The notes under the pieces are model-generated. The model saw only the letters and a program-made list of their open reading frames with translations, made no database searches and was not told the origin of the DNA. A DNA stretch of 64,000 nt from Hellea sp. (GTDB lineage Bacteria > Pseudomonadota > Alphaproteobacteria > Caulobacterales > Maricaulaceae), in the NCBI GenBank assembly GCA_020627655.1, contig JAHDGM010000009.1, positions 1-64,000 on the forward strand, written 5' to 3'. Made by a program: the position numbers and the translations under genes. Below, piece after piece: positions 1-64,000 of the stretch (position 1 is its first letter; every line of letters starts with the position of its first letter).

Positions 1-42
1 ATATACCATATCTAGTATTCATGAGTCTATACCGTATGGGGA

Positions 43-55
43 GGGGATAGTTGCC
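43..55. repeat. Possible end of a second, related IS1595-type element
   Basis: The 13 bases directly left of the target duplication read GGGGATAGTTGCC. They match the innermost bases of the right end of the adjacent transposon (GGGGATAATTACC) at 11 of 13 positions and in the same orientation, with a shared A just before and CGTA a little further upstream. This is what the right end of a related but divergent IS copy abutting the same TAAGTTTT site would look like. Only 55 bp lie upstream, so it could also be a target site that happens to resemble the IS end. Confidence 0.4.
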
Positions 56-63
56 TAAGTTTT
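56..63. repeat. Target site duplication, left copy (TAAGTTTT)
   Basis: The eight bases TAAGTTTT directly abut the left terminal inverted repeat and recur exactly at 2441-2448 next to the right one. Eight-bp duplications are what IS1595-family transposases are known to make, so length, identity and position all agree. Confidence 0.9.
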
Positions 64-91
64 GGTAATTATCCCCTAGACGTACGTGACT
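64..91. repeat. Left terminal inverted repeat of the IS1595-family element
   Basis: Begins GGTAATTATCCCCTAG; these 16 bases match the complement of the right end perfectly. The match continues through a GTACGTGA block, giving 25 of 28 positions. It lies immediately inside the target duplication and about 20 bp before the transposase start codon. Confidence 0.9.
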
Positions 92-111
92 GAATATGAT
101 ATATAATATCC

Positions 112-978
112 ATGAAACAGACAGTTCGACAGTTCTTTGCTAAATTCCCCGATGATGACGCTTGCTTGGCGCACCTTTTCGAGGTTCGTTATGGCCACGA
201 CCATGAATGCCCTAAATGTGGCAAGGCAAAATGGCACCGCCTGAAAAATGTAAAAGCATTCTCATGCCAGAGTTGCGGCCACCATATACATCCAATGGCA
301 GGAACCATCTATGAAGGCTCTACAACGCCCTTACAGCTATGGTTTTATGCTATGTTCTTATTTACCAAGTCACGCAACGGTGTCTCTGCAAAAGAGCTAG
401 AGCGGCAACTAGGCGTTACTTACAAGACTGCTTGGCGGATGGGCCACAAAATCCGTGAACATATGGCCCGCGTTGATGGTGATGAACCGCTAGGCGGGTC
501 TGGTAAAACCGTCCAAATCGATGAAACATTCGTAGGCGGTTACAAAAAGGGCGCTAAAGGTGGCAAGGATAAAGCAATCGTTATGGGCATGGTCGAGCAA
601 GGCGGGAATGTCATGACCCGTGTTGTTAAAGACCGTAAACGCCTGACTATGTACCCTGTTATTAAATCCAATGTCCGTGTTGGAACCGAAGTACATACCG
701 ATGAACTACCAGCCTATAATCGTCTCGCTTATGACCGTGACTATACCTACAAGAGCGTAGATCACAGCGCCAAAGAATATGTAGGCCGTGATGGGCAGTC
801 TACGAACTCTGTCGAAGGCTTTTTCATGCACATAAAGCGTGCGATTAAAGGCACGCACATATGGGTTAGTAAGAAATACCTAGACAGCTATCTTGGCGAG
901 GCAGAGTTTATTTACAATCGCCGGAATGCCCCTGAGACGATTTTGACCGACCTTTTGTACGGCTATCCAAAGGGGTAG
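112..978 (+). CDS. IS1595-family (ISXO2-like) transposase
   Basis: A 288-residue transposase that catalyses cut-and-paste movement of the surrounding element. The N-terminus carries a zinc ribbon with CPKC (residues 33-36) and CQSC (52-55), followed by a helix-turn-helix-like stretch (about 90-115). The catalytic domain shows the acidic residues expected of the IS1595 group: Asp137 in IDETF, Asp197 in HTDE and Glu235 in NSVEGFF, with a downstream HIKR. Length and domain order are those of an intact family member. No frameshift or stop interrupts it. The start ATG lies about 20 bp inside the left inverted repeat, so its promoter must lie in or overlap that repeat. Confidence 0.95.
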   Translation: MKQTVRQFFAKFPDDDACLAHLFEVRYGHDHECPKCGKAKWHRLKNVKAFSCQSCGHHIHPMAGTIYEGSTTPLQLWFYAMFLFTKSRNGVSAKELERQLGVTYKTAWRMGHKIREHMARVDGDEPLGGSGKTVQIDETFVGGYKKGAKGGKDKAIVMGMVEQGGNVMTRVVKDRKRLTMYPVIKSNVRVGTEVHTDELPAYNRLAYDRDYTYKSVDHSAKEYVGRDGQSTNSVEGFFMHIKRAIKGTHIWVSKKYLDSYLGEAEFIYNRRNAPETILTDLLYGYPKG

Positions 979-1061
979 CTGAGGCATCTATATAACGGTT
1001 TAAAGCGCTTCCATCGACTTCCATAGGCTCACGCTCCTTGATGAAGTCACAAAGTTTGCTC

Positions 1062-1535
1062 TCAGTCAGTGCCTTTTTCAGGTTCATGAGCTATATCCTT
1101 CGCTGGCGGGATGCCAAATACAGTCGCAGTGATGTCGTATAAAACAGCAACGCTAAAATAAACTAATATGATAGCCAATGAATTTACAAGCGCTATGAGC
1201 ACAGGCTCTGATACGAGATTTGGCTTTACAACTACCAGCACTCCCGCAATCAGGAATGCGACAATTAGAGACTGGTAAGAGCGCTTAATTGCCTTTCGAG
1301 TGTTTTTGAATTGCTTACCAGTTTGGTCTTGTATGCGATTTAACTCTACGTGAATGTCACCAGCCTTACCTAACGTCAAAGCAACAACAAACCCCAACAC
1401 AGCCAGTAATTCATGATTGACCGCTCCCTTTAAAAATCCGTTTTCATCATTCAGATATGAGGGATAGCAGATGCTAATTATTGTCAAGCTCACTGTCAGT
1501 ATCACCAGACTTACTGGTGCGGCTAGATTTTTCAC
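1062..1535 (-). CDS. Passenger gene: small four-helix membrane protein
   Basis: A 157-residue protein I do not recognise. Four hydrophobic segments are visible at about residues 4-25, 42-60, 86-106 and 110-136, with a polar basic loop (about 62-86, including NRIQDQTGKQ) between the second and third. The start is GTG, preceded by TAGG a few bases upstream. The gene begins 62 nt before the upstream passenger gene ends, in another frame, so the two are almost certainly co-translated. No enzymatic motif is visible. A soluble protein paired with a small multi-helix membrane protein recalls abortive-infection and toxin-like modules in which the membrane partner is the effector, but this is only an architectural analogy. 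Confidence 0.75.
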   Translation of the reverse strand: MKNLAAPVSLVILTVSLTIISICYPSYLNDENGFLKGAVNHELLAVLGFVVALTLGKAGDIHVELNRIQDQTGKQFKNTRKAIKRSYQSLIVAFLIAGVLVVVKPNLVSEPVLIALVNSLAIILVYFSVAVLYDITATVFGIPPAKDIAHEPEKGTD

Positions 1536-2367
1536 GACCTAAAATCCTATTTTTTACAGATTTAAAGTAATCTCTGACAGTGGCTCTGTCACCCTCTACT
1601 TTTGGTACTTCTGATGTTTTTACTTTAGATTTAGAGGAGTAGAGTGTGCCGTCTGGCGCACGAGCCTCAATAGTTCCTGCGCCTCGTTCTGTATAAGCTA
1701 CGCCATCTTTGACTTTCTGACTTTTGGTATTTATTCCTTGCTTGCCACGCAGGTTCACCTTTACGCGGTCTGCGCCAGTTTGCTTTCCTGTCTCTTTCAG
1801 GTCTTCTTCTAGTCCATTTTTTGCGCCCCACATATTCGGGACAACAAAATCGAATGTGATAGACTTTAAAATGTTATCGTGATCTTTTGAGAACCGCCAA
1901 AATGTTCGGCTGTCAAAAATTGGCTCAAACTCAATAATGTAATTTTTATCGACCCTTGTGTTTATTGCGTCAATCAGACCCTTTAAGATTGCGCCGGGCT
2001 TGCCAACAATATCATTCTCTACGGCAACTTTCTGACCATCTTCGTGAGTTGTAGGGTCGATAATTACATAAGCACCTTGCCATTCTTCCGTAATAATTTC
2101 CGCGCCCCCCAAATGAGGCGGCTGGTGTTTTTCGTGAGGCCTTTTAATTTCCAAGATTCCGTAGATACACTCATCGTCGTCATATTTCGGCATTGCAACC
2201 CAATGCATTACAACGCCCGCCCGATAATCAAAACTAAAGCTTTCGCTCAAGGCCCTTCTAATCCACGCCTCCCTAGTGCCGTCAAATGCCTCTATATCTA
2301 TCTGCTGAACCTGAATTAAGCTCAGGTGGAACAATGTAAACTTTCTAGCCGCCACAATAACCCCCAT
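1474..2367 (-). CDS. Passenger gene: 297-residue soluble protein of unknown function
   Basis: I do not recognise a named domain with certainty. The N-terminal half (about 10-130) looks like a mixed alpha/beta domain. A central block (about 145-240) contains FWRFSKDHD, a hydrophobic strand ending in VVPNMWG, and a glycine-rich AYTERGAGTIEAR segment. This pattern resembles uncharacterised bacterial protein families of about 300 residues (DUF4747 came to mind but is unverified). The C-terminal 50 residues are basic, serine-rich and probably disordered. There are no membrane segments. The ATG at 2367 has no clear Shine-Dalgarno sequence, so it may be poorly translated or leaderless. The gene overlaps the membrane-protein gene downstream and may be reached by read-through from the trmJ operon, which runs in the same direction. 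Confidence 0.75.
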   Translation of the reverse strand: MGVIVAARKFTLFHLSLIQVQQIDIEAFDGTREAWIRRALSESFSFDYRAGVVMHWVAMPKYDDDECIYGILEIKRPHEKHQPPHLGGAEIITEEWQGAYVIIDPTTHEDGQKVAVENDIVGKPGAILKGLIDAINTRVDKNYIIEFEPIFDSRTFWRFSKDHDNILKSITFDFVVPNMWGAKNGLEEDLKETGKQTGADRVKVNLRGKQGINTKSQKVKDGVAYTERGAGTIEARAPDGTLYSSKSKVKTSEVPKVEGDRATVRDYFKSVKNRILGREKSSRTSKSGDTDSELDNN

Positions 2368-2412
2368 CGATTGCGTACATAGTACACAACAACTACAAAG
2401 GGGTCAAATTCT

Positions 2413-2440
2413 AATCACGTACTCCTAGGGGATAATTACC
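2413..2440. repeat. Right terminal inverted repeat of the IS1595-family element
   Basis: The complement of this stretch matches the left end at 25 of 28 positions; the outermost 16 bases (CTAGGGGATAATTACC on the plus strand) match perfectly. It abuts the right copy of the TAAGTTTT duplication. Confidence 0.9.
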
Positions 2441-2448
2441 TAAGTTTT
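2441..2448. repeat. Target site duplication, right copy (TAAGTTTT)
   Basis: Exact copy of the eight bases at 56-63, immediately outside the right inverted repeat. Confidence 0.9.
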
Positions 2449-2458
2449 GGTTAAGAAT

Positions 2459-2716
2459 TTAAAGGCTCTGCTTCAAGAAAAGCCCGAAATTATAGACCAC
2501 AAAAACAATGATGCATTGCAGCACAAACAAAAACGCGCCGTCCAAGACCGCATTGGAATTTTGCGTATGGATAGATCCTTTAATGGATTTTCGCCGGTCT
2601 GATGCAAAGGCCAGCGTGGCAATAAAAGCCAATAGCGGGATCATACCCCAATGCCAGAAAGCATAGCCCGCGTAAAACGCCACAATGAGAATGATATATC
2701 CAACATATTTGATCAT
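2459..2716 (-). CDS. Small integral membrane protein, unknown function
   Basis: An 85-residue protein with hydrophobic segments at about residues 5-22, 25-40 and 60-80, separated by a short basic loop (ASDRRKSIKG). It is translationally coupled to trmJ: its ATG overlaps the trmJ stop codon as ATGA. The IS1595 element was inserted 11 bp past its stop, so its original terminator, if it had one there, has been displaced. No family recognised. Confidence 0.7.
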   Translation of the reverse strand: MIKYVGYIILIVAFYAGYAFWHWGMIPLLAFIATLAFASDRRKSIKGSIHTQNSNAVLDGAFLFVLQCIIVFVVYNFGLFLKQSL

Positions 2717-3516
2717 GATTTATTCTGCCTGCTTTTACCGCGCCCAATAGATAACGCCTTGATGATACCCCGAAACGTGCGGACTTCTTGAGCCGTCATG
2801 TTAGCCCGCGTAAAGGGCGCGCGAATATTACGGCTCATAAGAGGTTTCTTGTCCGGGGGGTAAAAGAAACCGGACTTTTCAAGCTCATCTTCAAGATGTT
2901 CGAGCATCCGCACCAAATCCTCCCGGCTTGCCGCTTCAGCTGGGGCTTGATCAAAAGCCGGCGGCGGCGCAGCTCCTTGCGATGAACCCCAAATATAGCC
3001 AAATACGCCAACAGCCTGAGCCAGATTGAGCGAATGAAACGCAGGGTTTATAGGATAAGTCAGTATGTTGTTACAAAGAACCACATCTTCATTTTTGAGC
3101 CCCGCTTTTTCAGGTCCAAAAAGAATGCCCGTCCGGGTGCCCTGCGCCTGGTGGGTTCGCAGGATGGAGCCCACATGTTCAGTGCCTATAACCGGAATTT
3201 CAAGTTCTCGTCTTCGCGCAGTAGCAGCCAGAACAAAAGACAGGTCGGCAATGGCATCAGCAGTTGTCGCAAAAACTTTTGCCCCGCCAAGAACATCAAT
3301 GGCCCCAGCTGCGGGAGCCTCTGCCGCAGGATTGGGCCACCCGTCACGGGGCGCAACTAGTCGTAAATCTGTAAGCCCAAAATTCAGCATAGCTCGAGCG
3401 GCAACTCCGATGTTTTCACCCAGTTGCGGGTTGACCAAAATAACAGCCGGAGTAGCGTCATACGCATCCGGCATTTTTGGAATACGGCCTAATTGATCTT
3501 TGACGTTTCCGCCCAT
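2713..3516 (-). CDS. trmJ: tRNA (cytidine/uridine-2'-O-)-methyltransferase TrmJ-like (SpoU family)
   Basis: A SPOUT-class methyltransferase expected to use S-adenosylmethionine to 2'-O-methylate position 32 of tRNA. All three SpoU motifs are visible: NPQLGENIGVAAR (about 29-41), ILFGPEKAGL (131-140), and the trefoil-knot motif NPAFHSLNLAQAVG (about 157-170). The C-terminal region (about 190-265) is the helical extension typical of TrmJ. I start at the ATG at 3516, preceded by an AAGAGA-like ribosome site. An upstream in-frame TTG at 3561 would add 15 residues without family support. The protein is 267 residues, usual for the family. It is divergent from icd and coupled to the small membrane protein downstream. 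The methylated nucleoside is inferred from the family. Confidence 0.9.
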   Translation of the reverse strand: MGGNVKDQLGRIPKMPDAYDATPAVILVNPQLGENIGVAARAMLNFGLTDLRLVAPRDGWPNPAAEAPAAGAIDVLGGAKVFATTADAIADLSFVLAATARRRELEIPVIGTEHVGSILRTHQAQGTRTGILFGPEKAGLKNEDVVLCNNILTYPINPAFHSLNLAQAVGVFGYIWGSSQGAAPPPAFDQAPAEAASREDLVRMLEHLEDELEKSGFFYPPDKKPLMSRNIRAPFTRANMTAQEVRTFRGIIKALSIGRGKSRQNKS

Positions 3517-3590
3517 TTTGTCTCTTTCATCTGACGCGATGTTCTGATAAACGCGCCGCAAATCTATAGAAATGCGTTACAGAGGTTCAC

Positions 3591-4802
3591 ATGGCAAAAA
3601 TCAAGGTAAAAAACCCCGTCGTCAATATGAATGGGGACGAAATGACCCGAATAATCTGGGATATGATTATTGATCGCCTGATAAACCCATACCTTGATAT
3701 TGACCTTTTGGATTATGATTTATCCATCCAAAGCCGCGACGCGACGGATGATCAAATCACTATCGATGCCGCCAACGCCATTAAGAAACACAATGTTGGC
3801 ATTAAATGCGCGACCATCACGCCAGACGAACAGCGCGTTGAAGAATTCAACCTTAAAAAAATGTGGAAATCACCCAATGGTACGATCCGTAATATTCTAG
3901 GCGGTGTTGTTTTCCGCGAACCAATTATTTGTTCCAATGTACCACGCCTGGTTCCGGGCTGGACACAGCCTATCGTTATCGGACGTCACGCCTTTGGCGA
4001 CCAATATAAGGCAACAGATTTTGTTGTTCCCGGTCCCGGCAAGGCAACCATGAAATGGGTCGGCGAAAATGGCGAAACCATCGAAAAAGAAATCTTTGAT
4101 TTCCCTGATGGCGGCGTATTGATGGGCATGTATAATCTGGATAAATCCATCAAAGATTTTGCCCGCGCCTGCTTCTCTTATGGCGTACAGCGCCGCTGGC
4201 CAGTTTACCTATCCACCAAAAACACCATTTTGAAGGCTTATGATGGCCGCTTCAAAGATATCTTCCAACATGTCTATGATACTGAATACAAGGAGCAGTT
4301 CGAAGAATTTGGCGGCGAGTATCAGCACCGCTTGATCGACGACATGGTTGCGGCGGCTCTGAAATGGTCCGGCGGATATATCTGGGCCTGTAAAAACTAT
4401 GATGGCGACGTCCAGTCCGATACCGTAGCTCAAGGCTTTGGCTCGCTTGGCCTGATGACATCATTCCTGCTCACGCCAGACGGAAAAACTATGGAAGCCG
4501 AAGCTGCTCACGGCACGGTAACGCGCCACTATCGCAATCACCAGAAAGGTGAAGCTACGTCGACAAATTCCACTGCATCGATCTATGCCTGGACACGAGG
4601 CCTTGCTCATCGTGGCCGCGTGGATGACAATGAAGAGTTGATCAAATTCGCCACTGGCCTTGAAGAAACAGTGAAAGCCACCATTGAAGGCGGCCAGATG
4701 ACCAAAGACCTGGCGCTTCTGGTTGGCGATCAACAGGGCTGGCTCACAACAGAGGCCTATCTCGAAGCTATCGCTGAGAATTTTGAACGCCGAATGACTT
4801 AA
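3591..4802 (+). CDS. icd: NADP-dependent isocitrate dehydrogenase
   Basis: Oxidatively decarboxylates isocitrate to 2-oxoglutarate with NADP+, in the TCA cycle. At 403 residues it is the homodimeric, eukaryote-like type common in alphaproteobacteria. The isocitrate-binding loop SPNGTIR is at 94-100, and the metal-binding aspartates lie in the HRLIDDMVA and YDGDVQSD region (about 246-277). The cofactor loop [11 protein letters not shown] (about 305-315) has the His-Gly-Thr and Arg residues expected for NADP. The gene stands alone and is followed by a strong terminator. Confidence 0.97.
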
Positions 4803-4825
4803 ACACCATTCATTAGAACAAGAAC

Positions 4826-4852
4826 AAGCCGCTCCTTCCAGAGCGGCTTTTA
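4826..4852 (+). terminator. Rho-independent terminator of icd
   Basis: A perfect 9-bp stem, AAGCCGCTC paired with GAGCGGCTT around a 6-base loop, followed by T residues, starting about 25 bp past the icd stop codon. Confidence 0.9.
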
Positions 4853-4882
4853 TTTTGCGATGTGATTGTGTTAAGTTGAAGC

Positions 4883-5245
4883 ATGATCCGCAAGCGCACC
4901 CAAAAGATCTGCTCAAATTTGGCTGGCGCCGAAGTATCCGACCCTTGGGGGCCTGGCGAAGATGGTCAAGGTCATGATGCATGGAAAATCGGCGGCAAAA
5001 TGTTTGCCTGTATCGGATCCAAGACGCCCGGTGTATCCGTCAAAACTGACTCCATAGAAACAGCGCAAATGCTCATCGATGTTGGGGTAGGAACAAAAGC
5101 TCCCTATTTCCACCGCTCCTGGGTTTTACTCAAGGAAGACACAGATGAAGATGAACTTAGACTCCGTCTAACCAACGCCTATAAGATAATACGCAGCAAA
5201 CTCACGAAAAAGGCGCAAGCAGAATTACCGCCTTTTGACGGCTAA
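4883..5245 (+). CDS. MmcQ/YjbR family protein
   Basis: A 120-residue protein of the MmcQ/YjbR family, small single-domain proteins with a double-wing DNA-binding-like fold of uncertain role. Visible family features are the early WGPGEDGQGHDAWKIGGKMFA block (about 22-42), the VSVKTDS strand, and the C-terminal helix after APYFHRSWVLL (about 74-84) that ends in a long basic segment. It lies between icd and the convergent alternative oxidase gene, whose stop codon is 1 bp away. No operon partner is evident. Confidence 0.85.
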   Translation: MIRKRTQKICSNLAGAEVSDPWGPGEDGQGHDAWKIGGKMFACIGSKTPGVSVKTDSIETAQMLIDVGVGTKAPYFHRSWVLLKEDTDEDELRLRLTNAYKIIRSKLTKKAQAELPPFDG

Positions 5246-5246
5246 C

Positions 5247-5921
5247 CTATTTTTCTTGAAACTCACCACGTTTACGATCAATTTCGTCTACAAAGAAATG
5301 ATTGACATCGCGGTGCTCGGCCTCATCTGCGCGAACAGCGATAACAACATCCCGCAGAGTTGCCGTCTTTGGTAGCCCCCAGTAATCAATGGCGATTTGC
5401 GGCGCGGCCACGTTTTCGTGACGCCCTGAATCTATCTCCTCAAGATATTGAGTGTAGCTTATCACCGCTTCTTCCTCAAAATAGCCGACAACGCGATGAG
5501 CAGTTCTTGGCGCAAACAGATATAAAAAGAAGTAAGCATTATAGAACATCAACTGCACGACCGCGATCAGAAGCCGTTCAAACCAATTAGGTTGAGCAAT
5601 TTCTATAAATGTCATCAGGTGCATACGTTCATTTTCCGCCTCGTCGAGAAGCGTTCTGATCCACCCCTCATCGTCCCGCATTTTGCGTAAAGCTGTCAGG
5701 TGCTGCCACAAACCACCGACCATGCCAGGTACGGCGGCAACTGTCTCCAAAACAACAGCTCTGTGCCCATAACGCTTGGCAAAGAATTTATCGGCAAAAA
5801 ATCGTAAAAAACGAACAAAAGCAAAGGCGACTTTGTCCGAGACGGTTTTCGGTTTGACATGAACATCAAGCGGCAGATCATCCCGAACAGGTCTCGGCTC
5901 GATTTGGGTTTGCAGTTTCAT
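5247..5921 (-). CDS. aox: Alternative oxidase (di-iron ubiquinol oxidase)
   Basis: Membrane-associated oxidase that passes electrons from ubiquinol to oxygen without pumping protons, insensitive to cyanide in known members. All four iron-ligand helices are visible: LET (58-60), NERMHL (97-102), [10 protein letters not shown] (148-157) and [12 protein letters not shown] (197-208), giving the conserved Glu and His ligands. Hydrophobic helices (about 114-138) anchor it to one leaflet. I start at 5921 because GGAGGCGAGT precedes that ATG; an ATG at 5945 lacks such a site. The protein is 224 residues, short because it lacks the mitochondrial targeting region. Alternative oxidases are well known in mitochondria and occur in a minority of alphaproteobacteria. 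The gene appears monocistronic. Confidence 0.95.
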
Positions 5922-6018
5922 ACTCGCCTCCGCTTCACATAACATGTGGGAAGGCTAGCTTTTTTACCTAGATGGCAGATGGACGCAGTGTGGCTGGATG
6001 TCTCAATTCAGCTGCGTT

Positions 6019-6375
6019 CTAAAGCGCTGCAATAGCTGCGGCCAAAGCCGCAAGTCCCAAGGCCTGACGTTTTTGCGGGCTATAGGGATCAACACCATAG
6101 CAGTGCCGGACAAAATGTTCACAGTTAAACTGAGCCGGATGATAGGCTCGGCCGAGCATAGCTCTCGCTCTAGCCAAAACGATGTCACTGCTTAGATTAC
6201 TCAGCGGGCCATGGTTTTTGATTTTGCGTCCTTCCGCAAAGTTCCGAACGCTCCTCTCGGTCACGCCGCCATGACGACGAGAATTACAAATAACACGGCC
6301 ATGTTCAGTCATAATGCCTTCGTGACGCACACCTCGTACACGGACGCTAATAACATCTCCAGGGTAATACCACAT
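6019..6375 (-). CDS. LRAT-like (NlpC/P60 superfamily) domain protein
   Basis: A 118-residue protein with the circularly permuted papain-like arrangement of lecithin:retinol acyltransferase-like proteins: an early PGDVI strand, a putative catalytic His18 in RHEGI, and the hallmark NCEHFV box with Cys85 (84-89). Family members are thiol acyltransferases or hydrolases acting on lipids; the bacterial substrates are mostly unknown. The C-terminus (about 105-118) is a hydrophobic alanine-rich helix that could associate with the membrane. The start at 6375 follows AAGGAG at ideal spacing and is preferred over an ATG nine codons upstream. Cys and His are both present, so activity is plausible. Confidence 0.82.
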   Translation of the reverse strand: MWYYPGDVISVRVRGVRHEGIMTEHGRVICNSRRHGGVTERSVRNFAEGRKIKNHGPLSNLSSDIVLARARAMLGRAYHPAQFNCEHFVRHCYGVDPYSPQKRQALGLAALAAAIAAL

Positions 6376-6430
6376 AGCGACTCCTTTTTTATTGTTTATC
6401 AATAAGTCGCAAATAGATCAAGTGCTCGCT

Positions 6431-6895
6431 TCACGCGCGTTTTAAACGTTCAATCATGTTGTGAAGCGATTGCAAGAACTTCGAACGGTCAGCATGAGTA
6501 AAGGGCTTGGGGCCTCCAATGTTTTCGCCAAGCGCCCCGGCGCGAAGATCCGCCATTATGGCTCTCGTCGCTATAGCAGCTCCGATATTATCATCTGTCC
6601 AGGGGTCTCCTTTAGGAGACAGGCCCATCGCGCCGGCTTTTAATATACGATCAGCCAACAATATATCCGCTGTAATCACAACGCTTCCGGAACCGCAGTT
6701 TTCAGCGATAAAATCATCTGCCGCGTCAAAACCATCTGATACAATAATGCGTTCGATCAACGGATGATCCAATACACGTAAAAAACTGTTGGAAACCACT
6801 TTGACAGGAACCTTATGACGCAAGGCTACTTTATAGCACTCCTCACGCACTGGACAGGCATCCGCATCAATCCAAATAACGATTTCATACAACAT
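6431..6895 (-). CDS. YaiI/YqxD family protein (DUF188, UPF0178)
   Basis: A 154-residue member of the DUF188 family, which resembles PIN-like nuclease folds but has no firmly established function. The family signature IDADACPVREE (about 8-18) opens the protein, with conserved SDGFDAADDFIAE and ITADILLADR blocks and the later PKGDPWTDDNIGAA stretch. It overlaps the end of the P-loop kinase gene by 11 nt, making a three-gene leftward unit with that gene and the sirtuin. Confidence 0.9.
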   Translation of the reverse strand: MLYEIVIWIDADACPVREECYKVALRHKVPVKVVSNSFLRVLDHPLIERIIVSDGFDAADDFIAENCGSGSVVITADILLADRILKAGAMGLSPKGDPWTDDNIGAAIATRAIMADLRAGALGENIGGPKPFTHADRSKFLQSLHNMIERLKRA

Positions 6896-7445
6896 TAATT
6901 TCTTTCGTAGCGCGCTTTACTAACTCATCCACTTCGTATTCTGAGTTCAACCGAATGATCTGGCACTCTAATTTTGACAGCCACTTTTCATGCACGGATC
7001 GGCTTCGGCCGTCAAAGGTGACATTTTCGTACTGTTTGGCCCAATTCATAAATGCTGAGTATGCCTTATAATGCACCCCGCCCTCACTTAAAGCATCCTC
7101 CCCATATCGGGTTACTTCTCGATGACGTAATCGTTTTAATCTAAGCTCGTCATTTAAAGATAAAAAAATCACACAGTCAAAATAAGGTATAAAGGTCTCA
7201 GACCATGAAGTTAGCGAACCTGAAAGCACCCATCTGGGACGCTCAAGAAACAATTCCTTCATAAGCCGGATACGTTCAGAGACAGGTCGCTTCTCAACGT
7301 AAGGCGGATTACTTGGCATCCAGTAAAAATCATCCGTATCAAAAAATGGGAATGACAGCTCACTGGCTAAAGCACGCCCAAAAGTCGTAGTCCCTGATCC
7401 ACTAGCACCTAAAATGTGAATTCGCATTTGAGAAAAAGGCGTCAT
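6885..7445 (-). CDS. P-loop nucleotide kinase-like protein (adenylate kinase-related)
   Basis: A 186-residue P-loop protein of the nucleotide/shikimate-kinase type. The Walker A region reads GASGSGTTTFG (13-23): the usual lysine is replaced by threonine, as in a known subset of adenylate-kinase-related proteins. DTDDFYW, an aromatic substrate loop and a later RLKRLRHREVTRYG lid-like basic stretch (about 113-126) follow. The substrate is unknown. I chose the ATG at 7445 because it overlaps the sirtuin stop codon as ATGA; an internal ATG at 7427 would remove six residues. It overlaps the DUF188 gene downstream. Confidence 0.8.
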   Translation of the reverse strand: MTPFSQMRIHILGASGSGTTTFGRALASELSFPFFDTDDFYWMPSNPPYVEKRPVSERIRLMKELFLERPRWVLSGSLTSWSETFIPYFDCVIFLSLNDELRLKRLRHREVTRYGEDALSEGGVHYKAYSAFMNWAKQYENVTFDGRSRSVHEKWLSKLECQIIRLNSEYEVDELVKRATKEINVV

Positions 7446-8164
7446 GTGCCTGCTTGCCGTAGAGTTTCTTCCACCCATTGCGGTACCAACTCCCCTGCTT
7501 TCCCCAGCCGGCTTTCATGAAAAAAATGAGAACCTTCGGAACGTTCAAGATTAATCTCGAGCGTCTGTTTGCCCAAACCTCTCGCCATTTGGACATATCC
7601 CGCCGCAGGATATACAGCGCCGCTTGTCCCAACAGACACAAATAGATCACAATTCAGTATTGTCGTTTCGATTGTATCCATACGGTAAGGCATTTCACCG
7701 AACCAGACGATGTCAGGTCTTATTTTACCAACCCCTTCGCATTTGGCGCAAGTGCTACTCAGCGTAAAAGCCGCGTCACTGCGAAACTTGTGATCACAGG
7801 CTCGGCACCACTGTGATAACAGCTCGCCATGCATGTGAATAACATTTTCAGCTCCGCCCCGCTCATGTAAATCATCAACATTTTGCGTTACAATAGTAAG
7901 ATAGCCCCCTTTAGAGAGCAGGCTTTTTTCAAGCCTGGCCAGAGCAAAATGGGCGGGATTGGGCTTGACTGTGCCCAGTTGCGCCCGGCGCGCATTGTAA
8001 AACCTTAGAACCAGTTCTGGATTAGCCGCATAACCCTGGGGCGTAGCAACTTCTTCTATGGAATGGTCCTCCCATAGCCCTCCCGTGTCCCGAAAGGTAC
8101 GAATTCCGCTTTCCGCCGATATGCCAGCACCAGTTAGAACGACAATGTTTTTGATTTTTCCCAT
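7442..8164 (-). CDS. cobB: NAD-dependent protein deacylase, sirtuin class III (CobB-like)
   Basis: Removes acyl groups from lysines using NAD+. The sirtuin signatures are clear: GAGISAESGIRTFRD (12-26), TQNVDDLH (93-100), catalytic His112 in HMHGE, and a zinc site from two Cys pairs (C120/C123 and C139/C142). Tyr56 and Arg59 (YNARR) form the YxxR pair that in class III sirtuins such as SIRT5 and E. coli CobB binds succinyl or malonyl groups, so desuccinylase/demalonylase activity is likely. At 240 residues it has no N-terminal extension. It heads the operon with the P-loop kinase and DUF188 genes and diverges from the phosphatase gene only 21 bp away. Confidence 0.94.
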   Translation of the reverse strand: MGKIKNIVVLTGAGISAESGIRTFRDTGGLWEDHSIEEVATPQGYAANPELVLRFYNARRAQLGTVKPNPAHFALARLEKSLLSKGGYLTIVTQNVDDLHERGGAENVIHMHGELLSQWCRACDHKFRSDAAFTLSSTCAKCEGVGKIRPDIVWFGEMPYRMDTIETTILNCDLFVSVGTSGAVYPAAGYVQMARGLGKQTLEINLERSEGSHFFHESRLGKAGELVPQWVEETLRQAGT

Positions 8165-8185
8165 GACTCATTCTATCGCAAACTT

Positions 8186-8653
8186 ATGCAGAAACCCAAA
8201 ATCCTTTTTGTATGCCTTGGAAATATTTGCCGGTCTCCTACGGCTGAAGCTGTTTTTCGACACAAAGCCAAAGATGCCGGATTGGATGTATTTATTGACA
8301 GCGCCGGAACAGGGGCCTGGCATCAAGGTGAAACCCCAGACCCTCGGGCTATGGCAGCCGGCAAATCCCGTGGTTATGATTTTGCCGGTCAGACTGCCCG
8401 GGCCGTACAGGATATTGACTTTGAAGACTTTGATTACATCCTCGCTATGGATCGGAAAAACCTTACACATTTGATGGATAGAGCTCCAAAGAGTTCTCAA
8501 GCGCGTTTGCGTTTATTTCTCGATTTCAGTCAACAAAATATGGATGAAGTCCCAGACCCATATTACGGAGGCGCCAATGGCTTCGAACATGTGCTGGATC
8601 TTATCGAAGATGCCAGCGAAGGCCTGATTAAGCATCTGAAACAAAAATCGTGA
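8186..8653 (+). CDS. Low-molecular-weight protein tyrosine phosphatase
   Basis: A 155-residue cytosolic phosphatase. The active-site loop CLGNICRS (10-17) supplies the nucleophile Cys10 and Arg16, and the general acid is Asp124 in VPDPYYGG. Length and motif spacing match the stand-alone LMW-PTP family. No tyrosine kinase or exopolysaccharide gene is adjacent, so the target is unknown. No Shine-Dalgarno sequence is evident before the ATG. The start lies 21 bp from the divergent sirtuin start, so the two promoters must reach into each other's coding regions. Confidence 0.93.
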   Translation: MQKPKILFVCLGNICRSPTAEAVFRHKAKDAGLDVFIDSAGTGAWHQGETPDPRAMAAGKSRGYDFAGQTARAVQDIDFEDFDYILAMDRKNLTHLMDRAPKSSQARLRLFLDFSQQNMDEVPDPYYGGANGFEHVLDLIEDASEGLIKHLKQKS

Positions 8654-8684
8654 CAATCATGTTGAGCGCGACTATGTCCGCTGC

Positions 8685-9842
8685 ATGACGATTCAGACTA
8701 TTAAAACAACCGACGATCTAGCGGCTTTTTGCGCTAAAGCCAAAGACAGACCCTTTGTATGTGTCGATACTGAATTTATGCGTGAAAGCACGTTTTATTC
8801 CATATTATGCCTGATACAGGCCTCGACAGATGAAGACGAAGTCATCATTGATCCTCTGGCTGAGGGCATTGATTTAGCGCCGTTAACCAATCTGCTCTCT
8901 GATAAGTCCGTCCCGAAAGTCATGCATGCCGCCCGACAGGACTTGGAAATTTTTTATCACATAATGGGCAGTGTCCCTACACCCGTATTCGACACGCAAA
9001 TCGCAGCCATGGCCTTAGGCTTTGGAGATTCTGTCGGATATCAAGCTCTCGTCAAAGGACGGCTTGATCGCGAGCTGGATAAAGGCGCACGGTTCACAGA
9101 CTGGTCGAAACGACCTTTATCCGAAAAACAACTTAAATATGCCATGGGTGATGTTACCCATTTGCGGGACCTTTATCCCGGCATGGTTGATGAACTCAAA
9201 GACCGCGGGCGGCTGGCCTGGGTCACTGAAGAAATGCAGCCACAACTTGACGAAAACCTATACCGCAATAATCCTGAGGGTGCTTGGGAACGGCTCAAAA
9301 TCAGGCGGCCCAAAAAAGAATACCTTACAGTTCTCAAAGCGGCGGCGGCGTGGCGCGAACGCAAAGCTATTGACCGCAACATCCCGAGACGGCGGGTTTT
9401 AAAAGATGATGCGCTTTATGACATTGCCCAGCAAAGACCCCGCACTCTAAAAGCTTTGGCTGCCTTACGCGGTGTCCCCAAAGGGTTTGAACGCTCAGAG
9501 ACCGCTAAAAAACTGGTCGAAGACATTAATCACGCGCTCGAAAATATCGACACTTACGCACCGCCTGTACCAAAGCCGCGCCACATGCCGCCTAATATTG
9601 GGCCAACAGCAGAGATGCTGAGAACGCTCTTAAGACTGCGCACTGAATATGTAGATATCGCCCCGCGTCTGGTGGCCTCGCAAAAGGACATTGATCAGAT
9701 TGCAGCTTTTGGTGAACGCGCTGAAGTTCCTGCTCTTTCAGGTTGGCGTCGCGAAGTATTTGGCGAAGATGCTTTGAAACTTTTAAGGGGCGAAATCGGC
9801 CTGAGACTCGAAGGTCGTAAAGTCGTCGATTTTACAATCTAG
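8685..9842 (+). CDS. rnd: Ribonuclease D
   Basis: A 3'-5' exoribonuclease that trims tRNA and other structured RNAs. The DEDD nuclease motifs are visible: VDTEF with Asp28 and Glu30, HAARQDLEIF (about 84-93) with its Asp, and YAMGDVTHL (about 152-160). The HRDC domains follow in the C-terminal half, with RNIPRRRVLKDDALYDIA (about 232-249) characteristic. At 385 residues it is full length. It lies 31 bp after the phosphatase gene in the same direction. Confidence 0.95.
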   Translation: MTIQTIKTTDDLAAFCAKAKDRPFVCVDTEFMRESTFYSILCLIQASTDEDEVIIDPLAEGIDLAPLTNLLSDKSVPKVMHAARQDLEIFYHIMGSVPTPVFDTQIAAMALGFGDSVGYQALVKGRLDRELDKGARFTDWSKRPLSEKQLKYAMGDVTHLRDLYPGMVDELKDRGRLAWVTEEMQPQLDENLYRNNPEGAWERLKIRRPKKEYLTVLKAAAAWRERKAIDRNIPRRRVLKDDALYDIAQQRPRTLKALAALRGVPKGFERSETAKKLVEDINHALENIDTYAPPVPKPRHMPPNIGPTAEMLRTLLRLRTEYVDIAPRLVASQKDIDQIAAFGERAEVPALSGWRREVFGEDALKLLRGEIGLRLEGRKVVDFTI

Positions 9843-9850
9843 CACCCGCT

Positions 9851-10318
9851 CTAGCCGCAGCGAATTTCCTGTACGTATCCCTGCTCATCCACCTCAATAG
9901 TAAGGCGAGACAGATCATAATCAGCTGCTTCGAGTAATGAGCCCGGCGTACGGATAGACGGCGCATAAAGGCTTTGTCCCGGCAGATAGTCCCGAATTTC
10001 CAATAAAGGCGGATCATCGCCGAATGTTTCTTCCTGACTATACCCAAACCCTTCGTCAAAAGCAGGTTTAATCACCCTTTTTGAACCCGGTAGGCCTGGA
10101 ATGAAAATCGCGCCCTCTGACTGGCCTACCAGCCCCTGATAGAGCTGCGAACGACAGGCATCAACGGGCGGAATACGCGGCAAAGGAGCGGGATTAAGAT
10201 AATCTGGCCTTACATATTGCCCTTGCCCTGGCCGCGGGAAAGTTCCGGACGTTCCCTGAGGGCCTGTTTGGCAGCCGACTAAAAACAACATGGATAAAAT
10301 AGCTAGCACGCGAATCAT
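9851..10318 (-). CDS. Lipoprotein with peptidase-inhibitor I78-like domain
   Basis: A 155-residue secreted lipoprotein. A short signal peptide ends in the lipobox LVGC (Cys16). After a proline/glycine-rich linker, the C-terminal part begins with ACRSQLYQGLVGQSEGAI (about 54-71) and ends with RLTIEVDEQGYVQEIRCG; this start and end match the I78 family of small elastase-type protease inhibitors. It is longer than a minimal I78 domain, with an insertion before the final strand. A protective role against proteases in the periplasm or outer membrane is inferred from the family only. Its stop codon lies 8 bp from the convergent rnd stop. Confidence 0.72.
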   Translation of the reverse strand: MIRVLAILSMLFLVGCQTGPQGTSGTFPRPGQGQYVRPDYLNPAPLPRIPPVDACRSQLYQGLVGQSEGAIFIPGLPGSKRVIKPAFDEGFGYSQEETFGDDPPLLEIRDYLPGQSLYAPSIRTPGSLLEAADYDLSRLTIEVDEQGYVQEIRCG

Positions 10319-10384
10319 GATGTAAAGCCTAGCAGGCTCTGCGAATTCATAAACTTATAGATATAAGAAAATACAGCTTTGAAG

Positions 10385-10831
10385 TTAGGCCTTTTTCTCC
10401 CACTTACCGCGCTCATCCTGCTGCCAGTAGGACAGATTTGCTTCAGTGGCTTTGAGCTTCTTCCAAAGGGCACGCGCTGAGTTTACGCGCATATCATCGC
10501 GGCCATCAATCATCACGATACAGCGCTCTGTAGCGGCGGCGATTTCCATCTCGGCACCATCAACCAGAAAAACGCAATCATGCCCTTCGCTACTGGTCGC
10601 AGTACTGGATAATAATATAGGCTGCTGGTCCGATAAGGGTTCATCATCCCGTCCATGGGGCAGAAATCCGTCATCCTTATAAGTCCAGAGAAACTTGTCC
10701 ATTTCATCAAGGCGATCTTCCGGCATTTTTACCAAAGCTCGCCAACCGCGCTCGCGGGTTTTGTCTAACAACTCAGGCAAGACCCCCTCGAGCATGGATG
10801 TTTCCAGATGATAGAACCAGTATTCGGTCAA
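10385..10831 (-). CDS. holC: DNA polymerase III chi subunit
   Basis: Accessory subunit linking the clamp loader to single-strand-binding protein. The 148-residue protein has the HolC pattern: WFYHLE at the start, CxxL-free helix LPELLDKTRERGWRA, then DRLDEMDKFLWTY (about 40-52), FLPHGRDDE and QPILLSS. It lies 4 bp downstream of pepA in the same direction, and pepA-holC is a common proteobacterial pairing. Confidence 0.93.
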   Translation of the reverse strand: MTEYWFYHLETSMLEGVLPELLDKTRERGWRALVKMPEDRLDEMDKFLWTYKDDGFLPHGRDDEPLSDQQPILLSSTATSSEGHDCVFLVDGAEMEIAAATERCIVMIDGRDDMRVNSARALWKKLKATEANLSYWQQDERGKWEKKA

Positions 10832-10835
10832 TCAG

Positions 10836-12311
10836 CTAGCCCTCGTAATTATCGGCAATCCAGTGATTAAGCAGGCGTACGCCATATCCTGTGCCAAAGG
10901 TTGTTTCGCGTGGATCGTGACGTTTATTCTTCATGGCTGTTCCGGCGACATCAATATGAGCCCAAGGGGTATCACCTACAAACCGCTTTAGGAACTGAGC
11001 CGCTGTGATAGAACCCGCCTCACGGCCGCCAATATTTTTCATATCGGCATTGGGCGTGTTCAGCAGCTTATCATATTCTGGCAGAAGTGGCAGACGCCAA
11101 CTCCGCTCACCTGACCCTTCAGATGCAGACGCAATCTGTTCGGCCAGCGCATCATCATTAGAGAATACACCCGCATGCTCATGGCCCAGCGAGATGATAA
11201 TTGCGCCGGTGAGTGTCGCAAGGTTGATCATGGCGGCAGGTTTATATTTTGTATTGGCATAATGAAGCGCATCAGCGAGCACCAAGCGGCCCTCAGCGTC
11301 AGTATTTAAGACCTCAATGGTTTGACCAGACATGGACTTTACAACATCACCGGGCAGTTGTGCTTTTCCGTCAGGCATGTTTTCAACAAGACCAATAATT
11401 CCAACAACATTTGCTTTGGCTTTTCGGCCTGCAATTCCAATCATTGCGCCAACTACGGCTGCTGATCCGCCCATATCGCCTTTCATATCCCACATGCCCG
11501 CTCCGGGTTTAAGTGAAATACCGCCTGTATCAAAGGTAACGCCCTTCCCGATAATCGCAGCTGGCTTGGCACCTTTTTTACCGCCATTCCAACGCATCAC
11601 AACCATCTGAGATTCGCGAGCTGAACCAAGACCGACTCCGATCAAGGCATTCATGCCCAGAGCCTTCATCTTCTTTTCCCCAAGAACCTCGATTTTCAGA
11701 CCCAGAGATTCGAGCTTTTTCACGCGGGCAGCATATGACTTTGGATAAATTTTATTAGGAGGTTCATTGACCAAATCACGGGCATAAATAACACCATCGC
11801 AAACCGGTCCGTGGAAATTGTCATAAGCCTTTTTGACCTTGGCCGCACTATCATAGGTCACACGAACAGTTGTCAGGCTGGGCTTTTTATCTTTGGTTAG
11901 CTTGGTTTTGTAATTATCAAAACGATAAGCCGCCAACCGCGCACCAACTGCAGCGCGCGCCGCATCATCGGCTGATATATCGAGACCATCTAAATGGAAA
12001 GTCACAGCGGTTTCACCGCTCATCAAGAGTGATTTGGTCACCTTGGCGGCAAACATTTCAGCGTCAAACTTATCTTTTTTACCAGCGCCAACTACATGTA
12101 AACGCGAGGTCTTCACACCTTTTGGTGCATAGACATCAAAGACTTGACCGCTTTTACCTTTAAACTTTGCGGCACTTGCGGCGTCTTTATACTGCGCCCC
12201 GCCAGCCTTGATGTAGTCTTTTACGCTTCCAAAGCTCTTATTACCCTCAAACACAGGTAATACTGCAATCCCGCTCGTGGCTGGTTTTCCGCCTGTAAAT
12301 GTGATTTTCAA
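10836..12311 (-). CDS. pepA: Leucyl aminopeptidase (M17 family)
   Basis: Cytosolic hexameric zinc/manganese aminopeptidase for peptide turnover. The metal-site motifs are intact: KGVTFDTGGISLKP, DMKGDMGGSA and NTDAEGRLVLADAL in the C-terminal half, with LATLTGA and the final helices following. I placed the start at a TTG at 12311, because GGAG stands 7 bp upstream and the product then begins with the family-typical KITFTGG. An ATG at 12329 would add six residues but has a weaker ribosome site. It is divergent from lptF across about 125 bp and co-transcribed with holC. Confidence 0.94.
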   Translation of the reverse strand: MKITFTGGKPATSGIAVLPVFEGNKSFGSVKDYIKAGGAQYKDAASAAKFKGKSGQVFDVYAPKGVKTSRLHVVGAGKKDKFDAEMFAAKVTKSLLMSGETAVTFHLDGLDISADDAARAAVGARLAAYRFDNYKTKLTKDKKPSLTTVRVTYDSAAKVKKAYDNFHGPVCDGVIYARDLVNEPPNKIYPKSYAARVKKLESLGLKIEVLGEKKMKALGMNALIGVGLGSARESQMVVMRWNGGKKGAKPAAIIGKGVTFDTGGISLKPGAGMWDMKGDMGGSAAVVGAMIGIAGRKAKANVVGIIGLVENMPDGKAQLPGDVVKSMSGQTIEVLNTDAEGRLVLADALHYANTKYKPAAMINLATLTGAIIISLGHEHAGVFSNDDALAEQIASASEGSGERSWRLPLLPEYDKLLNTPNADMKNIGGREAGSITAAQFLKRFVGDTPWAHIDVAGTAMKNKRHDPRETTFGTGYGVRLLNHWIADNYEG

Positions 12312-12438
12312 CGCAAATCTCCATGTCATATTTCGGCTTCAAACATTGCCGTATTTTTATATTGCGGCAGTGGTAAACTAAAGGCAGCTATATTAGAAGG
12401 CTAAAACGTAATTTATCGCGAAAATGAAACGATTCTGA

Positions 12439-13578
12439 ATGACCAGACTACAGTCATATTTCTGGAAGCAGGCTTTTTGGCCTCTGGTCATCACATTATT
12501 AGGACTGGCCACTCTGGCATTGCTTACGCAAAGCCTTTCAACACTGGATTTAATCGTTGAAAATCGGCAATCAGCTTTCACTTTTTTTTACATCACCCTG
12601 CTGGCCTTACCGCAGCTCATTGGCATCATTATTCCCTTGGCTGTCTTCATAGCAGTCATCTACGCTGTGAACAGATTAAACGTGGATAGTGAAATGGCGG
12701 TGGCTAAATCTGTTGGCTCCAGCCCTTGGCAAATATCTTCCCCGTTTGTGCGCTTGGCCTGCTGGGCCATGATTGCTCATTTACTGATCAATCTGTTGGT
12801 ACAACCCCTTTCCTTTCGCAGCATGCGCCAAGAACTGTTAAAAGTTCGCACAGACATCGCATCGCAAATGGTCCGGCCTGGTGAATTTGCAACTCCAACT
12901 AAAGATTTAACAGTCTATACGCGCGAAATGTTGCCAAATGGGCGAATGGCTGATGTCTTAATCAGGGATTCTCGCGGCGAAGTCGTCAGCACTTATACGG
13001 CCAAGCAGGGCTACATCACACGCTCAAATGATAATGCCCGGCTGACTCTGGAGGATGGTATTATCCAACAAATTGAAGGCGATGGCAGCTTCTCCCCCAT
13101 CACGTTTAACAGCTACCAAATTGACCTTTCGGAAATCATGGCTTTTGACATGAATTTGAGACTTAAATCCTCCGACAGATTTTTACATGAGTTGTTTTTT
13201 CCAAGTACCGTGGATCAAGCCTCAAAAAAATTTCACCGAGGCCTGATTGCTGAGGGGCATGCCCGATTGGCAACGCCACTTTACAATCTGGCGCTCACGT
13301 TACTGGCTTTAGCATTTTTGGTACGCGGACAATTTCAGCGAATGGGTTATGGCCGCCGCATAGCGATCTGCGCAGTTCTCGGGTTTGGGTTGAGATTAGT
13401 CGGCTTTGCCATGACAACAGCCAGCGAGGCCACACCAGCATTGAATGCATTGCAATACGGCATTCCAATTGCGGTCTGCCTGATTTGCTTATGGTACCTG
13501 CTCAACCGAAACCGCGCAGGTAATTTAAAACGCATGATCTCCCGCCGGGCTGCCAAAATACCGGTGCCCACAACATGA
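12439..13578 (+). CDS. lptF: LPS export ABC transporter permease LptF
   Basis: Inner-membrane permease of the LptB2FG complex, which extracts lipopolysaccharide for transport to the outer membrane. The 379-residue protein has the YjgP/YjgQ layout: three N-terminal transmembrane segments (about 15-35, 50-75, 97-120), a periplasmic beta-jellyroll (about 130-270), and three C-terminal segments (about 275-365). The coupling-helix region MAVAKSVGSSPWQI is visible near residue 85. Its stop overlaps the lptG start as ATGA. Confidence 0.93.
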   Translation: MTRLQSYFWKQAFWPLVITLLGLATLALLTQSLSTLDLIVENRQSAFTFFYITLLALPQLIGIIIPLAVFIAVIYAVNRLNVDSEMAVAKSVGSSPWQISSPFVRLACWAMIAHLLINLLVQPLSFRSMRQELLKVRTDIASQMVRPGEFATPTKDLTVYTREMLPNGRMADVLIRDSRGEVVSTYTAKQGYITRSNDNARLTLEDGIIQQIEGDGSFSPITFNSYQIDLSEIMAFDMNLRLKSSDRFLHELFFPSTVDQASKKFHRGLIAEGHARLATPLYNLALTLLALAFLVRGQFQRMGYGRRIAICAVLGFGLRLVGFAMTTASEATPALNALQYGIPIAVCLICLWYLLNRNRAGNLKRMISRRAAKIPVPTT

Positions 13579-14666
13579 AGGTGCTCAGCAGATATATTGC
13601 CTGGCGAGCATTTAAAGGCATTCTGATGGCCTTTGTGATTGTTACCTCCATCATCATGCTTGTGGACTTCGTTGAGAGCAATCGTGACATAGGAGCCGAT
13701 GCCAATCTGAATACAGGACAGGTGCTATTATTAACGGCGCTTAAAACGCCTCAGTTAATTGAACAAACAATCCCATTTGTGGTTTTGTTTGGCATAATGG
13801 GGGCGCTATATGGCATGAACCGGCGAAGCGAACTGATAGTAATGCGCGCATCTGGTCTATCTGCTTGGCGGTTTTTAAGACCTGCTGTTTTCGTTGTTTT
13901 AGTTTTGGGTATTTTGTGGTCTGTGATTTTTAATCCACTCGCAACCAGCGCCATGCGAGGCTATGAAACTCTCAAAACCAGTTACCTGGGCGAAGCGAAT
14001 GCGCAATCACAGGAAACAATTTGGCTGCGTGATGGAACAGAATTTGAGCAAACTGTCATTTATGCGCCACAAGTTGACCTTATTCAGCGTAAGTTGATGT
14101 CTCCCGAATTCACTATGTTCGAAACTGATACGCAGGGTGATCTTATTTTCAGTCATCGTTTTGACGCGAAAGAAGCCGTGTTACTACCTACCGGCTATTG
14201 GCAACTGACTGACGTTATCGAAAGCCGTCCCGATGGCTCGCAGCAACCTATCCAGGCTTTATCTCTACCAACAACCATAACCGCCAGACAATTGCAGGAA
14301 ACCCAAACCAATTCAGGCCTATTGCCCATATGGGATTTGCCCGGCCGCATACGGGATATGCGTCAAGCTGGATTTTCCAGCACTGCCCTTCAAATCCGCT
14401 TTCATAAACTTCTCTCTCTGCCCTTAACGCTCATAGCAATGAGCGTGATTGCGGCGGCTGTATCCATGCGGCTCACTCGCGAAGGCGGCACATTACGCTT
14501 TATGCTAACTGGGGCTGCCATTGGATTTGGCGTATTTTTCATCGAAAATATGATCGGAGCATTCGGCGAAGCTGGCTCTATTTCAGCCCGTATGGCCGTG
14601 TGGATTATACCGCTATTTGTGATGGCCTGCGGCATTAGTTACCTTAGCCGAATTGAGGACGGATAG
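13575..14666 (+). CDS. lptG: LPS export ABC transporter permease LptG
   Basis: Partner of LptF in the LptB2FG exporter. The 363-residue protein has the same 3+3 transmembrane design around a periplasmic jellyroll (about 130-270), with the SELIVMRASGLSAWRF coupling helix near 85-100. It is translationally coupled to lptF by a 4-nt overlap. In related genomes lptD normally follows; here surA starts 85 bp later with no room for lptD. Confidence 0.93.
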   Translation: MKVLSRYIAWRAFKGILMAFVIVTSIIMLVDFVESNRDIGADANLNTGQVLLLTALKTPQLIEQTIPFVVLFGIMGALYGMNRRSELIVMRASGLSAWRFLRPAVFVVLVLGILWSVIFNPLATSAMRGYETLKTSYLGEANAQSQETIWLRDGTEFEQTVIYAPQVDLIQRKLMSPEFTMFETDTQGDLIFSHRFDAKEAVLLPTGYWQLTDVIESRPDGSQQPIQALSLPTTITARQLQETQTNSGLLPIWDLPGRIRDMRQAGFSSTALQIRFHKLLSLPLTLIAMSVIAAAVSMRLTREGGTLRFMLTGAAIGFGVFFIENMIGAFGEAGSISARMAVWIIPLFVMACGISYLSRIEDG

Positions 14667-14751
14667 ACTGTAAATTTTAGTGATATACAGAATTGAAACA
14701 GCGGCAAATATAAGTATAGTCCGCGCAAATATTAGGAAACAGGACAGTGTT

Positions 14752-16008
14752 ATGACACACGCAATGTTCAAGACAACAGTTTTAGCGACCACAGCTATTC
14801 TAGCCTCATTAGCGGTTCCAATGAGCAGCAGCGCACAAATGAGCCACGGTATTGCCGCCGTCGTTAATGACGACATCGTCACGAGCCATGATTTACGTCA
14901 ACGTGTTCTCTTCATGCTGGCCACAACAGGCGTGGAACGCACCGAAGAATCATTGCAGCGCGTGCAGGCACAGGCCCTTAAAAACCTGGTAGATGAGAAA
15001 ATTCAAATACAGGAATCACAAAAATACGAGCAAACTATTTCAGACCAGGAAATTGATCGTTCCGTGGCGCGGCTGATTGGCCGTAATGGACTTGATCCGC
15101 AAGAGGTTGCTCAGCGTCTGGCTCAAGCAGGTATTTCGCTGAACACATTACGGGGTCAGGTCGAATCAGAAATCGCCTGGCAACGTATCGTCAATGGTCT
15201 ATATGGTTCACGCATTCGTATCAGTGATGCACAAATCAACGAAACCCTGAACCGTCTGACGGCAAGTGCATCAAAACCCAGTTTTCGCGTTGCAGAAATT
15301 TATATCGAAGCCACTCCGGATATTGGCGGAATAGACGGCGCTATGGAAGGTGCCAGGGCCATGATCGCGCAGGTCCAGCAAGGCGCGCCCTTCCCGCTCT
15401 TAGCCCAGCAATTTTCATCAGCTCCATCCGCAAACAATGGCGGCGTCATTGGATGGGTACGAGCCGGCGAGTTACGTCCGGAAATCGACGCAGCCATCAC
15501 GCAAATGGAAGCTGGTAGCGTATCGCAGCCGATTCAAGTCCCAGGCGGCGTATATGTTGTGGCCCTTCTTGAAACACAGACTTCTGAAACAGACACGCTC
15601 TATAAGCTCAAGCAGATCAATTACCAGGTTGAAACTCAGAACGAAAAAGATGCAGCCAAAGGCAAATTGCTAGCCCTGAAGGGGGAAATCACATCTTGTG
15701 ACACTCTGTCCTCGGATATTGACGTCCATGAAGATCTACGCTCGGCTGATATGGGAGAGCTTAAAGCCTCTGACCTGTCTGAACCTATTTTGGAAAAACT
15801 TGCAGACACGGATGTAGGGTCTCTGACTGACCCAATCGAAACACCAAACGGAGTTGCGTCCATATTAGTTTGTGACCGTTCTGTCAGCGGAACCAATATC
15901 CCCACACGGGACGAAGTTGAAAATCGTCTTATGGATCAGCAATTGGCTCAGGCCTCCAAGCGGCACTTGCGCGACTTACGTCGCCAGGCCACTATCGTGA
16001 TCCGATAG
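14752..16008 (+). CDS. surA: Periplasmic chaperone / peptidyl-prolyl isomerase SurA
   Basis: Periplasmic chaperone that escorts outer-membrane beta-barrel proteins to the BAM complex. I start at 14752 (MTHAMFK), preceded by AGGAAACAGGA; an upstream in-frame ATG at 14680 lacks a signal sequence at its N-terminus. From 14752 the signal peptide ends near SSSAQ. The SurA N-domain (about 30-155) is followed by a parvulin domain (about 170-270) with FSSAPSANNGGVIGWV and a weaker second parvulin-like part. The protein is 418 residues. It is followed 4 bp later by pdxA. Confidence 0.93.
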   Translation: MTHAMFKTTVLATTAILASLAVPMSSSAQMSHGIAAVVNDDIVTSHDLRQRVLFMLATTGVERTEESLQRVQAQALKNLVDEKIQIQESQKYEQTISDQEIDRSVARLIGRNGLDPQEVAQRLAQAGISLNTLRGQVESEIAWQRIVNGLYGSRIRISDAQINETLNRLTASASKPSFRVAEIYIEATPDIGGIDGAMEGARAMIAQVQQGAPFPLLAQQFSSAPSANNGGVIGWVRAGELRPEIDAAITQMEAGSVSQPIQVPGGVYVVALLETQTSETDTLYKLKQINYQVETQNEKDAAKGKLLALKGEITSCDTLSSDIDVHEDLRSADMGELKASDLSEPILEKLADTDVGSLTDPIETPNGVASILVCDRSVSGTNIPTRDEVENRLMDQQLAQASKRHLRDLRRQATIVIR

Positions 16009-16012
16009 GCTC

Positions 16013-17038
16013 TTGATCGCTTCACAAGCCCCACTTCTTGTAACGCTGGGTGATCCGGCGGGCATTGGCCCTGAAATAACCGTCAAGGCCTGGTCAGTAT
16101 TAAGGCATGATAGGCAACATTCTTTTGCGGTTTTAGCGCCCTATGATCTATTTGCGCGCAAACTATCAGAATTTGACCTGCCTAGGCCTCACCTCATTGC
16201 CGCTCCAAGTGAAGTCAATGACGTTTTTAAAGCGGCACTCCCGATTTTGCATATGGCGCCTGGCGATACAATCATTGAAGGCAAGCCCAATGCGGCAAAC
16301 ACATCACTAATCACTGGCAGTATCGAACGCGGCGTTAAACATTGCCTGGCCGGCACAACAGACGCGATCATCACAAACCCAATCGCCAAGGAAGTTCTCT
16401 ACAAATCAGGGTTTAAACATCCGGGCCATACTGAATTTTTAGGCGAACTCACCAAAGAGACAAAGGCGCCTTACGCACGCGGTCCACTAATGATGTTGGC
16501 CAATTCTGAATTACGCGTCGCGTTGGTCACTGTGCATCAATCAGTGGCGAAGGCGGCAAAATCCATCACCATAAGTAAAATAATGGAACGCGCAAAAATT
16601 CTGCACGGCGCATTAAAGTGTGATTTGGGCATTAAAAATCCGCGTATCGCCTTGGCAGCGCTTAACCCGCATGCGGGTGAAGGCGGCGCTATGGGGGATG
16701 AAGAAATCAACATTATCAACCCAGCCGCTGAAAAATTACGTGCAGGCGGTATGAACATTACAAACGCACTTCCGCCAGATACAATGTTCCATGCCGAAGC
16801 CCGTTCAAATTATGATGCGGCTCTGTGCATGTATCATGATCAGGGACTCATCCCAGTTAAAACCATAGACTTTCATAATACAGTCAACATAACGATGGGC
16901 CTCCCTATTGTACGAACATCTCCGGATCATGGCACGGCCTTTGACATTGCAGGCAAGGGCATTGCCCGGCCAGATAGCCTGATCGCAGCTATTAAACTGG
17001 CACGAAAAATCGCAGATTATAGATCCGCAAATGCCTGA
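16013..17038 (+). CDS. pdxA: 4-hydroxythreonine-4-phosphate dehydrogenase
   Basis: NAD-dependent, metal-requiring enzyme of the DXP-dependent pyridoxal phosphate pathway. The N-terminal LVTLGDPAGIGPEI is the family hallmark. The metal-binding histidines appear in KHPGHTEFL and in MYHDQGLIPVK, and the closing TSPDHGTAFDIAGKG block is intact. The start codon is TTG at 16013, 4 bp after the surA stop; no ATG is available upstream of the essential GDPAG motif. The 341-residue length is normal. It overlaps rsmA by 8 nt. Confidence 0.96.
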   Translation: MIASQAPLLVTLGDPAGIGPEITVKAWSVLRHDRQHSFAVLAPYDLFARKLSEFDLPRPHLIAAPSEVNDVFKAALPILHMAPGDTIIEGKPNAANTSLITGSIERGVKHCLAGTTDAIITNPIAKEVLYKSGFKHPGHTEFLGELTKETKAPYARGPLMMLANSELRVALVTVHQSVAKAAKSITISKIMERAKILHGALKCDLGIKNPRIALAALNPHAGEGGAMGDEEINIINPAAEKLRAGGMNITNALPPDTMFHAEARSNYDAALCMYHDQGLIPVKTIDFHNTVNITMGLPIVRTSPDHGTAFDIAGKGIARPDSLIAAIKLARKIADYRSANA

Positions 17039-17876
17039 TCTCACCAATCTCCCGACACTGTCTCAGACAGTCCAAATTCACGGTCTGGGCGCCAATAAAA
17101 AACTCGGGCAACATTTCCTTTTGGATATGAATATCACGGATAAGATCGCACGTCTCGCCCTGCCCCTTGATGGCTTTCATATTGCTGAAATTGGACCCGG
17201 ACCCGGCGGACTTACCCGATCTCTGCTGAAAAACGGTGCTGGTTCCGTAACAGTTATAGAAATGGATGAGCGTTTTTTAGTCCCCCTTGAAGACATCAAA
17301 ATGGCTTCAGATGGACGGCTAAACATTATTCACGACGACGCTTTAAAAGTTCACATACAGAAAGAACTCGGCTCTGAACTTCCTATAAAGATTGCCGCCA
17401 ACCTGCCCTACAATGTAGGCACAAAAATGCTTGTGAACTGGTTGACCGCTAACCCGCTATTTTGGTCTCAGGCCGTATTGATGTTCCAAAAGGAAGTTGC
17501 AGAACGAATCGTCGCAAAGCCTGGAGATGCCAGCTATGGCAGACTTGCAATACTCTCCCAAAGCGTTTGCACGTGCCGAATGGCATTTGATGTTCCTGCA
17601 AACTGTTTTTCACCGCCCCCCAAAGTTGACAGCGCTGTTGTCGTTCTTGATGTTTTGCCTGAAGATAAGCGGTTTAAACAGTTGAAATTATTAGGTGAAT
17701 TAACACAGGCCGCATTTGGTCAACGCCGAAAAATGCTTCGCAAATCACTCAAACCCTACGCCAAAAAATACAATCTCGATTTAGAGGATTGGTTGAGGCA
17801 TTGCGGTGTTGATCCGACGCAAAGACCAGAAGAACTATCTGTAGAAGCCTTTAAACGTCTTACCGAAACGAATTGA
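17031..17876 (+). CDS. rsmA: 16S rRNA (adenine1518/1519-N6)-dimethyltransferase
   Basis: Dimethylates two adjacent adenosines in the 3' hairpin of 16S rRNA during small-subunit maturation. The motifs are NKKLGQHFLLD (about 22-32), the SAM-binding EIGPGPGGLT (about 53-62), and the catalytic NLPYN (about 124-128). It ends in the helical domain with FGQRRKMLRKSLK, as expected. The protein is 281 residues and closes the lptF-lptG-surA-pdxA-rsmA run. Its stop is 1 bp from the convergent DUF4329 gene. Confidence 0.96.
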   Translation: MPDLTNLPTLSQTVQIHGLGANKKLGQHFLLDMNITDKIARLALPLDGFHIAEIGPGPGGLTRSLLKNGAGSVTVIEMDERFLVPLEDIKMASDGRLNIIHDDALKVHIQKELGSELPIKIAANLPYNVGTKMLVNWLTANPLFWSQAVLMFQKEVAERIVAKPGDASYGRLAILSQSVCTCRMAFDVPANCFSPPPKVDSAVVVLDVLPEDKRFKQLKLLGELTQAAFGQRRKMLRKSLKPYAKKYNLDLEDWLRHCGVDPTQRPEELSVEAFKRLTETN

Positions 17877-17877
17877 T

Positions 17878-18453
17878 TTATTGAACACTCGTGGCGTCCA
17901 TCAACTCTTCAAGAGTGTAAGAAGCGCGCAGTTTGTAGTCATCCCTGTTAATAAAATTCGGATCTGATTTTACACAACCCCGCCCACACAATAACTTCGC
18001 ACGCTGGGCCTTAGAGTCCGTATACCATATCCGGCCTCCAGGCGTAGCAATATACCCGTCCACACCCTCCTCTATATCTGCCGCTAAATCATCATATGAC
18101 GGAAGTTCACTATCATATTTTTCTGAATCAGCTCCATGAGTATGAAAGGAAGCAATGATATTGAAATCATCTTGTACGTATTTGGGCCTACATGACCCTT
18201 TGCGTCCTTTTCGAATTTCGGAAATTTCAAAAAGACCGTCTGCCGTATAGCCCAGATAACCACAATACTCGCGGTTCTCGCGGATAGATACTTCCTGCAA
18301 ATCATTTAACGCTTTTGTGATAAAGTCAATTTCAGCCTGAGACTGCGGAACTAACCTACCTATAGGTCTATCATCATCAAACAGTTCATCTGCACAAGCT
18401 GGTATTAAGCTTAAACTGAGAAACAAACACAAATATGCAAGCTTCTTATCCAC
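17878..18453 (-). CDS. DUF4329 protein with JAMM-like metalloprotease motif, exported
   Basis: A 191-residue exported protein of the DUF4329 type. A signal peptide with a possible lipobox (IPAC, Cys20) suggests a lipoprotein or periplasmic product. The central domain carries a JAB1/MPN-like metal pattern: Glu62 in REYCG, His104 and His106 in SFHTHG, and Ser119/Asp122 in PSYDD, giving E...HxH...SxxD. It may therefore be a metal-dependent isopeptidase or hydrolase, though the activity and substrate are unproven. IATPGGRIWY and the paired cysteines (LLCGRGC) follow. The start is GTG at 18453, overlapping the gmk stop by 8 nt, so translation is probably coupled to gmk. Confidence 0.8.
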   Translation of the reverse strand: MDKKLAYLCLFLSLSLIPACADELFDDDRPIGRLVPQSQAEIDFITKALNDLQEVSIRENREYCGYLGYTADGLFEISEIRKGRKGSCRPKYVQDDFNIIASFHTHGADSEKYDSELPSYDDLAADIEEGVDGYIATPGGRIWYTDSKAQRAKLLCGRGCVKSDPNFINRDDYKLRASYTLEELMDATSVQ

Positions 18454-19090
18454 CTTCTACTAATCTCTTAACAAACGGACCGAGCCATAATTGCCGTTTC
18501 CGCTTCTGGCGCTCAGCAATTATAATCGCCGACAGTTCAGCCATAGCCATATCTACATCATCGTTGACCAGCACATAGTCGTATTCCGCCCAGTGACTGA
18601 TTTCTGCTTCGCTCTTACTCATGCGCTTTGCAATAACTTCATCACTGTCCTGCGCGCGCGAACGCAGACGCTTTTCCAGTTCCTGCATATTGGGCGGCAG
18701 AATAAAAACTTTAACCAAATCGTCCGACGCCGCCTGTGTGAGTTGTTGTGCACCCTGCCAATCAATATCAAAAATAACGTCTTTGCCCTCGGCTAATGAA
18801 GCCTCTACAGGGCCGCGCGGCGTACCATAATAATTATCGAAAACCTTAGCATGTTCTAAAAACTGATCTTCATCAATCATGGCTGAGAACTCATCCTTAG
18901 ACACAAAATAATAGTCTTTACCATCCTCTTCGCCGGGGCGCGGGCGGCGCGTAGTGGCCGACACTGACATGGTCATATCGCTGTTCTCCGCCATGAGGCG
19001 GCGCGTGAGAGTCGTTTTGCCTGCTCCTGAAGGTGATGACAGGATAATCATCAAACCGCGTCGGTGAGATTTTAAAGCCTGAATATCCAT
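18446..19090 (-). CDS. gmk: Guanylate kinase
   Basis: Phosphorylates GMP to GDP. The P-loop SSPSGAGKTTL (about 18-28), the GMP-binding TTRRPRPGEEDGKDYYFV (about 45-62), and FDIDWQGAQQL (about 107-117) are intact over 214 residues. It starts 2 bp after mltG ends and overlaps the DUF4329 gene, so all three are probably one transcript with the upstream fatty-acid genes or mltG. Confidence 0.97.
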   Translation of the reverse strand: MDIQALKSHRRGLMIILSSPSGAGKTTLTRRLMAENSDMTMSVSATTRRPRPGEEDGKDYYFVSKDEFSAMIDEDQFLEHAKVFDNYYGTPRGPVEASLAEGKDVIFDIDWQGAQQLTQAASDDLVKVFILPPNMQELEKRLRSRAQDSDEVIAKRMSKSEAEISHWAEYDYVLVNDDVDMAMAELSAIIIAERQKRKRQLWLGPFVKRLVEGG

Positions 19091-19092
19091 CT

Positions 19093-20193
19093 TTAGTCCT
19101 GCTTAGCCTGGGCCGCGGTCCGCTTTCGCTTGCGTTCAATCTTACGCCAGTTTTCAACATTTTTATTATGACCTGCAAGGGTCTTGGCAAAAACATGTCC
19201 GCCAGTTCCATCTGCCACAAAATAAATATAGTCGGTTTTTGCAGGATTGAGAACGGCAGCTATGGCATCCCGGCCAGGATTACAAATCGGTGTCTTGGGT
19301 AGACCATCGATCTGATAAGTATTCCAATCAGTCTTTCGGTCAATTTCGCTGCGCCTTATACCTCTCCCCAAAGGTTCACCTTTGGAAATTCCATAAATAA
19401 TCGTAGGGTCGGATTGCAGACGCATCCCTTTGTTCAATCGATTGATAAATACGCCCGCTACCACATCGCGCTCGGACGTAACGCCTGTTTCTTTTTCGAC
19501 CACAGAGGCCAATATAATTGCTTCGTGTTTTGTTTTAACAGGAAGATCGTCTGCGCGCTTTTCCCATAACTCATCAATCAAATCTGTTTGGGCTTTTTGC
19601 ATTTTCGCAATAAGCGACGATCGAGACATACCGCGAGGCGTCATATAAGTTTCCGGCAAAAGCGTACCCTCTGCCGGAAGCTCAGGTTCATCATCGATCA
19701 AGGTCTCTACGCTAGACATAGCGCGAATAATCTGGGCAGATGTCAGGCCTTCCGGCGCTGTAAACGGGTATAAAATGGCTTTGCCATCCTTAAGGATAGT
19801 CAACACATCTCGCTGACTGGCTTCGGCTGGAATTGCAAATTCCCCGGCTTTTAAACTGCCGTCAACCTTATCCATACGGATCATCAGCTTAAACAAGTCG
19901 GCCTTTTCAATGACGCCTTCTTTTTCGAGTTTAGCAGCAATAGAAGAAGTTCCGGCACCTTTGGGAACAGTGAAAACATGCTCCGCTGTCAGCGGGCCCT
20001 TAGCAACAAATTTATATTGAAGGAAATTCCAACCCGCGAAAACAATCCCTGCGCCCAAAGTCAACAGTCCCATAAACCCGATAAAATAAAGCAGGCCTTT
20101 ACCTGTCTTTTCAGGGGTTTGTTGCTCGGACGCAGGCTCTGTGGTTTGGGTAATATTATCGACGCGTTTGGAAAGCTTCTTACCCCGTGTCAT
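19093..20193 (-). CDS. mltG: Endolytic murein transglycosylase MltG (YceG-like)
   Basis: Inner-membrane enzyme that cuts nascent peptidoglycan strands and is thought to set glycan length. An N-terminal cytoplasmic tail (1-32) precedes one transmembrane helix (about 33-56). A LysM-like subdomain and the YceG catalytic domain follow, with catalytic Glu233 in ILASVVEKETG and later DPTIIYG and LPKTPICNPG motifs. The 366-residue length is normal. It lies 6 bp after fabF, a common alphaproteobacterial arrangement. Confidence 0.95.
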   Translation of the reverse strand: MTRGKKLSKRVDNITQTTEPASEQQTPEKTGKGLLYFIGFMGLLTLGAGIVFAGWNFLQYKFVAKGPLTAEHVFTVPKGAGTSSIAAKLEKEGVIEKADLFKLMIRMDKVDGSLKAGEFAIPAEASQRDVLTILKDGKAILYPFTAPEGLTSAQIIRAMSSVETLIDDEPELPAEGTLLPETYMTPRGMSRSSLIAKMQKAQTDLIDELWEKRADDLPVKTKHEAIILASVVEKETGVTSERDVVAGVFINRLNKGMRLQSDPTIIYGISKGEPLGRGIRRSEIDRKTDWNTYQIDGLPKTPICNPGRDAIAAVLNPAKTDYIYFVADGTGGHVFAKTLAGHNKNVENWRKIERKRKRTAAQAKQD

Positions 20194-20199
20194 GTCAGA

Positions 20200-21489
20200 T
20201 TAAGGTGCTTTAGCGAAAATCAGGGCAGCATTGGTTCCGCCAAACCCAAAGGAATTAGACATAGCAGCATTGCAATTAATAGGTTTGGCCGTATGAGGCA
20301 CCAGATCAATACTGGTTTCTACATTCGGATTATCCAAGTTCAGGGTCGGCGGCGCAATCTGGTCACGCAAAGCCAAAATCGTGAATATTGTTTCGATAGC
20401 CCCAGCAGCCCCAAGAAGGTGCCCTGTCATAGATTTGGTCGAAGACATGCACACGCCGTCAGGATTGCCTCCGAAAAGTCGCTCTACAGCACGAATTTCA
20501 AGCTCATCTCCCACAGGGGTCGAGGTTCCGTGGGCATTGACATAACCTATATCTGAAACATCTAGACCTGAATTGTCCAAAGCAGCTTTCATAGCCCGAT
20601 AGCCGCCATTTCCACCTGGCGCAGGAGTCGTGATATGATAGGCGTCACCAGAGAGGCCATAACCTTTGAATTCTGCGTAAATTTTAGCGCCGCGAGCTTT
20701 GGCATGCTCATACTCTTCGAGGACCAGCGCGCCTGCGCCCTCGCCCATCAAAAACCCATCGCGTCCATCATCATAAGGACGCGACGCTTTTTTGGGCGTA
20801 TCGTTGTAACCGGTAGTCATAGCCCGGCAGGCCACAAAACCGGCAATTCCAAGGCGGCAAATTGCGGCTTCGCCTCCGCCAGCAATCATAACGTCCGCAT
20901 CGCCATGCATGATAAGGCGCGCCGCATCACCGATGGCATGAGCTCCGGTCGCACAGGCCGTCACAACACTGTGGTTAGGGCCTTTAAACCCATGACGAAT
21001 AGAAATCTGTCCGGATGCAAGGTTGATCAACATACCCGGAATAACAAAAGGTGAAAGCCGTCTTGGCCCCTTTTCGGCCAGGGTTAGCGACGCGGTATAA
21101 GTGGTTTGTAACCCACCGACCCCGGATCCAAATAACACCCCTGTCCGTTCCTGGCCTTCAAGATCATCTTCGCCGGGCTGCCAGCCTGAATCGGCAATGG
21201 CCTCATCTGCTGCCGCTATAGAATAAAGGATGAATTCATCAATGCGTTTGCGCTCACGCGCTGGCATGACATTATCGGGATCAAAAGACCCCTCAATATC
21301 CGGGCCGCCGCCGCCTTGACCATCGACTTTAGGCACCATAGCTGCAATTTTGCAAGCTAGATCCTCAGTCTCAAAATGTTCGATTTTACCGGCACCTGAT
21401 TGGCCCGATTTAATGCGTTCCCATGCAGTGGAAACGCCGCAACCGACGGGCGATACAAGTCCTAGCCCTGTAACAACAACCCGTCGCAT
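20200..21489 (-). CDS. fabF: 3-oxoacyl-ACP synthase II
   Basis: Condensing enzyme that elongates fatty acids using malonyl-ACP. The Cys-His-His triad is visible: Cys179 in VTACATG, the histidine in NAHGTSTPVGD, and the histidine in GHLLGAAG. SFGFGGTNAALIF closes the protein. The 429-residue length is normal. It lies 18 bp downstream of acpP, typical of the fab cluster. Confidence 0.97.
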   Translation of the reverse strand: MRRVVVTGLGLVSPVGCGVSTAWERIKSGQSGAGKIEHFETEDLACKIAAMVPKVDGQGGGGPDIEGSFDPDNVMPARERKRIDEFILYSIAAADEAIADSGWQPGEDDLEGQERTGVLFGSGVGGLQTTYTASLTLAEKGPRRLSPFVIPGMLINLASGQISIRHGFKGPNHSVVTACATGAHAIGDAARLIMHGDADVMIAGGGEAAICRLGIAGFVACRAMTTGYNDTPKKASRPYDDGRDGFLMGEGAGALVLEEYEHAKARGAKIYAEFKGYGLSGDAYHITTPAPGGNGGYRAMKAALDNSGLDVSDIGYVNAHGTSTPVGDELEIRAVERLFGGNPDGVCMSSTKSMTGHLLGAAGAIETIFTILALRDQIAPPTLNLDNPNVETSIDLVPHTAKPINCNAAMSNSFGFGGTNAALIFAKAP

Positions 21490-21507
21490 TGCCTAACGTA
21501 AACCGAC

Positions 21508-21744
21508 TTAACCGGCTTTTTCGGAAATGAACTTAACAGCGTCACCAACTGTTTGGATATGCTCTGCAGCGTCATCCGGAATTTCAATATCGAACTCTTC
21601 TTCAAAAGCCATAACGAGTTCAACTGTGTCCAGGCTGTCAGCGCCCAGATCATCAATAAAGTGAGCTTTTTCTGTCACTTTAGTTTCATCCGCATCTAGA
21701 TGCTCTACGACCATCTTTTTTACGCGGTCTAAAATGTCTGACAT
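21508..21744 (-). CDS. acpP: Acyl carrier protein
   Basis: A 78-residue acidic carrier that holds growing acyl chains on 4'-phosphopantetheine. The attachment site is Ser37 in [10 protein letters not shown]. The helices and final helix ([15 protein letters not shown]) are standard. It lies between fabG (138 bp upstream) and fabF; the longer gap before it suggests its own promoter. Confidence 0.97.
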
Positions 21745-21853
21745 ATCATTTCCTTGAGTTAAGCCGCAACATGCGGCGGTTCAGGCCCTGAAATAGGAGT
21801 TCTAAAACAAAAAACAACCCCGTATTCCGTTCAGGCGGTGAGTAACACACCTA

Positions 21854-21877
21854 TTTTGCCCTGACTAGAGGGCAAAA
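21854..21877. repeat. Inverted repeat in the fabG-acpP intergenic region
   Basis: TTTTGCCCT and AGGGCAAAA form a perfect 9-bp inverted repeat around six bases. The Ts precede and the As follow on both strands, the reverse of a Rho-independent terminator. It starts only a few bases beyond the fabG stop codon. It may be an operator or an mRNA stabilising/processing hairpin upstream of acpP. Confidence 0.5.
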
Positions 21878-21882
21878 ATACA

Positions 21883-22626
21883 CTAAATCATAGCCATGCC
21901 ACCATTCACATGCAGGGTTTGACCAGTCACATAGGAGGCCTCTTCACTCGCAAGATATAAAGCAGCATTGGCGATATCCTCTCCAGAACCCAATGTTCCA
22001 GAAGGAATTTTGCCTAAAATGGCTTCTTTTTGGGTGTCATTCAGCGCATCTGTCATTGGCGAAGCAATAAACCCAGGTGCAATGCAGTTAACAGTCACGC
22101 CCCGGCTAGCGACTTCTTGGGCCAGTGATTTGGAAAACCCAATCATGCCGGCCTTTGAAGCAGCATAATTTGTTTGCCCAGGGTTACCGGTAACGCCAAC
22201 AATTGATGTGATTCCTATAATACGTCCGAATCGGGCCTTCATCATCCCGCGCAGACATGCTTTGGATAAGCGGAAATATGCCTCTAAATTGACGCGCAGT
22301 ACAGTTTCCCAGTCCTCATCCTTCATTCGCATCAAAAGACCGTCCCGGGTTAACCCCGCATTTGAGACTAAAATATCAATTCCACCGCCCAAGGCTTCTG
22401 TTGCTTGCCCAACCAGACCATCAACGGCATCCGGGTCAGATAGGTTACACGGCGTAACGGCGCAGCGCTCACCCAGATCGACAGCTAATGCCTCCAGTTT
22501 TTCAGCTCTTGTTCCTGATAAAGCTACGCTTGCGCCCTGAGCATGTAATTTTCTGGCGATCGCGCCGCCTAATCCACCAGTGGCGCCTGTGACGAGTGCC
22601 CGTTTTCCGTTAAGATCAAACATCAT
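21883..22626 (-). CDS. fabG: 3-oxoacyl-ACP reductase
   Basis: NADPH-dependent short-chain dehydrogenase that reduces 3-oxoacyl-ACP. The cofactor site TGATGGLGGAIA (about 14-25), NAG (about 89-91), the catalytic serine in GITSIVG, and YAASK are present, ending in GGMAMI. It starts immediately after fabD with AAGGA overlapping the fabD end; either of two adjacent ATG codons could serve. The 247-residue length is normal. Confidence 0.96.
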   Translation of the reverse strand: MMFDLNGKRALVTGATGGLGGAIARKLHAQGASVALSGTRAEKLEALAVDLGERCAVTPCNLSDPDAVDGLVGQATEALGGGIDILVSNAGLTRDGLLMRMKDEDWETVLRVNLEAYFRLSKACLRGMMKARFGRIIGITSIVGVTGNPGQTNYAASKAGMIGFSKSLAQEVASRGVTVNCIAPGFIASPMTDALNDTQKEAILGKIPSGTLGSGEDIANAALYLASEEASYVTGQTLHVNGGMAMI

Positions 22627-23571
22627 TTATCCTTTTAGTTTTTCGGCAAAGGCTTCAAGACTTTCCGGAGAGTTTAAAGCCGCCCCATCTACACCCTTAA
22701 CGATTCTCCGCAACATCACGGTCAATACTTTACCACAACCCGGTTCCGCGAAACTTTCTATGCCATTTTCCGCCATCCATTCAATAGATTCGCGCCATCG
22801 CACGCGGCCTGTAACCTGAGTTACCAGATCGTCCCTAATCTGATCAGTGTCAGTTGTAGGACGCGCAGTAACATTGTTGACAACCGGCAGGCGCGGTTCG
22901 GCTATGACTGTATCCGCAAGCGCATCTTTCATCGCGCTAGCAGCAGGCGCCATCATATCGCAATGAAACGGGGCTGACACTTGCAGCATCATAGCTTTTT
23001 TAACACCCATTTCTCGCGCAGCTGCGGCAGCTTTTTCAACAGCGGCTTTCTCTCCTGACAAAACGATTTGCCCCGTCGCATTGTCATTTGCAATCTGGCA
23101 GATACCGACTTCCTGCCCTTTTAAAACGGCAGCTTCAGCATCTTCAATTGAAGCTCCTAGCAGGGCTGCCATAGCACCTGCCCCGACAGGAACTGCCGCC
23201 TGCATTTCATTTCCGCGAAGTCTTAGAAGCTCTGCCGTCTTTGCAAGCGGTATAGCGCCGGCAGCGCAAAGAGCTGAATACTCACCTAAGGAATGTCCCG
23301 CGACAAATTTCGCGGCCGTTACATCGACTTCGAACTCATCTTTTAAAGCCCGCATAGCGGCAATGGATGTTGCCATTAAAGCTGGCTGTGCATTGGACGT
23401 TAAAGTCAAATCCTCAATAGGACCAGCCCACATTAGTTTTGATAAATTTTGACCCAGCGCGTCGTTTACTTCTTGAAACGCGGCCTTTGCAGACGGAAAG
23501 GCATCGGCCAATGACTGCCCCATGCCAACAGACTGACTGCCCTGGCCAGGAAATATAAATGCGAAATTCAT
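22627..23571 (-). CDS. fabD: Malonyl-CoA:ACP transacylase
   Basis: Loads malonyl groups onto ACP for fatty-acid synthesis. It opens with FIFPGQGSQSVGMG, has the nucleophile serine in GHSLGEYSAL (about 93-102), and a later SAPFHCDMM block with the catalytic histidine. At 314 residues it is complete. It is the first gene of the leftward fabD-fabG-acpP-fabF run, diverging from the coiled-coil gene across a 125-bp region that holds a CtrA-like site. Confidence 0.96.
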   Translation of the reverse strand: MNFAFIFPGQGSQSVGMGQSLADAFPSAKAAFQEVNDALGQNLSKLMWAGPIEDLTLTSNAQPALMATSIAAMRALKDEFEVDVTAAKFVAGHSLGEYSALCAAGAIPLAKTAELLRLRGNEMQAAVPVGAGAMAALLGASIEDAEAAVLKGQEVGICQIANDNATGQIVLSGEKAAVEKAAAAAREMGVKKAMMLQVSAPFHCDMMAPAASAMKDALADTVIAEPRLPVVNNVTARPTTDTDQIRDDLVTQVTGRVRWRESIEWMAENGIESFAEPGCGKVLTVMLRRIVKGVDGAALNSPESLEAFAEKLKG

Positions 23572-23631
23572 GCTCGCTCATTCTCCATTTTGTTGAATAG
23601 TCTATATTAAAACGCGCTTTTAACGGGATGT

Positions 23632-23646
23632 TTAAGGCTTCGTTAA
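23632..23646. promoter_or_regulatory. CtrA-like binding site between fabD and the coiled-coil gene
   Basis: TTAA-GGCTTCG-TTAA is an exact TTAA-N7-TTAA motif, the consensus for the cell-cycle regulator CtrA in Caulobacter and relatives. A third TTAA lies at 23620 with an 8-base spacing. The site is 50 bp before the coiled-coil gene start and about 60 bp before fabD, suitable for either promoter. Binding is inferred. Confidence 0.55.
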
Positions 23647-23696
23647 GCCTGTGTCTTCATTAAATTAAAAACGCGAATCTATCGGAACCGATTCCT

Positions 23697-25616
23697 ATGT
23701 CAATTTTTAAGCGATTTTCGAATAAGAAAACCGGGGACAAGTCGAATGAAGCTGAAGAAACAGTACTCGACGAAACGGCTTCTTTGACTGCAGGCGATGG
23801 TTTTGACCCTTTTACTGATATTCCAAAAGACGAAGAAGATGCCATGCCTTCCATCAGCTCTCTGACAGAGCAAGAGCAGAATGTCATAAGATCCATCCTT
23901 AACGATGAGAAAACTCCCAGATCCGATACTAATAACAACACAGATTCCCAGCTAGAGCCCTTCGTAGACGACCCGGTAAAAACCAAAAAATCCGTTGACG
24001 ACCTGCTGAGTGACGAAACCTATAAAACAGCACTCAACATTCTCAAAGGTGATGATAAATCTGAACATGGCGATGAGTCGACTCAACAAGCCGATCAGCA
24101 TGAAATTCAAACCCCCGATCCTATCGATATTCGAACCGTTGCAATTAAACCCTCAAATGTGAATTACGCCACCATGTCTGTAGATCACGACATGGACGTT
24201 AAAGACGGCGAACTAGATGAAATTGACAATCAAGACGTCACAACGAAAGACGAAATAGAAATGGCAATTAACGAAGACGACAATCAAATCGCAACTCAAA
24301 AGGACATAGATTCCGAAATGAATGAAACTGACCATAGCGAAGCTGAAACTGAAATTTTACAGCCAGATATAGCGCCTGATCTTGTGGCCCCTGTCACAAG
24401 ACCTACACCATCAACAGGAAAGCGTGTAAATCTTGGCGAAATGCGGACGAATATCGCGAGAATTACGACAGATATTGAGCAGGGAGAAGCCCTTTATCGC
24501 CGCGCGCAACAGCGCGCGGAAACCCTTAATAGCTTCATCGAAAGGGCCGAAGTAGATTTCTCGTTACTTGATCGCCTCGAGCCAGAGAACCGTGCGCTAA
24601 AATCTGAAAAACGCATGCTGGAGTCCGAACTGGAAAAACGACAAATAAAACTGGGGCAGTTAACCTCTTCCCTCGAAGACCTGCAGAGACGCTACGGCGA
24701 TGCTCAAAGCGAATTAGACGCCACGCAAAGCAAATTGGCTCAAAGCGTCAAAAACTTCGAACATGCTGAGAGAAATATTCAGGAGCTGAGTAAACGCCAG
24801 GAAGAATATCGTTTAAGAAATGATAGGACGGAAACTGACCTTGAAGTTGAAAAACGCGAAAACATGAGTTTGCGAAAAAAAATCACTGAAATTACCGAAC
24901 AACTTGACTTCGTAACCAATGAGAAACTCAGTTTTGCCAAGCAAATCGAAACCCTTAAAATTGATGTTACAGATCAAACGCAAAATCGTGAAAAATTACG
25001 GGACCAATTATCCGATTTACGTAATGCCTTTTCCGAAGCTCAGCGACAGAATACACAAATGAAAGGCGAAATAACTGGCGTTCACGAAGACATACGCGGT
25101 TTCAAAACCCAATATGAGTTCAACATTCTGAAGCGGGATGAGCGAATTGCTGATTTGGAAGCAAAAATTGTTGAGCTTCATGATACTTTACGTGTTAAAG
25201 AAAACATCATTGAAAGCACAGCTAGAGATATGTCGGTTCTTCGTAAAGAACGCACGACTCAGGAACTTGAACGCGAACGGCTTGAGAAAAATCTGCAACA
25301 ACAAAGCGGACAACTTCATTCAGCTGAAGAAGAATTGTTGAAATCCAAACAATTCGCTCATGATTTGGACCAGAAATACCGCGAGGTAGCGGCAGCCTTA
25401 TCACTCAATTCACAAAGAAGACAACCATCACAAGCGGCCGCTGAACCAGATATCTTACCAAAGTCTGATGATGCCCCCGCTGCTGAAGCCCAGATGGCAC
25501 CAGCGGCGGAGTTGATTACACGCACACAAAGTAAAGGGGTTCCCCAAGACCCTGTGACGGATATCGAAGATATGCTGACCGACTATACATTAGGCCTTCG
25601 TGCAAATCTGGATTGA
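23697..25616 (+). CDS. Large coiled-coil protein with acidic N-terminal region
   Basis: A 639-residue protein I cannot assign to a family. Residues 1-10 are basic; about 15-240 form an acidic, low-complexity, probably disordered region rich in Asp, Glu, Asn and Gln. A segment starting GKRVNLGEMRTNIARI (about 242-257) leads into some 300 residues of heptad-like, charged helix (about 260-565). A short Ala/Pro linker and a C-terminal conserved-looking DIEDMLTDYTLGLRANLD end it. There are no membrane segments or signal peptide. The layout recalls cytoskeletal or polar scaffold proteins such as crescentin-like filaments, but this is only an analogy. A CtrA-like box lies 50 bp upstream, and the ribosomal rpsF operon follows. 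Confidence 0.72.
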   Translation: MSIFKRFSNKKTGDKSNEAEETVLDETASLTAGDGFDPFTDIPKDEEDAMPSISSLTEQEQNVIRSILNDEKTPRSDTNNNTDSQLEPFVDDPVKTKKSVDDLLSDETYKTALNILKGDDKSEHGDESTQQADQHEIQTPDPIDIRTVAIKPSNVNYATMSVDHDMDVKDGELDEIDNQDVTTKDEIEMAINEDDNQIATQKDIDSEMNETDHSEAETEILQPDIAPDLVAPVTRPTPSTGKRVNLGEMRTNIARITTDIEQGEALYRRAQQRAETLNSFIERAEVDFSLLDRLEPENRALKSEKRMLESELEKRQIKLGQLTSSLEDLQRRYGDAQSELDATQSKLAQSVKNFEHAERNIQELSKRQEEYRLRNDRTETDLEVEKRENMSLRKKITEITEQLDFVTNEKLSFAKQIETLKIDVTDQTQNREKLRDQLSDLRNAFSEAQRQNTQMKGEITGVHEDIRGFKTQYEFNILKRDERIADLEAKIVELHDTLRVKENIIESTARDMSVLRKERTTQELERERLEKNLQQQSGQLHSAEEELLKSKQFAHDLDQKYREVAAALSLNSQRRQPSQAAAEPDILPKSDDAPAAEAQMAPAAELITRTQSKGVPQDPVTDIEDMLTDYTLGLRANLD

Positions 25617-25700
25617 TCCAGACTAAATCATAAAAACACTTGAATCTGCGGCTAAGTCCTGTATTAGGCCGCCATCAACGGCTGCGGTCTGTCTGATCCC

Positions 25701-25766
25701 TTTCGGCATGGGGCCGAAATATCATATGGAGCCATCGTAAAGGTAAACCTTCTATCGCCTTTTACG
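25701..25766 (+). promoter_or_regulatory. Structured leader of the rpsF operon
   Basis: The 177 bp before rpsF hold two hairpins. One has a perfect 7-bp stem, TTTCGGC/GCCGAAA, at 25701-25719; the other pairs CGTAAAGG (25736) with CCTTTTACG (ending 25766), with one bulge. Neither is followed by a T-run. Leaders of rpsF operons can bind the S6:S18 complex for autoregulation; whether this one does is unproven. Confidence 0.4.
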
Positions 25767-25793
25767 CCGCATCCTTAAACATGAAGGCTAAAC

Positions 25794-26147
25794 ATGTCTC
25801 TATACGAGCACGTGATCATTTCACGTCCAGACATTTCTCCGACACAAATTGAAGAAAATGTCGCAAATCTAAGTAAAAAAGTTCAAAATATGGGCGGCTC
25901 AGTTGAGCGCGTTGAATATTGGGGACTACGCAACCTGGCTTATCGCCTGAAAAAGAACCGTAAGGCTCATTATAATCTTCTGCAAATCAGCGCAGAACCA
26001 AAAGTCATTCACGAAATCGAGCGTCAGCACCGTATCAATGAAGACATTTTGCGTTATATGAGCATTCGCGTAGATGATTTCAGCGATGATGCCTCACCTA
26101 TCCTTGCCAAGCGCGAAGAGCGTAAGCGCAGAGAACGGAGAGATTAA
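25794..26147 (+). CDS. rpsF: 30S ribosomal protein S6
   Basis: Binds the central domain of 16S rRNA together with S18. The 117-residue protein starts [18 protein letters not shown] and contains the family block [20 protein letters not shown] (about 42-61). It ends in the usual basic tail. It is the first gene of the rpsF-rpsR-rplI operon. Confidence 0.97.
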
Positions 26148-26149
26148 TC

Positions 26150-26413
26150 ATGGCTAAAAAATCCGATATCAAAATTGAAAACCTTCCATCCCGTACGCCG
26201 TTTAAGCGCCGCAGAAAAGTCTGCCCTTTTTCTGGCGATAATGGTCTGAATATCGACTATAAGGATCCGAAGCTTTTGCAGCGTTATATGTCAGAAAAGG
26301 GAAAAATTGTCCCGTCTCGTATCACAGCTGTTTCCCGCAAAAAGCAGAGAGAACTGGCCCGCGCAATTAAACGCGCCCGTTTCCTGGCTCTACTGCCTTA
26401 CGAAACGAAATAA
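26150..26413 (+). CDS. rpsR: 30S ribosomal protein S18
   Basis: Small rRNA-binding protein of the platform, partner of S6. [10 protein letters not shown] is near the N-terminus, [19 protein letters not shown] in the middle, and [21 protein letters not shown] towards the end. At 87 residues it is complete. Only 2 bp separate it from rpsF. Confidence 0.97.
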
Positions 26414-26423
26414 GGAGAGCGTC

Positions 26424-27068
26424 ATGGAAGTCATTCTTTTAGAACGCGTTGAAAAATTGGGCGGCATGGGCGAAGTAGTTAGCGTCAAGCCCGGTTACGC
26501 TCGTAACTTCTTATTGCCACAGGAAAAAGCACTGCGCGCGACCAAAGCCAATTTGGCCCGGTTTGAAGCAGAACGCGAATTCCTTGAAGCCCGCAATGCT
26601 GAAGCCCGCAATAAAGCGGCTGATGAAGGCCAGTCTATTGACGGCAACAATTACGTTATCATTCGTAAAGCCGGCGAAACAGGTCAACTATATGGTTCCG
26701 TTTCTACGCGGGATATTGTTGAAGCCATGTCTGGCGCGGTTAAGCGTAACATGATCAAAATGGAAACCCCAATCAAAGCTTTGGGCTTGCATGAGATTGA
26801 AATCAAACTACATCCTGAAGTTTCAGCAACTGTGACAGTCAACGTTGCACGTTCTGAAGACGAAGCTGAACGTCAAGCTCGCGGTGAAGATGTTATCGCA
26901 TCCCAGCTCGAAGAAACTAAAGCGGATGCCGAGGCGGCCGCGGCTGAACGCGCTGAGATCGCAGCAGAAATGTTTGATGATGATTTTGTGCCAGAAGGTT
27001 TCGACGATGCTGAAGAAACAGCAGAGGAAGCTGAAACGCCTGCAGTATCCAAAGGCGAAGAAGAGTAA
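26424..27068 (+). CDS. rplI: 50S ribosomal protein L9 with acidic C-terminal extension
   Basis: Binds 23S rRNA near the L1 stalk. The N-terminal domain [20 protein letters not shown] and [10 protein letters not shown] is standard, as is the C-terminal domain up to about residue 150. A tail of about 60 residues, rich in Ala and Glu and ending KGEEE, follows, giving 214 residues against about 150 in E. coli. The start at 26424 is set by AAGGAGA 5 bp upstream; an open frame extends further back but overlaps rpsR. Confidence 0.95.
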
Positions 27069-27092
27069 ACTTACTTTTCATTATCGATTTAC

Positions 27093-27120
27093 AAAACCCG
27101 GCCTTCGTGCCGGGTTTTTA
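27093..27120 (+). terminator. Terminator of the rpsF-rpsR-rplI operon (probably bidirectional)
   Basis: AAAACCCGGC and GCCGGGTTTT form a perfect 10-bp stem around CTTCGT, with T-runs on both strands. It lies 25 bp after rplI and 2 bp before the stop codon of the convergent gene, so it can serve both. Confidence 0.92.
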
Positions 27121-27121
27121 T

Positions 27122-27850
27122 TTACTCGTCAGAAGGACTATCCAAACGCTGCGAGATTTGCTGTTTAATCTGACGCGCTCGATATGTCTGAAATGTAGCA
27201 GTCCGTTCCCATAAATAAAATTTAGACAGAAGATTTCTGTCCTGACAAATTTCAGACACAGGCTTTAAGACAGTTAACGGTCTTATCATCGCATGTTCGT
27301 CAGCAGAAAACGTCGTTAACTCCCCATGACCGATATTTGGATCGCTTTCGATATGGTTTTCAAACGGTCGATTTTCCAACCAATTGAGTGTCGATTGAAC
27401 TTGATTAAGGTAACGCTCAAATTCTTTTATGTCTTCCCGATCAGCTTCAGCCATTAATGACAAAAAATCATTATTTTCTGTCATTGCCTTTAAGGCCGTT
27501 TGCCGAAACCGGACTGTTCCAGTGCCGCGAATGGCATTAACACCACTCGTCAAAAGCTTCTGAGCCTCTACACCCGTTTCGCAATTCCTTAGGACCTCTA
27601 TGGCATCTCGTGTTAATATCAACCGGGCATCAGCCGAGGTTAAGAATTCATCTACAACGTCAATATTGGCCTTATGTTCTGAAACCATTCTTGTTTTGGC
27701 TTGTACATAACTCGTTTTGACTTGCCGTACTTCATTCCAGTTCCCAAGCTGGATGCCCAGAAAAACGCCTGCAACAACCACAGCGAAATCTAAAAACACT
27801 GCGACCCAGTTTTGAGATTTTACATGCTGATCGAATCTTCTCAAAAGCAC
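27122..27850 (-). CDS. Membrane-anchored protein of unknown function
   Basis: A 242-residue protein with one N-terminal transmembrane segment (about 17-36, WVAVFLDFAVVVAGVFLGIQ) followed by GNWNE, a start I associate with uncharacterised proteins of marine bacteria. The rest (about 45-242) looks helical and soluble, probably periplasmic, with no catalytic motif. It faces the rpsF operon and diverges from the histidine phosphatase gene. Confidence 0.7.
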   Translation of the reverse strand: MLLRRFDQHVKSQNWVAVFLDFAVVVAGVFLGIQLGNWNEVRQVKTSYVQAKTRMVSEHKANIDVVDEFLTSADARLILTRDAIEVLRNCETGVEAQKLLTSGVNAIRGTGTVRFRQTALKAMTENNDFLSLMAEADREDIKEFERYLNQVQSTLNWLENRPFENHIESDPNIGHGELTTFSADEHAMIRPLTVLKPVSEICQDRNLLSKFYLWERTATFQTYRARQIKQQISQRLDSPSDE

Positions 27851-27923
27851 AGCCTAGTCCTCCAATGCAAAACAACGCTATTATCCTCTTGCCAATAAAG
27901 CAATTCACTTCGATAAAGAACCT

Positions 27924-28412
27924 ATGCTCCCACGCCTACTCCTCATGCGACACGCTAAATCATCCTGGGCTGACAGAACCCAAAGAGATCACGAGCGTCC
28001 CTTGAATAAACGCGGCGAACGCGCGGCGACAGCTGTGGGAGAAGTCTTGTATGCTAGGGGTTTTGCACCTGATGTTATCTGGTCATCTGACGCTACACGC
28101 ACTCGCCTGACCGCGTTGCGCCTTATTCGTGCTATTCCCGGCGCTCAACAGATTGAATATATTTCAGGTTTCTATCATGCCAGTGCACAAAATGTACTCT
28201 CCATATGTGATGATCGTGTAGAACCCGACCAGCCTTTAATGCTTTTGGGCCATAATCCTGGATGGGGTGAGTTGCATCACCATTTCACAGGACATTACCA
28301 TGACTACCCCACAGGGGCCTGCACCGTATTAGAACGCAAAGCCGAGGGGCACTGGCTATCCCCCGCAAGCTGGAAATTTATAGACCTTATTTTGCCTCGA
28401 GAACTGGAGTAG
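27924..28412 (+). CDS. Histidine phosphatase family protein (SixA-like)
   Basis: A 162-residue phosphatase of the phosphoglycerate-mutase fold. The catalytic RHAKSSW (9-15) supplies Arg9 and the phospho-accepting His10; a second conserved histidine is in LLGHNPGW (about 112-119). The short length and RHAKS opening match SixA-type phosphohistidine phosphatases, which act on histidine phosphotransfer proteins or PTS components in known cases. The substrate here is unknown. Confidence 0.88.
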   Translation: MLPRLLLMRHAKSSWADRTQRDHERPLNKRGERAATAVGEVLYARGFAPDVIWSSDATRTRLTALRLIRAIPGAQQIEYISGFYHASAQNVLSICDDRVEPDQPLMLLGHNPGWGELHHHFTGHYHDYPTGACTVLERKAEGHWLSPASWKFIDLILPRELE

Positions 28413-28419
28413 GCAGATA

Positions 28420-28626
28420 ATGCGGCGCTATTGGCTCGTATTATGGCGCATGGGGCTCGCCTATCTATTCTATCCCGCCATGATCGGTTTGTTTTTATGG
28501 CTATATTTCAACCAAGCGCATTGGGGGCTTGGCCTCATGGTTATAACCGCAATTTTTATTCTCGACCCAATCTGGTATCGCTTGGCACAAAACGCCATCC
28601 ACATGTGGAAAAACCGCAAAAACTAG
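28420..28626 (+). CDS. Small membrane protein
   Basis: A 68-residue protein with two hydrophobic helices (about 12-30 and 34-54) and a basic C-terminal end. It starts 7 bp after the SixA-like gene, with GGAG upstream, and is probably co-transcribed. Its stop codon overlaps that of the convergent gene by 4 nt. No family recognised. Confidence 0.6.
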   Translation: MRRYWLVLWRMGLAYLFYPAMIGLFLWLYFNQAHWGLGLMVITAIFILDPIWYRLAQNAIHMWKNRKN

Positions 28627-29033
28627 GACTTATCCAAAGCCCAAATCGTATCGTAGTCCCTTAGTATATAAAGCGCTATCATGGCCCCCAATGTCGGGAC
28701 GGCAGCCAAGAATAACATATTATGATTTTCCATCCACGGCAAAAGAACATCCCAGGTCATGATCGTCCCGATCCCATGAAACAACATCACCAGACCATAG
28801 CTGATCCGTTTTTTAAAACCGAGTAAAAAGGCCAAAAGTAAAAGCGCCCAAAATACCCCAATGCCATAGGAGGCCGCTTCGGTGATCCCAGATATTTTAT
28901 AAAAACGCTCAAATATCTTAGCTGTATGTTCTACGCCGCTAACTGTGAATTTATCTATCACCCACGGCACCATGAAAAACACAATAGTCAGCCGTAAAAT
29001 CAATAGCGCTTTAGCAAGTTGAGAATTTCTCAT
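28623..29033 (-). CDS. DoxX-like membrane protein
   Basis: A 136-residue protein with four predicted transmembrane helices (about 8-26, 50-72, 76-96, 104-124). Length, helix spacing and the loop after the first helix (VIDKFTVSGVEHTAKIFERFY) resemble DoxX-like membrane proteins of uncertain role. No cofactor motif is visible. Confidence 0.65.
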   Translation of the reverse strand: MRNSQLAKALLILRLTIVFFMVPWVIDKFTVSGVEHTAKIFERFYKISGITEAASYGIGVFWALLLLAFLLGFKKRISYGLVMLFHGIGTIMTWDVLLPWMENHNMLFLAAVPTLGAMIALYILRDYDTIWALDKS

Positions 29034-29113
29034 ATTAATCTCCTGATTTTCCGCACCCTAGCCGGACACCTGTCTGGAACAAGAAATATTCGTTCAAACT
29101 TTCGTGAATATAA

Positions 29114-29527
29114 TTAACCCGTAAAATGGCTAATTATCGATCCATAATTCAAAGCTATATAAAGCAGGATAGCGAGGTTTGCATAAATCACGACCGGTAC
29201 AAACCATAACAACATGATCCAAAGCGATCCTTCGTTGAGGTAAATCAGAAACAAGGACATGAAGACACTGATATAAAGATCAATACCGATTTGGCGCCCC
29301 CAAATATATTGATTTATTTTTGGTAGACTCTTGATGAAGCTCGCTTGTGTTGTCGCATATAATGAATAGGCCAAAAATGCGAAAAACATCAGCCATGCGA
29401 TATATTTCCCAAAGGCATAAGGACCCTCGCTGTAGAATACGGGCTCGCTTTTATGAGCATACAAGGCCGCAGCTACAAAAACGGCATAAAAAATCCACAA
29501 GAAATGGCGTTTAAAAAACCGCGTCAC
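29114..29527 (-). CDS. Four-helix membrane protein, unknown function
   Basis: A 137-residue integral membrane protein with hydrophobic segments at about 8-24, 40-60, 78-97 and 102-126. The start is GTG, sharing one base with the gltX stop codon (TAGTG), so translation is coupled to gltX. It has no motif I recognise. Confidence 0.65.
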   Translation of the reverse strand: MTRFFKRHFLWIFYAVFVAAALYAHKSEPVFYSEGPYAFGKYIAWLMFFAFLAYSLYATTQASFIKSLPKINQYIWGRQIGIDLYISVFMSLFLIYLNEGSLWIMLLWFVPVVIYANLAILLYIALNYGSIISHFTG

Positions 29528-30867
29528 TAGCCGCTGTAACCCTTAAGGCGAGCCTTGGCTTTCTCAGCACCCAGGATTTGGAGCATATCACCCATCCCTG
29601 GTCCTCGGGCACGTCCTGTTAAAGCCATGCGTAACGGCATGAACAAGGACTTACCTTTACGCCCTGTTGTCTCTTTGAGAAACGCCGTCCACTTGCTCCA
29701 GCTATCTGCATCAATTTCATCAGGCAGAGCGTCAGCGGCCAACGCACAGAAGTCAGTATCTTCGGGTTCAATTTGACCACTCATGGGGGCAAAAGCCATC
29801 ACAGACCAGCTTACGGCATCGGAAATTTTATCGATATTGGCTCTGATCAAGTTCCAGAAGCGTTCACCGCCTTCAACACCCAAATTATCAAGCCGGTCTT
29901 TTACATCGTTATAATCAGTTTCAAGCAATAACTTTGAATTCAGCATCATAAGTTCGTCTTCGTCGAAACGGGCCGGAGCGCGGCCGATTTTAGAAAACGC
30001 AAATTCTTCTGATAATTGCTCTATGGAAGTTCTGATTTCAACTGGATCAGAGGTGCCTATTTTCCCCAGTAACGAGCATACGGCCATGGGCTCAAGACCA
30101 TCTTCACGCAATTGCTCAACAGATAGTGATCCCAATCGCTTAGATAGGCTCTTACCGTCTTTGCCCACCAATAATGGCGTATGGGCAAAAGTCGGGAGAT
30201 GATCAGACAGAGCCCTAAATATTTCAATTTGCGCCCCTGAATTGGTAACATGATCTTCGCCTCGGATAACATGGGTGATCTGGGCATCAATATCGTCAAC
30301 AACGCTAGGCAAGGTATAGAGATAAGTACCATCGCCCCGGATCAAAACCGGGTCAGAGAGCGAACTTGTATCAATAGACTGCTCACCCCGCACCATATCA
30401 TTCCAGGTAACGACGCTGCCCGAGAGCTTGAACCGCCAATGCGGCAGGCGGCCCTCCATACGGTAGGCGTCCTTTTGCTCATCAGTTAGCTCAAGAGCTG
30501 CGCGGTTATAAACCGGTGGCTTACCGGCAACGCGTTGTAACTTTCGCTGTTTGTCCAGCTCTTCAGCTGTCTCATAACAGGCATATAAAAGCCCGGCTTC
30601 ACGCAGGCGTTTTGCTGCGCTGTCGTAATTGGCAAATTTATGTGACTGATTAAACGTGCTGTCCCAATGCATGCCCAGCCATGATAGATCAGTTTGAATT
30701 CCCTCCTCATAGGCTTTTGTAGATCGCTCTAAATCCGTATCGTCAATCCTGAGGATAAACTTCCCCCCCTTCTTTCGGACAAACAGATAATTTAAAAGCG
30801 CTGTGCGGACATTTCCCACATGTAACTTACCTGTGGGCGATGGTGCAAATCTGACAATTACGGACAT
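29527..30867 (-). CDS. gltX: Glutamate-tRNA ligase
   Basis: Class I aminoacyl-tRNA synthetase. The HIGH-type motif is PSPTGKLHVGN (about 9-19) and the KMSKS-type loop is KSLSKRLGS (about 237-245). The C-terminal anticodon-binding region is complete at 446 residues. Many alphaproteobacteria carry two gltX copies, one misacylating tRNA-Gln; which type this is cannot be decided by eye. It shares one base with nadE (TAATG). Confidence 0.95.
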   Translation of the reverse strand: MSVIVRFAPSPTGKLHVGNVRTALLNYLFVRKKGGKFILRIDDTDLERSTKAYEEGIQTDLSWLGMHWDSTFNQSHKFANYDSAAKRLREAGLLYACYETAEELDKQRKLQRVAGKPPVYNRAALELTDEQKDAYRMEGRLPHWRFKLSGSVVTWNDMVRGEQSIDTSSLSDPVLIRGDGTYLYTLPSVVDDIDAQITHVIRGEDHVTNSGAQIEIFRALSDHLPTFAHTPLLVGKDGKSLSKRLGSLSVEQLREDGLEPMAVCSLLGKIGTSDPVEIRTSIEQLSEEFAFSKIGRAPARFDEDELMMLNSKLLLETDYNDVKDRLDNLGVEGGERFWNLIRANIDKISDAVSWSVMAFAPMSGQIEPEDTDFCALAADALPDEIDADSWSKWTAFLKETTGRKGKSLFMPLRMALTGRARGPGMGDMLQILGAEKAKARLKGYSG

Positions 30868-32543
30868 TAGCCCTCTTCTTCCGGGACAACGTCCCTATAT
30901 TTATTTGTAATCGGATATCGGCGATCACGGCCAAAATTCTTTGTCCCGATCTTAACGCCCGGTGGCGCCTGACGTCGCTTATACTCAGCGATATATAGCA
31001 GATGCTGTATTCGCTTCACATCAGCAGGCTTATGCCCCCGAGCTAGGATTTCTTCAACTGATAATTCCTGTTCGATAAGGCCAAAGAGGATATCATCCAA
31101 AACCGGATATTCGGGCAAACTATCACTATCTTTTTGATTTTCGCGTAGCTCAGCTGTCGGCGGTTTGGTGATGATATTATCTGGGATAGGATAGTCTGCA
31201 CCTAACAGATCATCCGGCGTGTTTTTATTACGCCACTTTGCAAGCGCAAATACTTCGGTTTTGTAGACGTCTTTAAGCGGATTATACCCCCCGCACATAT
31301 CGCCATAAAGCGTAGCATAACCTACCGCCATTTCAGATTTATTACCTGTTGTGACCAGCATGGGCCCAAATTTATTGGAAAGAGCCATTAAGGTCAGCGC
31401 CCTTGCCCGTGACTGAATGTTTTCCTCAGCCGTACTTGGCGGCAAATCTTTGAAAAACGGATATGTCATTTCGTCAAAAGCTTTAACTGCCGGCGCGATA
31501 GAAATAATATCATAGCGCGCACCGATCCTGTTTGAACAGTCTTTGGCATCATCCAGACTGTTATCCGAGGTATATTTGGACGGCATCATAATGCACCAGA
31601 CACGATCCGGCCCCAGAGCATCCACGGCAATCGTCGCAGCCATAGCGCTATCAATTCCGCCGGACATTCCCAAAACAACTTGTTTAAACCCGTTTTTATT
31701 GACGTAGTCACCGAGTCCAAGACACATAGCCCGCCAATCCGCTTCGTGCCCCGTTAGCTGATCATATTTAGCTGCCTTAACGCATGTCCAGACACCTTCA
31801 GACTTTTCCCAAGTCGCAATGTCGTAATCCTCTACAAATGATCGCAAGGACTGCACGATAGTTCCATCTGCAGACATAGAGAACGATGAGCCATCAAAGA
31901 CCAGCTCATCCTGACCGCCAACCTGATTAACATAAATGAGCGGAAGCCCCTCATTATGAACCTTTTCACCAAGCGCTTCGACACGTTCAGACAATGCCGT
32001 ACGCCGCCACGGAGACCCATTGGGCGAGATTAGAATTTCAGCGCCCTTATGGGCTAAATGACTGGCTACGCCTTTTTGCCATAGATCTTCGCAGATCGGC
32101 AGGCCGATTTTAACACCCCGGAAGACAATCGGGTCTGGTAAGGGGCCGCGATCAAATACGCGGGCCTCGTCAAAGACGCCATAATTGGGCAGGTGGTGTT
32201 TATACCGAATGTCAGTTATAGCCCCGCCCTGCATAAAGGCGACAGCATTGTGGAGCGTGTTATTGTCGGCGTCACGCCAAGGCACAGGAAAGACAACGGC
32301 AGGGCCGTCCTCAGTCAATTTCGCAAATTCCTCCGCCTTTAACCGGCAGTCTGTAATAGCAGCAGGCTTCAGTACCAGATCTTCCGGTGGATAGCCCAGG
32401 ATAAAGAGTTCTGGCAGCACGAGAATATCAGCACCATCCGCCTTAGCCTGATCATAAGCGGCGGCGGCTTTGGCAGAATTTCCGATCAAATCTCCAACCG
32501 TTGGATTGAGTTGAGCCGAAGCAATTTTCAAAGTTTGTGTCAT
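30867..32543 (-). CDS. nadE: Glutamine-hydrolysing NAD+ synthase
   Basis: Converts nicotinic acid adenine dinucleotide to NAD+ with ammonia from glutamine. The N-terminal nitrilase-like glutaminase domain (about 5-255) shows VLPELFILGYPPED and the nucleophile cysteine in GLPICEDLW. The synthetase domain (about 270-555) has the PP-loop LGMSGGIDSAM, TGNKSEMAVGY and DMCGGYNPLKDVYKTEV. At 558 residues it is a full two-domain enzyme. It heads an operon with gltX and a small membrane protein. Confidence 0.96.
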   Translation of the reverse strand: MTQTLKIASAQLNPTVGDLIGNSAKAAAAYDQAKADGADILVLPELFILGYPPEDLVLKPAAITDCRLKAEEFAKLTEDGPAVVFPVPWRDADNNTLHNAVAFMQGGAITDIRYKHHLPNYGVFDEARVFDRGPLPDPIVFRGVKIGLPICEDLWQKGVASHLAHKGAEILISPNGSPWRRTALSERVEALGEKVHNEGLPLIYVNQVGGQDELVFDGSSFSMSADGTIVQSLRSFVEDYDIATWEKSEGVWTCVKAAKYDQLTGHEADWRAMCLGLGDYVNKNGFKQVVLGMSGGIDSAMAATIAVDALGPDRVWCIMMPSKYTSDNSLDDAKDCSNRIGARYDIISIAPAVKAFDEMTYPFFKDLPPSTAEENIQSRARALTLMALSNKFGPMLVTTGNKSEMAVGYATLYGDMCGGYNPLKDVYKTEVFALAKWRNKNTPDDLLGADYPIPDNIITKPPTAELRENQKDSDSLPEYPVLDDILFGLIEQELSVEEILARGHKPADVKRIQHLLYIAEYKRRQAPPGVKIGTKNFGRDRRYPITNKYRDVVPEEEG

Positions 32544-32567
32544 AGGCGCGGTGTACTCCGCACAGCC

Positions 32568-33773
32568 CTAGTCGGCAAGTGAAGAGTAGTGCTGGGCAAG
32601 ACTGCGAAACATATCAATTGTATCCAGCTTGTATCCCTGTCCAGACGGTGATGGGTTCTTAAACTCACGATCAGCTGAATTTTTAACAATCACCATATTC
32701 GACTTCGGATCAACATAAATATATTGGCTGTAAATTCCGACAGCAAAGAAATCACCATGTGAATCTACTGGAACCCACCATTGATAGCCATAGTCAACGC
32801 CTGTGCTTTCCAGGTCAACCGGCGCGGAAGACGCTGTGGACTCGGTCACCCAATCGCCCGGAATAACCTGCTCTCCATTATATTGGCCTTGATTTAGGAA
32901 AAGCTGTCCAAAGAGAGCATAGTCCCGTGTACGCATATTCAGCCCGCCTAACACAAACGCAACATCATCCCCATCCGTAAGATAATAAGCATCTTTGCCC
33001 ATCCCTATTTTCGACAATAATTTATCTTGAAGATAATCATGATTGCTTTGCCCGGTTACGGCTCTGAGAACCATTCCAATCACATGCGTATCAATGGATA
33101 CATATTGCCGTCCTGTTCCGGGTTCACGAGCACGCTCAGTTAGCGACGCCGCAAACTCATCCATGGAACCCCCAAGCGCCAGAGTTCGGCCCATTTTGTT
33201 AATGTCGCTATTCGGATCCAAATAATCTTCGTTGAACTCCACTCCGCTGGCCATATTCAGAACATTACGAATAGAAGCGCCTTCATAAGCCGTTCCCTTC
33301 AAATCAGATACGTATTTTTCAACGGGATCATCCAGGCTGTCGATTAGTCCTTCCGAAACCGCTACGCCAAAAATAGAGGACAAATAGGATTTAGCCATAG
33401 ACCAACTGATCCTTTGATCATCGCGCCCTGTACCCAGATAATAATCCTCAAAAAGAATAATACCGTCTTTGATCACCAATAGTGCCGTCGTATCGGTCTC
33501 TTTTAGAAATGCCTGCAAGTTTTGAGGCTGCCCGTTAATAGTGACGGTAGCAGGAAGCGCTTGTAGATTTTCGGGCCAGATATGCGGCTCCCCCGCTACC
33601 GGTAGATCATGCGCGAAAAGCACCTCGTTCATATTAGAAAAATTGTGAACAATATTATCTGCTTCGAATAAAGAATTCACTTTGAGTAAGCGCTGAACTT
33701 TATTGAAATTCAAAGCTAATATGATTAATAGCAATAAAAGTCCGAAACTCAGGATTTTTCCAAACTTTCTCAT
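32568..33773 (-). CDS. Membrane-anchored serine hydrolase (beta-lactamase/class C-like)
   Basis: A 401-residue protein with an N-terminal membrane anchor (about 7-22). The catalytic SxxK motif is Ser125-Met-Ala-Lys128, followed by the conserved SEGLIDSLDDPVEKYV block. The YVSID segment (about 221-225) is in the expected place for the second motif, and a YGYQWWV region lies near the C-terminus. The family includes esterases, peptidases and beta-lactamases; the substrate is unknown. It lies 2 bp after the oxidoreductase gene. Confidence 0.88.
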   Translation of the reverse strand: MRKFGKILSFGLLLLLIILALNFNKVQRLLKVNSLFEADNIVHNFSNMNEVLFAHDLPVAGEPHIWPENLQALPATVTINGQPQNLQAFLKETDTTALLVIKDGIILFEDYYLGTGRDDQRISWSMAKSYLSSIFGVAVSEGLIDSLDDPVEKYVSDLKGTAYEGASIRNVLNMASGVEFNEDYLDPNSDINKMGRTLALGGSMDEFAASLTERAREPGTGRQYVSIDTHVIGMVLRAVTGQSNHDYLQDKLLSKIGMGKDAYYLTDGDDVAFVLGGLNMRTRDYALFGQLFLNQGQYNGEQVIPGDWVTESTASSAPVDLESTGVDYGYQWWVPVDSHGDFFAVGIYSQYIYVDPKSNMVIVKNSADREFKNPSPSGQGYKLDTIDMFRSLAQHYSSLAD

Positions 33774-33775
33774 CG

Positions 33776-34684
33776 TTATACTTTCCTATCATCAATCAGC
33801 GCAGCAATAGACATAGCCCGATATCCATCCATGGCAGAAATCAAAGGCTTTCGGCGGTTTTGTATTGAAAGAACAAAATCGGCTAAACCTGCCGCAAGGC
33901 TGTCTTTTGCCTCTTTTACATTGCCAAAGTCCTGGTTCAAATCAAAAGGCGTGTCATGCACAACTGTCTTGGCGTTAAAATCAATGGTTACCGTTCCGCT
34001 CGGAAAGCTGATCTGCATGATGCGCATCCCGTGGATGGCAACTCGGCTGGCTTCCAGAAATGCCTGTCCATTGTTAAAAACTAAATGTGCGAAACTCTGA
34101 TCGCCTTTCTCAGTTCGACTATTAATGACATGTCCGCTCACATTATCCGGCTTATGCCCCATCAACCAAAGCACCAGATCAATATCATGGGTCATTAAAT
34201 CCATTGTCACAGACGTATCCGTTCCCCGCTGAGAAAACGGTGTCAAACGCTGAGCATTAATCAAAAGAGGTTTTTCCGGCACTTTGTCCAGACCAATGGC
34301 ACGCACCACAAATCGCTCTTGATGACCAACTTGAACAATACGGTTCATACTCTTCGAGAGCTCACATATTATGCGTCCTTCGTCGACTCTCGTCGCTAAA
34401 GGTTTCTCAACCAAAACATGGCAACCGGCTTTTAAAGCAGTTATAGTCAATGTCCCATGTTCGGTTGCGGGCGCAGCGATTATGACAGCATCTGATAAAT
34501 CCAGAAGATCGGATACTAAAGCATAGGCCCTGCCTTTATATTTTGCACTAACCACTTTGGCTTTATCAAAATTTGGATCATAGCTTCCCGTGTATATTAC
34601 ATCTGGATGATCCGAACATTTTGAAGCGTGATAGTTCCCAAAAACGCCTGCGCCAATAACGCCGATTCTTATCTGCTCTTTCAT
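33776..34684 (-). CDS. Gfo/Idh/MocA family oxidoreductase
   Basis: A 302-residue NAD(P)-dependent dehydrogenase, probably acting on a sugar or inositol derivative. The Rossmann motif GVIGAGVFGNYHA (about 8-20) and the family signature HVLVEKPLA (about 89-97) are present. The catalytic region MTHDIDLVLWLMG (about 163-175) carries the expected His and Asp. The neighbouring serine hydrolase gives no clue to the substrate. Confidence 0.9.
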   Translation of the reverse strand: MKEQIRIGVIGAGVFGNYHASKCSDHPDVIYTGSYDPNFDKAKVVSAKYKGRAYALVSDLLDLSDAVIIAAPATEHGTLTITALKAGCHVLVEKPLATRVDEGRIICELSKSMNRIVQVGHQERFVVRAIGLDKVPEKPLLINAQRLTPFSQRGTDTSVTMDLMTHDIDLVLWLMGHKPDNVSGHVINSRTEKGDQSFAHLVFNNGQAFLEASRVAIHGMRIMQISFPSGTVTIDFNAKTVVHDTPFDLNQDFGNVKEAKDSLAAGLADFVLSIQNRRKPLISAMDGYRAMSIAALIDDRKV

Positions 34685-34860
34685 ATAGGCGGCTTAGAAC
34701 ATCATTCACTGAAAGTACATGAGCGCTTGTTTGATTGATTCCTTTTATCCGAAAATATTGAGTCACCATTGTAAGTTTGAGTGAAATTTCCCCATTTCTT
34801 AACGCCTATATTTGGAATTTTATCTAAAAATCGCCGAAAACCCCCATAAAACAGGGGCTA

Positions 34861-34875
34861 TTAACCTTTCGTTAA
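34861..34875 (+). promoter_or_regulatory. CtrA-like binding site upstream of the HU gene
   Basis: TTAA-CCTTTCG-TTAA, followed by CC, matches the full CtrA consensus TTAA-N7-TTAACC exactly. It lies 74 bp before the HU start codon, in a 264-bp region that also contains an inverted repeat, CCCC/GGGG, just upstream. Regulation is inferred from the motif only. Confidence 0.55.
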
Positions 34876-34948
34876 CCAATTCCACTAGGATGTTTATTAA
34901 CGGCCATTGCCAATCAGGGTAGGCCAAAACCTTTGTAAGGGGTACGTT

Positions 34949-35215
34949 ATGAACAAGAAAGAACTTGTGGCTGCTATCGCTGAGAGTTGCGGGACAACTC
35001 AGGCCCAAGCGGGCGAATTTGTAAATGCATTTTGTGACACCGTTGTCGGCCAGTTAAAGCAAAATAACAATGTTGCTATTCCAGGCTTTGGCCAGTTTGT
35101 CGCAAAACACCGTCCTGCGCGCGAGATGCGCAATCCTGCTACCGGGAAACAAATGATGGCTAAGGCGAAAACGTCTGCTCAGTTCAAGCCAGCAATTGGT
35201 CTTAAAGATCTTTAA
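34949..35215 (+). CDS. hup: DNA-binding protein HU
   Basis: An 88-residue nucleoid protein that bends DNA. The start MNKKELVAAIAE, the GFGQF turn (about 47-51) and the DNA-contacting arm RPAREMRNPATGKQM (about 56-70) are typical. I start at 34949, with AAGGGG upstream. The gene stands alone and is followed by a strong terminator. Confidence 0.96.
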   Translation: MNKKELVAAIAESCGTTQAQAGEFVNAFCDTVVGQLKQNNNVAIPGFGQFVAKHRPAREMRNPATGKQMMAKAKTSAQFKPAIGLKDL

Positions 35216-35237
35216 AAATTACGCTCCCACGTAATGC

Positions 35238-35266
35238 AAGCCGTCGGTTCCCCGGCGGCTTTTTTT
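35238..35266 (+). terminator. Terminator of the HU gene
   Basis: AAGCCGTCGG and CCGGCGGCTT form a 10-bp stem (one T-G pair) around TTCC, followed by a T-run, about 22 bp after the HU stop. Its T-run overlaps the stop codon of the convergent DAHP synthase gene. Confidence 0.9.
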
Positions 35267-36644
35267 ATCCCGCAAGGCGCGTAGCATCTTCTTTGCGGTA
35301 AGCTCCCAATTCTTCTGAAATCAGGAACGCAAGCTCCAAAGCCTGATCTGCGTTCAGACGTGGATCGCAATGTGTATGATAGCGCGAGGATAAATCCTCC
35401 TCTCTGATAGCTCTGGCCGAACCACCTAAACACTCCGTTACATTCTGGCCCGTCATTTCAAAATGAACACCACCAGGCCAGCAACCTTCAGAATGTAGAA
35501 CCCGCATGAAGTCCTGAACTTCCTTCAGGATATTATCAAAAGGCCGTGTTTTATAACCGCTATCAGTTTTAAGCGTATTTCCGTGCATAGGGTCGCATGA
35601 CCAAACCACATGACGCCCCTCACTCTTTATAGTCCGTGCAAGCCTTGGCAGACCTTTCGCGACCTTATCGTGGCCAAAACGCGATATCAGCGTAATTTTT
35701 CCTGGCTCATTTTGCGGATTAAGCACATCAAGCAATTTTAATAGCTCCGTACTTTCAAGATCATCGCTGATTTTCATAGCGATCGGATTTTCGACACCTC
35801 GGAAAAACTCGACATGCGCGTGATCCAGTTGACGTGTCCGGTTGCCAATCCACAATAAATGAGCCGACGTGTCATACCACCGTCCAGTTGTGCTATCGAT
35901 CCGGGTCATGGCCTCTTCATAGCCCAGCAGCAATCCCTCATGAGATGTGTAATATTCGGTAGATGCCATTTGCGGTGTTGTTTCAGGCGTCACACCGCAA
36001 GCTTCCATAAAATCCATAGCTTCGGTGATCTTGTCACATAGCTGCTGGTATTTAGCCGTCTGTTCAGAACCGCTGACAAAGCCCAATGTCCACTTATGAA
36101 TATTACGCAGATTAGCGTAACCACCTGTCGAAAAGGCACGAAGCAGGTTTAACGTCGAAGCTGATTGTCCATAAGCTTTTAGCAATCGATCTGGATCCGG
36201 AATCCGGGCTTCCGGTGTGAAGGCCATGCCATTTATATTGTCGCCACGATAACTGGGAAGGGAAATGCCATCTCGAGTTTCAATGGGTGATGATCGTGGT
36301 TTCCCGAATTGACCCGCAATGCGGCCAACCTTAACGACAGGCTGTCCAGCCCCGTAAGTCAGAACAACAGCCATCTGCATCATCACGCGGAACATGTCGC
36401 GCAGGTTATCGGGGTGGAACTCCTTAAAGCTTTCGGCACAATCACCGCCTTGCAGTAGAAATGAATTCCCCATGGCGACTTCGCCCAAACGTTTTTTAAG
36501 ACGACGTGCCTCACCAGCGAAAACCAGCGGCGGATAGCCTTTGAGCGTATTTTCCACTTCTGCCAGATGATCCAGATCAGGATAATCTTCCGGAATATGC
36601 TTGGCTGGCTTTGAGCGCCAAGATGAAGGTGTCCATTTCGTCAT
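35265..36644 (-). CDS. Class II 3-deoxy-7-phosphoheptulonate synthase (DAHP synthase)
   Basis: First step of the shikimate pathway: condenses phosphoenolpyruvate with erythrose 4-phosphate. This is the class II (plant-like) type. [11 protein letters not shown] (about 63-73) carries the metal-binding cysteine; [16 protein letters not shown] (about 103-118), the RGDN block, the CDPMHGNT metal site, and [18 protein letters not shown] follow. At 459 residues it is complete. Confidence 0.96.
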
Positions 36645-36732
36645 TTGCCGTTTCCACGCAAAATTATTGTCGAGCGGCCAGACATAACACAGATTAGAAG
36701 AATATTTCTACTCTATTTACGCCCTTTCCCCA

Positions 36733-36765
36733 TAAAAAAAGCCGGAGGCCCAAAGGCATCCGGCT
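36733..36765 (-). terminator. Terminator of the DUF2853 protein gene
   Basis: AGCCGGA and TCCGGCT pair, with an inner GCC/GGC helix, and an A-run on the plus strand gives a T-run on the minus strand. It lies 40 bp past the leftward gene that ends at 36805. Confidence 0.88.
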
Positions 36766-36804
36766 CAGATTGAGAAAAATCTCTAACAGGGATTTAGCAA
36801 AACC

Positions 36805-37716
36805 CTATAGTGTGTCGAGCTTTCGCTCCTTTTTAGCCAGTAAATAGTAAAATGTTACGCGGTTCTTTTTCTGATCCCGCTGCATCAGGCTACAAACTTC
36901 CATAACCCTTTTATCAAGATCACGATCTTCAGCTGAAAGGCCCAGCTTTTTCTTTAACCAACTATCACGAACTGTAGCGCGTTCACTTTCATCTGAACAA
37001 GCAACATAACGGGCATCCTCAGAGCGCAGAGCAATTCCGCAGTGATTGACGATTTTACGAACAATATCTTCATTAGCCAGCGGGTCATAACGCTTCACAT
37101 CGTTAAAATACGGAATGTGACGCGGCGTAGGAGTTGCAGATTGCTTCGCAGTTGTAGTTTCAGCCTTTTCTTCCACTGTAACATTAAGCTTCATCTCTGT
37201 CTGTGCCTGATCCACAGCCTTTGGCTTAACAGCTTGCTTTGGCGTCTCGTTCTTAGCCGTTACAACCTTTTTCGCCGGTACAGCTTTCTTGGCCACTGGC
37301 TGTTTTTCAGCTGCGGTTTTCTTTGCTGGCTTAGCCTTTGCTTTAGGTTTCGCCGTTTTGGACATCCGCTTGAACTTTGCCTCTAATTCAGCAAGTTCAT
37401 CTTCCAGACGTTCAACTTTGGACTTAACTGGAACAGGTAGAATTTCAGTCACTTTTTCAGCCGTTTCACTGTAGCTTTTTAAAACTGTAGATTCGGCTTT
37501 TTTAAATAAAACTTCTGACTGCTTCAGCGTGACTTCACCTTTTTCGGCCAATACATCAAAAAGACCCGTTGTTAATTCACGTGCCTGTTCCCGACGTAAT
37601 TGAAATCGGTCATAAGCTAAGCCGTGCAGGCCAAGATAAGCCAGAGCGCTGCGGCGCAATACAGATTTTTCCGCAACTTTGGCAGAAGTTTTTCTAGATT
37701 TGGTTTTAGTAGACAT
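36805..37716 (-). CDS. Lys/Ala-rich protein with C-terminal DUF2853 domain
   Basis: A 303-residue protein in three parts. The N-terminal part (about 15-120) is helical and resembles polyhydroxyalkanoate granule or phasin-like proteins (LRRSALAYLGLHGLAYDRF, then LEDELAELEAKFKRM). A low-complexity Lys/Ala/Pro linker (about 125-180), like a histone tail, could bind nucleic acid or polyanions. The C-terminal 90 residues (RYDPLANEDIVRKIVNHC to FYYLLAKKE) match DUF2853, a small domain of unknown function usually found alone. I start at 37716, with GGAG 8 bp upstream. Confidence 0.75.
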   Translation of the reverse strand: MSTKTKSRKTSAKVAEKSVLRRSALAYLGLHGLAYDRFQLRREQARELTTGLFDVLAEKGEVTLKQSEVLFKKAESTVLKSYSETAEKVTEILPVPVKSKVERLEDELAELEAKFKRMSKTAKPKAKAKPAKKTAAEKQPVAKKAVPAKKVVTAKNETPKQAVKPKAVDQAQTEMKLNVTVEEKAETTTAKQSATPTPRHIPYFNDVKRYDPLANEDIVRKIVNHCGIALRSEDARYVACSDESERATVRDSWLKKKLGLSAEDRDLDKRVMEVCSLMQRDQKKNRVTFYYLLAKKERKLDTL

Positions 37717-37785
37717 GGGTATACTCCATATAAGGGATTTGCCCACGCTATATGACGTAGAATTAGAATTAGCTTCCTAACTCCC

Positions 37786-37814
37786 AAAAAAAAAAGCCGG
37801 GTAAAAGACCCGGC
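37786..37814 (-). terminator. Terminator of the cold-shock gene
   Basis: GCCGGG and CCCGGC pair around TAAAAGA, and the ten As on the plus strand give a T-run on the minus strand. It lies 22 bp after the cold-shock gene stop. Confidence 0.9.
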
Positions 37815-37836
37815 CTCATCAATCTTTGATCGCAAT

Positions 37837-38055
37837 TTATGCCATAGAGATAGTATCAACGGCGATTTTGCCAGTCCGTTCGCTCGTAGCCGTTGTGAAC
37901 TGTACTTTATCGCCTTCGTCAATGCGGTTCAGGCCACACTTTTCCAAAGCAGATACATGTACAAACACATCGCTTCCACCATCTTCAGGTTGGATAAACC
38001 CAAAGCCTTTAGTAGTGTTGAAAAACTTTACAGTTCCAGTTTTTGCATCAGACAT
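37837..38055 (-). CDS. cspA: Cold-shock domain protein
   Basis: A 72-residue single-stranded nucleic-acid-binding protein, acting as an RNA chaperone. The RNA-binding motifs KGFGFI and VFVHVSA are present. I start at 38055, with AAAGGAA 5 bp upstream; an upstream ATG at 38091 would add 12 unconserved residues. The 167 bp before it could hold the long leader common in cold-shock mRNAs, but I see no clear structure. Confidence 0.95.
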   Translation of the reverse strand: MSDAKTGTVKFFNTTKGFGFIQPEDGGSDVFVHVSALEKCGLNRIDEGDKVQFTTATSERTGKIAVDTISMA

Positions 38056-38222
38056 TTGTATTCCTTTCAATGTCATTACAACTACGCTCACTGAACGCAG
38101 TCAGGTTACTTCGACTTTGAAAAGAAACTTAATTCACTGCACTTTATGCGGGTGACCGATCTTCAGGTCATCATCGATATTGGCTCTATGGTACGAATAA
38201 CTAAGATTATCAAGGACGGAAT

Positions 38223-39137
38223 TCACTTAGAACTGAGAGCTTTTCGCTGTGTCTTAGCCCGCAAATCTGGCCCGTCATGGCTCCAGCCCGGCGCCCAAAA
38301 AACATATTTGAATTTATCCGACCATTTAGAAGCCCGCTTTACGTCTCGCCATATAGCAGCATATTCATGCGTTATGACATAAGCGGGGTTATAACTGTCA
38401 ATATTCTTGGTCAGGCCATATTCGGGAGGGTCAAAATCTTTCTCTTCAGAGAAAGTCCCGAATATACGATCCCATATAATGAAAATGCCAGCGTGATTCC
38501 GATCCAGATAGCGTGGCTGAGAAGCGTGATGAACCCGGTGGTGGGATGCGGTATTAAATATAAATTCAATAGGCTTTGGGAGTTTTCGAACAAGCTCCGT
38601 ATGGGTCCAGTATTGATAAATAAGATTTACGCTGGTCATGATAAAGATCATCACGGGGTCGAAACCTAAAAGAGCAATCCATATCCAAAAGAAATATTTG
38701 TGAATGCGTTCTCCGATACCTTGTCTTAAAGCTGTTCCATAATTCAGGTAGACAGATGAATGATGTTGTACGTGGCCCGCCCAAAAAAGACGTACCTCAT
38801 GATTAAGCCTGTGAAACCAGTAATAGGTCAAATCATCCGCAAACAGTAAAATAGTCCAGGCCCACCACTGACGACCTACAACATCTCTAAGTCCCAAAAG
38901 ATTGGCTTCGTGGACATAAAAAAGAACCATAAAAGCCAGTGTTTTCGGAATTATATCGACCAGGATAGACGCCCCGGCCATAGAGAGTGACGTCCACATA
39001 TCTTTGGTTTTATATAAACCAAGCTGCTTTTTCCGGTCGATCAAGATTTCAACCAAAAGTATGCTGATGAATAACGGAATAGCCCAGATCAGTAATTGAT
39101 CGTTCAAAACTTTATTTAAGGCATCGCTAAAACTCAT
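38223..39137 (-). CDS. Sterol desaturase / fatty acid hydroxylase family protein
   Basis: A 304-residue membrane di-iron enzyme. The histidine boxes are HRLNH (about 107-111), HVQHHS (about 120-125), and the cluster HHRVHH (about 205-210) with a later NHAG. Hydrophobic helices occupy about 12-30, 45-70 and 85-105, and a WIWIALLGFDP-type helix follows. Family members hydroxylate or desaturate lipids, sterols or carotenoids; the substrate here is unknown. Confidence 0.9.
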   Translation of the reverse strand: MSFSDALNKVLNDQLLIWAIPLFISILLVEILIDRKKQLGLYKTKDMWTSLSMAGASILVDIIPKTLAFMVLFYVHEANLLGLRDVVGRQWWAWTILLFADDLTYYWFHRLNHEVRLFWAGHVQHHSSVYLNYGTALRQGIGERIHKYFFWIWIALLGFDPVMIFIMTSVNLIYQYWTHTELVRKLPKPIEFIFNTASHHRVHHASQPRYLDRNHAGIFIIWDRIFGTFSEEKDFDPPEYGLTKNIDSYNPAYVITHEYAAIWRDVKRASKWSDKFKYVFWAPGWSHDGPDLRAKTQRKALSSK

Positions 39138-39253
39138 AGCGGCAGCATATTATATGCCTGCAATTATGCAATGGCGAACTCAAGAAGCTCTATAGCAATA
39201 TACAAGAAATCAAATTCAGCTCGAAGCTGAATTTGAATCTTTTAAACCTACTA

Positions 39254-40648
39254 CTATTCAGCGGCAAACCGATCTTTAAGAGGCTCTAACTGCGCGCGAA
39301 CATCATCAATGGGCCCGACCACAACCAATGTCATATCATCGGGATTGAGATGTTTTTTGGCTGCTGCTGTAAAATCAGCAGCCGTGAGCCCTTGAACCTT
39401 ACCGACATAATTTTCGAGATAGTCTGTCCCCAAACCATGTAAATTGACACGGGCAAGCTGATTAGCCACGCCGCCGCGCGATGCTAACTGGATCACAAAA
39501 ATCCCATTCATGTAGTTTTTGATACCATCAACTTCTTTCTCAGAAGGCGGCTCACTTCGCATCAAGTCAATCTCTTTCAAAATCTCCTTGATTGACGGAC
39601 CAGTTGATTCTGCCGACACATCAGCATTTTGTTGCCAATTACGAGCCCCAAATCTGGTTCTGAAACTTGATCCCGGTGAATAGCTATAGCCTTTATCCTC
39701 ACGAATATTACGCGTAATGCGTGATGAAAAATAACCGCCAAGCAAGGTATTCATCGCATCAAGCTCAACACTACCATCCATCACCGGAACTCTTTTACCC
39801 AGACGCAAGGTTGATTGCGGCGCGCCGGGACGGTCTATCAAGATAAGCTGACGCTGTTCATTAAGATTTGACGGTAGATCAAGCGGCTGCGGTCCGGCAT
39901 CCCAACTACCAAACTGCTCTTTTATAGCTGATTTCACTTTGTCAGCATCAAATTTACCGACAACATAAATATGCGTCCGTGCGCCGCCAAAATTAGCGGC
40001 ATGAAACGCAGAAACGTCATTTAGCGTGTATGTTTCCAATGCGCCGTCTTCCGGGAAGGAACGCCCATAGGGATGATCGGGATATAACGCTTCGGCAAAC
40101 TTGGAGTCCGCTATTGATTGCGGCCTTGATTTCCCTACGGACACATTTCGAATAAGACCGTCTCTAACTCTCTTAAACTCGCTCTCAGGTAAATTGGGCC
40201 GCTGCAGCACATCTGCCAACATGGATACCGCATCAGGCGCGCTGTCAGCTAATACATCCATCACGGCGAAAGTCTGATTGAGCCCGACCCCAATATTGAG
40301 ACTACCGCCCATTTCACTGACGCCAACAGCTAATTCTGCTGCAGATTTTCCGCCTGCGCCTTCTTCCATCATGGCTGCGGTCAGATCCGATATCCACGTC
40401 ATATCACCATCATTAATATTACCCACATCTACAACAGCGCGAACCGTTGCCTTGGGCACGCGACCATAAGGAACAAGCGTCACTTTCACGCCGTTTGAAA
40501 GTGTATAATTACTAACTTTGGGCAGTTTAAAGTTTCGAGGAGTTGCAGGAGCCGGCGGAGCTTCTTTAGCAAAAGCAGGAATTGCAACCGAGCTCGATAA
40601 AACTCCGATGGCAAGAGACGATAAAGTCGTTTTGAGAATATGCTTCAT
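39254..40648 (-). CDS. M16 family peptidase-like protein, catalytically incomplete subunit
   Basis: A 464-residue periplasmic protein with a signal peptide ending near PAFA (about 27). The two M16 domains are present (about 45-235 and 245-460), but the HxxEH zinc site is missing: the corresponding position reads DLTAAMMEEGAGG. The C-terminal Arg/Tyr pair region (SRITRNIREDKGYSYSPG) is kept. This is the usual layout of the non-catalytic partner of a two-chain M16 protease. It shares one base with the active partner upstream (TAATG). Confidence 0.9.
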   Translation of the reverse strand: MKHILKTTLSSLAIGVLSSSVAIPAFAKEAPPAPATPRNFKLPKVSNYTLSNGVKVTLVPYGRVPKATVRAVVDVGNINDGDMTWISDLTAAMMEEGAGGKSAAELAVGVSEMGGSLNIGVGLNQTFAVMDVLADSAPDAVSMLADVLQRPNLPESEFKRVRDGLIRNVSVGKSRPQSIADSKFAEALYPDHPYGRSFPEDGALETYTLNDVSAFHAANFGGARTHIYVVGKFDADKVKSAIKEQFGSWDAGPQPLDLPSNLNEQRQLILIDRPGAPQSTLRLGKRVPVMDGSVELDAMNTLLGGYFSSRITRNIREDKGYSYSPGSSFRTRFGARNWQQNADVSAESTGPSIKEILKEIDLMRSEPPSEKEVDGIKNYMNGIFVIQLASRGGVANQLARVNLHGLGTDYLENYVGKVQGLTAADFTAAAKKHLNPDDMTLVVVGPIDDVRAQLEPLKDRFAAE

Positions 40649-42096
40649 TATTTATCTCCCTTACTTTGAGCAGGCTTAAGCGTGATTAAAGATCGATTGG
40701 TAGTTCGTAGATATTCCTGAGCTGTTTTCTGAATAAGCTCGGGCGTTACAACATCAAAACCATCCATTAAGCTATTGATTTTTTGTGGGTTATCTTCAAA
40801 CAGCGCCAATGTTGCCAATGTATCAACCAACCCAATTCTATTGCCATCTCCCAGAGTATCATAAAGGCCTGAGCGCATCTTAGTCATGGCACGATCAAGC
40901 TCAGCCTGATCCACACCATTGGTTTGCAAGTCAGCTACAACAGCGTCTATATCGGCAATGACATCATCAGCAGAATGCTCGTTTCCATAAACCATAAACG
41001 CTGACCACAGCATGGGTCCGTTATAATTAAGCGCATTTCCGAGCGGCCAGTTAATGCCAGCATTAATGCTAGAGCCATAGCCTTTTTCCTGAACCAGTTT
41101 TTGATACAGACGGCTGTCCTTACCATTGGCCAAAATTATATCGAGCATGGTCATAGCGTACCATTCAGGTGACCACTTTTCCGGGACATGATAAGCCCAT
41201 CCGAGAGCCGGCTGAGGCGCAAGCTTGTCAATTTTCTCTGAGCGCTTCTCACCGTCCTGACGGTTTTCAGAAATATCCGGCAACTGCACAGGCGGTCCTG
41301 CGGGAATGGTGCCGAAATACTTCTCAACCCATTCTTTAGTCTGAGCCGGATCAACATCACCGGCAATAACTACAACTGCATTGTTAGGGGCATAGAACTG
41401 ATCAAAGAAACTATCGACATCTTCGAGCGTTGCCGCATCCAGATCACTCAGCTCCCCATAAAAGTTATGGGCATTGTGCCAGTTTTCATTTGCAAGCTGC
41501 GGCAGGTCCAGCCACGGGAAGCCACCATAAGGCTGGTTAAGTACATTGACTTTAACCTCATTTTTCACAACGCCCTGCTGATTAGTTAGATTTTCCTGCG
41601 TTATATCCAATCCGCGCATGCGGTCGGCTTCGGCCCAGATAAAAGTTTCCGTGGTATGCGATGGAACCACTTCAAAATAATTCGTAAAATCAAAGCGGGT
41701 TGATCCGTTCAGCACACCACCATTTGAATTCACCAGGCCAATAAATTCGGCTTTGCCGAGATTTTCAGAGCCCTGAAACATCATATGTTCGAATAAATGC
41801 GCAAAACCCGTTCGGTCACGGGGCTCAATCCGAAACCCAATATTGTAATAGACCGCAATAGTTGTCGTTGGCACCGTATGATCTTCTGAAACAACGACTT
41901 TAAGACCATTGTCGAGAGTATAATATTCGACCGGTACGGAAAACGCCGAGGTTTTAACGCTCGTGCTCTCTGATGCTTTCGACGTTTCTGATACGTGAGT
42001 ATCAACTGATGGGCTACAGGCCACCAGGCACGTCGTGGCCATGAGCGTAACGAAAAGCCCCATTGCTTGCCGTTTAAAAGAGTTTGCAGACTTCAT
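40648..42096 (-). CDS. M16 family zinc peptidase, lipoprotein
   Basis: A 482-residue peptidase with a lipoprotein signal (LVAC, Cys27). The inverted zinc motif HLFEH is at 100-104, with the third ligand in the conserved VVKNEVKVN region (about 175-183). Two M16 halves are visible. It forms a heterodimer-type pair with the inactive M16 protein downstream and probably degrades peptides in the periplasm. A TATGCC-TAT-GGCATA palindrome lies in its upstream region at 42131. Confidence 0.92.
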   Translation of the reverse strand: MKSANSFKRQAMGLFVTLMATTCLVACSPSVDTHVSETSKASESTSVKTSAFSVPVEYYTLDNGLKVVVSEDHTVPTTTIAVYYNIGFRIEPRDRTGFAHLFEHMMFQGSENLGKAEFIGLVNSNGGVLNGSTRFDFTNYFEVVPSHTTETFIWAEADRMRGLDITQENLTNQQGVVKNEVKVNVLNQPYGGFPWLDLPQLANENWHNAHNFYGELSDLDAATLEDVDSFFDQFYAPNNAVVVIAGDVDPAQTKEWVEKYFGTIPAGPPVQLPDISENRQDGEKRSEKIDKLAPQPALGWAYHVPEKWSPEWYAMTMLDIILANGKDSRLYQKLVQEKGYGSSINAGINWPLGNALNYNGPMLWSAFMVYGNEHSADDVIADIDAVVADLQTNGVDQAELDRAMTKMRSGLYDTLGDGNRIGLVDTLATLALFEDNPQKINSLMDGFDVVTPELIQKTAQEYLRTTNRSLITLKPAQSKGDK

Positions 42097-42223
42097 AAAA
42101 TCCCCTTGTCATTCGCAAAAATCGAATTTTTATGCCTATGGCATACATGATTGGGACGCTTGTCTCAAATCAGAATTTGTACGGACGTATAGACTTTCGT
42201 GTACGGGGCCTTGCTATAGCCAT

Positions 42224-42247
42224 AAAAAAACCGGGCAAAGCCCGGTT
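42224..42247 (-). terminator. Terminator of the ffh-rpsP unit
   Basis: AACCGGGC and GCCCGGTT form a perfect 8-bp stem around AAA, with an A-run on the plus strand. It lies 24 bp past the rpsP stop on the minus strand. Confidence 0.92.
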
Positions 42248-42271
42248 AAAAACTTAAAACCACAGGGGTTT

Positions 42272-42757
42272 TTATTCTTCTTCGCCTTTAGGCTCTTCAG
42301 CAGGCGCTTCATCAGCGGGCGCCTCGGCAGCTTCCGCTTCCGCGGCTTTTGCAGCTTCTTCCGCAGCCTTAGCAGCTTCCTCAGCCGCCTCTTTAGCTTC
42401 CGCTTCAGCCGCTTTGCGAGCTTCTTCGCGTTCTTTTTTCTCTTCAATCAAAGCCAGAGCTTTTGCACCAGGCTTAGCTTTATTCGGATTATTACCAGGT
42501 TTGAAGTCCCAAAGACCGGCTTGACCGAGAAAACGAGCAACGCGGTCAGTTGGGCGAGCGCCTTTACCTAGCCATTCTTTGACCTTTTCAACATCGAGCT
42601 TTACGCGGTCATCGCTGTCTTTTGGCAGCATCGGGTTATATGAACCAACGCGGTCAATAAAGCGACCATCACGTGGCGCGCGGCTGTCAGCCACAACAAT
42701 ACGGTAATATGGACGTTTTTTGGCGCCGTGACGGGCCAGACGAAGTTTAAGTGCCAT
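42272..42757 (-). CDS. rpsP: 30S ribosomal protein S16 with Ala/Glu-rich tail
   Basis: The first 85 residues ([19 protein letters not shown] and the SYNPMLPKD block) are a standard S16, which binds 16S rRNA during early assembly. The rest, about 75 residues, is an alanine- and glutamate-rich, probably helical then disordered tail ending PKGEEE, giving 161 residues. It follows ffh at 30 bp. rimM and trmD, which often come next, are not here: a terminator and the M16 genes follow. Confidence 0.95.
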
Positions 42758-42787
42758 GAGTTTTTCCTTAATTAAATGACGTTTAAA

Positions 42788-44362
42788 TTACTTTTTTAAT
42801 TTCGGACCGCCGAGACCCGGCAATCCTCCACCCAGTCCAGGCAACTTACCGCCGCCTAACCCAGGTAATCCCTTGGGCAAACCAGCCTTGCCCATTTGTT
42901 GTTTCAATTCTTCGAGCATAGCAGGGTCCATATCAGCCGGATTTGGCATATTCCCGCCCTTCATGCCCTTTGGCATTCCCGGCATACCGCCCATCATCTG
43001 GCCCATAAGGCCTGCCATACCGCCCTTACCCAGCTTCTTCATCATATCGCTCATCTGCCGATGCATTTTCAGAAGTTTATTTACTTCCTGCACACTCATA
43101 CCTGATCCAGCCGCGATGCGTTTCTTGCGAGAAGCCTTTAATAAGGATGGATTCTTGCGCTCTTCGGGCGTCATCGATGAAATGATAGCCTGTTGTTGTT
43201 TCAAGAGACGATCATCAACCCCGCCCATCTGGTCCATTTGCTTTTTCATTTTACCCATGCCGGGCATCATTTTCATAAGGCCGCCAAGACCGCCCATTTT
43301 TTGCATTTGGCCAAGCTGTTTTCCAAGATCTTCAAGATCAAACTTGCCCTTTTCCATTTTCTTGGCAAGTTTTTCAGCCTCTTTCTGATCTATGACTTCC
43401 GCAGCTTTTTCAACCAGTGAAACGACATCACCCTGCCCTAAAATTCGTCCGGCCAGGCGCTGCGCGTCAAAGGCTTCAAGGCCTTCAAGCTTTTCGCCTG
43501 TGCCCAGAAATTTGATTGGCAGTCCCGTAACGGCGCGCATGGAAAGCGCCGCGCCGCCGCGGCCATCACCATCTATTCGCGTAAGAACCAGGCCGGTCAA
43601 AGGCAGTTGCACGTGGAACCGCTTGGCTGTCTCGACTGCGTCCTGACCTGTCAGAGCGTCAGCAACTAATAATGTTTCGATTGGATTGGTAGCTTTGGCA
43701 ATGTCTTCGACCTCAGCCATAAGCTCGTCATCGATCGTTGTCCGGCCAGCTGTATCAAGGAAAACAACATCATAACCGCCTAACTTACCTTGCTCCATGG
43801 CGCGATTGGCGATCTCGCGGGCCGTTTGGTCCTTAACAATCGGGAGAAAATCAACCCCGGCCTGGCCTGCCAGAATGCCCAGCTGCTCCATAGCCGCCGG
43901 ACGACGTGTATCCAGCGATGCCAGAAGAACCTTTTTCTTTCCCCGTTCTTTCAGGAATTTCGCGATCTTACCAGTCGTCGTGGTCTTACCTGACCCCTGT
44001 AGACCAGCCATAAGAATAGCAACAGGCGGACGTCCCGCCAAGTTAAGCTCAGATGCCCTGGCAGCTTCTAACTGCGCATCCTCATCCTCGCCAATGACGC
44101 CTCCCAACATTTTAACAAGGCCGTCATGAACGATTTTGACAATTTGTTGACCCGGCTTGATGGACTTGATGACTTTCTCACCAACCGCTTCTTCTTTGAT
44201 AGAGGCAATAAAGTCTTTAACGACGGGAAGAGCCACATCGGCTTCTAGTAATGCAATACGAATTTCTCGTAGCGCCGCTGACACATCCTTTTCGGATAGG
44301 CTGCCGCGCCCGGTTAAACCGTCAAATACATTACCAAGTTTATCGCCTAAAGCTTCAAACAT
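42788..44362 (-). CDS. ffh: Signal recognition particle protein Ffh
   Basis: GTPase that binds signal sequences and SRP RNA for co-translational membrane targeting. The N and G domains carry GLQGSGKTTTTGK (about 108-120), DTAGR and TRIDGDGRGG. The M domain is rich in Met and Gly (about 340-524), with GSGMSVQEVNKLLK for RNA binding. I start at 44362 (MFEALGDKL), with GGAG upstream; longer forms lack support. It is 524 residues. Confidence 0.96.
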   Translation of the reverse strand: MFEALGDKLGNVFDGLTGRGSLSEKDVSAALREIRIALLEADVALPVVKDFIASIKEEAVGEKVIKSIKPGQQIVKIVHDGLVKMLGGVIGEDEDAQLEAARASELNLAGRPPVAILMAGLQGSGKTTTTGKIAKFLKERGKKKVLLASLDTRRPAAMEQLGILAGQAGVDFLPIVKDQTAREIANRAMEQGKLGGYDVVFLDTAGRTTIDDELMAEVEDIAKATNPIETLLVADALTGQDAVETAKRFHVQLPLTGLVLTRIDGDGRGGAALSMRAVTGLPIKFLGTGEKLEGLEAFDAQRLAGRILGQGDVVSLVEKAAEVIDQKEAEKLAKKMEKGKFDLEDLGKQLGQMQKMGGLGGLMKMMPGMGKMKKQMDQMGGVDDRLLKQQQAIISSMTPEERKNPSLLKASRKKRIAAGSGMSVQEVNKLLKMHRQMSDMMKKLGKGGMAGLMGQMMGGMPGMPKGMKGGNMPNPADMDPAMLEELKQQMGKAGLPKGLPGLGGGKLPGLGGGLPGLGGPKLKK

Positions 44363-44393
44363 AATTGCTCCAATAACCGCGCAACGCCAAAAT

Positions 44394-44421
44394 CTCCGGT
44401 GGATGTACACATCGACCGGAG
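44394..44421. repeat. 28-bp palindrome upstream of ffh
   Basis: CTCCGGT-G-GATGT, then AC, then ACATC-G-ACCGGAG: a 7-bp and a 5-bp perfect helix separated by one mismatch. It lies 32 bp before the ffh start, so it probably forms part of its promoter or 5' leader. There is no T-run. Confidence 0.6.
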
Positions 44422-44473
44422 GACCCCGCCTGCATCATCCACATCTTGGTTTCGTGGGATCGCACAGGTCAGA

Positions 44474-44492
44474 GCGCAAATCACATTTGCGC
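44474..44492. repeat. Perfect 8-bp inverted repeat in the ffh-CBS region
   Basis: GCGCAAAT and ATTTGCGC pair perfectly around CAC. It is the second of three hairpins between divergent ffh and the CBS protein gene; an operator or small-RNA element is possible. Confidence 0.5.
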
Positions 44493-44509
44493 GGAAAATT
44501 TGGCGGCAT

Positions 44510-44530
44510 ATAGGCTCGTTATGAGCCTAT
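44510..44530. repeat. Perfect 8-bp inverted repeat upstream of the CBS gene
   Basis: ATAGGCTC and GAGCCTAT pair perfectly around GTTAT, about 94 bp before the CBS protein start. No T-run follows. It is the third hairpin of the region. Confidence 0.5.
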
Positions 44531-44623
44531 GTCAAACACAAACAAATAAGCCAACCACCCACAAAATAGAAATTGGCCCTGAAATATGCTATATTGCACG
44601 CAAATTAGCTTGAGGAGGCAAGT

Positions 44624-45052
44624 ATGAACGTCCGCAACATCCTACAAGACAAAGGCCGTAAAATATATGCAGTGAATGAGGACGCAACGATCCGCCAAGC
44701 CGTCGAAATGCTTAAGTCACATAATATCGGAGCCCTGCTCGTCACCGATAATAACGGGCAATTATCAGGCATTTTATCTGAACGCGATATAATCCGGCGT
44801 TCCTTAAATCAGGAAACAGGTTTTCGCGATGAACATGTGTCAAAATCCATGACCTCAGATGTCGTCAGCGTAGCGCCAGATATTGGAATCAATGAAGTTA
44901 TGGAAATTATGACGAATTCCCGGATTCGCCACATTCCTGTTGTGGAAAACGGCGATATTGTCGGGCTCGTATCTATCGGGGATGTAGTTAAACGGAAAAT
45001 TGCCGAAGCAGAAGGCGAAGCGGCAGCCCTACGAGACTATATTTCGGGCTGA
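44624..45052 (+). CDS. CBS-domain pair protein
   Basis: A 142-residue protein made of two CBS domains (about 10-65 and 75-130), which bind adenine nucleotides and act as energy sensors. Markers are IGALLVTDNNGQLSGILSERDI and SRIRHIPVVENGDIVGLVSIGDVV. No effector domain is attached, so it may regulate another protein by binding. GAGGAG precedes the ATG. Confidence 0.92.
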   Translation: MNVRNILQDKGRKIYAVNEDATIRQAVEMLKSHNIGALLVTDNNGQLSGILSERDIIRRSLNQETGFRDEHVSKSMTSDVVSVAPDIGINEVMEIMTNSRIRHIPVVENGDIVGLVSIGDVVKRKIAEAEGEAAALRDYISG

Positions 45053-45101
45053 CTTAGGTTATCCACTAGCGACTCAACCAAGGCTCTGCTAGCTCCACAG
45101 C

Positions 45102-45692
45102 ATGGCAAAGCTTTATTTCCATTTTGGCGCAATGAATGCAGGCAAATCAACGATCCTGCTGCAAGCGGCTCACAATTATACTGAACGCGGTATGACGGTC
45201 TTATTGCTAAAGCCCGCCATAGACAATCGCGACTCAGATACTGGGGAAATCGTGTCACGTATCGGCATTAAACAACAGGCCATCATGTTTTCCGCGGATG
45301 AAAATCTCGAAGAATTCATTGCGGATGAACATCTCAACAAAGATCTGAATTGCGTGTTTCTGGATGAAGCTCAATTTTTGACTCGTGATCAGGTTTGGCA
45401 GATTGCAGCCGTTACGGATCGATTGGGCATTCCTGTGATTTGTTACGGACTGAGAACAGACTTTCAAGGCAATCTTTTTGAAGGTAGCGCGGCGCTGATG
45501 GCTATCGCGGATAACATAAGGGAGATCAAAACCTTGTGCTGGTGCGGACGCAAAGCGACTATGAACCTTCGAACTAACGCTGCGGGCCTACCGGTTACTG
45601 AAGGTGATCAGGTCGAAATCGGCGGCAATGATCGCTATATCAGTTTATGCAGGCAACATTGGCGGAAATATCAAACCAGCCGCCTTAAATAG
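45102..45692 (+). CDS. tdk: Thymidine kinase (type II)
   Basis: Salvages thymidine to dTMP. The P-loop FGAMNAGKST (about 8-17), the Walker B-like VFLDEAQFL (about 84-92), and the thymidine-binding CYGLRTDFQG are present. The zinc site is formed by CWCG and the C-terminal CRQH. At 196 residues it is complete. Confidence 0.96.
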   Translation: MAKLYFHFGAMNAGKSTILLQAAHNYTERGMTVLLLKPAIDNRDSDTGEIVSRIGIKQQAIMFSADENLEEFIADEHLNKDLNCVFLDEAQFLTRDQVWQIAAVTDRLGIPVICYGLRTDFQGNLFEGSAALMAIADNIREIKTLCWCGRKATMNLRTNAAGLPVTEGDQVEIGGNDRYISLCRQHWRKYQTSRLK

Positions 45693-45804
45693 CCACATAC
45701 AATCCTAAAGCATGCATATTTGACGAAGTCCTTTGCAATTTTATCAATTGCATTCGCTGTTTCGCAACTTAATGTGCGACACATATTTAACCGAGCTTAA
45801 ATCG

Positions 45805-46881
45805 ATGAAAATTAATCGTTCAGTCCTGATTGCCTTAGCTGCAGTTTTACTTCTTGCCTTATGGTTCTGGATAAATTCAGGAAAAGATGAGCCTCAAAAT
45901 GAATCTCCTCAACCCATCAGCGTACAAACAAACACTGTTCCAACAGTCGTAACGCAAACTATTACTGCTGAAAACCACGCAGCCAGGCTGGAATTATTTG
46001 GACGGAGTGAAGCCACTAGGGAAGTCACAATTAAAGCCGAAACACCCGGTCTCGTCGCCTCAACACCCATTCGTGAAGGGTCGCATGTAAAGCGGGGCAC
46101 AATCGTATGTCGTCAGGACATGAATGCGCGCCAAGCTAACGTTGATCAGGCGCAGGCACTTCTTAAAACTCGTAAATTAGAATATGAAGCCGCATCCAAA
46201 CTCGTAGAGCGAGGCTTTGCATCGGAAACACAGGCGCTTACCGCTCAAGCGGCACTTGATGCAGCCCGTGCAGGTGTGAAACAGGCAGAAATTGAGCTTG
46301 ATAATATTAACTTACGCGCTCCATTTTCAGGCATATATGATAGCAATATAGCTGAAGTGGGTGACTATCTGGCCCCTGGACAACCTTGCGGCTTACTCAT
46401 TGAACTTGATCCGCTCACAATAGCGGTTGAACTAACTGAAACACAGCTCGCTCAAATTAAAACAGGGCAGACAGCAGATATCAAACTGGCCACTGGCGAA
46501 ACGGTAACGGGCACGGTTCAATATATCGAATCTCGTGCCAATATCGCCACACGAACATTTCGTACAGAAATTCGTGTTCCAAATAAAAATGGTGCTTTGA
46601 AAGCTGGTGTCACCGCAAATGTTTACATTCAAAGCGGCGAAACCTTAGCCCATATTATACCCTCCTCTATCTTAGGCTTAAATGATGATGGTCTAGTAGG
46701 GGTGAAATATGTGGACAGTGAAAATATCGTACGCTTTGCTGCTACTGATACTGTAGATGAAACAGTAGATGGAATTTGGGTGACTGGCATACCAGATCAG
46801 CAGGTTCGAATTATCATTCAAGGCCAGGACTATGTGGCCCCTGGTCTTAAAGTTAATACGACGGACGGTTCTGCAAAATGA
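45805..46881 (+). CDS. RND efflux membrane fusion protein
   Basis: Periplasmic adaptor of a tripartite pump, 358 residues, anchored by an N-terminal helix (about 5-22). The lipoyl/barrel-sandwich halves flank a short alpha-hairpin (about 105-155), then a beta-barrel and membrane-proximal domain. I start at 45805 (MKINRSVL), where the membrane anchor begins. It overlaps the pump gene by 4 nt. No outer-membrane channel gene is nearby. Confidence 0.9.
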   Translation: MKINRSVLIALAAVLLLALWFWINSGKDEPQNESPQPISVQTNTVPTVVTQTITAENHAARLELFGRSEATREVTIKAETPGLVASTPIREGSHVKRGTIVCRQDMNARQANVDQAQALLKTRKLEYEAASKLVERGFASETQALTAQAALDAARAGVKQAEIELDNINLRAPFSGIYDSNIAEVGDYLAPGQPCGLLIELDPLTIAVELTETQLAQIKTGQTADIKLATGETVTGTVQYIESRANIATRTFRTEIRVPNKNGALKAGVTANVYIQSGETLAHIIPSSILGLNDDGLVGVKYVDSENIVRFAATDTVDETVDGIWVTGIPDQQVRIIIQGQDYVAPGLKVNTTDGSAK

Positions 46882-49800
46882 GTAAAATCGTCAGTTTCGC
46901 CATTGAAAACTGGCGCATGACTATTGGTATAATGCTGTTTGCCGTTATTGGCGGTTTCCTGGCTATGTTTCGTCTTCCTGTAGACGCAGAACCTGACATT
47001 CCTGTCCCGTTTGTAAATGTCAGAGTCGTTTTACCGGGCGTTTCACCTGAAGACAGCACACGACTTTTAATTCGGCCTATGGAGTCAGAACTAAAGTCCA
47101 TTGAAGGTTTGAAACAAATGGACGGTGTTGCTGCCACCTCGGTAGGGTATATGATCCTGGAATTTAACGCCTCTTTTGATCAAGATCAGGCCGTTAGCGA
47201 CGTAAACGAAAAAATTGATCGGGCGCGTGCGGAATTTCCATTGGAAGCGAAAGAGCCAATCGTTGAAGAATTGAACACCTCGACCTTTCCAGTCGTTGTT
47301 GTGAACCTTTTTGGCGACGCCCCAGAACGTGAGCTTCAAAAGCGCGCAAAATACATACAAAAACAATTGGAAAGCATCCCCGAAATACTTGAAGCCAAAA
47401 TTACAGGTGAGCGGATAGATGTTTTGGAAGCTGTTTTAAAGCCTGCTTTGATTGAAAGCGCGGGCATCTCATTTGACGAGATTGCTGCAGCGGTAAATCG
47501 AAATAATGCTTTAATTACGGCGGGCGCACTGGAAACAGAAACCGGTAAATTCAACGTCAAAGTTCCCGGTCTCATCGAAGACCGTACAGATCTACAGGAA
47601 TTAGTTATCAGAAATGACGGCCGAGGCGGGATTGTCCGCATGAAAGATATCGCAGATATACGTCGGGGGTATCGTGATATTGACACTTACGCACGATTTA
47701 ATGGTCAGAAATCAGTATCAATCGAAGTATCCAAACGAACAGGACAAAATATCATTGATACAATCGAGAAAGCCCGAGTCGTAATCGATGGTATCACTGC
47801 CTCTGAAGACTGGCCTACAACAATTAACGTGGCCTATAGCCAAGACAAGTCGCGTTACATTCTCAATATGGTAAGGGACTTATTTTCCTCCATCGTCAAC
47901 GCTGTTATCTTGGTTTTTATTGTCTGCATCGCCGCTCTGGGATTAAGAGCCGCTCTCTTTGTGGGGTGGGCGATTCCAGCCAGCTTCCTCATGGCTTTAT
48001 TTATGTTTTACGCCCAAGGACAACCCATTAACATGATGATCATGTTCGGGCTAATCTTATCAGTTGGTGTTCTGGTAGATAGTGCAATTGTTATTATAGA
48101 ATATGCCGACCGAAAACTTGCCGAAGGTCTCCCTCGAAAAGAAGCCTTCAGGACTGCTGGCGAGCGAATGTTCTGGCCTATTGTCTCATCGACTGCAACG
48201 ACACTGGCAGCCTTCATCCCCTTATTGTTCTGGAACAATGTCACGGGGAAATTTATGGCATTTTTCCCGTTAACAATGATCTATGTCCTAACTGCCTCTA
48301 TGTTGATGGCTTTGATATTTCTGCCAACATTAGGCTCATTAATCGGGCCGCGCACTGTCACAAAAAAAACAGATAACCTTAAAGCCTTATCCGGCAAAGA
48401 AGGCGACCCAACGACTCTAACCGGCCCGATAGGGCTATATGTGCGGTTTATCAGGACACTCATCCGTTGGCCAAGTCTGGTTATAATGGCCGTTCTTATG
48501 GCGTTGTTTGTGATTATGGTTAGTTTTAGAGGTTCCATGCAGGGCCCGCCGCCTAAGCCCGTTGAATTTTTCACGGACACGCCAACTGATCAAATATACA
48601 TTCTGGCGAGAGCTAGAGGCAATTCCACCCCTGCGGCTGATGTTGAAATCGCAAAAGAACTCGAACGCCGGATTGCTCATATTACTGATATAGAATCCGT
48701 CTATTCCGTTTCAGGTGCAGCTGCAGGAGGTTCAAGCGGAGGCGGCGGTATCAACGGCCCCGGAAGCATTCCTGTAGACACTGTGGCAAAAGTGTTCACG
48801 GAACTTATCCCCTTTGAGAACCGTAAGAACAGCATAAAAGACAATATTGCGGAAATACGATTAGCCGTGGCAGACATTCCAGGTATCTACACTGAGGTAA
48901 TCGGCCTGAGTCAAGGCCCCCCTATTGGCAAAGATATTTCCATACAGATTACATCTGATGACGCCCTTGCAGCGCAAAACGGCATTAAACGTGTGCGTGA
49001 GAAATTTGAGGCAATGGATGGCCTTATAGAAATTGAAGACACTCTTCCTGTACCGGGGATTGAGTGGGAGCTTGCGGTTGATAGAGTAGAGGCAGGCCGT
49101 TTAGGCCTAGACGTTTCTCAAATCGGAGCCGTTATACAGTTTGTCACTGAGGGAGCCCTAGTAGCACAATACCGCCCGTCAGATGCAAATGAAGAAGTTG
49201 ATATCCGTATCCGCTATCCTCAAAATTACCGAGACTTAAAGGTTCTAGATAATTTGAAAATATTGACACCCAGCGGGGCTATACCTCTGACATCTGTCAT
49301 CAATAGAGTCCCTCGTCCGCAGCAGGACAGTATTAGCCGTAGGGATCAGAAAATCGTTTATGAAATTAAAGCTAACACCAAGGAAGGTTACGCAACCAAT
49401 CGGCAGGTTGATGAAGTCCAAAACTGGATTGAAGAAGAGAATATTCTTCCAAAGAATGTTGGTTACAAATTTTTAGGACAGGCTGAAGAAAATTCTGCGG
49501 CTGTGGACTTTTTCAAAGTCGCTGGCATCGCCATTTTGTTTATGATGGGTGTTATTCTATTGTTACAATTCAATAGTTTTTATCATGTTTTCCTGACACT
49601 CTCGGCTGTTATATTGTCTGTGTTTGGAGTTCTGCTGGGTTTAACATTTTATCCTTATGTCAGCATGATATTGACCATGACCGGCATCATTGCTCTTGCT
49701 GGTATCGTCGTAAATAACAATATTGTTCTCATTGATACCTATCAACGTCTGCTTGATAATGGATTTGAACCCGAAGACGCAGCCTTAAGAACTGCAGCTC

Positions 49801-50084
49801 AAAGATTACGTCCTGTGGCCTTAACGACATTCACCACTGTTATTGGTCTTATGCCCATGGTTTTAGGCTGGCAAGCAGATATCTTCACAGGTAATTTTTC
49901 CACTCGCGGGACAGCAACCTCAGATATTTGGGCCCCCATTTCATTTGTTGTTGTGACAGGATTATCCTTTGCAACCATACTAACCCTGATCCTGACGCCG
50001 GTTATGTTAGCAGCGCCTACAGTCTGGAAAAAACGTCTATTAAAAATTACGGGTAAGACACTATCAAAAACAGCAAAGGTTTAA
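46878..50084 (+). CDS. RND family efflux permease (AcrB-like)
   Basis: A 1068-residue proton-driven inner-membrane pump with twelve expected transmembrane helices and two large periplasmic loops. The N-terminus (FRLPVDAEPDIPVPFVNV) and the TM4 motif GVLVDSAIVIIEYAD (about 395-409) are typical. TM4 keeps one acidic residue where AcrB has two, and TM10 reads GIVVNNNIVLID in place of the AcrB lysine motif; both are common in this branch. The substrate is unknown. Confidence 0.93.
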   Translation: MSKIVSFAIENWRMTIGIMLFAVIGGFLAMFRLPVDAEPDIPVPFVNVRVVLPGVSPEDSTRLLIRPMESELKSIEGLKQMDGVAATSVGYMILEFNASFDQDQAVSDVNEKIDRARAEFPLEAKEPIVEELNTSTFPVVVVNLFGDAPERELQKRAKYIQKQLESIPEILEAKITGERIDVLEAVLKPALIESAGISFDEIAAAVNRNNALITAGALETETGKFNVKVPGLIEDRTDLQELVIRNDGRGGIVRMKDIADIRRGYRDIDTYARFNGQKSVSIEVSKRTGQNIIDTIEKARVVIDGITASEDWPTTINVAYSQDKSRYILNMVRDLFSSIVNAVILVFIVCIAALGLRAALFVGWAIPASFLMALFMFYAQGQPINMMIMFGLILSVGVLVDSAIVIIEYADRKLAEGLPRKEAFRTAGERMFWPIVSSTATTLAAFIPLLFWNNVTGKFMAFFPLTMIYVLTASMLMALIFLPTLGSLIGPRTVTKKTDNLKALSGKEGDPTTLTGPIGLYVRFIRTLIRWPSLVIMAVLMALFVIMVSFRGSMQGPPPKPVEFFTDTPTDQIYILARARGNSTPAADVEIAKELERRIAHITDIESVYSVSGAAAGGSSGGGGINGPGSIPVDTVAKVFTELIPFENRKNSIKDNIAEIRLAVADIPGIYTEVIGLSQGPPIGKDISIQITSDDALAAQNGIKRVREKFEAMDGLIEIEDTLPVPGIEWELAVDRVEAGRLGLDVSQIGAVIQFVTEGALVAQYRPSDANEEVDIRIRYPQNYRDLKVLDNLKILTPSGAIPLTSVINRVPRPQQDSISRRDQKIVYEIKANTKEGYATNRQVDEVQNWIEEENILPKNVGYKFLGQAEENSAAVDFFKVAGIAILFMMGVILLLQFNSFYHVFLTLSAVILSVFGVLLGLTFYPYVSMILTMTGIIALAGIVVNNNIVLIDTYQRLLDNGFEPEDAALRTAAQRLRPVALTTFTTVIGLMPMVLGWQADIFTGNFSTRGTATSDIWAPISFVVVTGLSFATILTLILTPVMLAAPTVWKKRLLKITGKTLSKTAKV

Positions 50085-50091
50085 GGGTTTT

Positions 50092-51009
50092 TTATTCCTT
50101 TATAATCGCGTCAGCTTCTGCAGGCGCGAATATTGCTGTATACTGATTACCCCCGCCGTAAAGCGCTCGGCGCATTTGCCAAGCATAGGGTTCATAGAAC
50201 ACTTCTGTTAACTGTGACGCATCACCGTCACGTCGGGTGAGCCTTTTGAACTGGACCAAAACTTCGGAATTTTTCCCCGCCTCAGTAATCAACTCTGCGC
50301 GAATGTCATAAGTGCCGCTTGGTAGAGTATCCGCAGCAATAAAGTACCATCTGCCATTTGGGGTTACGCGCGTCTCCCCAATAGCCGTACCATTAGCATA
50401 AATGCGAACCCGGCCTTCAATATTGGACGTTCCCGAGAAAATTACGCCTCCGCTCTCATCATAATCAATCGCGCCCATACTGATCCCGTCAGAAGTTGGA
50501 AGCCCTCGAAACGGGGACTGGAACACTCGGGACGGCCCGGCCGAAGCCGTTAACATGATAAGCGCGCGCGGTGCTTGATCAATGGAAGCCTGGTCCAATG
50601 GGGGGGGCGGTATACGAAAAACGGTCTCATCAGAACGGATTGGCGCCCCCTTCCCTGAATATTGAATAAATTCGATCTGGAATGCCTCATCAGATTTCAC
50701 AGAGAATCGAGCGCTCCAATTTCCGGTCTCGCCGACTTGAAGTTTTCCAATTTCCGCGCCTTTGTTATGCACTGTCACATTAGCTTCTGCCAGACCAGTT
50801 CCACTAATAATCAACTCGCCCGAATTTTCGGAAACTGACCGCACAATAATAGGCGTTACAGTTTGCTCATCCGAAAGCTCTTCAACTGGGCCCGTCACGT
50901 CTGGATTTACGGTTCGGTTTCTGAAGGATTGACTGACCTGCATGGCCACTAAGAGTCCGATGGCCAGAATAAGTCCGGTAAACAGTATAGCTATAAGGCG
51001 TGAGCGCAT
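50092..51009 (-). CDS. Membrane-anchored protein with two Ig-like repeats
   Basis: A 305-residue protein with an N-terminal anchor (about 5-24). Two similar segments, GELIISGTGLAEANVTVHNKGAEIGKLQVGETGNW split about 63-98 and a matching GVIFSGTSNIEGRVRIYANGTAIG part about 188-211, look like bacterial Ig-like beta-sandwich repeats. The C-terminal part (YEPYAWQMRRALYGGG) resembles the start of linkers in proteins carrying LysM domains, but no LysM domain is present. It is probably periplasmic. Function unknown. Confidence 0.72.
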   Translation of the reverse strand: MRSRLIAILFTGLILAIGLLVAMQVSQSFRNRTVNPDVTGPVEELSDEQTVTPIIVRSVSENSGELIISGTGLAEANVTVHNKGAEIGKLQVGETGNWSARFSVKSDEAFQIEFIQYSGKGAPIRSDETVFRIPPPPLDQASIDQAPRALIMLTASAGPSRVFQSPFRGLPTSDGISMGAIDYDESGGVIFSGTSNIEGRVRIYANGTAIGETRVTPNGRWYFIAADTLPSGTYDIRAELITEAGKNSEVLVQFKRLTRRDGDASQLTEVFYEPYAWQMRRALYGGGNQYTAIFAPAEADAIIKE

Positions 51010-51102
51010 GAATTATTAGTCCTTAGGACATATTGCTTATTTATAGGCGAAACTTTAGAGCAAACCATAAAGCTATTACAATGGTCATTCCAAAGGAATT
51101 AC

Positions 51103-51708
51103 ATGTCGAGTTCTAAGAAAAGTATTTGTGTATTTTGCGGTTCGAGCCCAGGCAACCATCCACGGTATGTGGAACTTGCGAAAAATACCGGGAAAGCTAT
51201 CAGTGATCAAAACTATCGTTTTGTATATGGCGGTGGCTCACTTGGCCTGATGGGCGCATCCGCCCGTGCAGCGTTTGACAATGGCGGTGACGTTCTTGGT
51301 ATCATACCTGAATTTTTAGTACACGCAGAAGGCGCGTTCACCGAAGCCGAACACAGAATTGTACCGGATATGCATGTGCGAAAAATGCAAATGTATGAGG
51401 AAAGCGACGCATTTATCATTTTGCCCGGCGGCGTAGGTACACTTGAAGAAGCAATAGAAGTCATGTCCTGGATGCGTCTTCAACTTCATCAAAAACCCAT
51501 GGTATTCTTGAGCAATGATGGATATTGGGATCCTTTGATTGGTCTTATTCATCACACAATAGACATGAAGTTCACACCGGAATGGCTAAAAGATGATGTT
51601 TTCGCCGCTACAACACCGGATCAGGCTCTAAACATGATCAAAGCCGAATGGGACAACCCAAAAGAACAGCGAAATATTTGGGTTGAAGTGGATATCGATA
51701 AAATGTGA
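51103..51708 (+). CDS. LOG family protein (cytokinin riboside 5'-monophosphate phosphoribohydrolase-like)
   Basis: A 201-residue Rossmann-fold protein of the LOG family (TIGR00730 type), which cleaves the ribose-5'-phosphate from N6-modified or plain AMP. CVFCGSSPGNHP, GGGSLGLMG (about 46-54) and the hallmark PGGVGTLEE (about 107-115) are intact. Its stop codon abuts that of the convergent sulfoxide reductase gene. Confidence 0.93.
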   Translation: MSSSKKSICVFCGSSPGNHPRYVELAKNTGKAISDQNYRFVYGGGSLGLMGASARAAFDNGGDVLGIIPEFLVHAEGAFTEAEHRIVPDMHVRKMQMYEESDAFIILPGGVGTLEEAIEVMSWMRLQLHQKPMVFLSNDGYWDPLIGLIHHTIDMKFTPEWLKDDVFAATTPDQALNMIKAEWDNPKEQRNIWVEVDIDKM

Positions 51709-52191
51709 TCAGGCTTGGGTCGCGCCTTTTAACAACTTACGGCATAGATCTTCCAAAGCCGCCTGATCTTCTTTATCAAAACTGCTAAGTTCTGTTGAAT
51801 CCACATCCAAAACGGCCGCAAGTTCGCCGTTATCATTAAACACCGGCACAACAATCTCAGAATTCGTTCGGCTGTCACAAGCTATATGTCCGGGAAATTT
51901 ATGAACATCCGGCACTAACTGTGTTTCCAGCGTTTGGGCTGCTGTTCCGCATACCCCGCGTCCAAATGGGATTCGCAAACACCCAAGTGTGCCCTGATAG
52001 GGCCCGACGACCAATTCCGCAGACTTTTCTGAATCCACCACATAAAACCCGGTCCAGAAGTAATAATCAAAAGCCTGTGACAATAGACATGCTGCAGATG
52101 CATAACGGGCAGTCGCTGAAGGTTCGTCCTCAACAACCGCAAGAATTTCGCGGCATACCTCTGCATAGACTTGGGATTTGGAACTCACCAT
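51709..52191 (-). CDS. msrC: Free methionine-(R)-sulfoxide reductase (GAF domain)
   Basis: Reduces free Met-R-sulfoxide with thioredoxin. It is a single GAF domain. The three functional cysteines, Cys71, Cys81 and Cys105, have the 10- and 24-residue spacing of the E. coli enzyme. GPYQGTLGCLRIPFGRGVCG and CDSRTNSEIVVPV are the family signatures. I start at 52191, with GGAGC upstream; the open frame extends further but is unsupported. The 160-residue length is normal. Confidence 0.94.
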   Translation of the reverse strand: MVSSKSQVYAEVCREILAVVEDEPSATARYASAACLLSQAFDYYFWTGFYVVDSEKSAELVVGPYQGTLGCLRIPFGRGVCGTAAQTLETQLVPDVHKFPGHIACDSRTNSEIVVPVFNDNGELAAVLDVDSTELSSFDKEDQAALEDLCRKLLKGATQA

Positions 52192-52325
52192 TATGCTCCG
52201 AAAGATTGTGTTTTGAATACCCATATGAACTGCCCACCCTTTGAATTCAAGCCGCTTTTTTAGGATTGAAATTGTCAGCAAAACCTTATATGACAGCGCT
52301 GTCAATTTTAATGCGTGAGGTTCAT

Positions 52326-53333
52326 ATGGCACTCAGGATAGCTATAAACGGGTTTGGCCGAATAGGACGCAATGTTTTGCGCGCCCTATATGAAAGCGGC
52401 CGTGAGGATATAACTATCGTTGCCATCAATGATTTGGCGCCTACAGACAACCTGGTTCACCTGTTGAAATATGACTCTGTTCATGGACGCTTTCCGGGTC
52501 AAATTGAACATGACGACAAAACGATTGACATTGGTACAGGCCCAATTGCCGTATCAGCTATTCGGGACTTACAAGACCTCAAATGGAAAACTCACAATAT
52601 TGATATCGTTATGGAATGCACTGGCATTTTCAACAGCCGTGACAAAGCCATAGGCCATATTTATGCTGGCGCAAAACGTGTTCTCATTTCCGCGCCAGGC
52701 AAACCGGCAGATAAAACAATTGTATATGGCGTAAATAACGATGACCTTAGCTCAGAGGACATTATTGTTTCTAATGGTTCATGTACAACCAATGCCCTCG
52801 CTCCGATTGCAAAAATTTTGGATGAAAATTTCGAAATTGAAACAGGATTCATGACCACGGTTCACGCCTATACAGGCGATCAACCGACTTTGGACCGCGT
52901 CCACAAAGATTATAATCGCGGCCGCGCTGCAGCAATGTCAATGGTTCCAACATCAACTGGCGCAGCGGCAGCTATCTCACAAGTTCTTCCCAAGCTCGAA
53001 GGCAAACTTGATGGAAAAGCCATTCGTGTCCCAACGCCTAATGTTTCAGTTATAGACTTGACCGTAAATGTGAGAAACAAAACCAGTGTTGAGGCCATAA
53101 ACAACGCCTTCAAACTCGCCGCCCAAGGTTCAATGAAGGGTATCCTGCAAGTCATTGACGATAAGGTCGTGTCAATTGATCTTAATCATGACCCGCATTC
53201 CTCCAGCGTTTCACTTGATCAAACCGTTGTGATGGAAGGCCAAATGGTGCGGGTCTTATCATGGTATGATAATGAATGGGGCTTTTCAAATCGTATGCTC
53301 GATACAGCAGTGTTAATGGGTGAAAAAATCTAA
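52326..53333 (+). CDS. gap: Glyceraldehyde-3-phosphate dehydrogenase (type I)
   Basis: Glycolytic/gluconeogenic enzyme. The Rossmann motif INGFGRIGRNVLR (about 7-19), the catalytic Cys153 in SNGSCTTN, and WYDNEWGFSNRM are intact. The Asp in AINDL (Asp36) indicates NAD preference. I start at 52326, with GAGG upstream; three earlier in-frame ATGs are ignored. It is 335 residues. Confidence 0.97.
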   Translation: MALRIAINGFGRIGRNVLRALYESGREDITIVAINDLAPTDNLVHLLKYDSVHGRFPGQIEHDDKTIDIGTGPIAVSAIRDLQDLKWKTHNIDIVMECTGIFNSRDKAIGHIYAGAKRVLISAPGKPADKTIVYGVNNDDLSSEDIIVSNGSCTTNALAPIAKILDENFEIETGFMTTVHAYTGDQPTLDRVHKDYNRGRAAAMSMVPTSTGAAAAISQVLPKLEGKLDGKAIRVPTPNVSVIDLTVNVRNKTSVEAINNAFKLAAQGSMKGILQVIDDKVVSIDLNHDPHSSSVSLDQTVVMEGQMVRVLSWYDNEWGFSNRMLDTAVLMGEKI

Positions 53334-53410
53334 ACACCATCATTATCATAGCACTCTCTGAATAGGGGATACGACTTGCGCCGCGCTATAGGGGCTGATA
53401 ATGAAGCGCG

Positions 53411-54088
53411 ATGACAGAAAACGTACTTATATCGCCATCAATCTTATCGGCCGATTTTGCTTGTCTGGGCGCGGAAGTCGCTGCCATTGATCAAGCTGGC
53501 GCAGATATGATCCATATTGACGTTATGGACGGCCATTACGTGCCCAACCTGACCATTGGGCCTGCTGTCGTAAAAGCCTTAAAACCTCACAGCAAAAAGC
53601 CTTTTGATGTTCATCTAATGATATCACCTGCGGACCCATTGATCGAAGCTTTCGCTAATGCAGGTTCCGACCTTATTACAGTTCACCCAGATGCAGGGCC
53701 TCATCTGCACCGCACCTTACAATCCCTCAGGAATCTGGGCTGTAAGGCAGGCATTGCTTTAAATCCAGCCACTCATGCTGACGTGATTGATTATGTCATT
53801 GATGATATTGATCTTATTCTGGTTATGAGTGTCAATCCAGGGTTTGGCGGGCAGAGCTTTATTACATCTCAACTTCGGAAAATTGAAACCTTACGCCGGA
53901 AAATTGACAATTCTGGCAATGACATCATTCTTGAAGTTGATGGCGGCGTGAATCCTATAACGGCACGTGACTGTATCCTAGCTGGTGCCTCGGCTCTGGT
54001 TGCTGGAAGCGCTGTATTTAAGGGCGCCGGAACTTATCAACAAAACATAAGCGCCCTGAGAGGCATACCTGCCTCACAGGTGGCGTAA
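53411..54088 (+). CDS. rpe: Ribulose-phosphate 3-epimerase
   Basis: Interconverts ribulose 5-phosphate and xylulose 5-phosphate. The TIM-barrel residues are visible: SPSILSADF (about 8-16), [24 protein letters not shown] with the metal-binding His, [12 protein letters not shown] and LEVDGGVN. The 225-residue length is normal. It is 17 bp before the heparinase-like gene. Confidence 0.97.
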
Positions 54089-54105
54089 GCTGAGTTAATC
54101 TGAAA

Positions 54106-55836
54106 ATGCGGCGTTTCCCGCTTGGAAAAGTTCTTGGTGCGCTATCCAGCCGCGTCATGCATCGCATCGGGAGCGAACTGACAGCTCCCCTACGCAATCT
54201 CCGTCTCAGTACTGGAGCCGTACACCCATTAGAAAACATCCCGCTTCGCAATTTTCGAGGAAATGCCGATCAAGGTCAGGATGTTCTAAACGGGCATTTT
54301 ATATTCTCAGCCCAGCAGTTAGACGTAGGCCGACAAGGAGACCCGTGGCCACTCCCTGCTCCATCCGAACGTTTTGCATTTTGGCTGCATAGCTTTGATT
54401 GGCTCTGGGACCTATCGGCCCGCGGCGAAAAAGAGGCTGCGATTAAAGCCCGCAATCTGACGGACCAATGGATAAATATTTACGGGAAATGGAATGCTTA
54501 TAGCTGGGACAATGACATATTAGCAAACCGGCTCTATGCAATATTCAGCAATTGGTCAGCCACACTTAGCACCGACCGCACGCAAACAGCAGGACAAGCC
54601 AGACGCAACAATGTCTATCGTCAAGTCAAGCACTTGCGTGCAAACTTCAATTACACTCCCGAAGGCCTGCCTAGCCTCAAAGCGGCGACAGTCATAACAT
54701 TGGCCGGATTGTACCGACCTGAGAAATCCTATGACTATCTTAATCGCGGCCTTGATTGGCTTGATGAACAAATTCACTTGCAAATATTACCTGATGGCGG
54801 GCATGTCAGTCGGTCTCCCCAACAATGCGTAGACGCTCTTGAAATACTCACAACTTTGGATCAAGCTCTGGAAAAAAGGAGTATAGAACCATCCCCTGCT
54901 ATTACCCGTGCTCTGGAGAGATTACGTCACGTTGTCCCATTTTTCCAAATGCCTGATGGCGGACTTGCCGACTTTAATGGTAGTGGTAACGGCAACACAA
55001 AATATATCGACCAGCTATTGCGATTTAGCAAAACAACGGCGAGTCCTTTCTCTTATTGCCCGCATTCAGGTTATCAACGCATTCATCAGAAAGACACTGT
55101 CATCATGATCGATACGGGTGAAACCACGCCCTATCCTTATGACCAAGAAGCTCACCTGGCCCCCCTTGCTTTTGAAATGAGCACGAAAGCGGGACGATTG
55201 ATCGTGAATTGTGGCTGGAATCACAATCAGCCTCAAAGCTGGCGGGATGATGTTCGGTTGACAGCCGCGCACTCCACTTTAACACTTGGCAATATGACAG
55301 CAGGCAGCCTGGTTAAAACCGGATTAAAGAGCAAACTTTTTCCATCCCATATTAATCGCGGAGTAGAGCAAGTTGACGCAACGCGCAGAGAGCAACCCGA
55401 GGGCGTTTGGATTGAAATGTCTCATGGCGGTTATTTAGAAACAACAGGTCTTATGCACCGGCGTCGATTATACGCTCAGCAAACAGGTAACGACATTAGA
55501 GGAGAAGACAGCCTTCTGGTGCCAATTGGCTCGGAACCTTTGAGTCGCAATACAATCCCCTTTGATATACGGTTTCACCTCCACCCATCTGTGAAAGCGA
55601 CCTTGGCCCAAGATTTACATAGCGCCCTATTAATCCAGCCTGGTCAAATTGCCTGGCGGTTTCGAACAGATGGCGGCCCTATGCGTATAGAAGAATCCGT
55701 ATTTCTTTCCGAAGGGTCACGCCCTGTGAAGTCTGAACAAATCGTCATTTCCGGTTCTGCCTTTGCTGATGGAGATGGCGAGTCAAAATCTAATCGCGTG
55801 CGCTGGTCCATTCGCCGCCTTGAGGCCGGATCGTGA
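54106..55836 (+). CDS. Heparinase II/III family protein
   Basis: A 576-residue polysaccharide lyase-like protein: an alpha-helical toroid (about 80-310) with repeated Trp-containing helices such as RFAFWLHSFDWLWDL, followed by a beta-sandwich (about 325-570). YPYDQEAHLAPLAFEMS and RLIVNCGWN match the family core. No signal peptide is obvious. Alphaproteobacteria commonly keep such a gene next to purH and rpe; the natural substrate is unknown. It overlaps the next gene by 4 nt (GTGA). Confidence 0.88.
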   Translation: MRRFPLGKVLGALSSRVMHRIGSELTAPLRNLRLSTGAVHPLENIPLRNFRGNADQGQDVLNGHFIFSAQQLDVGRQGDPWPLPAPSERFAFWLHSFDWLWDLSARGEKEAAIKARNLTDQWINIYGKWNAYSWDNDILANRLYAIFSNWSATLSTDRTQTAGQARRNNVYRQVKHLRANFNYTPEGLPSLKAATVITLAGLYRPEKSYDYLNRGLDWLDEQIHLQILPDGGHVSRSPQQCVDALEILTTLDQALEKRSIEPSPAITRALERLRHVVPFFQMPDGGLADFNGSGNGNTKYIDQLLRFSKTTASPFSYCPHSGYQRIHQKDTVIMIDTGETTPYPYDQEAHLAPLAFEMSTKAGRLIVNCGWNHNQPQSWRDDVRLTAAHSTLTLGNMTAGSLVKTGLKSKLFPSHINRGVEQVDATRREQPEGVWIEMSHGGYLETTGLMHRRRLYAQQTGNDIRGEDSLLVPIGSEPLSRNTIPFDIRFHLHPSVKATLAQDLHSALLIQPGQIAWRFRTDGGPMRIEESVFLSEGSRPVKSEQIVISGSAFADGDGESKSNRVRWSIRRLEAGS

Positions 55837-57788
55837 TTAGTAAACTCAAAAACCTTCTTAAAAACCCGCTTAGCAGCAAGATCGGGCTGACACTGTATGA
55901 CGCCCTCGTCGGCGGGCTTTGCATGTTCATGGTGATCCAGTGGCGATATGCATTCGAAGACAGGCCTATACCTGACAATGTTGCAGAAAATGCCTCTATG
56001 GTTTTCATTGGAGCCTGCCTGGCCAGCTGGCTGATTACAGGCGCCCATAAGGCTATTTGGAGATTTACATCTCTGGACGACATAAAGAAGCTCTTTCAGG
56101 CCGTTCTTTTAGCGGTCATTATTGCGCCGCTCATTATGTTCCTTTTTATAGACCGAGGCGAAGACTTTCCACGATCCGTCCCTTTCATAGTCGGCCCATT
56201 TTTCTTTTTCACTTTAACTGTCAGCAGAATGGTCATTCTTATATTTCAAAATGGCGACATTCGAGCGATTTTCCGTAGGCAGGATCAAAATCTACCTAAT
56301 GCTATTCTGATTGGCACTGAAACTTCCCTGCATAATTACTTAAGGGATGTAAGCCGGAAAGCTGGTGGTCCTAGCTATATCATTCGTGGGTTAATAGGGA
56401 CTGACGCCGACCATGGGGGCCGTTCAATCAGGGGCATTCCAGTGCTTGGCCATAGAGAAGATTTAGCATCCATTTATAAAGACCTTAAAGTCCGTTATGG
56501 CTCGGTTCCGACTTTGATCGCAACAGATGTTAATCAAGGCCGAACACAGTCCTATAGCCTGGTTCGCGAAGCCTCAGAAATTGGCACTCCCCTCGTGCGA
56601 GTCAGCCAGAGTCGTCCAGATACGCTTTCACCTTTTGAAGCCTCAGATTTAATTGGACGTGAATTAAAAGCCCTGGATATCACGCCCGTTCGCCGTTTTA
56701 TTACAGGCAAGCGTGTTTTGATAACTGGTGCCGGAGGCACTATCGGATCAGAAATCACCCGCCAGGTAGCTTCACTGGAACCTGAGCGCCTCGCCCTCTT
56801 GGATAGCTCAGAATATAATCTTTATCAAATTGACCGGGAGCTTAACGAACTTTTACCGGACTCTCAGAAAATGTGGTTTCCCTATTTGTCCAATATTTGC
56901 GATCATATGCATCTTGATGAAATTTTCGCTCAAGAAGCTCCTCAGATTATTATTCACGCAGCAGCTCTCAAACATGTTCCGCTCAGCGAAATAAATCCAA
57001 TCGAAGCTTTGAAAACTAATATTGGCGGCACTGAAAACATTTTGCATCTGGCTCATAAATACCATGCCGAAAGTTTTACGCTCATTTCAACAGACAAAGC
57101 CGTGAAACCAACCAATATTATGGGGGCTAGCAAACGCATTGCTGAAATGCTGACCATGGCCCACACCCATAAAGATCAAAATCTGTCCGCATGCGCTGTA
57201 CGCTTTGGGAATGTTTTAGCCTCAACGGGATCGGTTGTCCCATTATTTGAAGAACAAATTGCCAAAGGCGGCCCTGTAACTGTTACAGATAAGGATGTTA
57301 CGCGATACTTCATGACCACGGAAGAAGCGGCAGCTCTGGTTCTGCAGGCCGCGGCACTCAATGCAACAGAACGCCCGGAACTGGGCTCTATATATGTTCT
57401 CGAAATGGGAGAGCCTGTTAAAATCAATCAATTGGCGCGTCAGCTTATCCGCCTGCGAGGCTTGGTCCCCGACCGGGATATTAAAATTGTTTATACAGGC
57501 CTTCGCCCAGGAGAAAAATTAACTGAGGAACTCAGGGATCATGATGAAGAATTCCTGGAGAGTACATATGTAGAAGGTGTCCAGCGCTTTACTGGCTTCA
57601 AAACCACACCTCAAAAGATTAAAACCCAAATCGACGATTTGCTCGGGTTTGTCACAGCTAGAGACGCAAAAGGCATAAAAAAAGCGCTTGCGAAATTACT
57701 ACCTGATTATAAACCCAATGGCTCACTGACAGCTGAGTCTCAACCCCCAAATAATGTCACACAATTACATGCCAAGCCCAAATCCTGA
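55833..57788 (+). CDS. Membrane-bound NDP-sugar epimerase/dehydratase (CapD/WbpM/FlaA1-like)
   Basis: A 651-residue protein with four N-terminal transmembrane helices (about 17-40, 52-72, 85-105, 112-132). After a Rossmann-like linker domain comes the SDR catalytic domain, with [12 protein letters not shown] near 295, a [10 protein letters not shown] block, and [17 protein letters not shown] (about 418-434), where Asp and Lys/Met replace the usual SDR Tyr arrangement as in WbpM. It likely makes a UDP-6-deoxy-4-keto-sugar for surface polysaccharide. The start is GTG at 55833. Confidence 0.92.
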
Positions 57789-59400
57789 TCTCCCTCCTTT
57801 CGATCCTGAGCGTCTCACTACTATTAAGCGCGCCCTGATTTCCGTTTCAGATAAGTCCAGACTCATTGACCAAGCTAAAGCCTTGCATGAGCGTGGGGTT
57901 AAACTTGTTTCTACCGGTGGAACACGGCGCGCCATTCAAAACGCTGGCATCCCTGTCAAAGATGTGAGCGAGTTGACAAATTTTCCAGAAATGATGGATG
58001 GCCGTGTCAAAACACTTCATCCCATGGTTCATGGCGGCCTCCTGGGAGACAGGGATCTAACTTCACATGTAGATGCCATGAAAAACCACGGGGTCATGTC
58101 CATCGACCTATTGGTCGTGAACCTTTACCCGTTTGAACAAGTCGTTGCCAATGGCGGCTCTTACGAAATGTGTGTGGAGAATATAGATATCGGCGGCCCC
58201 GCCATGATCCGTGCGGGCGCTAAAAACCACGCCCATGTCGCCGTCTGCGTTGATAGCGATGACGTAGATGCCGTAATTGCCGAAATGGACGCCAGTAACG
58301 GACAAGTCTCAGGTACGCTTCGTCGCAAATTAGCAGCAAAGTCTTATGCCCGCAGCGCAGCCTATGATGCAGCAATTGCTAATTATTTTGCAAACATTAT
58401 CGGCGATACTCCGGAATATAGAGCACAAGCCGGCAACCTTAAACAGGAACTCCGCTACGGCGAAAACCCCCATCAGGCTGCGGCTTTTTACGGCGACGGA
58501 TCAAACCGTCCAGGTGTTTCAACAGCCACGCAAAAACAAGGCAAAGAACTGTCCTATAACAACATTAATGATACAGACGCGGCCTATGAATTAGTCGCTG
58601 AATTTGGCAATGCCAATGACGGAGCAAAGCCTGCCGTCGCTATTATCAAACATGCTAATCCATGCGGTGTTGCCGTAGGTGATGATTTTATTTCGGCTTA
58701 TAAAGCTGCTCTCGCCTGCGACCCGGTCTCCGCTTTTGGCGGCATTGTAGCGCTAAACGGGACTCTTGATGAAGAGACAGCTAAGGAAATCATAAAAGTC
58801 TTCACCGAAGTCGTCATTGCGCCATCCGCCACAGACGAGGCCATAGCCGCCTTTGCCAAGAAAAAAAATCTGCGCTTACTAATCGCAGGCGATCTACCCA
58901 ATCCAACAGATCCGAGCCTAACACAGCGGAACGTAGCTGGCGGTATACTCGTGCAGGACCGTGATAATGGTCATGTTGATGCCAAAGATTTGAAAGTGGT
59001 AACAAAACGCAAACCGACAGACACTGAAATGGCAGATTTGATGATGGCATGGAAAGTAGCCAAACATGTCAAATCCAACGCAATTGTCTATGTCAAAGAC
59101 GGGTCTACTGCCGGTATAGGCGCTGGTCAAATGAGCCGCCTAGATAGCGCCCGCACTGCCGCTAGAAAAGCAGAAGATGCCAAAGAGGCTGCTGGGTGGG
59201 ATGAGCTCCGCACCATTGGATGTGCTTGCGCGTCAGACGCCTTTTTCCCTTTCCCCGATGGCATGCTCTCCGCCGCAGCAGCTGGCGCCACAGCCATTAT
59301 TCAGCCTGGGGGCTCTATTAAAGATCAAGACGTCATAGACGCGGCTGATCAGGCGGGCCTCGCTATGGTCTTTACAGGAATGCGCCACTTCAGGCATTAA
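57754..59400 (+). CDS. purH: Bifunctional AICAR transformylase / IMP cyclohydrolase
   Basis: Last two steps of purine synthesis. The cyclohydrolase domain (about 18-215) starts [12 protein letters not shown] and has [10 protein letters not shown] and GRVKTLHP. The transformylase domain carries [25 protein letters not shown] and the final DAFFPFPDG. It is 548 residues. The start is uncertain: ATG at 57754 overlaps the upstream gene by 35 nt, and ATG at 57769 is the alternative; neither has a good ribosome site. Confidence 0.95.
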
Positions 59401-59429
59401 GTCCCAATACAAAATTTGGAGGGACTAAT

Positions 59430-60239
59430 ATGAGCGTTGTACTAAAAGAGGATCGCGGACAAGTTCGCTTGCTTACTCTGAACCGTCCTGATCAAATGAA
59501 TGCCTATAACGTGCCCATGCACGACGCTTTAATAGCTGCCATTGATGAAGCCGATAAAGATAGCAATGTCCGCGTTATTGTTGTCACGGGTGCTGGTAAA
59601 GCCTTTTGCGCTGGCGCCGATCTTTCCGGTGGCTTTTCATCGGTTACGGGCGGCGAAAATCTAGACGGTATTATTCGTGACCTAGGCGGCATGCTGAATT
59701 TACGCATCTTTGAATGTGACACTCCCATCATTGCAGCAGTTAATGGCCATTCAGTCGGGATTGGCCTAACTATGTTGCTTTCCATGGATATGAAAATTGT
59801 CTCAAGGAAGACCAAATTTGTTCTGCCCTTTGCACGGCGCGGCATAGTCTTTGACGGCGCAGCCAGTTTCTTTTTACCACGTATCATCGGTATGAACCGG
59901 ACACAGGAGTGGCTGCTACGTGGAGATCCTATAAAACCGCAAGAAGCCCTGGCTGCCGGTATGATTTCCGAAATCACTGAACCTGAAAATGTACTGAGCC
60001 GTGCTTTGGAAATTGCCGAAGATATCGCCATCAATGTTTCACCGACCAGCGCAGCCCATAATAAGCAGCTATTACGATCTTCCATGTTGCGCGGTGGCGG
60101 TTATGATAGCGGCCCGATGGCGGCCCATATGATGGAAAGCGACCTACTCATTCAGCATTTCAACTCCCATGACTGCATGGAAGGCGTAAAAGCTTTTTTT
60201 GAAAAACGCGCGCCTGAATTCAAGGACTATCAGGGGTAG
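59430..60239 (+). CDS. Enoyl-CoA hydratase/isomerase family protein
   Basis: A 269-residue crotonase-fold protein. The oxyanion-hole segments are [14 protein letters not shown] (about 54-67) and [14 protein letters not shown] (about 106-119). The first catalytic Glu position of true hydratases reads [11 protein letters not shown] rather than D-x-x-x-A-E, so the exact reaction is uncertain. GGAGGG precedes the ATG. It overlaps the convergent thiG by 20 nt. Confidence 0.9.
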
Positions 60240-61035
60240 ATATCATACCCTCTTTTGCAAGGGGTGAACTTGGTGTCGCATAGTGTTTCTTATCCATGCG
60301 GCCAGCCAAGAATGCTTCACGGCCGGCTATCACAGCATGTTTCATAGCTTCGGCCATCCGGATGGGATCCTGCGCGGCGGCAATAGCCGTATTCATCAAT
60401 ACGCCATCACAACCGAGCTCCATAGCCATTGCTGCGTCTGATGCAGTGCCGACACCGGCATCTACAATGACAGGCACAGAGGATTGTTCTACAATGAACT
60501 GAATATTGAGCGGGTTTTGAATACCCAGTCCTGAACCAATCGGAGCCCCCAGCGGCATGATCGCGGCACAGCCCATGTCTTCAAGCTTCTTGGCGAAGAC
60601 CGGGTCATCCGTACAGTAAACCATAACTTCAAAACCATCATCAATCAGCATTTTGGCGGCTCGCATAGTTTCTTCCATATCCGGATAGAGATGTTTGGGG
60701 TCTGAAAGGACTTCAAGTTTGACTAAATCCCAGCCTCCTGCTTCGCGGGCCAGACGTAAGGTGCGGACTGCATCCTCACCCGTGAAACAACCTGCCGTAT
60801 TAGGCAGAAATGTATATTTTTTCGGATCAATGAAATCGACCAACATGGGCTCGGCCGGATTGGATAAGTTCACGCGGCGGACTGCAACGGTGATCATATC
60901 TGCACCAGAAGCGACCAGGGCGTCCGCATTTTCCTGATAGGTCTTATATTTACCCGTACCGATAATCAGGCGTGATTCAAATTCACGCCCCGCAACAACG
61001 AGCTTATTAATATTTTTTTCCGCACTTTTGGGCAC
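60220..61035 (-). CDS. thiG: Thiazole synthase
   Basis: Forms the thiazole ring of thiamin from deoxyxylulose phosphate, dehydroglycine and ThiS thiocarboxylate. The Schiff-base lysine is in LVKLEVLSD (about 105-113), and [14 protein letters not shown] and [18 protein letters not shown] are family blocks. The start is GTG, directly after the thiS stop codon, with GGAGG lying inside the thiS end. The C-terminus overlaps the neighbour's coding region. Confidence 0.96.
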
Positions 61036-61239
61036 TTATCCGCCTCCGATAAAATGTATGATTTCAAGCCGATCGCCGTCCGACAGGACGGCACTATCAA
61101 ATGTCGATTTCGGGACAATTTCCATATTACGTTCAACAGCTATCTTTTTACGCGGTAACTCAAGATGATCCAGCAATCCGGCGACAGTAATGCCTACCGG
61201 AATGTCGTGATAATCTTGTCCATTAATAACCAAGTTCAT
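61036..61239 (-). CDS. thiS: Sulfur carrier protein ThiS
   Basis: A 67-residue ubiquitin-fold sulfur carrier ending in the required GG (HFIGGG), which is thiocarboxylated to donate sulfur for the thiazole ring. It directly precedes thiG. No thiF, thiE or thiO gene is in the window, and I see no TPP riboswitch in the 55 bp before it. Confidence 0.93.
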   Translation of the reverse strand: MNLVINGQDYHDIPVGITVAGLLDHLELPRKKIAVERNMEIVPKSTFDSAVLSDGDRLEIIHFIGGG

Positions 61240-61294
61240 GGAGTGCCTAACTAAACTCTTGCCTCTGCCCCCTAGATGGGTAGTTTGCCTGTCT

Positions 61295-61735
61295 ATGTCA
61301 AAACCGATTTACATAATCAATGGCCCCAACCTCAATCTATTGGGGACAAGAGAGCCTGAAATTTATGGAAGCCAGACCCTGACCGATATTGAGGACATGT
61401 GCCGAGAAGCTGCCAGGACCCACGGTTTTAAGATCGAGTTCTCCCAATCCAACATTGAAGGTGAACTTGTAGACAAAATTCAGGAAGCTGGAGAAAAGGG
61501 CGCGGCAATCATTATTAACCCGGCCGCTTTTACTCACACATCCATAGCCCTTTATGATGCAATCAAGGCAGTTGATGTGCACTGTATCGAGGTTCACCTG
61601 TCGCAACCCGCCGCCAGAGAAAGTTTTCGGCGACGCTCCTTTGTCTCTGAAGCCTCACAAGGTACAATAAGTGGCTTTGGCGTAAAAAGCTATTTATTGG
61701 GCTTACAGGCCGCGATTGATCTGCTAAAAGCCTGA
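61295..61735 (+). CDS. aroQ: 3-dehydroquinate dehydratase, type II
   Basis: Shikimate-pathway enzyme, dodecameric in known cases. IINGPNLNLLGTREPEIYG (about 6-24) carries the catalytic Tyr loop, NPAAFTHTSIALYDA and the conserved EVHLSQPAARE follow. The start at 61295 gives the family-normal 146 residues. It is followed 23 bp later by accB, a frequent neighbour. Confidence 0.96.
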   Translation: MSKPIYIINGPNLNLLGTREPEIYGSQTLTDIEDMCREAARTHGFKIEFSQSNIEGELVDKIQEAGEKGAAIIINPAAFTHTSIALYDAIKAVDVHCIEVHLSQPAARESFRRRSFVSEASQGTISGFGVKSYLLGLQAAIDLLKA

Positions 61736-61758
61736 CACTAAAATCAAGAGAGAGTATT

Positions 61759-62262
61759 ATGGCTGAGAAAAAAAAGCCGGCGCAATCAAAAGGTTCTGAA
61801 ACGGCATTGATCCGGGAACTCGCTGACATCCTCAACGAAACGGACCTGTCTGAAATAGAAATGAAGCGCGGTGATTTAAAAATCCGGGTCTCCAAACATG
61901 GCGGCCAGGTTATTAATGCAGTTGCACCGCATGCTCCTGTCACTGCCCCCGCAACATCTGTATCAGCAGCTGCCGCCCCAATACCAACCCCAGCGGCTTC
62001 AGCAGCCCCTGCGGATATAAGCAATCACCCGGGCGCCGTAAAGTCTCCCATGGTCGGCACGGCCTATGTCCGACCCAGCCCCGATGCAGCTCCATTTATC
62101 AGTGAAGGCAGCAACGTGAAAGAAGGCGACACAATATTACTCATTGAAGCCATGAAGACGTTCAATCCCATTACAGCGCCGAAATCCGGTACAATAACCT
62201 CAATCCTTGTGGATGACGCCCAGCCAGTGGAATTCGGCGAAGTTCTTTTCGTCATCGAATAA
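61759..62262 (+). CDS. accB: Biotin carboxyl carrier protein of acetyl-CoA carboxylase
   Basis: Carries carboxybiotin between the biotin carboxylase and carboxyltransferase. The biotinylated lysine is Lys133 in EAMKTFN. An Ala/Pro-rich flexible linker (about 55-88) joins it to the N-terminal part. It is 167 residues. It precedes accC by 12 bp. Confidence 0.96.
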   Translation: MAEKKKPAQSKGSETALIRELADILNETDLSEIEMKRGDLKIRVSKHGGQVINAVAPHAPVTAPATSVSAAAAPIPTPAASAAPADISNHPGAVKSPMVGTAYVRPSPDAAPFISEGSNVKEGDTILLIEAMKTFNPITAPKSGTITSILVDDAQPVEFGEVLFVIE

Positions 62263-62274
62263 CGGACACGTTCC

Positions 62275-63621
62275 ATGTTCAAAAAAATCCTTATAGCCAA
62301 TCGCGGGGAAATCGCTCTTAGAGTGCATCGCGCCTGCAAGGAAATGGGCATAGCCAGTGTCGCTATACATTCTGAAGCGGATAAAGACGCCATGCATGTG
62401 CGTCTTGCCGATGAAAGCGTTTGCATCGGTCCTAATTCTGCGACTGAAAGCTATCTCAACATTCCCGCCATTATTTCAGCCTGTGAAATCACGGATGCCG
62501 ATGCGGTCCATCCGGGCTATGGATTTTTATCAGAAAACGCTAAATTCGCAGAAATCGTTGAAGCGCATGACATGGCATTTATCGGGCCAACCGCTGAGCA
62601 TATTCGCATCATGGGCGACAAGATCACCGCCAAACAGACCGTGGCTGATGCTGGTATCCCTGTGGTACCGGGTTCTGATGGCGGTGTTTCGACGCTCGAA
62701 GAAGCCCGAAAAGTGGCTAAAGAGGTCGGCTTTCCTCTATTGGTTAAAGCCGCAGCAGGCGGCGGTGGTCGCGGCATGCGCCTAGCCGAAACCCCGGAAA
62801 AGTTAGACGAAGCGCTCATGGCCGCACGACAAGAGGCCAAAGCAGCTTTTGGTGATGACGCCGTTTATCTGGAACGCTATCTCAAAGGTCCACGCCATAT
62901 TGAAATTCAGGTTATCGCCGATACTCACGGAAATGTCGTACACCTTGGCGAACGCGATTGTTCGCTTCAGCGCCGTAACCAGAAAGTTTTAGAAGAAGCG
63001 CCTTCGCCTTGCCTGACGGCAAAAGAACGGGATGAAATTGGCGGTATCGTCGCCAAGGCTATTAAAAAGATCGGTTATCGGGGCGCTGGAACTATTGAAT
63101 TTCTCTATGAAAACGGCGAGTTTTTCTTCATTGAAATGAATACCCGCCTGCAGGTCGAACACCCTGTCACCGAAGAGATTACGGGCGTTGATCTGGTACG
63201 GGAACAGATCAAAATTGCCTATGGTGACAAATTGTCATTCACGCAAAAAGAGCTGAAGTTTCAAGGCCACGCCATCGAATGTCGCATTAATGCCGAAAAT
63301 CCGCGCACCTTCGTTCCCTCACCGGGCAAAGTCGTTGATTTCCACGCTCCGGGCGGCATGAACACACGCCTCGATAGCGGCCTGTATTCCGGTTACTCCA
63401 TCCCGCCTTATTATGACAGCTTGATTGGCAAATTGATCGTTCATGGCCGGACCCGCGAAGGCGCGCTACTACGCTTACGACGCGCCCTCGGCGAAATGGT
63501 TATCACCGGAGTCGATACAACTATCCCGCTATTTGAGGAATTATTGGACGAACCGGATTTTAAATCCGGTGACTATAATATCCATTGGCTGGAAAACTGG
63601 CTCGCCAGTAAATCAGACTAA
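62275..63621 (+). CDS. accC: Acetyl-CoA carboxylase, biotin carboxylase subunit
   Basis: ATP-grasp enzyme that carboxylates biotin on AccB. KILIANRGEIALRVHRA (4-20), the glycine-rich AAAGGGGRGMR (about 161-171), and FIEMNTRLQVEHPVTEE (about 284-300) are intact over 448 residues. Its stop overlaps that of the convergent pcm gene by 4 nt. Confidence 0.97.
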   Translation: MFKKILIANRGEIALRVHRACKEMGIASVAIHSEADKDAMHVRLADESVCIGPNSATESYLNIPAIISACEITDADAVHPGYGFLSENAKFAEIVEAHDMAFIGPTAEHIRIMGDKITAKQTVADAGIPVVPGSDGGVSTLEEARKVAKEVGFPLLVKAAAGGGGRGMRLAETPEKLDEALMAARQEAKAAFGDDAVYLERYLKGPRHIEIQVIADTHGNVVHLGERDCSLQRRNQKVLEEAPSPCLTAKERDEIGGIVAKAIKKIGYRGAGTIEFLYENGEFFFIEMNTRLQVEHPVTEEITGVDLVREQIKIAYGDKLSFTQKELKFQGHAIECRINAENPRTFVPSPGKVVDFHAPGGMNTRLDSGLYSGYSIPPYYDSLIGKLIVHGRTREGALLRLRRALGEMVITGVDTTIPLFEELLDEPDFKSGDYNIHWLENWLASKSD

Positions 63622-64000
63622 AGCGCCTTCGACTTACCCGCTTCCATCATGGGAATACTCATGGGGAAGAACACAGTTTCAGTGATTTTCGTCCGCGCTT
63701 TATCATACGCAATCAGCTCTTCATCAACGACAGCAACAAGGCGTCCGCCTGGCGCTAGCTGATCGAGCAACTTATCCGGAACCGCTCGTACTCCCGCCGT
63801 CATTATTATCCTGTCAAATGGGGCCTGCCCAGGCCAACCATAGCGACCATCGCCATGACGAACGACAATGTTATGAATGTCCAGTTTACGGAAAACATCA
63901 TCACTTTGAACAATCAATTTTTTGTAGCGTTCAACCGAATATACTCGCTTGCAAATCCGCGCGAGTAAAGCAGCGTGATAACCACTGCCTGTTCCAATTT
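63618..64000 (-). CDS. pcm: Protein-L-isoaspartate O-methyltransferase, C-terminal part (cut by window end)
   Basis: The frame runs to the window edge. It shows the SAM-binding motif IGTGSGYHAALLAR, then RVYSVERYKKL, and the family blocks GDGRYGWPGQAPFDRIIMTAG and LDQLAPGGRLVAVV. The enzyme repairs isoaspartyl residues, or in alphaproteobacteria may be a divergent homologue. About 127 C-terminal codons are inside; the N-terminal half lies beyond 64000. The C-terminus is convergent with accC. Confidence 0.93.
   Translation of the reverse strand, partial: IGTGSGYHAALLARICKRVYSVERYKKLIVQSDDVFRKLDIHNIVVRHGDGRYGWPGQAPFDRIIMTAGVRAVPDKLLDQLAPGGRLVAVVDEELIAYDKARTKITETVFFPMSIPMMEAGKSKAL

Follow-up and report, generated by a model that had tools for sequence, protein, structure and literature searches.

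Organization and distribution of the X locus

The window analyzed here is a 64,000-nucleotide stretch of Hellea sp. DNA, in which a gene that we call X lies between a divergent fabD gene and a downstream rpsF gene:

22627..23571, minus strand: fabD (malonyl-CoA ACP transacylase; Pfam Acyl_transf_1, 6e-29), divergent neighbor of X
23697..25616, plus strand: X, open reading frame for a 639-residue coiled-coil rod protein, ATG at 23697
25794..26147, plus strand: rpsF, downstream neighbor of X

The window is contig 5 of the source genome, which comprises 2.59 Mb in 89 contigs. Hellea is assigned in the NCBI taxonomy to the Robiginitomaculaceae, Maricaulales, and close named relatives detected with the X protein come from metagenome-assembled Hellea sp. 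and uncultured Caulobacterales. Genome members of the groups discussed below are referred to by genus labels (g1, g2 and so on).

A search of 61 relatives located X in the genus of the window and in some sister genera. With a profile of 14 X proteins, and a score of 450 bits or more taken as a strong match, matches were obtained in 38 of the 137 genomes of the family, 31 of them strong, and the strong matches were confined to genera g1, g2, g9, g13 and g17. Weak X-like matches in five g19 and two g12 genomes were not counted as X, those in g12 being the gene for the shorter homologue P described below. In a wider sample of 289 genomes from across the class, the same profile matched the source genome only. 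For P the figures are 11 among 299 genomes from the order and 38 among 137 from the family, with no genome outside this family. Within the genomes searched, both sequence families are thus found only in this one family. Neither X nor P turned up as a described protein in the literature searched on crescentin, CtrA and Hellea/Maricaulales, a body of work to which subscription papers mostly did not belong.

The divergent fabD gene was present in all 30 orthologue loci examined, at a distance of 115-293 bp from X in the 16 loci measured. The rpsF gene follows X in the genus of the window and in genome G010, and does not in G021, G036, G025 and G028. Since rpsF adjoins X in some genera only, the stable link is that between fabD and X.

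The X promoter

The fabD-X intergenic region contains the following candidate regulatory sites, none of which is assigned a strand:

23620..23623: additional TTAA half-site, separated from the box by an 8-bp spacer
23632..23646: CtrA-type box TTAA-N7-TTAA, TTAAGGCTTCGTTAA, an exact match 50 bp before the X ATG
23675..23679: GANTC (CcrM) site GAATC; GANTC is present at -22 in 7/9 g1 genomes
23690..23694: second GANTC site GATTC, beside the X start codon; GANTC is present at -7 in 3/9 of the genus

An earlier note on this DNA had described an exact TTAA-N7-TTAA site 50 bp upstream of the 639-residue reading frame, together with a third TTAA half-site, and both are where it placed them. Taken alone the box is weak evidence: the window contains four exact boxes where 1.72 are expected, a number also attained in 9 of 100 shuffles, and the whole genome holds 51. 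What makes the box significant is that it is kept upstream of X orthologues. An exact box lies within the 120 bp upstream of 25 of 30 orthologues from the five genera (8/9 in g1, 3/3 in g2, 3/5 in g13, 0/1 in g17 and 11/12 in g9), counts that are non-independent because genomes of one genus are related. These promoter counts cover 30 of the 31 strong orthologues, with G358 left out. The chance of an exact box per upstream region is 0.1-4.4%, as estimated from dinucleotide shuffles of the first 14 X upstreams.

The form and position of the box are also constrained. The N7 spacing is preferred (25/30 upstreams, as against 9 for N6, 4 for N8 and at most 3 for each of the other spacings from 0 to 15), and the N6 cases seen in g9 arise from a third half-site that follows the box. 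Within g1 the TTAA halves do not change between genomes, whilst the spacer is variable at five of its seven positions. In 23 of the 25 box-bearing loci the box lies 62-90 bp before the X start, and in the other two it lies 113 and 115 bp before it. An exact box is missing from 5 of the 30 upstreams, that of the sole g17 genome among them; G003 and G267 have, as judged by eye, a box with one half-site base changed. The base after the second half-site is G in every g1 and g2 box (TTAAG) and C in every g9 and g13 box (TTAAC). The Caulobacter CtrA consensus has C at this position.

The exact box was also sought in control regions. In relatives that lack X it occurs in none of 14 fabD-rpsF spacers, and it is likewise found in none of 28 rpsF upstreams; on this basis we assign it to X. 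The spacer control comprises those 14 of 30 rpsF loci in which fabD was seen; G051 (L073), which is without fabD, was excluded. With no box in these spacers, the proposal of the earlier note that fabD may share the control finds no support as far as the X-less relatives are concerned.

A second promoter signal, absent from the earlier note, is provided by the GANTC sites. GANTC occurs within 50 bp of the X start in 24 of 30 orthologues, as compared with 3/14 and 0/13 in two sets of rpsF upstreams; of random 50-mers drawn from 11 of the X loci, 9% contain it. The extended GcrA motif YGAKTCK (PMC7987155, accessible text) is found within the same distance in 14 of 30, and methylation of GANTC by CcrM is reported to recruit GcrA in Caulobacter (PMC3667746, accessible text).

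The source genome encodes the corresponding regulators: ctrA is present in two pieces, each at the end of a contig, with identities of 82% and 88%, gcrA scores 170.6 bits, and a CcrM-type RAMA domain (ccrM) scores 77.1 bits. GANTC is strongly depleted in the window (94 occurrences, as against 248 expected from base composition), which fits with CcrM methylation being in use by this genome. Taken together with the footprint, these data strongly support the prediction that the X promoter is a CtrA target, as the earlier note had proposed, and combined CtrA and GcrA/CcrM regulation of X is a well-supported prediction from the DNA. Of the two findings that the note said would refute its proposal, a box not conserved upstream of orthologues and a genome without ctrA, neither was made. 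Two positive controls gave a mixed outcome, in that the region upstream of ctrA in the source genome contains half-sites and GANTC with no exact box, and that upstream of ccrM contains GANTC with no exact box; CtrA sites upstream of ctrA itself are predicted in most alphaproteobacteria, according to the accessible part of Brilli et al. 2010 (PMC2877005).

Exact boxes lie elsewhere in the window too. One (TTAACCTTTCGTTAA, 34861-34875) precedes a small reading frame at 34907-35215 whose product appears by eye to be HU-type DNA-binding-like. Another (42772-42786) falls between two minus-strand reading frames, 42788-44410 and 42272-42757, which by eye are Ffh-like and S16-like respectively.

Architecture of the X protein

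The X protein can be divided into a short tip, a long head, a rod and a C-terminal helix, all encoded on the plus strand:

23697..23741, plus strand: N-terminal tip, MSIFKRFSNKKTGDK; conserved hydrophobic-cationic start, possible membrane anchor
23772..24416, plus strand: head (residues 26-240), acidic with a net charge of -39 and for the most part disordered
24435..25400, plus strand: rod, residues 247-568, a single predicted 322-residue helix (AF2)
24558..24596, plus strand: heptad break 1, phase +3, around residue 289, beside the motif AEVDFSLLxRLEPENR
25101..25139, plus strand: heptad break 2, phase +4, stutter-like, around residue 475, at the motif FKTQYEFN
25551..25592, plus strand: conserved C-terminal helix, residues 619-632, IEDMLTDYxLGLR (AF2 and conservation)

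The AF2 model was calculated from a 14-sequence alignment and has a mean pLDDT of 64.8 and a pTM of 0.21; it is a monomer model and carries no information on oligomers. Within it the 247-568 helix is predicted with pLDDT values mostly of 75-94, in line with the roughly 300 residues of coiled coil noted previously. The head, whose acidic and disordered character had likewise been recognized, is mostly disordered in the model, with short helices at residues 58-68, 100-105 and 107-116 and disorder outside the predicted helices. The two heptad breaks were located by hydrophobic periodicity and both coincide with highly conserved motifs. Every residue of the rod encoded in the window has a counterpart in at least 90% of 28 aligned orthologues. 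In the g13 proteins (L016, L017, L137, L146 and L147) the rod is longer by 136 or 225 residues, which are inserted behind residue 496 and apparently repeat a conserved segment. The N-terminal tip is found again in those genera whose sequences have complete ends, as is a C-terminal motif around [DE]-[YF]-x-[LF]-G; some g9 proteins have variants.

X has no transmembrane stretch (hydropathy maximum 0.35), no Pfam or NCBIfam match above cut-off and no match at E 0.01 among solved structures. Matches to SMC/Rad50 and to eukaryotic coiled-coil Pfam families, none over cut-off, were set aside as generic coil similarity. Searches of PHROGs returned one weak tail-fibre match for X (0.056) and weak tape-measure matches for P (best 7e-6, 24.9 bits), to which we give no weight because coiled coils match such families generically.

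A shorter homologue of the rod

The source genome encodes a second protein related to X, which the earlier note did not mention:

G000:C28:5216-6478: P, a shorter rod homologue of 422 residues from its MGLF start, beside a transaldolase gene

Profile alignment of the X rod with P (hhalign) gives a probability of 98.9 over 307 columns and a score of 130, whereas 60 heptad-block permutations reach 48 at most, none matching the observed score. The heptad breaks of P (around residues 90 and 270) have the same signs as those of X and lie in matching places. The two proteins are alike in their homologous rod, in these breaks and in a similar hydrophobic-cationic N-terminal tip, but P has a short head, its rod beginning at about residue 44, and a different C-terminus. 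The exact box is also rarer at P: it is found in 2 of 12 upstreams and GANTC in 9 of 12, a count that excludes L033, where P is truncated. The two upstreams with the box are those of loci L020 and L030, from G017 (a genome without X) and G009. Comparison of P with solved structures gave seven weak matches to generic coils (best 0.036).

Most genomes with strong X also encode P (27 of 31), and the four without it are 65-88% complete. P is found without strong X in G017 (99% complete), G410, G417 and four genomes of g12; in g19, four genomes have P plus a weak X-like match only. One genome, G025, encodes a further P-like rod protein alongside P (G025:C14:289-1434; 512-residue frame, 188 bits).

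Comparison with known bacterial scaffolds

Among the intermediate-filament-like proteins of Caulobacter the best studied is crescentin (CreS), and the earlier note had suggested comparison of the coiled coil with crescentin-like families. Sequence comparison lends no support to such a link. Against PF19220, which has a cut-off of 100 bits, X scores 11.0 bits and P 22.1 bits. For alignment we used 20 CreS sequences drawn from 22 Caulobacteraceae-type loci above this cut-off (L110 and L111 dropped), the genomes bearing them being taken as Caulobacteraceae on the basis of the accessible text of a 2025 survey (PMC12700997). The hhalign score of X with this set is 34.9, which is reached by 4 of 60 permuted profiles. 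P scores 36.5, which none of 60 permutations reaches; because the reversed P control scores 43.5, we do not count this as homology. The coil breaks of CreS are +4 at about residue 258 and +4 at about residue 405, as against +3 at about 289 and +4 at about 475 in X. With scores not above controls and breaks located elsewhere, homology of X or P to crescentin is not demonstrable. Nor is P identifiable by synteny as a crescentin orthologue, its transaldolase neighbor occurring in none of the 22 CreS loci. The X rod is also shorter (about 322 residues) than that of CreS (about 364), while cytoplasmic intermediate-filament rods are about 308 residues long (CreS and intermediate-filament values from the accessible text of PMC10873595). 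X further differs from crescentin in its head, which is long and acidic, and in having a conserved helix at its C-terminus.

Other groups of proteins share individual properties with X. A survey of bacterial rod-domain proteins by Bagchi et al. 2008 (PMC2680258, accessible text) defined these by a coiled-coil rod of more than 80 residues with no transmembrane or known domain; X, known here from its sequence, falls within this definition alongside FilP and other intermediate-filament-like proteins, but differs from FilP-type proteins in belonging to a sequence family confined, in the genomes searched, to one Caulobacterales family. The membrane-targeting tip of the bactofilin BacA consists of hydrophobic residues followed by lysines (consensus MFSKKKK; PMC12448750, accessible text), and the extreme N-terminus of X is likewise hydrophobic and then cationic. 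BacA is, however, a beta-helix whereas X is a coiled coil for which we infer membrane binding.

A further comparison is with podJ, tipN and mipZ. These form a class of polarity genes regulated by CtrA or by GcrA-CcrM. X resembles the class in having a CtrA-type box and GANTC in its promoter, and differs from it in having neither a transmembrane helix nor a known domain.

Discussion

The promoter sites and their conservation, the presence of the three regulators in the genome, the architecture of X and its homology to P are results of the analysis. A cytoskeletal or scaffold role for X, as the earlier note suggested, is plausible. In the reading we prefer, to which we give an even chance, X is a cell-cycle-timed, membrane-associated, intermediate-filament-like scaffold that works with P; for this we infer a cellular role, oligomer state, timing, membrane attachment, P partnership and CtrA/GcrA binding as follows. 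CtrA would bind the TTAA-N7-TTAA box of the X promoter and GcrA would act at methylated GANTC downstream of it, and X would be produced at a set stage of the cell cycle, for which the analogous timing in Caulobacter is from S phase to the predivisional cell. The rod may form a parallel coiled-coil dimer, and X may then polymerize or bundle, probably with its shorter homologue P, whilst the hydrophobic-cationic tip would hold the protein at the inner membrane and the conserved C-terminal helix would dock a partner. It weighs against this reading that coiled coils also have many non-filament roles and that some P-bearing genomes, the 99% complete G017 among them, are without X. To be set on the same side are the five upstreams with no exact box, the TTAAG form in g1 and g2, the occurrence of YGAKTCK in 14 of 30 upstreams and the lack of an exact box upstream of ctrA and ccrM.

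Somewhat less probable, though a serious contender, is a role for X as a landmark or hub at the pole, comparable to TipN, PodJ or PopZ: a non-filament protein delivered with CtrA/GcrA timing that gathers partners at the pole through its acidic disordered head and its C-terminal helix. The promoter sites, the length of the head with its short predicted helices (58-68 and 100-116) and the conservation of the C-terminal helix would all suit such a protein. Yet the best conserved part of X is the rod, whose length is kept in most orthologues, unlike what would be expected of a flexible spacer, and P retains the rod with a much shorter head. TipN and PodJ, moreover, have transmembrane segments, whereas X has none.

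We consider it improbable that fabD is the gene served by the box, in which case fatty-acid and membrane synthesis would be tied to the cell cycle and X would be an incidental neighbor. The invariant divergent arrangement, with the box between the two genes, would allow this, but an exact box is missing from the 14 fabD spacers examined in X-less relatives and its position relative to the X start is largely constant. Less probable again is an accessory role for X in division or chromosome partition, in which X would be a coiled coil of SMC or Zap type and its rod would serve as a spacer. CtrA/GcrA-type control is typical of division genes. The predicted control of the X promoter is of this type, and the best named NCBIfam matches of X are SMC/Rad50 coils (39.1 bits), but against a cut-off of 567 bits these matches span the coil only, X has no head domain, and no division or partition gene was recognized beside X in the loci listed. 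Finally, despite a broadly similar layout, with a short tip, a long rod and a stutter, and despite the weak PF19220 match of P, X is most unlikely to be a divergent crescentin that produces cell curvature, given the low PF19220 score of X, the hhalign score within controls, the different break positions, and the finding in the accessible text of the 2025 survey (PMC12700997) that creS occurs in no Caulobacterales family besides Caulobacteraceae.

The scaffold reading can be taken further, to a version that we put forward tentatively and regard as rather unlikely as a whole: X and P would be two subunits of a second intermediate-filament-like cytoskeleton, having arisen within this family independently of crescentin. 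P would supply the basic rod, and X would be a longer duplicate brought under the control of CtrA and GcrA/CcrM, the filament being remodelled once per cell cycle. If this is true, a separate and strongly conserved pair of rod proteins in a sister family, with apparent CtrA and GcrA/CcrM control of one of the two, would point to repeated evolution of such scaffolds, and X would be a case in which scaffold assembly can be tied directly to the cell-cycle clock.
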